Source: a virus. From it: a stretch of 30,507 bases of DNA. Each line of letters opens with the position of its first letter. Within the stretch, counting starts at the first letter, position 1. The DNA lies in IMG/VR virus record IMGVR_UViG_3300042868_003317, positions 1-30,507 of that record; one strand, 5' to 3'. The position numbers were made by a program, and so were the translations under genes. Shown here piece by piece: positions 1 to 30,507 of the stretch. A model generated the notes under the pieces. The model saw only the letters and a list, made by a program, of their open reading frames with translations. It was not told the origin of the DNA and made no database searches.

Positions 1-158
1 TTCCAAAATCCAGGCCAGGTCCTCATTTGTCATAAATCCGCTGGAGTCGTTATCCTTCCTAAATTTTTTCCAGTCCCCAGATACCGTAATATTACCTACT
101 GTATCTATATAGTCCTTTATATATTGTTTAAATGTTTCTGGATCTTTTTTAGCTATCT
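1..158. repeat. Terminal overlap, left copy
   Basis: Bases 1-158 match 30350-30507 with one difference (T at 127, C at 30476). The overlap lies inside an open reading frame that stays intact across the join, so it marks a circular or circularly permuted genome opened at an arbitrary point rather than a true physical end. The difference is silent (Lys AAA/AAG on the minus strand). Confidence 0.95.
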
Positions 159-228
159 CTTTAATAGCTATTACCTGGCCAGCTGGCATATCGTCGAATA
201 TTTTAAAGGCTAATTCTTTGGCTGTCAT
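1..228 (-). CDS. Hypothetical 79-aa protein, spans the junction (5' part)
   Basis: This is the first 76 codons of a 79-codon gene that begins at ATG 228-226 and continues across the circular junction to a TAA at 30338-30340 (last residues EFKK). The protein begins MTAKELAFKIFDDMPAG and is a small, charged, mostly helical protein without a signal peptide or membrane segment. I do not recognise its family. It is the last gene of the packaging operon (TerS, TerL, PD-(D/E)XK-like protein) and precedes the tail-chaperone genes. A good promoter ends four bases before its ATG, so it may also be made from its own, nearly leaderless, transcript. A role in packaging or head/tail assembly is possible but rests only on position. 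Confidence 0.8.
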   Translation of the reverse strand, partial: MTAKELAFKIFDDMPAGQVIAIKEIAKKDPETFKQYIKDYIDTVGNITVSGDWKKFRKDNDSSGFMTNEDLAWILE

Positions 229-232
229 ACTG

Positions 233-264
233 CAAATATATAAATAATTATATGCTATTACAAG
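233..264 (-). promoter_or_regulatory. Bacteroidota-type promoter ahead of the 79-aa gene
   Basis: On the minus strand, CTTG (264-261), a 20-base spacer and TATATTTG (240-233) fit the Bacteroidota primary-sigma consensus (TTTG, 19-21 bases, TAnnTTTG). The -7 box ends only four bases before the ATG at 228, so initiation at the usual distance would give a leaderless or nearly leaderless message. It sits in the 36-base gap after the gene at 265-633. Confidence 0.6.
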
Positions 265-633
265 CTACCCTATTCTCTTAGCGTCCAGGATAGATATAAA
301 TCCTACCTGCTTAGTTATTTTATTTCTGTTTTTAAACTCTGTAGTTTTAGGCATTACCATATCCTGCCAAAATGGCTCCTCTAGATCCTCGATATTAAAG
401 GAGTATATACCCTTAGGAGTATAGTTAATATACCTAGATCCTGGCATAGCTTTAAGCTTATCCCATTTATAGCGCTCTATTAGTAAATCCTCGTAATGCG
501 TTAGCCTACATTTAAGCTCTATATTCAAGTTATATTTTTTACTGTATGCATCGCTAGGATCATACTGAGCGGTAGGCTCTAGATCGCTTATATAGGTATC
601 CTTAATAAAGTTAAATAATTCCTGCTCTGTCAT
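265..633 (-). CDS. Candidate PD-(D/E)XK-type nuclease next to terminase
   Basis: 122 residues. Asp25 and Asp28 precede a strand ending in NIELK (Glu39, Lys41), followed by an amphipathic helix (about 46-60) and a strand RYINY. This order (D, then ExK, then helix and strand) is the core of PD-(D/E)XK nucleases, so I infer a small DNase or resolvase-like protein, though no diagnostic family signature is visible and the function is unproven. Its ATG overlaps the stop of the large terminase gene (ATGA), so the two are translationally coupled. The terminase already has its own nuclease residues, so this would be an accessory activity, for example in clearing branched DNA before packaging. A structural protein with a chance motif is the main alternative. 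Confidence 0.5.
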   Translation of the reverse strand: MTEQELFNFIKDTYISDLEPTAQYDPSDAYSKKYNLNIELKCRLTHYEDLLIERYKWDKLKAMPGSRYINYTPKGIYSFNIEDLEEPFWQDMVMPKTTEFKNRNKITKQVGFISILDAKRIG

Positions 634-1793
634 CTTAAAACATACTTAGCTCTGTTCTTAGATTTAATATATATTTTATTAGCTAAAGCTAAGGCGCAGA
701 CCGTATCGTCGTGCATACCATTCGGAGCGCTGTACTTAACTCCAGTATTTGTAAAGACATACTCGAATATACTAAGCTCGTCCACTAGTATACCGTCTGG
801 GTATTTAATGGCTCCCTGCTGTATCGAGGTAGACAGTCCCTCCATTAACTGCTGCTTAGAGGTAGAGGTAAATTTAAACCCCTCTATTAAATAGTCCTCT
901 CTCTGCAGCTCCTCAACTATAGGATCTCCTACACCTGTAGCGTCTATTAATTTAGGTACCTTATCTAAAGCTCTTATCTTATTTTTCGTAGCAGCCCAAT
1001 CAGACTGGAAGCGATCCATAAAACAAACGCAGCCGCTAGAGTCCAGCCCCAATATAACAGTATAATCGTAAGATTTAGCGAGATCAATACCGTAGCAAAT
1101 AGGCTGGCTACTGGATAGGCTCGAAATGTTCTGGCGGATAAAATCAATACCAAACGGATTAGCTGCATTTTCTGCTGGATTTGCGAGAAACTCCTGCTCA
1201 AAAGCTGCTTTAGGTAAGTTATTTTTAGCTTCATCTATTTCTGATTTTAATATATATGGATTATCGTATGTAGTGTATTTAAAACTTTCCCAGTCCCCAG
1301 AGTTTTTAAGAAACAAATTATAAAAAAAGTCCTTACCTCTAGGAGTAGATATAAATAAAGCCTTACCGCTAAAATCTGTTAGCGTCGGACGTATGGCATT
1401 ATTCCAGGCATCCTGGAGATATGGTATATAAGCTGCCTCGTCTATAATTACAGTATGTAATCTAAGTCCTCTAAAGTTATCTAATCTTTCCCCAGTAAAA
1501 AAACGGATCTCTCCGCCTGTAATAAATTTAAAGGTTAGATCTGATTTATTAGCTGTAGCTATTTCTGCGGGTATGATCTTAGCTATATCGTCAAAAAATA
1601 CCTTAGCTAAATGATAATTAGGAGTTACATATCCAGTAATCCTACCAGCCAGCGCCTCCTGTATAGATATATTTTTAGAGATCAGAGATTTACCCCAGCG
1701 TCTGCCGCACATTAATACCCGAAATCTAGCCTTACTATCTAGTACTGCTCTTTGTCCTTCGTGAGGGCTATTTAGCTGTATCTGTATCTGCAT
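630..1793 (-). CDS. terL: Terminase large subunit (TerL)
   Basis: 387 residues, the packaging motor that pumps DNA into the prohead and cuts concatemers. The N-terminal ATPase has a Walker A motif GRRWGKS (30-36), a Walker B VIIDEA (115-120) and the coupling motif ISTPRG (148-153). The C-terminal RNase H-fold nuclease shows its metal ligands: Asp237 in YGIDLA, Asp284 and Asp290 in LIDATGVGD, and the pair Asp362/Asp363 in MHDD. The length is a little short for the family (usually 400-600) but all motifs are present. It overlaps TerS upstream by 26 bases and the next gene downstream by ATGA. It belongs to the Terminase_6-like group. It acts in the cytoplasm, docked on the portal encoded at 14412-16382. 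Confidence 0.96.
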   Translation of the reverse strand: MQIQIQLNSPHEGQRAVLDSKARFRVLMCGRRWGKSLISKNISIQEALAGRITGYVTPNYHLAKVFFDDIAKIIPAEIATANKSDLTFKFITGGEIRFFTGERLDNFRGLRLHTVIIDEAAYIPYLQDAWNNAIRPTLTDFSGKALFISTPRGKDFFYNLFLKNSGDWESFKYTTYDNPYILKSEIDEAKNNLPKAAFEQEFLANPAENAANPFGIDFIRQNISSLSSSQPICYGIDLAKSYDYTVILGLDSSGCVCFMDRFQSDWAATKNKIRALDKVPKLIDATGVGDPIVEELQREDYLIEGFKFTSTSKQQLMEGLSTSIQQGAIKYPDGILVDELSIFEYVFTNTGVKYSAPNGMHDDTVCALALANKIYIKSKNRAKYVLR

Positions 1794-2142
1794 TTTTATA
1801 GACTACCTCTATCTGCATACCGCCAGATGCATTTAGATCTAGCTGCTCTTTAGGTTTACCGTATACCCTGGTTAGTAGAGTCTCTATAGAGTAAAGACTA
1901 CCTTTCTCTATGCTCTTCTTTATAGCGCTAGCTACGGTCTTCTCTAGGACGGTAGCCTGTTTATTCTCGTATACATCCTTTAGCTCGTCTATAGTCATAG
2001 ACATTAATACCTGTATCGCATCGTTTACCTCAGATAGTTTATACCCCTGGCTCTTTAGCTCAGATACAAATTTTCTAGGCCTTCCGTTTGGGTTTCTTAT
2101 CTCCCCTTTCTGGGCTGGTTTTAAATTCTCGTTATTAGCCAT
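1768..2142 (-). CDS. terS: Probable terminase small subunit, DUF5681-like N-terminus
   Basis: 124 residues. The N-terminus has the basic, AT-hook-like signature NPNGRPRKF (about 18-26) seen in DUF5681 proteins and phage small terminases. A helical middle (about 30-100) with a GSLYSIETLLTRVYGKP segment follows, which is typical of a small subunit. It would recognise packaging-initiation DNA and load TerL. The gene runs into terL by 26 bases, consistent with translational coupling. TerS families diverge widely, so the assignment rests on the motif, size and position directly before terL. Confidence 0.8.
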   Translation of the reverse strand: MANNENLKPAQKGEIRNPNGRPRKFVSELKSQGYKLSEVNDAIQVLMSMTIDELKDVYENKQATVLEKTVASAIKKSIEKGSLYSIETLLTRVYGKPKEQLDLNASGGMQIEVVYKNADTDTAK

Positions 2143-2165
2143 TTTCTTATTTCTCTCTAATTTAT

Positions 2166-2288
2166 TTATCGTCCCTGGCCTCTATATTTTTTAGAGTCTT
2201 CTCGTTTATTTTTATGCTTTTTAGCCTTACCTACTTTACGCTTTCCAAAGGCTACGGACTTATTAGTATTTGCTGTTTTCTTTGCCAT
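2166..2288 (-). CDS. Small highly basic 40-aa protein
   Basis: 40 residues, beginning MAKKTANTNKSVAFG and ending KKYRGQGR. About 40 percent of residues are Lys or Arg. The ATG overlaps the stop of the HNH gene (TAATG), the same coupling used by neighbouring genes, and the ORF fills a gap that would otherwise be unexplained between HNH and TerS. The composition suggests nucleic-acid binding. Comparable short basic proteins sit between HNH and terminase genes in other Bacteroidota phages as I recall, but I know of no assigned function. Confidence 0.7.
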   Translation of the reverse strand: MAKKTANTNKSVAFGKRKVGKAKKHKNKREDSKKYRGQGR

Positions 2289-2557
2289 TATAATTTACCT
2301 CTCTTCCTTAATTCTATATAAAACTCGTGCGTATTGTATAAATATTGTTTATGCTGTTTCTTATCTCCAAATTCTAAATGGTGCTCCCTGCATAGGCCCA
2401 TTAAATTATCTATAGTATCTACAGACTTAGTCCCGCCCATTCCCCTAGCTTCGATATGGTGTATATCTACAGCTTTAGATCCGCAGATCTCGCAGGGTAT
2501 AAAATCGCTTTCGTCAAATCCAAAAAATTTAAGATATACTTTAGTATGTTTTTTCAT
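2288..2557 (-). CDS. HNH endonuclease
   Basis: 89 residues, a compact HNH nuclease. Visible are the zinc-binding pair CEIC (Cys22, Cys25), the catalytic HH (33-34), Asn51 in DNLMGLC, and Cys56 with REHH (59-60). This is the free-standing type that sits beside terminase in many phages, where in HK97-like systems it is needed with TerL for DNA cutting at packaging. The gene is coupled to its neighbours at both ends: its ATG lies one base into the end of the ParB-like gene (TAATG), and its own stop overlaps the basic 40-aa gene. A homing nuclease is unlikely because it is embedded in a tight operon. Confidence 0.92.
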   Translation of the reverse strand: MKKHTKVYLKFFGFDESDFIPCEICGSKAVDIHHIEARGMGGTKSVDTIDNLMGLCREHHLEFGDKKQHKQYLYNTHEFYIELRKRGKL

Positions 2558-3048
2558 TACTTAACCTTCATTATAGCGCTATACTCTTCGCATAGATTTT
2601 GTAGCTTCTCTCCCAGCTCAATAAATGCAGTGTCTGTACATTCTACTGAGATCTTAATATAATTATTTTCGTCCGCATCGTTTACCGTCTCCTCTTCAAA
2701 CTTAGGTATATCCAGGCCCCACTGCTTTAGGTTAGCTTCGTCCCAGTTATTAGCTAGATCGTCCCAGTCCCATTCCCCGAAACCTACGTTATCCTTAATA
2801 ATAAACTCTAGCTCCTGGTCCTCTGTTAGATCTTTAGCTATTACTACGGGTACATCTGTTAATCCAGCCTCTATACAGGCCTTTAATCTCATATTACCGC
2901 CTAATACTACGTTATCGCTATTTACTACGATAGGACGGAGCTCTAGCATCTCTGGAAAGCTTTTAATAGACTCTACGAGCTTACTAAATTTATCCTTTGT
3001 AATTACCCTAGGGTTATCTGGATTAGGTTTTATTAGTTTAATATCCAT
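2557..3048 (-). CDS. ParB/sulfiredoxin-fold domain protein
   Basis: 163 residues. The N-terminus (1-75) has the ParB N-terminal signature: KPNPDNPR near the start and VVLGGNMRLKA (about 48-57), the GGNxR loop that binds nucleotide phosphates in this fold. The rest is acidic with no visible helix-turn-helix, so this is not a full partition protein. Phage proteins of this kind often sit just upstream of the terminase genes and may act as a CTPase switch, nuclease or DNA-modification partner. No methyltransferase is present here. The gene is coupled by TAATG to the 47-aa ORF upstream. Confidence 0.82.
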   Translation of the reverse strand: MDIKLIKPNPDNPRVITKDKFSKLVESIKSFPEMLELRPIVVNSDNVVLGGNMRLKACIEAGLTDVPVVIAKDLTEDQELEFIIKDNVGFGEWDWDDLANNWDEANLKQWGLDIPKFEEETVNDADENNYIKISVECTDTAFIELGEKLQNLCEEYSAIMKVK

Positions 3049-3191
3049 TATAGGCTATCTATTAGGTCCTCTATTTTATTTAATATCTTAATTTTAATAG
3101 TAATTCCGTTACCCATAGTATCCAGATCCTCTAGCTCTATCATTATCTCGATTAGGGCCTGTATATGCTGTATAGTTTCTACTCTGTCCAC
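3048..3191 (-). CDS. Small acidic 47-aa protein with GTG start
   Basis: 47 residues from a GTG at 3191-3189, which overlaps the TAG stop of the upstream gene (TAGTG). Its own TAA overlaps the ATG of the ParB-like gene (TAATG). Two such one-base overlaps in a row strongly support the GTG start and a real gene. The protein (start VDRVETIQHIQALIE) is a single amphipathic, heptad-like helix and is probably a coiled-coil oligomer. Function unknown. Confidence 0.6.
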   Translation of the reverse strand: MDRVETIQHIQALIEIMIELEDLDTMGNGITIKIKILNKIEDLIDSL

Positions 3192-3637
3192 TATTTTAAA
3201 CCTGATCCACTATCTAATAGATCTATCTGCTTTAGTTTTCTCTGTGCCCATTCTATACCCTCATCTCCTCCCCAGGCATCCCACATTAAACCCCCGCATC
3301 CTTCTCCGTATGGAGTATTTTTATTTTTCTGGTGTCTAATAAATGAGCTCATCCTAGCTATAGTATCTCTAGATACAGGCTCTTTATTAGCTAGCTGGTT
3401 AGCTCTTATCTTTCCTACCTGTGTACCGCAGCTACCCCACCCGTTAGCCTCTGCGTATTTAATAGCTCTTTTAGCGTTTTCGCTTGCAGCTTCTGGGTAA
3501 TCTGTATAGCTATCCTCTGCATATATTCCCTGGGATAGCAAAGCCTTCCAAACGCTGTCCGCTTTCTCCTTTGTATCATATATACAATCCGAGTTACCTA
3601 CCCTATATTTACCGTTAGAACATTTAAATACTGGCAT
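3191..3637 (-). CDS. Stand-alone domain of the kind linked to phage head proteases
   Basis: 148 residues. The central and C-terminal part has a recognisable pattern: YPEAASENAKRAIKYAEANG, then GWGSCGT, PVSRDTIARMSSFIRH, and GCGGLMWDAWGGDEG near the end. From memory, domains of this pattern occur fused to or beside phage prohead proteases and portals in many tailed phages. Here it is a separate gene in the packaging operon, far from the XkdF-like protease at 22510-23097. The N-terminal 30 residues (FKCSNGKYRVG...DCIYDTKEKA) look like a short separate domain. The biochemical role is unknown. I infer a function in head maturation or packaging. Confidence 0.6.
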   Translation of the reverse strand: MPVFKCSNGKYRVGNSDCIYDTKEKADSVWKALLSQGIYAEDSYTDYPEAASENAKRAIKYAEANGWGSCGTQVGKIRANQLANKEPVSRDTIARMSSFIRHQKNKNTPYGEGCGGLMWDAWGGDEGIEWAQRKLKQIDLLDSGSGLK

Positions 3638-3990
3638 TATTTTTTATTTTTAGGTTTCCGTCCTCTTTTTTTAGGCTCTACCGTTATAGCTGGTACCTGG
3701 ATCTCTTCTTTAGCCTCTACGGTTTCTACTATTTCGGTAAGATCCTCCGCTGGGTTATTAATATCTAGGCCTTCGTCGAATTTTGTAACCAGGTATAAAA
3801 TCCTGATCATTTCAGCTACGCAGCTCATACACCATTTATTAACAAAAAAGTTACTATCTATCTCCTGCTGGTATACGGACTGTAGCTCTAAAACTACGGA
3901 CTCCTTTAAGTTTACCATATAACCCACATCTCTAAGGGTATACCAATGGCTTTTATATTTCTCTAAAATTGCTCTATTTAAATAATTCAT
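3637..3990 (-). CDS. Hypothetical protein with C-terminal AT-hook-like tail
   Basis: 117 residues. The first 75 residues are helical (MNYLNRAILEKYKSHWYTLRDVG...). An acidic linker rich in Glu and Val follows, and the extreme C-terminus PKKRGRKPKNKK contains RGRKP, close to the AT-hook core that binds the minor groove of AT-rich DNA. It lies between a membrane protein gene and the 148-aa gene, with one-base stop/start overlaps at both ends. I infer a DNA-binding accessory protein. The globular part is not recognised. Confidence 0.7.
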   Translation of the reverse strand: MNYLNRAILEKYKSHWYTLRDVGYMVNLKESVVLELQSVYQQEIDSNFFVNKWCMSCVAEMIRILYLVTKFDEGLDINNPAEDLTEIVETVEAKEEIQVPAITVEPKKRGRKPKNKK

Positions 3991-4295
3991 TATAATGCTT
4001 TTTTTAATAAAATAGCTACGATCGAAGCTGTAAAGCCTGCGATAATAGCCAGGGTAAATCCATAGTTAAAATTATAGGTAGATAATAAACCTACCCAGAA
4101 GGATAGACAGTATCCACAGTCAAAAGGTTTAATCCTGTAGGGTACCTTAATGTACTGGTACCCCTTTACAGTATGGCCTAAATTAAATTTATCTAATAGC
4201 CATTTAGTAAAAATCTGCGGGATCATAGAAACCTCCGCAAAGCTATAGCCTACGCAGGCGCTTCCTATAGTTAAAAATATTAAATTAGTTATCAT
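3990..4295 (-). CDS. Small membrane protein with PFDCGYCLSFW motif
   Basis: 101 residues with an N-terminal hydrophobic helix (about 1-20) and a C-terminal one (about 75-97). Between them is KPFDCGYCLSFWVGL, a CxxC-containing motif that resembles the DUF1360-type pattern (F-x-C-x2-C-x-x-F-W) of small membrane proteins. The CxxC could bind metal or be redox active. It overlaps the sigma-like gene by 11 bases. A holin role is conceivable from size and topology, but a more convincing lysis cassette lies at 10.5-11.5 kb, so I leave the function open. Confidence 0.7.
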   Translation of the reverse strand: MITNLIFLTIGSACVGYSFAEVSMIPQIFTKWLLDKFNLGHTVKGYQYIKVPYRIKPFDCGYCLSFWVGLLSTYNFNYGFTLAIIAGFTASIVAILLKKAL

Positions 4296-4839
4296 CTATT
4301 ACTGTATTTAGTTTTACGTTATTAATCGCATTTTTAACTGCGTTAGCTACTGATCTAATCGGTATACCTGTATCCTCAGATACTTTCTTATAAGTACCTA
4401 ATAGTAAATATAATTTTAGTATTTCTTTCTCAAAGTATCGTAATTTATCTATAGAGTCCTCCATAGCCAGGAGCTTTAACTCCTTAATATCTCTCTCTGT
4501 CTGGCCCTGTACCTCGTATAATAGATTAGAGTATAGTATAGCGTCTGCGTTTTCTATGCTCTCGTCGTCTATAATAGATATACTTATAGCCTGGTTTTTA
4601 AAATTTTGATAGTAAAATTTACTATGCTTACTACGGTACTGGTTTAAAGCTACTCTAATTATAAAAAATTTAAGCTGTTTTTTAGATACCATAGACATTA
4701 TCTTATCTCTATCGTATTCGCATACTATTAAAAATACGTCCTGTTTTAATTCTACCGCCCAGTCCCCAGCTATATTATTAAAAAAAATATCTATATCCTT
4801 ATTATTATAATAATCGGTAATAATATCGTTAAAATTCAT
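4285..4839 (-). CDS. Sigma-70-like RNA polymerase factor
   Basis: 184 residues. The N-terminal part (about 25-80) has the look of sigma region 2: WAVELKQDVFLIVCEYD followed by QLKFFIIRVALNQYRSK. The C-terminus (about 135-175) resembles region 4: YFEKEILKLYLLLGTYKKVSE then GIPIRSVANAVKNAINNVK, a helix-turn-helix. Similar sigma-like proteins are common in Bacteroidota phages. It may redirect host RNA polymerase, perhaps for late transcription, though the promoters I can read resemble host-type ones. It overlaps the nuclease gene upstream and the membrane protein gene downstream by 11 bases each. Confidence 0.75.
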   Translation of the reverse strand: MNFNDIITDYYNNKDIDIFFNNIAGDWAVELKQDVFLIVCEYDRDKIMSMVSKKQLKFFIIRVALNQYRSKHSKFYYQNFKNQAISISIIDDESIENADAILYSNLLYEVQGQTERDIKELKLLAMEDSIDKLRYFEKEILKLYLLLGTYKKVSEDTGIPIRSVANAVKNAINNVKLNTVIDDN

Positions 4840-5221
4840 TATTTACATATTTCTCTATAATATCTATAGCTTCCTGGGATCCTGTAGCAAAAGTAGCATA
4901 ATAGCCCTGGCTATTTAGGTAGCTAAGGTATAGACTTTGTTTTTCTAAATGTTCGTTACTTTTTAACATTCCGTTAAGCTTATACGGGCTACTGCCTTCT
5001 GCTTTTAATTCTATAGCTAATAAATGGTATTTAGAGTTATTATGAAATATTAATAAGTCTGGAGTCCCCTGTGAGGCCTGGCCCAGCTTCTTAGCTTTTT
5101 TAGCTAGGTATATAGGTAATCTGGCTCCAGATAAATAGTTAGCTATAAATCTGATCTTAGGATATTTTAATCTTAAATAATTAACTACTGCCAGCTGGGC
5201 TATATCCTCGGAGTTATTCAT
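4829..5221 (-). CDS. VRR-NUC family nuclease
   Basis: 130 residues. It shows the VRR-NUC/PD-(D/E)XK core: a conserved GTPDLLIF (Pro54, Asp55), then LLAIELK (Glu71, Lys73), and a following helix with Gln95. Phage members are structure-specific nucleases thought to resolve branched DNA. It fits either replication-intermediate processing or clearing of branches before packaging. It is in the same operon as the helicase and initiator (upstream) and terminase (downstream). The ATG overlaps the stop of the 70-aa gene. Confidence 0.85.
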   Translation of the reverse strand: MNNSEDIAQLAVVNYLRLKYPKIRFIANYLSGARLPIYLAKKAKKLGQASQGTPDLLIFHNNSKYHLLAIELKAEGSSPYKLNGMLKSNEHLEKQSLYLSYLNSQGYYATFATGSQEAIDIIEKYVNNEF

Positions 5222-5430
5222 AGTTTATTTATCTCAGATTTAACCATTCTATAAAATTGCACTTTACTACCAATACCGCAGCCCCTATCGTCCCAGTGGC
5301 TTTCTAATAACTCATCTACTGCTATTAATGCGCACTTTTTTGCGTTATCTAATTGCTGTGTTTCACTAAATGCCTCAACATATGGCAAATATTTATCTAG
5401 TAACTCTATTGATTTTTCTTTTGGTGTCAT
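5218..5430 (-). CDS. Hypothetical 70-aa helical protein
   Basis: 70 residues, MTPKEKSIELLDKYLPYVE..., with a central AKKCALIAVDELLESHWD and an ending VKSEINKL. As I recall, short proteins with the pattern AKxCALIAVDEI recur in Bacteroidota phages and prophages, but I know of no function. It is soluble and likely two or three helices. It overlaps the VRR-NUC gene by four bases (ATGA) and follows the coiled-coil gene by one base. Confidence 0.75.
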   Translation of the reverse strand: MTPKEKSIELLDKYLPYVEAFSETQQLDNAKKCALIAVDELLESHWDDRGCGIGSKVQFYRMVKSEINKL

Positions 5431-5431
5431 A

Positions 5432-5773
5432 TTATAAATCGTTTATAGCTTTAACTTGTTTTTCTAAATCTCTAGTATACTCGCATAGTTTTATAGCCTC
5501 TATCCTGTGAGTCTCCAGGGCCAGAGTAGATAAATGGTATCTGCTGTATAATTTATCGTATCCGTCCTTAGCTTTACCTATAGCGTCTACCATATCTATA
5601 AGCTCCTGGTATTTATCTGTATCTTTAAATCTAATAGCCCTGGTAAATAATTCGTTATATACGATAGATAGATCTATAGATACTTTTAATAACTCCAGCT
5701 TTTCGTCGTTAAAATATTTATATCCTTCCAGCTCGTTCTGTAGCTTATTTAAATGCTTTTTATATTCGCTCAT
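5432..5773 (-). CDS. Hypothetical coiled-coil protein
   Basis: 113 residues, almost entirely helical and rich in Lys, Glu and Leu, with heptad-like spacing at both ends (KHLNKLQNELEGYKYFN and EYTRDLEKQVKAINDL). No membrane segment. It lies two bases after the helicase gene in the replication operon. It could be a helicase-associated or oligomerising factor, but nothing in the sequence says so directly. Confidence 0.7.
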   Translation of the reverse strand: MSEYKKHLNKLQNELEGYKYFNDEKLELLKVSIDLSIVYNELFTRAIRFKDTDKYQELIDMVDAIGKAKDGYDKLYSRYHLSTLALETHRIEAIKLCEYTRDLEKQVKAINDL

Positions 5774-5775
5774 AG

Positions 5776-6771
5776 TTAAAAAATAAAGTCTTTACCAAAA
5801 GTATTATTTAAAACGGATACCTCTAAATTACCTGGATCCTTACCTGTGCTGTCTTTAACCAGGTACTCTAGTCCAAAATAAATACCGTTATCCTGTTTTT
5901 CGTAGTATCTATTTTTTTTCCAGTCCCAGAATAGGGTACAGCTACCCATTTTAGAGCTGCCTTTAGGCTTAGCCTTGATTACGGATACTATAGTCTGGTT
6001 TTCCTCGTATGGCTGTCCGTTCTCGTCGTTTAATCCATTCGGAGGTCTCCATAAAGTTAAGAAGGTCATAGCCTTCCTAAAGAAGCTCTCCCCGCCTGCG
6101 GCTTCTCTAGCGTGCGGAGGCGGGTAAAATGTTATACCGTCTACTGTTTTTTTCTCCTGCTTTTGCGGATGCATAGATATAAATATATGCTTATTTTCTT
6201 TTTTAGCGTATCTGCGCAGTTTACCGATCTCGTCCTCTATGTATAAATCCTGTCTTCCGCCAAAGTCCCGCATATCGTGTTTAACCTCGTTATAAGGATC
6301 ATATACTATATTATCTATAAATATATTATCGCTGGCCTCTAATTGCTTTACCTGGTTTATAATATCAAAAAAGCTAAAGCTATTCTCTTCGCTATCTACT
6401 ATATAAAATTTATCAGATAAAAAGTTAATAGCGTTATATATTTCGGCCTGGCTGCAAGAGTCGTAATCGCTAGCAAAAAAATGCTTTCTGTTATACTTAG
6501 ATATAAGCTCCTTAGCTACGTCCTTATAGTCTCCAGTCTCTGGAGTAAAAATTACGTGCTTTTGCCCGTATTTTATAGATAGGTTTAAAAGTATCTCTAA
6601 AGTAAATTCAGTCTTACCGCTATGCGGAGATGCTAATATAAAAGTAGTGCTCCCAGGTTTACGGGTATAGTACTCGTCCAGTACTTTAAATCCGCAGTAA
6701 TCTCCCTTTAGTATTCCTGTTTTATGGAAATCTATAATCTCCTCCTCGCAGTCTATTAGTTTTCTTATCAT
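5776..6771 (-). CDS. DnaB/RecA-fold replicative helicase
   Basis: 331 residues with a RecA-type ATPase core. Walker A is ASPHSGKT (47-54), the catalytic glutamate is in FTPETGD (Glu78, equivalent to the H1a glutamate of DnaB-family helicases), and Walker B is IFIDNI (150-155). Then come an H3-like region ending IFISMHPQ and a C-terminal TLWRPP segment. There is no DnaB N-terminal primase-binding domain and no primase domain. It would unwind DNA at the phage origin and load the host polymerase. It follows the initiator gene at 6777-7475 by five bases, the usual initiator-helicase pairing. Confidence 0.85.
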   Translation of the reverse strand: MIRKLIDCEEEIIDFHKTGILKGDYCGFKVLDEYYTRKPGSTTFILASPHSGKTEFTLEILLNLSIKYGQKHVIFTPETGDYKDVAKELISKYNRKHFFASDYDSCSQAEIYNAINFLSDKFYIVDSEENSFSFFDIINQVKQLEASDNIFIDNIVYDPYNEVKHDMRDFGGRQDLYIEDEIGKLRRYAKKENKHIFISMHPQKQEKKTVDGITFYPPPHAREAAGGESFFRKAMTFLTLWRPPNGLNDENGQPYEENQTIVSVIKAKPKGSSKMGSCTLFWDWKKNRYYEKQDNGIYFGLEYLVKDSTGKDPGNLEVSVLNNTFGKDFIF

Positions 6772-6776
6772 TTTTT

Positions 6777-7475
6777 TTAGTTTGTTGGTAATCCAAAGTT
6801 AGTAAAATTATTTATATTTTTAATTTTATTCTCATCTTTAAACCAGACGCCCCTCATTTTTTGCTTCCAGTTTTTAACTTTATTACCGTTACCGTCGGAC
6901 CAGTTACCGCTCTCGTAGTATAAAAATGCTTTCCTACCGATCTCTCCAGAATATCCATTCTCTATAAAATAATCTACCACATCCTTAACCTCTGGTATAT
7001 ATATATTATTATTTCTTTTGTTTTCTTTTGTTGGATTTTGTTGAACACTTGTTAGCATTTGTTCAACACTTGTTAAATTTTGTTGAACACTTGTTGCAAC
7101 TGTCTGATTATTAGACCTATTTTCTGCGCTCTTTTTACCAGCTTCCGATCTCTTATTTTTTATATCTGCCATTTTACCGACATTTTTTAAAACTCTATCG
7201 CTCCAAAAGTCTACGCTATCGCTCTGTAGTAATTCTACCAGCAGGCAGCTATTAATAAAATCCTCTACCGTTTTCTCGTCTATCTTTAGCTGGTTACCTA
7301 TAGCAAAGTATATATAAAATTTATGAGGTAGTTTGTTATTTTCTGTCTGGTGTAGCATCTCTACGATCCGCCACCAGATACCGTAAGCTACACCTCCGTA
7401 CTGGCTTATAATAAACTGTATTTTAGGATCGCTTATCGCTTCGAAATCGTGAGGGAAATAATAGGTTTTTTTCAT
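6777..7475 (-). CDS. Replication initiator, Lin1244/DUF4373-type
   Basis: 232 residues. The N-terminus (1-100: YYFPHDFEAISDPKIQFII then GGVAYGIWWRIVEMLHQ) is the winged-helix Lin1244/Lin1753-type (DUF4373) domain of phage and mobile-element initiators. A low-complexity linker (120-155) carries three heptapeptide repeats, TSVQQNL/TSVEQML/TSVQQNP, encoded by 21-bp direct repeats. The C-terminus (about 160-215) resembles the DnaD/DnaB-like helicase-loader region, with VVDYFIENGY and NWKQKMRGVW. By analogy with lambda O, the linker DNA may be the origin, bound by this protein itself. It sits between the DnaA-like and helicase genes. Confidence 0.82.
   Translation of the reverse strand: MKKTYYFPHDFEAISDPKIQFIISQYGGVAYGIWWRIVEMLHQTENNKLPHKFYIYFAIGNQLKIDEKTVEDFINSCLLVELLQSDSVDFWSDRVLKNVGKMADIKNKRSEAGKKSAENRSNNQTVATSVQQNLTSVEQMLTSVQQNPTKENKRNNNIYIPEVKDVVDYFIENGYSGEIGRKAFLYYESGNWSDGNGNKVKNWKQKMRGVWFKDENKIKNINNFTNFGLPTN
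6996..7117. repeat. Iteron tract inside the initiator gene (candidate origin)
   Basis: Three direct repeats with 21-bp period start at 7036, 7057 and 7078. The plus-strand unit is TTTTGTTGAACACTTGTT; the middle one has A at the first base and C in place of the central G. Each holds the palindrome TGTTnAACA and a half-site TTGTT. The tract is flanked on one side by a C/T-rich and TA-rich run (6996-7030) and on the other by CAACTGTCTGATTAT. The whole stretch aligns with a noncoding copy at 19707-19810. I infer binding sites for the initiator and a possible replication origin. Confidence 0.65.
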
Positions 7476-7476
7476 A

Positions 7477-8049
7477 TTAATAGCTGCTAGTATTTACGTT
7501 ATTATTACCTGTACTGTAAGTATATAGACTCTTACCCTTTAGTCCAGCTGGTCCTAACTCATTCTCTAAAATCTTTAAATATCGTCTAATAGGGTTTTTA
7601 TGTTTTTTGAGTATATCAGAGTAGTAAGATATGCTAAAGTCTTTTTTATAGTTAGATCTAATAAAGTCTATATCTCCTACAGTTAAAACAGTTTTAATAA
7701 CTTTAATATGCTTAGGCTTTATAATCTCTTTACTATTACCAGCCATTACCTCCAGCATATAGTTATATCTATACTGCATACGCTTATTATTTCTTAGCTG
7801 TACCTGTATATTATCTATAAAATAAATAATAGAGCTGTGGCATAGTAGCCCGATCTCCTTAGCTACCTGCTTAAGGGTTAGTCCGTAATGGTTATAAAGT
7901 ACATACCCCACTAACTGCCTAGATAGTGTAACCTCTTTAATCCTGGACTTAGTAGTAGTTAATAGCTCGTATATCTCCTGCCAGTTTATACGTTCGCTTT
8001 CGTATAGCTGGCTCGCAGCTATAGATAATTTTTTAGTCTCTTCTGTCAT
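7477..8049 (-). CDS. DnaA domain IV-like DNA-binding protein
   Basis: 190 residues. Residues 40-82 match the DNA-binding domain IV of DnaA: SRQLVGYVLYNHYGLTLKQ, then AKEIGLLCHSSIIYFIDNI, in which CHSS takes the place of the DHST signature. There is no AAA+ ATPase domain. The C-terminal half (about 120-180) looks like a second helical DNA-binding region. It may bind DnaA-box-like sites, help the adjacent initiator, or interfere with host DnaA. Its ATG lies directly downstream of a terminator-like hairpin (8063-8088), so entry of transcription into the replication operon may be controlled there. Confidence 0.8.
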   Translation of the reverse strand: MTEETKKLSIAASQLYESERINWQEIYELLTTTKSRIKEVTLSRQLVGYVLYNHYGLTLKQVAKEIGLLCHSSIIYFIDNIQVQLRNNKRMQYRYNYMLEVMAGNSKEIIKPKHIKVIKTVLTVGDIDFIRSNYKKDFSISYYSDILKKHKNPIRRYLKILENELGPAGLKGKSLYTYSTGNNNVNTSSY

Positions 8050-8062
8050 TTTTTTTTGGTTT

Positions 8063-8088
8063 AAAAAAGGCGGTTTTTTAGGCCGCCT
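8063..8088 (-). terminator. Hairpin with T-tract before the replication operon
   Basis: Read leftward: AGGCGG, a loop of CCTAAAAAA, CCGCCT, then six T. It has a 6-bp GC-rich stem and a U-tract, so it should act as an intrinsic terminator or attenuator. It lies between the stop of the 63-aa gene (8095) and the ATG of the DnaA-like gene (8049). The same 19-base core GGCGGCCTAAAAAACCGCC recurs at 10057-10075. Confidence 0.75.
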
Positions 8089-8094
8089 GTAAAT

Positions 8095-8286
8095 TTACTT
8101 ATTTTTTTTTATCTCTGCAATATCTTTATCTAGATCCTCTAGCTTTTTATTTAAACCTTCTATATCTCTGTTTAAAGCTTCCATTAATAAGTTAAGTATA
8201 GGGCTAGCGTATTTAAATGGCATATCCCCTAATAATGCGTCTAATTTAGTTAGATCCTCATTATGTAAAATTATTTTTCTGTCCAT
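8095..8286 (-). CDS. Hypothetical 63-aa coiled-coil protein
   Basis: 63 residues. The first 35 form a short globular or helical part (DRKIILHNEDLTKLDALLG...), and residues 36-63 are a clear heptad coiled coil (LNKKLEDLDKDIAEIKKNK). Probably a dimer or trimer. It is the last gene before a hairpin terminator, one base after the DUF736-like gene. Function unknown. Confidence 0.7.
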   Translation of the reverse strand: MDRKIILHNEDLTKLDALLGDMPFKYASPILNLLMEALNRDIEGLNKKLEDLDKDIAEIKKNK

Positions 8287-8287
8287 A

Positions 8288-8524
8288 TTAAAAGGGTAAA
8301 TCTGTTATATTATCTGTTACTGAATTTGTTAGCTGATTAGTAGCCTGCTGCGGTACGTAATCATTTACTACGATTTTGTAGTCTGGATGTTTATCCTCTG
8401 TTTTGTAGGAGTTTGGCCACATAGAGTAACGGATCTCTCCGATACTAAAATTAATTACCTCTCCTTTAGCGGTTTGCTTTTTCCAGGCTCCCCAGCTTTC
8501 TCGTTTTTCTGTGTTTTCTGACAT
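8288..8524 (-). CDS. DUF736-like protein with SSB-type C-terminal tail
   Basis: 78 residues. The core (GAWKKQTAKGEVINFSIGEI ... WPNSYKTEDKHPDYKIVV) resembles the DUF736 pattern (GAxWKK...G...NKHPDYRI), a small beta-rich fold. The protein ends in a Gln/Asn/Thr-rich flexible tail terminating DNITDLPF. The last residues DLPF match the tip of bacterial SSB proteins (DDDIPF), the peptide that recruits DNA-repair partners. With Erf and the replication genes next door, I infer a single-stranded DNA-binding or SSB-mimicking role. The motif is seen directly; the function is inference. Confidence 0.6.
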   Translation of the reverse strand: MSENTEKRESWGAWKKQTAKGEVINFSIGEIRYSMWPNSYKTEDKHPDYKIVVNDYVPQQATNQLTNSVTDNITDLPF

Positions 8525-8553
8525 TGTTTTTAAATTAAATTGTTTATAATATA

Positions 8554-9033
8554 TTATCTTAATGTTAATGATAGTCCCAGTCTACCGTATTTAACTGGAG
8601 GATTAATAGTTAATATCTCTCCGTCCTCTGTTACTATAGTGGTCTGCTTATTTAAAGAGGATAAAAATGCCTCTCTGTTTTTTATAGCTTCTTTAATATC
8701 TGCTAGAGCTGCCTGGAGACTATTATACTCTGGATCCATACATACGGTATAATCTGTCTTAGATCCTACGACCTTCTCTATAATATCTACGGATCTGGTC
8801 CTATAAATTTCTCCTTTAGTAAGTACTAGTCTATCCTCTGCTATAGGTCTGCTCATATCCTCCAGCTGCTTACCTAGCTCCTGCATTTTCTTAGCGGATA
8901 TTAGGACCTCTACTGGATCCTGCTCCCCGTCTAGAATGGTATTTTTAATAATATTAACCTCTGCAGCGATATAGGCTTTATCAAATACCCTACCGTCTAC
9001 CTCTCGCATCTGTACGAATAGCTCTCTACTCAT
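8554..9033 (-). CDS. Hypothetical protein of the Erf recombination module
   Basis: 159 residues, mostly helical in the middle (about 20-65 and 105-130) with a beta-rich C-terminus (TIVTEDGEILTINPPVKYG). It overlaps the erf gene by eight bases (ATG 9033 inside the end of erf) and is followed by the DUF736-like gene. The position resembles that of Gam-like or DUF1351-type helpers of phage annealases, but I see no specific Gam signature, so I give no function beyond membership of the recombination module. Confidence 0.7.
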   Translation of the reverse strand: MSRELFVQMREVDGRVFDKAYIAAEVNIIKNTILDGEQDPVEVLISAKKMQELGKQLEDMSRPIAEDRLVLTKGEIYRTRSVDIIEKVVGSKTDYTVCMDPEYNSLQAALADIKEAIKNREAFLSSLNKQTTIVTEDGEILTINPPVKYGRLGLSLTLR

Positions 9034-9661
9034 TTGTTAATCCTCCTTTCTTTAGATCCTTAGCGTTAATAAATTCTAGGTTAGTCTGGAAGGTCCTGTA
9101 TTTATCCCATACAGATTTTAAACCGTCTAAATTAGTACATAGGTTTATCTCGTAAATAGCCTGGTTTACTGTAGGTAGTCTAGGGATATTTTTATCTACC
9201 AGATCGTCTGAATGGATAGCGTCTGTATCGTCTATTTTACCAGTAGGTACCAGGAAGGCATACAGTAGCGCATACTTTAATGCGTAGGTAGTAGCTTTAC
9301 CAGCTCCTTTATCCTGTGAGTCTACCCCCTGGCCATATCCTGCCAGCTCTAGGGTTTCTCCGCTCTCGTGTAGTAATAGATACTTAGTAACTACCTGCGT
9401 AAATACGCTCTGCTTTTGTTTTACCGTAGTCTTACCGTTATAGCTAGACTCTTCGGACCACCTGGTTACCTCTGTCTTAGGATCTACACCTATAGGTAAT
9501 ATCGTAAGGCCATTTTTAGCCATAGACTCCCCTATAATCTTTTTAACCTCTGCGTCTGGTACCCCCTGGTAAGATCCTGGACCATTACCTACAGTCATAG
9601 ACTTTTCGATACCCTTTACCTCAGTCATTACTGAGATTATAGCTTTTGCTAAGTTTTCCAT
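9026..9661 (-). CDS. erf: ERF-family single-strand annealing protein
   Basis: 211 residues. The diagnostic ERF segment is clear: GYGQGVDSQDKGAGKATTYA followed by LKYALLYAFLVPTG and the acidic DDTDA (about 110-150). ERF proteins anneal complementary single strands and mediate recombination-dependent concatemer formation or genome circularisation, as P22 Erf does. Residues 160-211 form a helical tail. No paired 5'-3' exonuclease is evident nearby; the DEDD exonuclease at 12203-12964 is of the 3'-5' class. It is in one operon with the 57-aa gene upstream and the 159-aa and DUF736-like genes downstream. Confidence 0.92.
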   Translation of the reverse strand: MENLAKAIISVMTEVKGIEKSMTVGNGPGSYQGVPDAEVKKIIGESMAKNGLTILPIGVDPKTEVTRWSEESSYNGKTTVKQKQSVFTQVVTKYLLLHESGETLELAGYGQGVDSQDKGAGKATTYALKYALLYAFLVPTGKIDDTDAIHSDDLVDKNIPRLPTVNQAIYEINLCTNLDGLKSVWDKYRTFQTNLEFINAKDLKKGGLTNE

Positions 9662-9663
9662 AG

Positions 9664-9837
9664 TTAAATAGTTTTATATTCTGTATGATCAAAATACCAC
9701 TCTTCGCTCTCTCCAAACTCATTTATAAACTGGATTAACGAAAACGTAAAAAATCTCTTTACTATGGTACCGTCTTTACCGATAGTTACTGCGTCAACTC
9801 CTTGAGGATTAGCTAGTATTAATACTTGTTCTGTCAT
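9664..9837 (-). CDS. Hypothetical 57-aa protein
   Basis: 57 residues, starting MTEQVLILANPQGVDAVTIG and ending WYFDHTEYKTI. It is two bases upstream of erf and reads in the same direction, with an A/T-rich start region like its neighbours. It is beta-rich at the N-terminus and has no membrane segment. Not recognised. The coding quality (no rare breaks, good start context, fits the gap exactly) supports a real gene. Confidence 0.65.
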   Translation of the reverse strand: MTEQVLILANPQGVDAVTIGKDGTIVKRFFTFSLIQFINEFGESEEWYFDHTEYKTI

Positions 9838-9853
9838 TGGTTTTAAATTAGAT

Positions 9854-9877
9854 TAAATATACTATTATTTTTTAAAT
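9854..9877 (-). promoter_or_regulatory. Possible weak promoter for the recombination genes
   Basis: On the minus strand TATATTTA (9861-9854) is one base off the -7 box TAnnTTTG and lies 17 bases before the 57-aa gene. No good TTTG is present at -33. Bases 9855-9877 repeat the segment at 30327-30350, which contains a strong promoter, with one T deleted. I therefore call it a diverged copy of that promoter. Confidence 0.35.
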
Positions 9878-10042
9878 AAAAAAAATTGTTTTAACACTAT
9901 CCCAGTAGTTTTTTAGGATATGGGTAATATACATTTTTTCGCTTACGTTAGATCTAAATATTATCTGTTCTTCGTAAAGCTTGCGATATTTTAGCCTGGC
10001 TAATTCTATCGGAGTTAATGAGTTATCTTTTATCATTTTCAT
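9872..10042 (-). CDS. Hypothetical 56-aa protein
   Basis: 56 residues from ATG 10042-10040 (MKMIKDNSLTPIELARLKYR...) to a TAA at 9872-9874. The N-terminal 30 residues look helical and basic, and the C-terminus is VKTIFFI. A second Met at position 3 is an alternative start. It lies 13 bases after a hairpin (10056-10076). No recognisable family. Confidence 0.6.
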   Translation of the reverse strand: MKMIKDNSLTPIELARLKYRKLYEEQIIFRSNVSEKMYITHILKNYWDSVKTIFFI

Positions 10043-10055
10043 AGGTTTAAAATAA

Positions 10056-10076
10056 TGGCGGTTTTTTAGGCCGCCA
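10056..10076 (-). terminator. Hairpin, second copy of the 8063 element
   Basis: Read leftward: TGGCGG, loop CCTAAAAAA, CCGCCA. The core is identical to the hairpin at 8069-8087, but the outermost pair is T-A here and A-T there, so pairing is kept while the bases changed. The following sequence is ATTATTTT rather than a clean T-run, so termination would be weak. It may be a processing or attenuating structure between the 77-aa and 56-aa genes. Confidence 0.55.
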
Positions 10077-10083
10077 GGTTTTA

Positions 10084-10317
10084 CTAGTTATCGTGATTGT
10101 AACCTTTTGCTTCTTGTATAATTGTACCGTTTGGATATGCTGTATACCAGTCCGACCTCATATTACCACTATCGTAATAATAGTATACATAAAAGTATAT
10201 TTCTCTTCCGTACTCTTTTGCATATTGAATAGATGCCTTTTTTAAATCTCTTAGATTATAATAAATATCTTCACCGCCACTTGGTAAAGATACTGCCTGT
10301 ACTTTTTCGTATCCCAT
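10084..10317 (-). CDS. Hypothetical 77-aa protein with its own promoter
   Basis: 77 residues, MGYEKVQAVSLPSGGEDIYYN..., rich in Tyr (a YFYVYYYYDSG run around 40-50) and without a signal or membrane helix. It looks like a small beta-rich domain with an internal helix (LKKASIQYAKEYGREI). It is the first gene after the lysis-cassette terminator and has a promoter 40 bases upstream, with a 140-base leader region lacking other genes. This suggests an independently expressed, perhaps early, gene. Function unknown. Confidence 0.7.
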   Translation of the reverse strand: MGYEKVQAVSLPSGGEDIYYNLRDLKKASIQYAKEYGREIYFYVYYYYDSGNMRSDWYTAYPNGTIIQEAKGYNHDN

Positions 10318-10355
10318 TTTGTTTAATTTTTAGATTTTTTGTTTTGTTTGTTGAT

Positions 10356-10388
10356 CAAAGATATATTAAAGGGATAATACAATGCAAG
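10356..10388 (-). promoter_or_regulatory. Bacteroidota-type promoter for the 77-aa gene and downstream module
   Basis: On the minus strand CTTG (10388-10385), 21 bases and TATCTTTG (10363-10356) fit the TTTG/TAnnTTTG consensus. It sits between the terminator at 10461-10495 and the ATG at 10317, the expected place for a new transcript covering the recombination and possibly replication genes. Confidence 0.6.
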
Positions 10389-10460
10389 AGAAATCGTAAT
10401 TATTTTTTTAAAAATAACGTAACTGCCTGATAATCAAATAGATTATTTTTATTTAAAAAC

Positions 10461-10495
10461 AAAAAAAGAGGCCACCGAATTAACGGCAGCCCCTC
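10461..10495 (-). terminator. Strong intrinsic terminator after the lysis cassette
   Basis: Read leftward: a stem of 10-12 pairs including G-U pairs (GAGGGGCTGCCG against CGGTGGCCTC) around the loop TTAATT, followed by seven T (plus-strand A at 10461-10467). It follows the spanin gene stop at 10523 and separates the lysis operon from the 77-aa gene. Confidence 0.85.
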
Positions 10496-10522
10496 CCAAA
10501 CCAATCAAACAAAAAGAAAAAT

Positions 10523-10927
10523 CTAACTCCTTGGCAGGATCTTAGAATACAGTAAGTAACTACCGATAAACAAAAGTAAGCCCACAGCTATATACTTCCA
10601 AAAGTAATTTTCGACATTTACTACCTTACTCTTTACTATCGTTTTAGTAATAGGTATAATTATTTTTTCTGGCTCGCATTTAGATCTAACCTTTATATAA
10701 TTATTTTTTAACCGCTCTATCGTTATAGTCTGCTGGCCTGTACTATCTTTAAGATAGATAAAACGATCGTTAAATAGGACCGTAGTATCCATTTTAACTA
10801 CTGGAGGAGTAATAACCGTATCTCTAACGGTAATATATTCCTTCTCCTTAACCTTTCGGGTATAGCACCCGCTTAAAATAAGCCCGTATAAGGCGCTTAA
10901 AATAAAAATATATGTAAATCTATGCAT
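10523..10927 (-). CDS. Candidate unimolecular spanin lipoprotein
   Basis: 134 residues. The N-terminus is a lipoprotein signal with lipobox LSGC (18-21, lipidated Cys21). Residues 30-105 are an extended, beta- and coil-rich periplasmic stretch. The C-terminus has one membrane helix (about 108-127) ending in a short basic tail. An outer-membrane lipid anchor plus an inner-membrane helix in one chain is the layout of a u-spanin such as T1 gp11, which fuses the two membranes in the last step of lysis. It overlaps the holin-like gene by eight bases and is followed by a strong terminator. The topology is visible; the role is inferred from context. Confidence 0.65.
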   Translation of the reverse strand: MHRFTYIFILSALYGLILSGCYTRKVKEKEYITVRDTVITPPVVKMDTTVLFNDRFIYLKDSTGQQTITIERLKNNYIKVRSKCEPEKIIIPITKTIVKSKVVNVENYFWKYIAVGLLLFIGSYLLYSKILPRS

Positions 10928-11099
10928 CTTTAGAAATTGTAAAGCCTACACCGCCTAAAGCGCCCCAGACCATAGTTAAACCCTGCGCATCTATTAGCTT
11001 AAAAAAATAAGCTACTCCGAATACGAAAAAAAATATACCCACTAAAGAGGTCCTCCAGTTTTTTTTTACCAGATTGAATAATTTTTTAATAGCTTCCAT
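10920..11099 (-). CDS. Holin-like small membrane protein
   Basis: 59 residues. An amphipathic basic N-terminus (MEAIKKLFNLVKKNWRTS) is followed by a hydrophobic helix (about 19-35) and a second, more polar Gly-rich hydrophobic stretch (41-55). It lies between the M15 endolysin and the spanin candidate, so it is the best holin candidate in the genome. Its start is preceded by the A/T leader TTATATTTAATAGTATG also seen at three other genes. Sequence alone does not prove holin function. Confidence 0.6.
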   Translation of the reverse strand: MEAIKKLFNLVKKNWRTSLVGIFFFVFGVAYFFKLIDAQGLTMVWGALGGVGFTISKDA

Positions 11100-11115
11100 A
11101 CTATTAAATATAAAT

Positions 11116-11535
11116 TTAGATTTTTGCTAGCTGAAAATGCATCCCGTCCTTACGCTTCCATACTCCGCCCCATTCAAAGCCAGCATCTGTAAAGCATTTA
11201 ACAAAGCCAGGAGATAATTTAGGATCCTTACCTAGACCATTCTCGAAAGCATTAACATCTACCGCTATGGCCCAGCTGTGTAGGCTCATACTTTGCAGGC
11301 CTCGCATCTTACGGATATTAAAGCATCCGTCCCAGGTTTTAAGCTCTTTAACGTAGCCAGTATTTATAAGGTTTTTAAATGCCTGCTCTAAAGGCTTTAC
11401 CATATCCTTATTACAGTAGATCCGTTTAGGGATAACTCCGATCTCTAAATTAGCTGGTACATCCCATAGAGTCATATATCCGCTTTTTTCGCCTGCAGGT
11501 CCGTATTTCTTTAATGCATCTTTTGAGGTAATCAT
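11116..11535 (-). CDS. M15-family peptidase endolysin
   Basis: 139 residues, a single-domain D-Ala-D-Ala carboxypeptidase/L,D-endopeptidase-type enzyme (Peptidase_M15_4). Zinc ligands are visible: His86 and Asp93 in SLHSWAIAVDVNAF and His133 in GMHFQL. No signal peptide is present, so export through a holin lesion is expected. It cuts peptide crosslinks of peptidoglycan at lysis. It is followed by the holin-like and spanin genes and lies four bases after the DUF5664 gene. Confidence 0.9.
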   Translation of the reverse strand: MITSKDALKKYGPAGEKSGYMTLWDVPANLEIGVIPKRIYCNKDMVKPLEQAFKNLINTGYVKELKTWDGCFNIRKMRGLQSMSLHSWAIAVDVNAFENGLGKDPKLSPGFVKCFTDAGFEWGGVWKRKDGMHFQLAKI

Positions 11536-11539
11536 ATTT

Positions 11540-12067
11540 TTACTTTTTAGTTTTATAATATTTATCTACAGGTATACCGTCCTTCTCTTCGTTTTTCATT
11601 ATAAGCATTATATTAAATATAATAGCGCTTAAATGGTCCTCGTCCTGATCTACTTTATTATCTAAGTTAATCTCGAATTTAGCTAAATGCCTATGTAAGC
11701 TTTCCAGGGCCGCCTCTGTAGGCTGTCCTTTTTTCCAGTTACCTTTATCGTAGTTATTAGCGCCCATACGTAGAAGGTACCCGTATCTAAGCCTAACGTA
11801 AGCGTCTAAATGATTTGGTAGAGGCTTATCTGTATCGTTATCTCTTTGGCTACCGCTATCGAAAACTCTTTTAGTACTTTGATCTAATAGGTTTTTATCG
11901 GTTACATCTTTTGGATTAATATCTATATTTGCTGCGGCAGCTTTTTGCCACCACTCCATAGTATCATTACTTACGCTCATTTTCGGGTATTTTTCGTTTA
12001 AATGCTTTTGATAGGATTTATCCTGTAAATAATTGTAAAAATATTTAAAGCTGTCCTCTATACTCAT
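11540..12067 (-). CDS. DUF5664 protein (dATP/dGTP diphosphohydrolase-like)
   Basis: 175 residues. The segment LRYGYLLRMGANNYDKGNW then ESLHRHLAKFE and DEDHLSAIIFNIMLIMKNEE (about 90-165) is the DUF5664 pattern; members are annotated as dATP/dGTP diphosphohydrolase N-terminal domains. The His and Asp/Glu residues in HRHL and DEDHLSA suggest a metal-dependent nucleotide hydrolase fold of the MazG-like kind. It may adjust nucleotide pools. It sits between a 45-aa ORF (ATGA overlap) and the endolysin gene. The catalytic role in this phage is inferred. Confidence 0.75.
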   Translation of the reverse strand: MSIEDSFKYFYNYLQDKSYQKHLNEKYPKMSVSNDTMEWWQKAAAANIDINPKDVTDKNLLDQSTKRVFDSGSQRDNDTDKPLPNHLDAYVRLRYGYLLRMGANNYDKGNWKKGQPTEAALESLHRHLAKFEINLDNKVDQDEDHLSAIIFNIMLIMKNEEKDGIPVDKYYKTKK

Positions 12068-12201
12068 CGTTTTGTTATTACTAATCTTAAAGCCTTTCTA
12101 ATTTCTTTTAGCTCTGTCTCTTTCTGGTTTTTAAGTCGCATTAATGCGTCTATTTTTTTCTGCCTGCAGATCTCTCCTGCTAGCGCTTCTAGTACCCTCA
12201 T
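12064..12201 (-). CDS. Small basic 45-aa coiled-coil protein
   Basis: 45 residues, MRVLEALAGEICRQKKIDAL... ending RLVITKR, a single basic amphipathic helix. Its TGA overlaps the ATG of the DUF5664 gene (ATGA) and it begins one base after the exonuclease stop, so it exactly fills the gap between two real genes. Function unknown. Confidence 0.6.
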   Translation of the reverse strand: MRVLEALAGEICRQKKIDALMRLKNQKETELKEIRKALRLVITKR

Positions 12202-12202
12202 A

Positions 12203-12964
12203 TTAAAAGTCGTTTAATAAAATTTTATCGTAAACCGTTTTAGAAACCGTATGGTATTTACCGCAGTCTGCACAGACTAACTGAATTTTTAAAATACCTG
12301 CAGCTGTATACCTTCTCTTAGATACAGTTAGATTATTTTTAGTACATTCTGGGCAGCTATATCTATTACCAGCTAAGGCTCCGTAATGAGTTTTATGCGG
12401 GATATAATTAGCTATATGGTTATATACCTTCTCTAGTATTACTACGTCGTTTTTACAGTACTCTACCATTTTCTTTAGAGCTTTTTTATCGCTATGTAGT
12501 ACTATATTTCTCCATAGATCAAAGCCTGTATCTGTTTTACCCCCGAAGCCTAGGTATTTAGCTATATAATCCAGCCTATTACTGTTAAATCTAAATTTAG
12601 ATCTAGCGCTCTTTAGGGTATCTATGGTATTATAAGAAGGAAAGCAGGGTATTCTATGGTATAGGCACCTAGTCATAATCCAGGGTAAATCGAATTTATC
12701 CCCATTGTGGCCCACTAGCTCATCTGCAGAGTTAGCTATAACCATAAACTCCTCTAACATTTGCTTATCGTCCTGGGATCCGTCCCAGTTTAAAGAGTAT
12801 ACCTTTTTATCTCCAGCCCATTTATAACAGATACAGATAATAGCTCTCTCTTTTATAATATTACCGTAGGGTATATTAAGCTTATATCCAGACTGCCAAA
12901 AGAAACCGATATTAGGGCTAGTCTCTATATCAAAGAATAACCTTTTTTTAATTTTATTAGACAT
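12203..12964 (-). CDS. DEDD-family 3'-5' exonuclease with C-terminal zinc ribbon
   Basis: 253 residues with an RNase H-fold exonuclease: motif I FFDIET (Asp12, Glu14), motif II VGHNGDKFDLPW (Asp91), and motif III YCKNDVVILEK (Tyr168, Asp172, the DEDDy spacing). Residues 200-235 add a zinc ribbon, CPEC (203-206) and CADC (230-233). There is no polymerase domain. It resembles the RNase H-like exonuclease domain (YprB-type) of Bacteroidota phages. Possible roles are proofreading for a host polymerase, DNA repair or host DNA degradation. It is the first gene after the 88-aa gene and has a weak promoter upstream. Confidence 0.85.
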   Translation of the reverse strand: MSNKIKKRLFFDIETSPNIGFFWQSGYKLNIPYGNIIKERAIICICYKWAGDKKVYSLNWDGSQDDKQMLEEFMVIANSADELVGHNGDKFDLPWIMTRCLYHRIPCFPSYNTIDTLKSARSKFRFNSNRLDYIAKYLGFGGKTDTGFDLWRNIVLHSDKKALKKMVEYCKNDVVILEKVYNHIANYIPHKTHYGALAGNRYSCPECTKNNLTVSKRRYTAAGILKIQLVCADCGKYHTVSKTVYDKILLNDF

Positions 12965-12990
12965 TGCTTTTTATTTAGTTTACTGATAAA

Positions 12991-12998
12991 CAAAAGTA
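12991..12998 (-). promoter_or_regulatory. Weak promoter candidate before the exonuclease gene
   Basis: TACTTTTG on the minus strand matches TAnnTTTG and lies 26 bases before the ATG at 12964. No TTTG is found 19-21 bases upstream, so this is a low-confidence call. The 63-base gap between the 88-aa gene and the exonuclease gene is otherwise empty. Confidence 0.3.
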
Positions 12999-13027
12999 TA
13001 TAAAAAACAAGCTTTAGGCCTATAATG

Positions 13028-13294
13028 TTAAAAAAGTGCTGGAAAGATCCTCTTAGCTATATCTAAAAGGGTATATCCGCCAGTAATAGCGGCTCCAAAA
13101 ATGAAATAATAAATATATTTAAACTTTTGCTGTAGTTTTTCTATATCCTCAGTATTTTTATCCGTATGTTTTTTTATACCGTCTCCGAAATATTCACTCC
13201 CTAGGATAGCGTCCTCTATATTTTGTACTTTATGAGATAGCGTCCGCATCTCTTCAAAAAGCCTTTCTAGTGTAGCGTTTTCCTTCTGAGTCAT
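13028..13294 (-). CDS. Coiled-coil membrane protein (XhlA-like)
   Basis: 88 residues. Residues 1-60 form a charged helical coiled coil (MTQKENATLERLFEEMRTLS...) and 61-80 a hydrophobic membrane helix (YIYYFIFGAAITGGYTLL). The layout resembles hemolysin XhlA-type phage proteins, which assist holins, so a lysis accessory role is possible. However, the gene follows the neck genes and precedes the exonuclease, not the endolysin. It is two bases downstream of the 150-aa gene. Confidence 0.6.
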   Translation of the reverse strand: MTQKENATLERLFEEMRTLSHKVQNIEDAILGSEYFGDGIKKHTDKNTEDIEKLQQKFKYIYYFIFGAAITGGYTLLDIAKRIFPALF

Positions 13295-13296
13295 TA

Positions 13297-13749
13297 TTAA
13301 GCGCCTCCGTCTGGTAAAGGGTAATTACTAGGTACTGCGCAGCGATCCGCTACGTATGGTATAGCTATACTAATATCTGCCTTTACTCCAGCTACTAGAT
13401 CGCTTAATCTTTCTGTAAAAAATTCTATACTTACTCCAGATCCTAGAGTAAAGTCCCATTTCTCAGAGCGGAGCTGGGCTATAATATCCTGGCATATTAA
13501 CATCTGATCGCTAATAACAGCGTCTTCGTTTTTTTCGTCTGCAAAAACTAGGTCCGCAAAAATAACAGATATATTAAAATTAAATACCTTACCAGATATA
13601 TTAGAGTTTTGAATAGTGCAATACATTAAAGGATAAGTAATACTATCGCTTTCCCCTATCTCCCAAACATCCCCCCAGCCAAAATCGTTTATCTGGTAGT
13701 GGGCATCTGCTAGACTATTTAGTATTTTTTTTACCTCTGTTATCGTCAT
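13297..13749 (-). CDS. Neck or tail-terminator-like protein
   Basis: 150 residues, beginning MTITEVKKILNSLADAHYQI and containing SDSITYPLMYCTIQNS and a C-terminal DISIAIPYVADRC. The pattern (short N-terminal helix, then a series of strands, then a C-terminal strand pair) resembles the small proteins placed after the head-tail connector in Bacteroidota siphophages, likely the tail terminator or neck ring. The position after portal and connector genes supports this. I see no residue-level diagnostic. Its start overlaps a 33-aa ORF in another frame. Confidence 0.55.
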   Translation of the reverse strand: MTITEVKKILNSLADAHYQINDFGWGDVWEIGESDSITYPLMYCTIQNSNISGKVFNFNISVIFADLVFADEKNEDAVISDQMLICQDIIAQLRSEKWDFTLGSGVSIEFFTERLSDLVAGVKADISIAIPYVADRCAVPSNYPLPDGGA

Positions 13750-13816
13750 TGCTTTTAATTTGTTGTAGATATACTTTTAGTTTACCTACGTTTTTATTAG
13801 AATAATCCTTAGCCAT
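13715..13816 (-). CDS. Possible 33-aa basic peptide
   Basis: 33 residues (MAKDYSNKNVGKLKVYLQQI... to NTK) from ATG 13816-13814 to a TAG at 13715, overlapping the start of the 150-aa gene by 35 bases in another frame. It starts three bases after the connector gene stop and fills the 70-base gap there. It is rich in Lys and Asn. The overlap is longer than usual for this genome, so it could instead be an untranslated spacer. Confidence 0.4.
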   Translation of the reverse strand: MAKDYSNKNVGKLKVYLQQIKSNDDNRGKKNTK

Positions 13817-13819
13817 TTA

Positions 13820-14410
13820 TTAATCTCTGTAGTCTACACCTAGAGCTCCGCTTTCGCTCTGGTACATATCTGAATAATTTTTATAGTCTCTAGGAGTATC
13901 TCCCAAATAAATAGAGCTGTTAAATGCTGTTTTACCTGGATGTATTGTATCTACTCCATTACCTGGGTTATCGTATAGCGGATAGTCTGTATTATTCTCG
14001 CATAGGTAATTAGTAATACGCTGCGCATACCAGTCCGCCTTATTTTTATAAAGACTCATTAAATCGAATAGCTCAGATATAGAGGCTGTCTCGCTATTTT
14101 CTGAGGTCTTTTTTAAGACGTTTTTATTAGTAAACTTATAGCCTAGGCTCATTACCATTTCAGAGGCTACATACCAGCAGATACAGTCTGTAATATAATT
14201 ATCTAATAATATAGCATTTAACTCCGTTACAGTATCTGCAGCGATCTGCTCCTGCAGCTCTAAATATAAACCAGTACCCAGTACAGGCTCCAGATACATA
14301 TCCTGAGTAAATTTAATCGTAGGCTTAATTAATTTCGGATCTACGTTATCCTGCAGTAAGGATCTATCCTTTAAGGTCTGCTCTGAAATAAAAAGTATAT
14401 TAGCGCTCAT
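13820..14410 (-). CDS. Head-tail connector (gp6-like adaptor)
   Basis: 196 residues. The helical core TIKFTQDMYLEPVLGTGLYL ... NAILLDNYITDCICWYVASEM and the later tract LMSLYKNKADWYAQRITNYL match the adaptor proteins that sit below the portal (gp6/gp15-type) in Bacteroidota phages (from memory, DUF6712-like). It begins one base after the portal gene and precedes the neck proteins, which supports the role. The last 50 residues are flexible (NPGNGVDTIHPGKTAF...). Confidence 0.7.
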   Translation of the reverse strand: MSANILFISEQTLKDRSLLQDNVDPKLIKPTIKFTQDMYLEPVLGTGLYLELQEQIAADTVTELNAILLDNYITDCICWYVASEMVMSLGYKFTNKNVLKKTSENSETASISELFDLMSLYKNKADWYAQRITNYLCENNTDYPLYDNPGNGVDTIHPGKTAFNSSIYLGDTPRDYKNYSDMYQSESGALGVDYRD

Positions 14411-14411
14411 A

Positions 14412-16382
14412 TTATTCTATTACTATGTTTTCTACCCACCTGTGGCGGCAGTATGGAGTAGTTATTTGTGTCCTAGGATTAGTATAAAATCCTCCTCTGC
14501 GCTGCCATACAGAGTAATCTAATCTCTGGCTAATTTGCTCTATCTCTTTACGAGTATATAATCTATCCAGGGTAATTAATTCTCTACAGAAATCTCTGGT
14601 AGTAGCTATAATAGGACCGCCTAGGCCTGGACTAACCTCGTAGCTGTATCTAATACTTACACTAGCTAAGGGCTTTCTAGCTTTTTTCTGGGCTTTACCT
14701 TCTGGAGTAATCTCTCTAGATATTATAGTAGATCCGTTTTTATCTATCTGCGTAGAAACTAATAAACCGTTAGACTCCATAGATGCAATCGAAGCGGCTA
14801 CCATTTGCGGATCTCTTTTTAAAGCGTCTGCTATTTGAGTAGCTGAGATAAAAGGATCTTTTTGTATTAAATCTAAAATACCGCTCTGGATCTCTGTAAT
14901 AATAATATCAATATCTGCAAAATCTAAAGACTCTAAAGGCTCCAGGTTTTCAGAAAATTGTACTCTTCGAGATTTTAATATTTGAAATTTAGACTTAGGG
15001 CTACCAAACTCTTTAAAAACAGATATAGCTAGATCGTCCTCCTGGCTAGTAAACTGCTGGCCCTGCTCTATAGCTGGAGCTGCTAAAATATCCTCTCCCT
15101 CCTGCTTAGGATCTAATCCTATTAAAGATCTTAACTCGTTAGGAGTCATACTCTCGATAACTTTATTAGCTACTAAAGGAGAAAGGCTATTAATCGAGTT
15201 AATAATATCCTGCTGAGTAGTTTCTGTCTTAGTAATAATAGCAGGTAATCCTAGTTTTTCTCTGATCTCGTCCTGTGTCATATTCTGCGCTACGATAGAC
15301 TCGCTAAACTCAAAGCCTAGCGGCTCCGTAGGCTGTATATGAAACTCTGCAGTAATTCCAAACAAAGGCAAAATAATACCTAGCCAGCGCTCTATAAATT
15401 GCTGCTTACCGTTTATATATGTATTATTAAAAATCTCGTAAGCTTCTCGCATTTCATTACGTCCGCCTAATTGCCCCTCTGTCTTAATACCAAACAAAAT
15501 CGGGCTAGTAACTCTATGGCCAGAAAATATCTCCTGTCTAATCGTCTCATTAAGTACTAAAAACTGTTTATCTAGGTCCGAGGCAGATAGATCTATTACC
15601 GTAGGAGCTTTAGCTGGATCGTTATTAAAGTTAATTAAAATCTTACCAGCGTTTTTCTCTCCGCTAAATTTCTTTTTTATCTGGTTTTCTATAGTCCTCT
15701 GCTCCTCTTCGCTAGGAGTCCCGTCGTTAAACGAGATCATCTTAGAAGGCATTAAACCGTTATGTATAGCATTTAAATGAAACTCAGATACTGCTATATC
15801 TAGCTCTATATAATTTAGAGCTCCCTGGTAGCTAGGTAATGTATAAGTATTTACCGCTGGTCTATACTCTTTTAAATACATTATCTGTTTTCCGCTTTTA
15901 TTTTTAGGATCAAATCCAGTTATCCCCTCTATATCTGCGGGCTTTTGCTTAGTTTCCCACTCATCCGAAACGTAAAAAAACGTATTATCTGCGTTAGATC
16001 TAATTTTTGCGTAGTCTATATGGTATAAACTTACAGCGTCTCCGTATGGATTATAAATAATCTCTAGATAACATCCTCCGAATACCTCTAAGTCTAAAGC
16101 TATTTTAGCTAAAATATCGTTAATATTTTCTCCAGATCTATTAATAGGTTTCTCTACTAAATACTGGTTAGCCTCATCCTCAAAATAAATACCCTTACCT
16201 ACGATAAAGTTAGCCTTACCGTTTACTATAGCGTTATGCTTAGCTGAGGTATTTAAAAGAGAAAGTAAATGGTAGGGATATTTATTATCCTCTCCATATA
16301 ATACCCAGTCCTGATTTTTTTTCTCTATAAATTTAGGCTGAGAATATTCACTAAAATTTACAGTTATTAGATTTTTACTCAT
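14412..16382 (-). CDS. Portal protein with C-terminal winged-helix and CRHRW domains
   Basis: 656 residues. The first ~440 form the phage portal: N-terminal WVLYGEDNKYPYHLLSLLN, the clip/stem region, and IFSGHRVTSPILFGIKT near the crown. Twelve copies would form the DNA channel and the TerL docking ring. The C-terminal extension is unusual. Residues ~500-560 read as a winged helix (DPFISATQIADALKRDPQMV ... SMESNGLL ... ITPEGKA). Residues ~575-656 form a Cys/His-rich domain ending TPYCRHRW with FCRELI upstream, a module also found in Bacteroidota head proteins. The gene overlaps the 97-aa gene by four bases and is far from terL. Confidence 0.88.
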   Translation of the reverse strand: MSKNLITVNFSEYSQPKFIEKKNQDWVLYGEDNKYPYHLLSLLNTSAKHNAIVNGKANFIVGKGIYFEDEANQYLVEKPINRSGENINDILAKIALDLEVFGGCYLEIIYNPYGDAVSLYHIDYAKIRSNADNTFFYVSDEWETKQKPADIEGITGFDPKNKSGKQIMYLKEYRPAVNTYTLPSYQGALNYIELDIAVSEFHLNAIHNGLMPSKMISFNDGTPSEEEQRTIENQIKKKFSGEKNAGKILINFNNDPAKAPTVIDLSASDLDKQFLVLNETIRQEIFSGHRVTSPILFGIKTEGQLGGRNEMREAYEIFNNTYINGKQQFIERWLGIILPLFGITAEFHIQPTEPLGFEFSESIVAQNMTQDEIREKLGLPAIITKTETTQQDIINSINSLSPLVANKVIESMTPNELRSLIGLDPKQEGEDILAAPAIEQGQQFTSQEDDLAISVFKEFGSPKSKFQILKSRRVQFSENLEPLESLDFADIDIIITEIQSGILDLIQKDPFISATQIADALKRDPQMVAASIASMESNGLLVSTQIDKNGSTIISREITPEGKAQKKARKPLASVSIRYSYEVSPGLGGPIIATTRDFCRELITLDRLYTRKEIEQISQRLDYSVWQRRGGFYTNPRTQITTPYCRHRWVENIVIE

Positions 16383-16672
16383 TTCTCTATATTTTTATTA
16401 CCCTGCGCTTTATCGCTATATTTTTTTAGGCCTAGTCTTATTAAAAGCTCTTCTACTATATAATTATCGTATTCCGCCCAGTTATTAATTTTATCCTTAC
16501 TTATAAATATAATCTCTTCTAATAATATACAGTTAGTATCGTCGCATAGCTGGCAGGTTATATTTACACCTGGACCAAAAAGCTCATATCTAAAAGGTAA
16601 AATATTTATAGAGCTTACAGTCTTCCGTATACTGCCTACCACTAGGTCCGTATCTAGTACTTTAATTTTCAA
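16379..16672 (-). CDS. Hypothetical 97-aa protein upstream of portal
   Basis: 97 residues. The first 60 are beta-rich (MKIKVLDTDLVVGSIRKTV, CQLCDDTNCILLEE) and the rest is helical (WAEYDNYIVEELLIRLGL). The C-terminal W-x3-D-x-YI-x2-E-x-L pattern resembles short structural proteins near the fibre genes of Bacteroidota phages. It is coupled to the portal gene by ATGA. Probably a virion or fibre-assembly protein; not identified further. Confidence 0.65.
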   Translation of the reverse strand: MKIKVLDTDLVVGSIRKTVSSINILPFRYELFGPGVNITCQLCDDTNCILLEEIIFISKDKINNWAEYDNYIVEELLIRLGLKKYSDKAQGNKNIEK

Positions 16673-16898
16673 AAATATGTAAATTTTTAGTTATAAACAA
16701 ATCGGCAGATACTATATTTCTGTTTATAGAAATACCTTCTACTGTCATTACGTCCCTATTAGTACTGCTGGCTAAATATACGCATCCGTCTATATTAAAT
16801 ATCTCGTTAATATATAATAAATATTCCTCTCCTATAGTAAACTGATCGCCTACGTTTATCGTTTTATTATTAAAAGTATATGTATTTAAAATTTCCAT
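16662..16898 (-). CDS. Hypothetical 78-aa protein
   Basis: 78 residues, MEILNTYTFNNKTINVGDQFT..., predicted to be mainly beta strands (FTIGEEYLLYINEIF). It overlaps the 97-aa gene by 11 bases and lies nine bases after the 111-aa gene, within the fibre-to-portal block. No membrane segment or motif. Function unknown; a small structural or fibre accessory protein is likely from position. Confidence 0.65.
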   Translation of the reverse strand: MEILNTYTFNNKTINVGDQFTIGEEYLLYINEIFNIDGCVYLASSTNRDVMTVEGISINRNIVSADLFITKNLHIFEN

Positions 16899-16907
16899 AA
16901 TTATTTA

Positions 16908-17243
16908 TTAAAATCCTGCAAAACAATCAAATTTATACGCATTACCAGACGAACAGGTAATACTTGGAGTTTGTGCGAGAGAAATATCCGAATATGAGGC
17001 TATGTATGTAGTATTTAAGTAATAATCGATAGTAGCGCCCTCGTCAAAAGGATTAGACGCACTTACTATAACTGTATCACCGTTTACCAGTGTAGCGGTT
17101 ATAGTAGTAATAACACTACCTTGTCCTATTCCATTTTTTGCCCAGGTAACAAAAACACCTCCTAAATTATTTATTTCTATTGTAGGAGGTAATGCTGCTA
17201 CACTACCCTGCATTTTAATAGCACTATTTAATAACTGCCCCAT
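16908..17243 (-). CDS. Hypothetical 111-aa fibre-associated protein
   Basis: 111 residues, rich in Thr, Ser, Asn and Gly with alternating strands (VITTITATLVNGDTVIVSAS), a composition like fibre or Ig-like surface domains. It begins one base after the tail-fibre gene. Two Cys (in TCSSGN and FDCFAGF) lie close to the C-terminus. It may be a fibre tip or adhesin-type head protein. The role is inferred from composition and neighbourhood only. Confidence 0.6.
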   Translation of the reverse strand: MGQLLNSAIKMQGSVAALPPTIEINNLGGVFVTWAKNGIGQGSVITTITATLVNGDTVIVSASNPFDEGATIDYYLNTTYIASYSDISLAQTPSITCSSGNAYKFDCFAGF

Positions 17244-17244
17244 A

Positions 17245-19314
17245 TTATGCGCTTACATTACCAATTACGTACCACTCGTCGGCAGCTACTTTTACAAGCG
17301 TTACACCTGTATATCTATTACCTATTTTTAAGTGCCCAGATTTACTATTTAATATTACTCCTGTAGTCGCAGGTAATATCGTAGTCTGCCCTGCTCCATA
17401 TTGCAATACCTGTATCTCTGTACCTATAGGGAAAGCTACGCTACTATTTAATGGTACCGTTAAGTTATTAGCGCCTCCTACGAACATCTCTACTATTTTA
17501 CCTCTATCCGATAAAACTAAAGTATAAGATCCCGTCTGTCTATTAAACTGATTAGTAACTAATAGATTACCGTCTAGTCTTACGTCTCCGTCGTCTACCC
17601 ATAAAGAGTAATTATTAGTAATGGTTGCGGTACCACTGGCTGGCCCCTCTATATAAAGAGTAGCTCCGTTAGTAGTAGTAGCTGTCCCGTTTGTTAATAC
17701 TACTGGCTTAATAGCTAACTGAGATACTAAGCTATGGGTACCACTACTAGCTTCCGTTAAGGCACTACTGGCTAAAATTAATGTAGCGTGATTATTACCT
17801 GTAATAATAGTATTACCTCCAGTATATAAAAACGATTTATAACTAATTAAGTTATTAGCTAGTAAAGTATATGTAGTAGAGTTACTATTAGCTAGAGCGT
17901 TAGATGTTTGTACAAAAAAGGTACCAGTACCAGCTATAGACGTAGAGGCTACTAAAGCGCTGCTAAATGTTTTAGCTCCGTTTATAGTTTGCGTCCCTGT
18001 GGTAATTAATCCTCTAGCACTAGTACCAGCGTCTGGTATATTAAACGTATGAGCTGTACCAGATGAGGATATAGCAAAGTCTGTACCAGTAGTACCTACT
18101 GCGAAAGTCTGAGTAGATCCAGTAAGACCGTTTAACGAGGATATACCGCTGCCAGAAATGGTCCAGGATCTGTCTGCGCTTAGATCAAACGCTGTACCGT
18201 TAATAGTTAAGGTCCTAGTACTTGGTACTGGAGTATATCCTAGAGCTGCCTGTTTATTATTAAAAGTAGTCCAGTCCGCAGAGGATAAAGCTCCTCTATT
18301 TGTGGCGGATGCTGTGGGTAAATTAAAAGTATGAGTATCTGTAACTGAGGATACAGCAAAGTCTGTACCAGATGTACCAGCTGCAAAATATTGTACCTGT
18401 TTGGTAAGTGAGTTTAACGCATTAATACCTGTAGAAAATGTAGTAATAGCCTGGCATAAATGGCTATTTTCGGTATGTAATGTAATTGTTTTACTACTAT
18501 GATTAACATAAACTCGAATAGCTAGCCTATCTGTTAAGGTTAGCGTAGTCTGAGGTACTGCGATCGCTGTAGTATATAGATCTATGGCAGTACCGCCTGT
18601 AATCATTTCTGGTGTGGTAGAATTATTAGCAATTAAAGTAAATACAGTACCATTGTATTTATAAAGCTCAACATAAAAAGAAGGGCTACCGCCACCAGAT
18701 GAGGCGCTAAAATACATTTCAAAATTCCAGTTTCCAGCAGGTATTTCTAATAATGCTGGATCGTTAGCATCTGTAATAAATTGAGCTATATATCCGTTAG
18801 CGTTAATAGTAAAATCTGTACCTGTACCTATAACTGGAGTTTTATTAAATTCGTAATAAGTATTTCCTATAATAGTACCCTGGCTAACGCTACCATTTAA
18901 ATAATAAGATACCGAGCTGCCTCCTCCCTGGGATGTTGGAAAGTTTGCGAGCGCACCGTCTCCTCTAACATATTGCGAAGCTAGACCAGATCCAGTAACG
19001 GATATAGTACCGTTTGCTGTTAATGGAGAATTACTTACAGTAAAAGCGCTAGGCATAGATAATCCTACACTAGTTAATCCGTTATCTGTAAAAGTAGCCA
19101 GCGATCCGTCTCCTCTAACATACTGAGAAATAGTACCAGGTAATAAAAAATTACCGTCTATCTGTACGTCTGTAGAGGATAATAATAAAGGAGTTTCATT
19201 ACCGAAACCGTCTGTAATACGTTTTTTAGTACCTGTTATAATACCGTTATCGGTTACTTTTAATAAACTGTCGTAGGTATCTGCTACGATCTTTCCTGTT
19301 AGTGTCGTTCCCAT
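17245..19314 (-). CDS. Tail fibre protein
   Basis: 689 residues, Gly/Ser/Thr/Asn-rich. Two linker motifs SQYVRGDG (64-70 and 113-120) precede a globular beta domain (about 135-295). Then come two related ~47-residue repeats (297-343 and 391-437: LNxLT...FAxGTxGTDFA...HTFNxP), a [15 protein letters not shown] linker, and a C-terminal beta-helix-like part ending [16 protein letters not shown]. This is the mosaic build of Bacteroidota phage receptor-binding fibres, probably trimeric. The 135-295 domain is the best candidate for receptor contact. It is followed and preceded by small structural genes. Confidence 0.8.
18004..18144 (-). repeat. Fibre internal repeat, copy 2
   Basis: Encodes residues 391-437 of the tail fibre. 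It is related to 18286-18426 (residues 297-343), visible both as protein (GTDFA, HTFN) and in the DNA (shared GCAAAGTCTGTACCAG on the plus strand). It suggests internal duplication, or modular exchange by recombination. Confidence 0.7.
18286..18426 (-). repeat. Fibre internal repeat, copy 1
   Basis: Encodes residues 297-343 of the tail fibre ([20 protein letters not shown] followed by [14 protein letters not shown]). It pairs with 18004-18144. Such repeats commonly form the shaft segments between globular domains of a fibre. Confidence 0.7.
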
Positions 19315-19671
19315 TTAATTATATACTATAAAATCCTCGTCCTGGCCTGTGTATTCTGTGTAATCTAACGGATCCCCCGTAAGCTTCATTTTACCCACTT
19401 GTAAAAATCTCTTTAAATATGGATCTGCTTTATACTCATATATTTTATAAGTCCAGAAGCCATTTTTTTTATCTGTAAAGTTATCGTCTACGTCTAATAA
19501 AAACTCATTATATCTATATTTATAATCGCTAATATCCTCTAGCTGTAAGCTAATTAGCTCGTTAGTCATATCGTTAATAAATTCAAAAATATAAACACTA
19601 TCAGCTACGGTAATAGGATCGTCTAAATGGACCACTATTTTATCTATATTACCTCTTTGTAAAAGTATCAT
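19315..19671 (-). CDS. Fibre-associated structural protein, 118 aa
   Basis: 118 residues beginning MILLQRGNIDKIVVHLDDPI, with YIFEFINDMTNELISLQLED, RYNEFLL and a late GFWTYKIYEY and VGKMKL. This strand pattern is that of a small beta-sandwich protein placed directly before the tail fibre in many Bacteroidota phages, probably a fibre adaptor or distal tail component. It is the first gene of the second structural block and its start is preceded by the A/T leader TTATATTTATTAGTATG, close to that of three other genes. It starts at the control region 19672-19902. Confidence 0.65.
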   Translation of the reverse strand: MILLQRGNIDKIVVHLDDPITVADSVYIFEFINDMTNELISLQLEDISDYKYRYNEFLLDVDDNFTDKKNGFWTYKIYEYKADPYLKRFLQVGKMKLTGDPLDYTEYTGQDEDFIVYN

Positions 19672-19706
19672 ACTAATAAATATAAAAAAGACAATTTAAA
19701 AGCACC

Positions 19707-19810
19707 TATATATATAAGTATTTCTTTTCTTTTCTTTTATTTTGTTAGCATTTGTTCAACAAAAAAATATTTTGTTCAACACTTGTTACAACTAACTGAT
19801 AATCAGGATA
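19707..19810. repeat. Noncoding copy of the initiator-gene iteron tract
   Basis: It aligns along its length with 6996-7117. It shares an exact 20-mer with that tract (19742-19761 and 7049-7068; minus strand TGTTGAACAAATGCTAACAA), one full 18-base unit at 19770-19787, the flank ACTTGTTACAACTAACTGATAAT, and the preceding TTTCTTTT and TATATATA tracts. One unit is missing and one is truncated by an A7 run. I infer an initiator-binding site acting as second origin, regulatory operator or handcuffing site. Confidence 0.65.
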
Positions 19811-19828
19811 AAAAAAAATACTTTTTTT

Positions 19829-19860
19829 CTTGTTTTTAATATTTATTAGTCCGATATTTG
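19829..19860 (+). promoter_or_regulatory. Promoter for the plus-strand gene pair
   Basis: CTTG (19829-19832), 20 bases, GATATTTG (19853-19860), one base off the TAnnTTTG consensus. It lies 42 bases before the ATG at 19903 and 42 bases from the last iteron unit, so a protein bound at the repeats could regulate it. Confidence 0.55.
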
Positions 19861-19902
19861 AATTAATCAATTAACAAAATTTAAAACCTTAAAATTAAAA
19901 CA

Positions 19903-20013
19903 ATGTTAGAAGCCTATTTATTTTGCGCTGCTCCGATAGTAGCTTTAGTATTTGTAGCTTATTTAGCTCAGAAATTTAATAACCTTTTTAATACAGATAA
20001 AAATGAGAAATAA
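19903..20013 (+). CDS. Small 36-aa single-pass membrane protein
   Basis: 36 residues: MLEAYLFCAAPIVALVFVAY then LAQKFNNLFNTDKNEK. Residues 4-22 form one hydrophobic helix and the C-terminus is charged. It overlaps the next gene by 11 bases, and both are driven by the promoter at 19829-19860. These are the only plus-strand genes of the genome. The size and topology resemble membrane toxins, inhibitors or superinfection-exclusion proteins, but nothing identifies it. Confidence 0.6.
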   Translation: MLEAYLFCAAPIVALVFVAYLAQKFNNLFNTDKNEK

Positions 20014-20260
20014 CGGTAATAACCCAGAGATTTTAAGAGCGGCCCTGGTATCTGTACTAGGATCCCTATCCGCTTACTACGAGGATCGTATAGACGTGCC
20101 ATACGAAAGGACCAAAATTATAGCTAGTAAGATTAACGAGAAATTTAATCTTAACATAGATATAGACTCTATCTTTATGGATATTCAGGATCCTGTAGAT
20201 CAGGGCTGCGGGCACGACCAGGACGAAAATTACTACGATAGTAATTACGATAGGTTATAA
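20003..20260 (+). CDS. Hypothetical acidic 85-aa protein
   Basis: 85 residues. The helical N-terminal part (EILRAALVSVLGSLSAYYED and ERTKIIASKINEKFNLNID) is followed by an acidic, Tyr/Asp-rich tail (DQGCGHDQDENYYDSNYDRL). There is no membrane segment. It starts inside the membrane-peptide gene and ends eight bases before a bidirectional terminator. Its codon use (frequent ATA) is like the rest of the phage, which argues against recent transfer. The acidic tail could mimic DNA or bind a basic partner. Function unknown. Confidence 0.75.
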   Translation: MRNNGNNPEILRAALVSVLGSLSAYYEDRIDVPYERTKIIASKINEKFNLNIDIDSIFMDIQDPVDQGCGHDQDENYYDSNYDRL

Positions 20261-20267
20261 AAAAAAT

Positions 20268-20298
20268 AAGGGTAGCTACACTAAGTAACTACCCTTTT
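20268..20298. terminator. Bidirectional terminator between convergent genes
   Basis: Stem AAGGGTAG (20268-20275) with CTACCCTT (20289-20296), then after a C/A mismatch TAC with GTA, closing a 5-base loop. T-rich sequence follows on the plus strand (TTATTTTAT) and A-rich sequence precedes (six A at 20261-20266), giving T-runs in both directions. It ends both the plus-strand pair and the leftward head operon. Confidence 0.88.
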
Positions 20299-20315
20299 AT
20301 TTTATACTTAATTTA

Positions 20316-20828
20316 TTAGTCTAATAATGCTGGGATAATACTATCCAAAACTTCGTAAGCTAATTCTTTCTCTTGTCCAGTAAAGGTCAATTCGTAACCG
20401 CTACGATCTCCAGCTGCTACACCAGAGGCAGCAGTACCGCCTGTAATATCTAGACCGTTATCGTGGCCCAAATACCAGTATTTACCGTTTTTATCTTCAG
20501 CGATAGCTACTAAATTATTTTTAGCTAATAATAAAATCTCGTTACGAGTATTAGCCTGTAATTTATTTAAAATAATAGTTAACTCCTGAGAGTAAAAAAT
20601 GGTACCGTTCTGTACAGATGCGTTAATAGTTTCGGTAAAAGATGAGGTCTCTTTTACTAGATCGTATTTATAAAAGAATTTACCAGCTGCTAAAGTAATT
20701 ACAGTAACTACTCCGTCTACTTCGGTAGTTACGTCTACGTTATTACTTTCGATAAATAAGACCGATTTTAATCCTCCGAGGGACTCTTTGCAGTCAAGTA
20801 TGTAATTTTGCGTTAAATTGCAGGCCAT
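20316..20828 (-). CDS. Probable major tail tube protein
   Basis: 170 residues, MACNLTQNYILDCKESLGGL ... TRNEILLLAKNNLVAIAEDK ... GDRSGYELTFTGQEKELAYE. The pattern (short N-terminal arm, a run of strands, a helix around 90-105, and a C-terminal GYELTFTG strand) fits tail-tube-like proteins that follow the capsid gene in Bacteroidota siphophages. A head decoration protein is the alternative. Codon use resembles that of the capsid gene rather than the average phage gene, which suggests high expression. A terminator-like hairpin separates it from the capsid gene and a bidirectional terminator follows. Confidence 0.6.
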   Translation of the reverse strand: MACNLTQNYILDCKESLGGLKSVLFIESNNVDVTTEVDGVVTVITLAAGKFFYKYDLVKETSSFTETINASVQNGTIFYSQELTIILNKLQANTRNEILLLAKNNLVAIAEDKNGKYWYLGHDNGLDITGGTAASGVAAGDRSGYELTFTGQEKELAYEVLDSIIPALLD

Positions 20829-20843
20829 TTTTTGAGTTATTAA

Positions 20844-20877
20844 AAAGGGGATAGGCAGTTATCCACCTACCCCCTTT
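20844..20877 (-). terminator. Intrinsic terminator or attenuator after the capsid gene
   Basis: Read leftward: AAAGGGG, a mismatch, TAGG, a 10-base loop, CCTA, a mismatch and CCCCTTT followed by TT. An 11-pair GC-rich stem plus a T-run indicates partial or full termination between the capsid gene (stop 20900) and the tail-tube candidate (ATG 20828), probably setting their ratio. Confidence 0.8.
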
Positions 20878-20899
20878 AAGTTAAAATTTAATTTGTTAA

Positions 20900-21853
20900 T
20901 TAAGCTACTCCGCCTTCTTGCCAGTATACGATCTCAGTAGGGAAAGCATAATTTACTCCCATTTTAAACTCAGATACAAAACGCATCTCGTCAGCTTCTT
21001 TTGCATAGAACAATTCAAATCTCTCCTCTTCGTTTAATAAATCTACACCTAAATAAAGGTTAGATAAACGAGTAGCGATTAATTTATCTGTTCCGTTTAA
21101 TCCGTTTACACCTACTAATTTTACGTTAGTACCTGGTAGGATAATTTCGAAATCTACAGCGTCAGCTGCGTAATGGAATAAGTTAGCTTCTTTTAATGCT
21201 ACTGTATACATTCTAAATGCATCCATACCAGCAAAAATAACTACATCTCCGTTAGCTACGATAGCAGCAGGGATCAAAGTATAAACTTCGTCGATAGCTG
21301 CGATAATAGTAGAGGTAGTCAAAGAGGCTACGTTACCAGGGTTACCGTCAATTACACCAGCTACAGGAGCACCTGCAGGAGCGATCAACTTTAATAAACC
21401 GTCGAAGCGTGCTAATTGTGCGTTACCAGATGCGGTATCACCTTGCCATAAAGCAGTCTCTAAAGCTGCACCGATAACGTCGATTTTCTTTGCAGTAAAT
21501 TCATCTGCGAAAGGCATATAATCGTAAGACGATCCAGCACGTAAAGCCTTCTGAGTATATTTAGCCTCGAAAGTTTTAGGGCAAATAGACTCGTTTACTT
21601 TAATTTTACCAGGAGTTAGTGAGCGCTGGGTAAATGTAGTAGTACCGCTAGAGTTAAATCCGCAGGTACCGCCAGCTTGAAATACTGCATCGGTAGCCAT
21701 TACGTTAATTTTCTCTGAGGATTTTACTCCTACCATTACATTACCTGCAGTCTCGATTAATTGAGCTGTTTTAGGTTTGAATACCAAAGAGGTAGCTAAT
21801 TGCTGCTCATTCTCTTTTACATAGTTAGTTAAACCAGTTAGATCTAAAGACAT
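20900..21853 (-). CDS. Major capsid protein
   Basis: 317 residues. It shows the Bacteroidota phage capsid pattern: LVFKPKTAQLIETAGNVMVG, a beta region with TFTQRSLTPGKIKVNESICP then KTFEAKYTQKALRAGS, and a C-terminal VSEFKMGVNYAFPTEIVYW. It follows scaffold and protease genes, as expected. An HK97 fold is likely but not provable by eye. Codon use is distinct: Ile is ATC/ATT with almost no ATA, Leu mostly TTA, Arg CGT/CGC, unlike neighbouring tail genes where ATA, CTA and AGA abound. It is preceded by no strong promoter and ends at a hairpin terminator (20844-20877). Confidence 0.88.
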   Translation of the reverse strand: MSLDLTGLTNYVKENEQQLATSLVFKPKTAQLIETAGNVMVGVKSSEKINVMATDAVFQAGGTCGFNSSGTTTFTQRSLTPGKIKVNESICPKTFEAKYTQKALRAGSSYDYMPFADEFTAKKIDVIGAALETALWQGDTASGNAQLARFDGLLKLIAPAGAPVAGVIDGNPGNVASLTTSTIIAAIDEVYTLIPAAIVANGDVVIFAGMDAFRMYTVALKEANLFHYAADAVDFEIILPGTNVKLVGVNGLNGTDKLIATRLSNLYLGVDLLNEEERFELFYAKEADEMRFVSEFKMGVNYAFPTEIVYWQEGGVA

Positions 21854-21858
21854 AATTT

Positions 21859-22458
21859 TTATTTTTTAATTTGTGAAAAAATGTTCTGCAGTCTTTTATA
21901 CGAGTCTGCTTTACTCGTTTTGTTTTGTGCGTAAAACGCATTTTTAGGCGCCTGTGTTTCCATTGCAGTCTCTACCTTAGCAAACTCATCCATAAACTCT
22001 ACTAACTTCTTAGTAACGTCGTTTAAAAGTTCTACTTTAGTATCTACCTCTGCAATTTTATCAGAAAACTCCTGGGCCATTTTTTCTAAACGATCGTTAA
22101 TCTCATCGTTTACTGGCTCTTCAATTACTACGGGCTCGTCTACATTCTCAGACATTTCTACCTCTGTCTCCATTTCTGGAGCCTCTGGCATTTTTACCTC
22201 TGCAATTAATCCAGCTTCAGATACTACGATAACGGTACCGTCTTCTAATTCGTGCTCGCCTACTGGCGCATCGATCTCTCCGTCTGGAGTAACTACTGAA
22301 ATAATACCGCCAGCTTCTAACTTGTCAAACTTAACGATAGTACCGTCGGCTAAAACACCTTCGGCAAATTCAATAACTACCTCTTCCGTAGAAACTACTG
22401 CAGCCTGATCAGCGAATAACAGACTTTTAATCTGCTCTAGTGCTTTTTTTGCTTCCAT
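21859..22458 (-). CDS. Capsid scaffolding protein
   Basis: 199 residues, very acidic. Residues 25-95 contain repeated strand-turn units (VLADGTIVKF, VVTPDGEIDAPVG, LEDGTVIVV). Residues 115-165 form a coiled coil (NDRLEKMAQEFSDKIAEVDT...), and the C-terminus is basic (TSKADSYKRLQNIFSQIKK), as needed to bind capsid subunits. The layout and its position between protease and capsid genes identify a scaffold. It would be removed by the XkdF-like protease. Confidence 0.8.
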   Translation of the reverse strand: MEAKKALEQIKSLLFADQAAVVSTEEVVIEFAEGVLADGTIVKFDKLEAGGIISVVTPDGEIDAPVGEHELEDGTVIVVSEAGLIAEVKMPEAPEMETEVEMSENVDEPVVIEEPVNDEINDRLEKMAQEFSDKIAEVDTKVELLNDVTKKLVEFMDEFAKVETAMETQAPKNAFYAQNKTSKADSYKRLQNIFSQIKK

Positions 22459-22509
22459 AATTTAATAGTGAGTATAGGGTTATATATAAAAAAATTGTTT
22501 ATTTGCAAC

Positions 22510-23097
22510 TTAAATCCCAGCAGATAATAGTATGGCTTTTATCTGGTCTACCATTTTCTCCTCATTGCTTACCATATCGGAGTAATCAAAAAGCCCCTCT
22601 ACGCTAAAGCCCTGGAAGGTACCGTCTTTAACCTTTTGCCAAACGTCCATATTATCTACCTTATAGCTACCAAACCAGCTACCGTCTGCTACGTCTTCGA
22701 AGCCTCTAATAGGCATTTTACCCAGGTCTCTATTTACGATCCAGCTTTCGAACATAGTAACTCCAGATAATGGCTTATTACTATCGTGCATATCGTTCAC
22801 GTTAGCCTGGTAATTCTTTTTAAAAAACTTCTCAGCTATTTTCTGTATAGTATCTGTATCGAAAATAACGTAATGCTCTCCGAATTGCTCATTATTTCTA
22901 TAGATAGGCATATCCGCTAGCATTAAAGGACCAGATAAAATCTGTTTATCCTCGGAAATAATCTCGAATTTTTGGCGCTCGTTAAAAGCTAAAAAATTTC
23001 TCTGTATAGCTGGTCTATCTACTAACGCTACAAAGTCTACCTCTGCGTCGTTATCTAGATCTGCGCTAATTAATAATTTATAAATAGGTAAGTCCAT
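22510..23097 (-). CDS. XkdF-like prohead serine protease (Peptidase_S78_2)
   Basis: 195 residues. The N-terminal VDFVALVDRPAIQRNFLAF, central ADMPIYRNNEQFGEHYVIFD, the catalytic His104 in VNDMHDSNKPLSG and the nucleophile Ser118 in FESWIV match the XkdF/Peptidase_S78_2 family. It also has the C-terminal DGTFQGFSVEGLF strand. It cuts scaffold, and possibly capsid, during prohead maturation. The gene order protease-scaffold-capsid is standard. Its start has the shared leader TTATATTTAATACTATG. Confidence 0.9.
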   Translation of the reverse strand: MDLPIYKLLISADLDNDAEVDFVALVDRPAIQRNFLAFNERQKFEIISEDKQILSGPLMLADMPIYRNNEQFGEHYVIFDTDTIQKIAEKFFKKNYQANVNDMHDSNKPLSGVTMFESWIVNRDLGKMPIRGFEDVADGSWFGSYKVDNMDVWQKVKDGTFQGFSVEGLFDYSDMVSNEEKMVDQIKAILLSAGI

Positions 23098-23114
23098 AGT
23101 ATTAAATATAATTT

Positions 23115-25187
23115 TTAAATAGTAGCTGCTGCTTTTATCTTAGCGATCCGATCCTGGCTATCTGTAATATCGCTTTCTACTACGAAAGCCTTAACCGTGG
23201 CCTGGTTTTGTAGGTTTACACCGTTACCTCCTGGAGTTAGGGCTGTCTGCTGTATTTGTACAGACTGAGCTATAGGAGCCTGCATAACAGCAGCACCAGC
23301 GCCTCCGCTTATAGGGTTAGCTCCAGATGCTCCGCCACCGCCTCCGCCTCCTCCTGGTACTTTAACAGAGGTAATCTGTTTAACAGTTTTAATACCGTTA
23401 GCTATAATAGCGGCAGCACTTGCAAATCTTGCGATAGTAGAGAAAGGCTGCGGTAATGTAGATTTTTCCTTTAAGGCTTCCGTAGCACCCTGGTAGGTAT
23501 TTATTAAAGCTGTAGCAATACCCAGCGCTTTACCTGCTGCGGTCTGCTGGCCCAATACAGTACCTAGATCTCCGAGTAGTTTTAAGGTATCTCCTACCTG
23601 TTTCTTTTTGTGCTCTGTTTCTGCTGTTTCTATAGCCTGCCTAGCCTTAGAGTTTTCGTCTAATAATTTAGTCCTCGCCTCTTCAGTTAATTTAGTATTA
23701 TTAACTATAGCTTCTCTCTGTCTGTCTAGTATAGCCAGGTCATTAGCAAAATCTCCCTCCTTCTTAGCTATAGCCTCAGCATCTTTAGCTAATTGTGCCT
23801 CAAAGTCTTTAGCATCCTGTGCATCTTGCAGCTCCTTACTCTTTCTAATATACTCTTCGTCTATTGCCTCTATGCTAGTATTAAACTCCTTAGCTTTTGC
23901 AAGTTTTTCGAGGTAATCCGCTGTTAGTATTTCGTTATCTCTTTCGAATTGTGATAACTTTGCTAATCTATTCTCTTCTGCTGTTTTAGCATTTAGATCA
24001 TTTAGCTCCTGCTGGCCCTTCTCAAAGGCTTCCTTTTTATCTTTAGCGTCTTTAGCTGCCTGGTCCTCTTCTGGAGTAGTAGTTTTTTTATCCGCTCCAG
24101 CTGTACCGCCTTTAGCACTTCCTGCTCCAGTTTCTTTAGGTTTATCTAATTCCTGTATTTGTAACTGAAATCCAGCCCGATCGTTTTTTAATTTAGCTAA
24201 AGCTATTCTTTGCTGCTTTAATGCCTCTGCCCCTTCGTCCGCTACCTGTCCAGGATCAAATACTAAATTAGCTATTCCTCCAAAAAGTTTCTCTTCAAGT
24301 CCAAAATCTTTACCTAAAGCCGTACCGACCATATCTACAGTCTTCAATAATAAAGAAAGCGGAGCAGCTATAAATCGTAAAATACCAGTTAGTATTTCTT
24401 TATTTCTTTTAGCTGCCTGTACTGCTGCGGCATTTGTTATTATTTGATTTTGTATCTGTATCTCAGAAGCTCTAATAACCTCGTCGGTCTGCTTCATTTT
24501 AATCTTAAGTATATCCCTCTCGGATTTACCCTGCAGTTTTAAGATGTTATCCTGCGAGCTTACGGTATTTAGTTTATCCTTCTCTGTCTCTAATCCTTTA
24601 GCGCTATCCTTGTTTAATTTCTTTTGCTCTTCGCTTACACCGCTAACCGCTCCCTTAATATCGTCCCAGTATGCGTATATAGTACCCAGGGCTATTACTA
24701 ATAAACCTATACCAGTAGCTCCTATAGCGCCTTTAATTGCTTTAAATGCTTGAACAGCTACGTTACCCATATTTTTAAATGCGTCCTTGCTTTCTAGGAT
24801 AGCATTTAGTCCCTCAGATAAAGCTAGAGCGCTCTGTACTTTTAATAGCTGTTTTTCTAGATCCTTACTTTCTGTACCGAATAAACCTATAGCACCCTGG
24901 AGTCCAGCAAATCCGCCAGCTACTCCCTGTAAAGACTGACTAAAGGCTTGAAATTTACGATCTGGATTTAATGAGTCTATACGGGCCTTTAAATCTCCTA
25001 TCTCATCCTTTAAATTAGCTACCCTCTGAGCTGCTCCTAAAGCCTCTGGAGAGAAATCTCCAAATTTTCTAGCTAGAGCTACAGCGTCCTGCGTGGCCTG
25101 TCTTAATTCGGTCCTAATACTGCCTATGGACTTCTCGGTCTGGCTGGTATCTGTGGTTATCTGTAATGCTAATTTATCTACGGTCAT
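23115..25187 (-). CDS. Tail tape measure protein
   Basis: 690 residues, the ruler that sets tail length and occupies the tail lumen. N-terminal helices and coiled coil (15-75), a Gly/Ala hydrophobic transmembrane stretch (about 153-173, GAIGATGIGLLVIALGTIYA), a long charged coiled coil (about 390-560, many Lys/Glu/Ala), and a Gly-rich run (GGGGGGGG near 630) before the tail end. At about 1.5 angstrom per residue the tail would be about 100 nm. Its position downstream of the two baseplate-like genes and upstream of the head genes is unusual. Confidence 0.85.
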   Translation of the reverse strand: MTVDKLALQITTDTSQTEKSIGSIRTELRQATQDAVALARKFGDFSPEALGAAQRVANLKDEIGDLKARIDSLNPDRKFQAFSQSLQGVAGGFAGLQGAIGLFGTESKDLEKQLLKVQSALALSEGLNAILESKDAFKNMGNVAVQAFKAIKGAIGATGIGLLVIALGTIYAYWDDIKGAVSGVSEEQKKLNKDSAKGLETEKDKLNTVSSQDNILKLQGKSERDILKIKMKQTDEVIRASEIQIQNQIITNAAAVQAAKRNKEILTGILRFIAAPLSLLLKTVDMVGTALGKDFGLEEKLFGGIANLVFDPGQVADEGAEALKQQRIALAKLKNDRAGFQLQIQELDKPKETGAGSAKGGTAGADKKTTTPEEDQAAKDAKDKKEAFEKGQQELNDLNAKTAEENRLAKLSQFERDNEILTADYLEKLAKAKEFNTSIEAIDEEYIRKSKELQDAQDAKDFEAQLAKDAEAIAKKEGDFANDLAILDRQREAIVNNTKLTEEARTKLLDENSKARQAIETAETEHKKKQVGDTLKLLGDLGTVLGQQTAAGKALGIATALINTYQGATEALKEKSTLPQPFSTIARFASAAAIIANGIKTVKQITSVKVPGGGGGGGGASGANPISGGAGAAVMQAPIAQSVQIQQTALTPGGNGVNLQNQATVKAFVVESDITDSQDRIAKIKAAATI

Positions 25188-25196
25188 CTGCTTATT

Positions 25197-27581
25197 TTAA
25201 AGGGTACTATAATCTCCAGTATAATTATAAATATAACCTGCGTTTTCTGCTGGCGGTAGTATTCTAATAAAATTAAAGGATCCGTCTGTACCTCCTGCGG
25301 CTACTGGTGTACCGTTGGCAAATAATTGCCCTGCTCCTATTGTTATCGTTTGCTCTCCAGTAGTTAAGGTATCGGTACTATCTAAAAATGCCCACTGTAC
25401 TACGAAGGATTTATTAAACGGTAGCGCTTTATTAATTGTAACTTTCGGAAAGGATAAAAAATCCTCTACAGGACTAGGAGTATACTCGACGTAAACGTCC
25501 AGATCCTCGATAGCTACTAGTCTAAGTAATTCTACTTTAGTTAAATCGTTATTTAATGGATTATAACCGTCTATTTTATTTAAATAATAAATTCCGTTAT
25601 CCATTCTATAATATCTCTGGAAGCTTAACCCCATTATATCAATGGCATTAAGTAATAAATATAATGTTATCAATTTCGTATCTTTGTTATTTTGACTATC
25701 AATAAACTGCTTATAGAATAAATTATAAATATTTACCGTCGGGTAATTCTGTATACCACAATATACCTCTCTGGGTATACTAAATACCAAATCGTCTAGA
25801 CTACCAGATCCGATAGATGCTGGATTATAAATATGGCCCGCATATCCATAGTCGAATAAACCACTTTCTAAAATATCCTCTCCGTTTAAAATAGAGTAAG
25901 ACGTGGAGCTAGTTTTTTTACCGCCCCAAAATGAGAGCTTCGGGTTACATTTTACCTGCTTATAGCTTCCGTCTGGATTTAGATCGTAAAGCTGGGCCAT
26001 TAATCTAAAGCTTCTTAAATTAGCTAAAGGCGCTAAAGAAAATACAAGCTCTAGAGCTGTATCGTCTTTACCAAATTCATTTTCGGTTTCATACTTTAAA
26101 TTACCGTAGCTAGTAACGTATTTATTTTTATAAGTTTTAGAGTAAAAATCTATATCGTCCTTATATCTAAAAGAGTAAGACTTAGGTATAAACTCATTAG
26201 ATCCCTTAACGGTAAAGCCTTTAGATAAATCCTTTTTATCTGTCCAGTCTATCGTCTCGTTTGTATAAAATTCGTTATATGGTATAAATGTTAAATCGAA
26301 TTCATTATTAGGATCCTGTATAATATACAGGTTAAATAAATTAATAATACTTTTAATAAATTCGGACTGCTTAATACCTTCGGGTACTATAGACTTCCCT
26401 AAAATTTCACTATCGTAAATAGCTGGTATTTTCGACGTAGATAAAACAGACGAAACCGTTACCGTAGAGGTAGACGGGTAGAGGGTAAAAAATCCTGGAT
26501 CTGATCCTGGGAAACCAGAAAAAGGATTATTTATAAGTAAAGCTATTACAAAATAGTCTCCATTTTCTAGTATTAAATTTCTATCGAATTGTACGTTTAA
26601 ATCGTATGGTATACCGTTATAACCGTATCCTATAGTCGTAGACTGGTTAGATTTTAAAACATCGGTAGCGCTATAATGGTTTAACTGTAAATCTGCGCTA
26701 CATCCAAAATTAAGACCGTTAGAAGCGTTTAAATTAAAATTAATTTTTACGTTTAACGTATCCCCGTTTTCGTTTATTATCCTGTCTGTAGTAGTATTAA
26801 TAACTAGTCCATTCTCGGATACTATCGTAAAATTAAATCCCGCTGTAGTGGCTACTGCTAGGGTATCATAGAAAGCGCTAAATTTCTCCTCTCCATTTTG
26901 CAGGATTAATTTATCCAGGTTATTACTATCCCAAAAGGTACCGCTATAGGTATAGCCAGCCTGGGTAATAATTTCGTCAAATAATCTTTTAACCGATACC
27001 GCTGGTCTAAAATTTCTTACGTCGTATTCAGTTTCCGTTAAATTTACACCTATCCCGTAATTAGCAGAAGGGTATACAAATCCGTCGGAAACCAGGTCCG
27101 TAGTATCCCAGGAGTTTATAATAGTATCTATATTATACGTATGGTTTAAATCGTCTAGATTTAAGTCTGTTAGTAATGTTTCTCCTAAGGCAGTAAACAA
27201 GCCGCCTAACGATCCAAATAGTGCGCACTGGTATTGTAGCTCTCCGCTCTTAGATGTTATCTCTAACAGCCTTAAAACACCTACGAATACCTCGACGTTA
27301 TCTAGTGTTACTTTTGCAAAGGCTTTCTTTAACGGGTTAAAATTTACCCCCACGTTATCTACTACGCTACTATAATCGTTATTAATATTAAAATCAAAGT
27401 AATTACCTAGTAAAAAATTATTATGAGCAGTACCAGGTAGTACTATAGTTTTAGAGAAAGTAGTAGTCCTTTTTTCAAAATCCGATATATCTGCTATAGA
27501 ATACGTAAAGTCTATATCTACGTTTTTATCTAGATCCAGAGCTACCCCCTCTATATATATTTTAGTCCGCTGTGTAGCCAT
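25197..27581 (-). CDS. Baseplate or tail-hub protein, 794 aa
   Basis: 794 residues, beta-rich. The N-terminus (MATQRTKIYIEGVALDLDKN ... DFEKRTTTFSKTIVLPGTAHN) is a signature of large baseplate-type proteins of Bacteroidota siphophages. The middle (about 400-470: IKSIINLFNLYIIQDPNNEF) resembles tail-hub domains, and the C-terminus (about 730-794) looks like an Ig-like or carbohydrate-binding beta-sandwich. No catalytic motif is visible. It overlaps the 413-aa gene by one base and precedes the tape measure. Probable role: distal tail hub or receptor platform. Confidence 0.65.
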   Translation of the reverse strand: MATQRTKIYIEGVALDLDKNVDIDFTYSIADISDFEKRTTTFSKTIVLPGTAHNNFLLGNYFDFNINNDYSSVVDNVGVNFNPLKKAFAKVTLDNVEVFVGVLRLLEITSKSGELQYQCALFGSLGGLFTALGETLLTDLNLDDLNHTYNIDTIINSWDTTDLVSDGFVYPSANYGIGVNLTETEYDVRNFRPAVSVKRLFDEIITQAGYTYSGTFWDSNNLDKLILQNGEEKFSAFYDTLAVATTAGFNFTIVSENGLVINTTTDRIINENGDTLNVKINFNLNASNGLNFGCSADLQLNHYSATDVLKSNQSTTIGYGYNGIPYDLNVQFDRNLILENGDYFVIALLINNPFSGFPGSDPGFFTLYPSTSTVTVSSVLSTSKIPAIYDSEILGKSIVPEGIKQSEFIKSIINLFNLYIIQDPNNEFDLTFIPYNEFYTNETIDWTDKKDLSKGFTVKGSNEFIPKSYSFRYKDDIDFYSKTYKNKYVTSYGNLKYETENEFGKDDTALELVFSLAPLANLRSFRLMAQLYDLNPDGSYKQVKCNPKLSFWGGKKTSSTSYSILNGEDILESGLFDYGYAGHIYNPASIGSGSLDDLVFSIPREVYCGIQNYPTVNIYNLFYKQFIDSQNNKDTKLITLYLLLNAIDIMGLSFQRYYRMDNGIYYLNKIDGYNPLNNDLTKVELLRLVAIEDLDVYVEYTPSPVEDFLSFPKVTINKALPFNKSFVVQWAFLDSTDTLTTGEQTITIGAGQLFANGTPVAAGGTDGSFNFIRILPPAENAGYIYNYTGDYSTL

Positions 27582-28822
27582 TATTTAGTAATCTTAATAT
27601 TATCGTATCCAAAGGCTAGATCTATTATTATATTTTGTAGACCGTCTACCTTAGCATCTTTAGGCTCGTAGTTTGTAGCCTTTATAGTAGCTGGTATATA
27701 ATAAGTAACCCCATTAATTACCTGCTCTACGTAAATAGAGTGAGCCTTAATTAACTCCCACATCCAAATATGATCCTCGTTAGTTAAAATATCGGAGTTT
27801 AAAGATATTCCCTCTGTATAATTGCTAAAATAATTCTGGCTAGATAGGTTAAAAATATTATTAGTATGCTGGCTATATCCAGTATTATTAAACTCATATG
27901 GATAGCTCTGTATACTTTTACGATCTATATCGTACCTCTTACGTTTAACCATATTAAAGGTATAGCTATCGAAGCCTCCGAGGCTATTCTGCCAGTATAT
28001 ATTAGTCTTCTGGTATTTACTGCAGTAGTCGTAATACTTATAGGTAAATATTTCGCTTACTATATCTAAGTCTACATTTAATAAGCATATATCTATCTGG
28101 GTTACATCTGGATTTATTAAATAACCTCCGATCTCGTCCCAGGTCTGAGTAGATAGATCCTCCCATAGATCGCTAACGTCTTCCCATAAAACTAGATCTC
28201 CGCCTATCGCTTCCTTACTAATAGCTATAATACCAGCTAAAGCAGTTAAATCGTCTATATCTAACTCGTATACTCTGGTAGGAGTAGTAGCTCCGCTCTC
28301 GTAGGTCCTTAATCTTATTTTAGTAGCTGGCTCCGTACCGTTTATATAGCTTAAAAAATTAGTCCGTAAAAAGTCTGTCTTTAAGGTCCTAGGAGAATAT
28401 GTTAAAAACTTTCCAGCTGGAGATAACTCCGTATTATACTGCTGGTCATACTCTACAAAATCTATAAACGGGATCTGGCCATTAAATGCGTATCTAACTG
28501 CATCGTCGTAGCTAGTACCACCCAGGGTTTCGTACATTTTAACCTGATAACCTACGTAATAGCTCTGGCCTGTTAAGGCTTTCCAAAATGTATTATCGAA
28601 ATACATCTGATCATTTTTAGTAAAGGACTGTAAAAACTGTCTAACGTCGCAATACGCAAAGCCTCCAGAATTTACTACCAGCTTTACGGTAGCTACTACG
28701 CTACTCTGAACGAATACCTTTAAATATATATTACTTACTGCGCTGTTAGTTTTAGCGTAGTAAATAAGATCGTTATTAATAGGACTCCAGCTTTTAGGAG
28801 TTTGTATATAGGTTATAGCCAT
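27581..28822 (-). CDS. Distal tail/baseplate protein, 413 aa
   Basis: 413 residues. It starts MAITYIQTPKSWSPINNDLI and has an Ig-like N-terminus, a central WEDVSDLWEDLSTQTWDEIG segment, and a C-terminal IIIDLAFGYDNIKITK. The W/Y-rich beta pattern, size and position upstream of the 794-aa gene fit a baseplate or distal-tail protein of Bacteroidota siphophages. I know of no better-defined family for it. It starts one base after the HK97 gp10-like gene. Confidence 0.6.
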   Translation of the reverse strand: MAITYIQTPKSWSPINNDLIYYAKTNSAVSNIYLKVFVQSSVVATVKLVVNSGGFAYCDVRQFLQSFTKNDQMYFDNTFWKALTGQSYYVGYQVKMYETLGGTSYDDAVRYAFNGQIPFIDFVEYDQQYNTELSPAGKFLTYSPRTLKTDFLRTNFLSYINGTEPATKIRLRTYESGATTPTRVYELDIDDLTALAGIIAISKEAIGGDLVLWEDVSDLWEDLSTQTWDEIGGYLINPDVTQIDICLLNVDLDIVSEIFTYKYYDYCSKYQKTNIYWQNSLGGFDSYTFNMVKRKRYDIDRKSIQSYPYEFNNTGYSQHTNNIFNLSSQNYFSNYTEGISLNSDILTNEDHIWMWELIKAHSIYVEQVINGVTYYIPATIKATNYEPKDAKVDGLQNIIIDLAFGYDNIKITK

Positions 28823-28823
28823 T

Positions 28824-29468
28824 TTATTTATTATATTTTTCTGCCATTGGGTTATTAATTACTATTAAATTTCTTACGTCCCGCTTTAATGCTGCTCCCA
28901 GCTCCTGGTATAATTTCTCCTCGTTACTTTTTACAGCATTGGTTAAAAAGTTTGTACCCTTAATACCCCTCTTAGCAATACTAGACGCTATCTTATACGC
29001 AGCGGCATCTAGTACCGATACCTTACGTTTACCTAGTACTACCTTTTTTTTGCTTTTACCCAGCAGGGTACCCTCTCTCTTATAACCGTTTTTAGTTATA
29101 CCTCCGTCGTCTAGTCTTAGCTGTTTAGCTATGATCCATTTACGTATATCGTCTACTGGAGGCCTCCTACTGTTAGGTCTTCTACCCTGGTCTACGATCT
29201 CGAAATATTCTAGCATATTTATATCTACGCTATATATCCCGCCCATATACTTAACTGGAGTTATTCTTATACTAGCCTCTAGCGATCCGCTGGCAGTAGA
29301 TCCCCTGGAGCTTTTAGCTGTAGGCTTACGTAAATTCTCAGCAGCTTCTGAGGCTATTAGAGACGCATACTTATATAAGATAGTTTCTATCTCATTAAAT
29401 GCTATCTCGTCCTTTCCTAATACTTTAGAGCTGGATCTACTTACCCCTAAATTACCTACTACCGCCAT
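28824..29468 (-). CDS. HK97 gp10-like neck/tail completion protein
   Basis: 214 residues. The core (SGSLEASIRITPVKYMGGIY ... YFEIVDQGRRPNSRRPPVDD ... IRKWIIAKQL ... RGIKGTNFLTNAV) is the pattern of HK97 gp10-type proteins: GSL strand, YxxxVxxGRRP, a helix, and GIxGTxF near the end. Members join head and tail or complete the tail. It overlaps the frameshifted tail-chaperone reading frame by 17 bases and precedes the baseplate genes. Confidence 0.75.
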   Translation of the reverse strand: MAVVGNLGVSRSSSKVLGKDEIAFNEIETILYKYASLIASEAAENLRKPTAKSSRGSTASGSLEASIRITPVKYMGGIYSVDINMLEYFEIVDQGRRPNSRRPPVDDIRKWIIAKQLRLDDGGITKNGYKREGTLLGKSKKKVVLGKRKVSVLDAAAYKIASSIAKRGIKGTNFLTNAVKSNEEKLYQELGAALKRDVRNLIVINNPMAEKYNK

Positions 29469-29748
29469 TTTTTCTATTAAGGTTTTCTATCTGATCCCTT
29501 TCGTTTATACTTTTGTCTTTTAAATAAGCTAGACCATTTAAAGCCCTAATAATACTAAGATCCCAAACCTTATCTAGCTCTATAGCTTCGTATCCTCTGA
29601 TAAGCTCGGCATTATAAACCCAGCCCCAGCGTCCCTGGAAGCTTTTATTATTTCTCTTAATTTCGCTTTCGTTATTCTCTTCTCCTTCAAAATCTCCCGC
29701 ACCGAATAGGCCCCCGTAACTTTTATTAAGTCGTTTATAAGTTTGCAA
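29452..29748 (-). CDS. Tail-chaperone extension reached by -1 frameshift (T part)
   Basis: 98 codons after the slippery run, in the -1 frame of the 220-aa gene. Its only possible independent start is a TTG at 29760 lying next to the slippery site, so translation by frameshift is more likely. The fused product would be about 263 residues (165 + 98). The C-terminal part, WGWVYNAELIRGYEAIELDK then VWDLSIIRALNGLAYLKDKS, has the helical look of the T domain of G-T tail assembly chaperones, which hold the tape measure during tail assembly. The overlap with the zero frame is 169 bases and both frames look coding. Confidence 0.65.
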   Translation of the reverse strand: MQTYKRLNKSYGGLFGAGDFEGEENNESEIKRNNKSFQGRWGWVYNAELIRGYEAIELDKVWDLSIIRALNGLAYLKDKSINERDQIENLNRKNGGSR

Positions 29749-30242
29749 AAAAAAATACAAGTATGGTAACAGTCTGCAAAATTAGATTTTAGCATATCGC
29801 TAGCTATTTCATTATGCGGAGTTTCTCCATACTTAGAAACATATTTTAATCCTGTCCAGTGTCTTCTAACTCGTAGGGCCATAGAGGCCAGTACTAAATG
29901 CATATTACCTATTAGGCCTCCGTCTGCTGCCATAAAACTAGTAATATCTACATACTGCCCGTAAGTTATTTTAAAAGCGTCTAGGCTCATCTGGTAGCTT
30001 TTACCGTTTGCCTTAATAACTCTTTTAACCTTACCCTGTATTTTACCGTCGTGTAAAAACTGTAAAGAAGCTTTAAGCTCTTTAAATTTTTCTATAGACA
30101 GGTTATCTACCTCTTTCTCTGTTAATTCATTTACTATAGATATGAGCTTTACCTCTTTATCTAGATCGTTAATCGTATCGTCTGATATGATACCGTAAAT
30201 TAGCTGGTACTCTTCTATGGTTATATTATTCCAGTCCTTCAT
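29580..30242 (-). CDS. Tail assembly chaperone (G-like), zero frame
   Basis: 220 residues, MKDWNNITIEEYQLIYGIIS..., largely helical, with IDDTINDLDKEVKLISIVNE-type segments near the start. Codons 163-165 (ATT TTT TTT) run over nine T, where ribosomes can slip to the -1 frame to make a longer product. Without slipping, translation continues 55 codons to a stop at 29580. A G/GT pair is the hallmark of long-tailed phages and acts with the tape measure protein. It is the first gene of the tail operon, with the leader TTATATTTAATAATATG, a hairpin terminator and a promoter upstream. Confidence 0.7.
   Translation of the reverse strand: MKDWNNITIEEYQLIYGIISDDTINDLDKEVKLISIVNELTEKEVDNLSIEKFKELKASLQFLHDGKIQGKVKRVIKANGKSYQMSLDAFKITYGQYVDITSFMAADGGLIGNMHLVLASMALRVRRHWTGLKYVSKYGETPHNEIASDMLKSNFADCYHTCIFFCKLINDLIKVTGAYSVREILKEKRITKAKLREIIKASRDAGAGFIMPSLSEDTKL
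29747..29756 (-). other. Slippery site for -1 frameshift
   Basis: The minus strand reads A followed by nine T and G (plus: C, nine A at 29747-29755, T). The zero frame is ATT TTT TTT TGC, so the heptamer T TTT TTT fits the X XXY YYZ rule and permits re-pairing in the -1 frame (TAT TTT TTT TTG). I saw no clear stimulatory hairpin downstream. Confidence 0.65.
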
Positions 30243-30262
30243 ATTATTAAATATAAGTAAAT

Positions 30263-30292
30263 AAAAAAAAGGGCATACCCTTAGATATGCCC
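30263..30292 (-). terminator. Intrinsic terminator before the tail operon
   Basis: Read leftward: GGGCATA, an 8-base loop, TATGCCC and then eight T (plus-strand A at 30263-30270). It is a perfect 7-bp stem. It ends transcription of the packaging operon, but it also lies 34 bases downstream of a promoter -7 box (30326) and 20 bases before the tail-chaperone ATG (30242), so it may attenuate that transcript. Confidence 0.88.
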
Positions 30293-30325
30293 ATTTGCAA
30301 AAATCAAAACTTTACTATTCACATT

Positions 30326-30357
30326 CAAATATACTATTTATTTTTTAAATTCCAAAA
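30326..30357 (-). promoter_or_regulatory. Strong Bacteroidota-type promoter for the structural operon
   Basis: On the minus strand TTTTG (30357-30353), 19 bases, TATATTTG (30333-30326) is an essentially perfect match to TTTG-N19-TAnnTTTG. It overlaps the end of the 79-aa gene. Initiation near 30320 would give a leader of about 30 bases before the hairpin at 30271-30292. Confidence 0.7.
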
Positions 30358-30507
30358 TCCAGGCCAGGTCCTCATTTGTCATAAATCCGCTGGAGTCGTT
30401 ATCCTTCCTAAATTTTTTCCAGTCCCCAGATACCGTAATATTACCTACTGTATCTATATAGTCCTTTATATATTGCTTAAATGTTTCTGGATCTTTTTTA
30501 GCTATCT
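30338..30507 (-). CDS. 79-aa hypothetical protein, 3' part across the junction
   Basis: The C-terminal part of the gene whose start lies at 228 in the left copy. The frame continues through 30350 into codons TTT AAA AAA and a TAA at 30338-30340, giving 79 residues in all. The 5' end lies beyond the window end because the sequence is cut at 30507. The residues present in both copies are identical despite the base difference at 30476. See the entry at 1-228 for properties. The -33 box of the tail-operon promoter lies inside its last codons. Confidence 0.8.
   Translation of the reverse strand, partial: IAKKDPETFKQYIKDYIDTVGNITVSGDWKKFRKDNDSSGFMTNEDLAWILEFKK
30350..30507. repeat. Terminal overlap, right copy
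   Basis: Repeats 1-158 with one substitution (C at 30476 against T at 127). Removing one copy gives a 30349-bp circular unit. Confidence 0.95.

Follow-up and report, generated by a model that had tools for sequence, protein, structure and literature searches.

The DNA analysed here, referred to below as the window, is a stretch of 30,507 nucleotides from a virus record (Table 1). A direct repeat of 158 bp is present at its two ends (1-158 and 30350-30507, one mismatch), and on this basis the window looks like a phage genome of about 30.35 kb that is circularly permuted and close to complete, though the record is classed as linear. Similar end repeats occur in the relatives G011, G016, G020, G021 and G025. 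Nearly all genes of the window are carried by the minus strand, which makes GC skew uninformative, and no origin signal was seen in it. The host is likely a member of the Bacteroidota, because the named phages closest by initiator infect Flavobacterium; a scan of a genome collection for the host returned distant relatives only. A 19-bp sequence, GGCGGTTTTTTAGGCCGCC, occurs in two noncoding gaps (8069-8087 and 10057-10075) and forms a terminator-like inverted repeat.

Table 1. Coordinates of the replication genes and of the two repeat tracts in the window
Feature	Position	Strand	Remarks
Source record IMGVR_UViG_3300042868_003317	1-30,507		IMG/VR virus record
Resolvase/endonuclease-like protein	4829..5221	-	phrog_824, phrog_5702 'Holliday junction resolvase'
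DnaB-like helicase, directly downstream of initiator	5776..6771	-	phrog_5482, phrog_239; DnaB_C below cut-off
Replication initiator, 232 aa	6777..7475	-	N domain of Lin1244_N (DUF4373) type, then a disordered linker and a conserved C domain (KNWKQKM)
Tract A, candidate unwinding element: purine-rich A+T stretch with TATATATA at its end	6999..7035	-	Follows the iterons in relatives too
Tract A, iterons, three 21-bp units on TGTTSAACA	7036..7098	-	Inside initiator gene; frozen synonymous codons
Weak DnaA domain IV-like helix-turn-helix protein, directly upstream of initiator	7477..8049	-	PF08299
Erf-like single-strand annealing protein (recombination-dependent replication)	9026..9661	-	phrog_155, PF04404
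Tract B, candidate unwinding element: purine-rich stretch plus TATATATA	19707..19741	-	
Tract B, iterons, two TGTTSAACA units split by an A/T run	19742..19792	-	Noncoding
Tract B, flanking TGATTATCAGTTAGTTG element, similar to TAATCAGACAGTTG beside tract A	19793..19810	-	Alignment

The initiator scores 44.9 bits against the Lin1244_N family, PF14297 (cut-off 25, E 2e-11), which places it in that family, and it matches phrog_2562, 'replication initiation protein' (E 2e-18). In a structure model the N and C domains are confident, and residues 131-156 between them have pLDDT values of 36-51, as expected of a disordered linker. The N domain is modelled as a winged helix, which matches many structures about equally well (Z about 7), those of plasmid Rep and DnaD initiators included; judged from the model, this fold match is not specific. 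A sequence search of the initiator against solved structures gave no match. The protein encoded directly upstream scores 24.4 bits against PF08299, under the cut-off of 31.5, and Flavobacterium phage tooticki likewise has a protein annotated as DnaA helix-turn-helix.

The first-pass annotation had described three 21-bp repeats in the part of the gene that encodes the linker, and these are indeed present as three direct copies at 21-bp spacing (26-nt copies start at 7028, 7049 and 7070). It had also pointed to a copy of the whole tract about 19.7 kb into the window, sharing with the first an exact 20-mer and an 18-base unit. Both identities were verified by exact match (7049-7068 = 19742-19761 and 7058-7075 = 19771-19788). 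When the linker DNA is aligned locally to the rest of the genome, there is one strong match, 19707-19806, with a score of 79, compared to scores of at most 37 for 200 dinucleotide-shuffled linkers. For the remaining genes of the window no distant DNA copy was seen, the next best score being 40. The sequence TGTTNAACA occurs at 7039, 7060, 7081, 19753 and 19773, with one further copy at 23377; in 300 shuffles its mean count is 0.27 and its maximum 3. The shared module extends beyond the iterons alone, and consists of 21-bp iterons, a purine-rich A+T tract and TATATATA. The two copies, here called tracts A and B, are 12.6 kb apart on the shorter arc.

Tract A is conserved at synonymous positions. 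Among 17 initiator genes of the class to which the window belongs (class 1, see below), synonymous identity over amino acids 124-161 is 0.898, compared with an expectation of 0.681 based on those residues in the rest of the initiator gene, and the best 38-column window elsewhere in the gene reaches 0.708. Within this segment, the codons for serine, valine and glutamate do not differ between any two of the genes, and the part that encodes the purine stretch (amino acids 150-161) has a synonymous identity of 0.89. These frozen codons indicate that tract A is constrained at the DNA level. The protein presumably tolerates the tract because it falls on the disordered linker between the two confident domains of the model. 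The tract A of the window is also found in contig L007.

Tract B lies between an ORF on the minus strand (19315-19671) and ORFs on the plus strand (19903-20013 and 20003-20260), and is noncoding and at the only place where genes of the window diverge, as the first-pass annotation had stated. The gap that holds it is situated among the capsid and tail genes. In class 1, mean pairwise identity is 0.72-0.90 over the iterons and purine tract and 0.5 or less in the noncoding flank upstream; the purine part has an identity of 0.90 across relatives. The tract B of the window is also found in contig L206. In several relatives the element corresponding to 19793..19810 is near an IHF-type consensus. Of the 18 tract B sequences listed, 7 have an exact IHF consensus beside the iterons; there is no exact match in the tract B of the window, nor in class 2. 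Four class-2 contigs (L213 and L215-L217) have a perfect palindrome, TTTCACTAAACTTTAGTGAAA, upstream of tract B, and part of this palindrome, CTAAACTTTAGTGAAA, is also found in the initiator genes of G010 and G016.

Relatives were gathered via the initiator and the capsid protein, longer contigs were scanned whole, and each initiator gene was compared to its own contig in search of a second copy. The background consisted of second hits within the same contig (at most 40) and of shuffles; scores against other contigs were not used, since that null mixed in related contigs. A second copy is present in all 10 genomes of this capsid family that have this initiator and in which the region is known to be sequenced, with scores of 71-106. 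One contig, G048, was excluded because its high score arises from internal repeats in its open frame. The two tracts have the same orientation in 10 of 10 genomes, and are separated by 11-14 kb along one arc and by about 18-20 kb along the other, distances that assume closure of the contig where an end repeat is absent. Five partial contigs with this initiator type (G002, G010, G036, G044 and G059) have no second copy; the G002 and G010 contigs stop shortly after the capsid gene and do not reach the position of tract B. Phages related by a capsid protein of about 65% identity do not have the noncoding gap, and three of the longer contigs among them do not have this initiator.

In most other phages that have a Lin1244-type initiator no second copy was seen, so the initiator family does not require the pair. 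None scores above background in the cultured Flavobacterium phages lillamy, tooticki, morran and elemoC, or in Vibrio phage 1.259.O. A scan of viral contigs for the pattern TGTTSAACACTTGTT gave mostly single occurrences among the matches listed, and was left out of the analysis. In Porphyromonas phage005a (BK068088, L339), a 53-bp stretch of a DUF4373-type initiator gene recurs near capsid genes (30424-30476 and 9614-10324), with the inverted repeat GGCAAAACGCACAGCGTTTGTGCC; this is possibly another two-site phage. G056 and G058 (L441-L445) have ACTAGT-type repeats in their initiator linkers, and isolated near-copies, ATACACTAGTAATAC, at various places in the rest of these contigs.

The 10 genomes carry two types of iteron. 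In class 1 (the window, G020, G021, G023 and G025), TGTTSAACA iterons are found at both sites, and in class 2 (G006, G011, G013, G016 and G045) both sites have repeats of the type TGTAACGC...GTAACRC. A and B align with scores of 59-142 when both come from the same class and with no more than 37 when they come from different classes, so the co-variation of both tracts in related phages, to which the first-pass annotation had looked as a check, is observed. Compared to the window, the initiators of class 1 are 61-63% identical and those of class 2 are 32-33% identical, whereas the helicase and DnaA-like neighbours are 68-70% and 45-49% identical, respectively, in both classes alike. By these comparisons, the iteron class tracks the initiator and not its helicase or DnaA-like neighbours. 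When A and B tracts are paired at random, 168 of 100000 trials attain the observed sum, a count that overstates the evidence because class 1 is one clade in the capsid tree and a single class switch suffices. Repeated switching had been considered on the basis of capsid identities (75-88% between the window and both classes), and was abandoned since the capsid tree shows one switch. The comparisons indicate that in a sister lineage the initiator was replaced and both tracts have the new iteron, as one joint change.

Within a class, the A and B tracts of one genome are no closer to each other than are swapped pairs, a pattern that favours recognition in common over copying from one tract to the other. 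Gene conversion that keeps the two tracts alike in each genome is unsupported for the same reason. The more distant G034 has a third iteron type, with AGCCCCCCTAATAGCC-type repeats at two sites; its second site is in a noncoding gap near head genes, and its repeats are inverted relative to the purine tract. Natural chimaeras suggest which part of the initiator matters for the iterons. L048 and L481 have a common C domain and differ in N domain and iterons, and in G046/G047 a foreign C domain is joined to an N domain of class 2, and the repeats are class-2-like. Judging from these chimaeras, iterons go with the N domain of the initiator and not with the C domain. Lin1244_N initiators thus swap N and C domains (L048 versus L481; G046/G047 versus G006), and the junction of the swap is in or near the iteron-bearing linker.

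Bacillus phage SPP1 has the same layout. Its gp38 (G38P) binds oriL, within gene 38, and oriR, about 12-13 kb away in an intergenic segment that interrupts late head genes, and both origins contain direct repeats and an A+T-rich element (PMC6316719, PMC3485210). According to one proposal, forks are stalled by gp38 at oriR, and concatemer synthesis is thereby set off with the help of a resolvase and an annealing protein of the phage (PMC6316719, PMC3485210). In the window, tract A similarly combines in-gene repeats with an A+T element, tract B is a noncoding second site in the late region at 12.6 kb, and genes for an annealing protein and a resolvase are present too. The phages differ in host phylum, and the likeness described here is one of layout at the sequence level. 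Also, in contrast to SPP1, many related phages with the pair are available here, together with one joint change of iteron type.

Other known origins share parts of this organization. The lambda origin consists of imperfect inverted-repeat iterons in the middle of the O gene, followed by an A+T-rich region (PMC7466680), and tract A likewise has its iterons mid-gene and an adjoining A+T-rich tract. However, lambda has one site only, with O scoring 31 against the rest of the lambda genome in the same scan. As to a possible kinship with O, the initiator of the window has a modelled winged-helix N domain, with no specific match among solved structures. In phage P1, according to the accessible part of one report (PMC9948254), the lytic origin oriL is also within an initiator gene, repL, and synonymous changes in its A/T-rich part inhibit replication; the initiator is a different one, and that part of the report describes no second noncoding site. 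Iteron plasmids with winged-helix Rep proteins likewise have iterons and an A+T-rich element, and Rep is among the tied fold matches of the N domain. Their origin is usually outside the rep gene, unlike tract A of the window.

We consider it probable that one initiator recognizes two origin-like sites in these phages, in the manner of SPP1 oriL and oriR, and the analysis thus supports the two-site system suggested in the first-pass annotation. The initiator would bind both A and B, most likely via its N-terminal winged-helix domain, and each site would present iterons followed, on the same strand, by an easily melted purine/A+T tract. Tract A is most likely the main theta origin, at which the neighbouring DnaB-like helicase is likely loaded. 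Tract B could be a second origin or an initiator-bound fork barrier, and may aid a switch to recombination-dependent concatemer synthesis with the Erf-like and resolvase-like proteins, as was proposed for oriR. A more specific version, which we regard as tentative and somewhat doubtful, is that recognition changed as a unit on one branch, involving the N domain and both the in-gene and the distant iterons, and that B acts as a fork barrier programmed to set the moment at which circle replication gives way to concatemer replication.

A different role for tract B is conceivable on account of its position. If B is an operator or promoter element, the initiator would switch the late block that begins at 19671, or the plus-strand ORFs, and A would be the only origin. 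Such an arrangement would couple late transcription to replication, and it fits the divergence of genes at B, the distance of about 40 bp to the start codon at 19671 and the conservation of the leader in between (0.86-0.90). However, an operator would need iterons only, and B shares with A, itself a mid-gene site, the purine tract and TATATATA in identical order. We therefore find this explanation unlikely.

The initiator might also limit its own activity through the two sites. In iteron plasmids, initiation is limited by handcuffing or titration, and by analogy initiator at A and B could be bridged or soaked up, in which case B would never fire. The presence of two iteron arrays for one initiator, at a roughly conserved distance, is compatible with this idea, but a purine tract at B would be unneeded, and a lytic-type genome presumably has less need for copy control. 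Handcuffing or titration is an even less likely role than that of an operator. It is very improbable that the two sites have the reverse ranking, with B as main origin and A as a secondary site that serves, for example, in autoregulation of the replication genes. No 26-nt stretch of the minus strand is richer in purines than one in B (19707..19741), but in the window A has three complete iterons and B has two, and many phages in which no second site was seen carry A in their initiator genes.

Finally, the first-pass annotation took the A7 run that replaces half a unit of B as decay, and offered a relic of a duplicated stretch of the initiator gene as an alternative; the copy is imperfect, but a similar A/T-run form is kept in L143, L209, L224 and L225, B is conserved beside a diverged upstream flank and differs in step with the initiator class, and homology between A and B stops at the module edges in most pairs, so that decay is the wrong reading of the run and a relic is the least credible explanation of all.

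Under the two-site interpretation that we favour, the phages described here share their layout with SPP1. In the phage-origin literature cited, SPP1 alone is described as having an additional origin-like site in its late region, and the role of that site is a proposal. The Lin1244-type initiators are not known to be related to SPP1 gp38. A family of related phages keeps an SPP1-like layout here and includes a natural replacement of the initiator with a matching change at both sites. Exchange of initiators and sites between the two classes would make the need for the second site directly testable, and the iteron classes provide data on DNA-binding specificity for a widespread and little-studied family of initiators.
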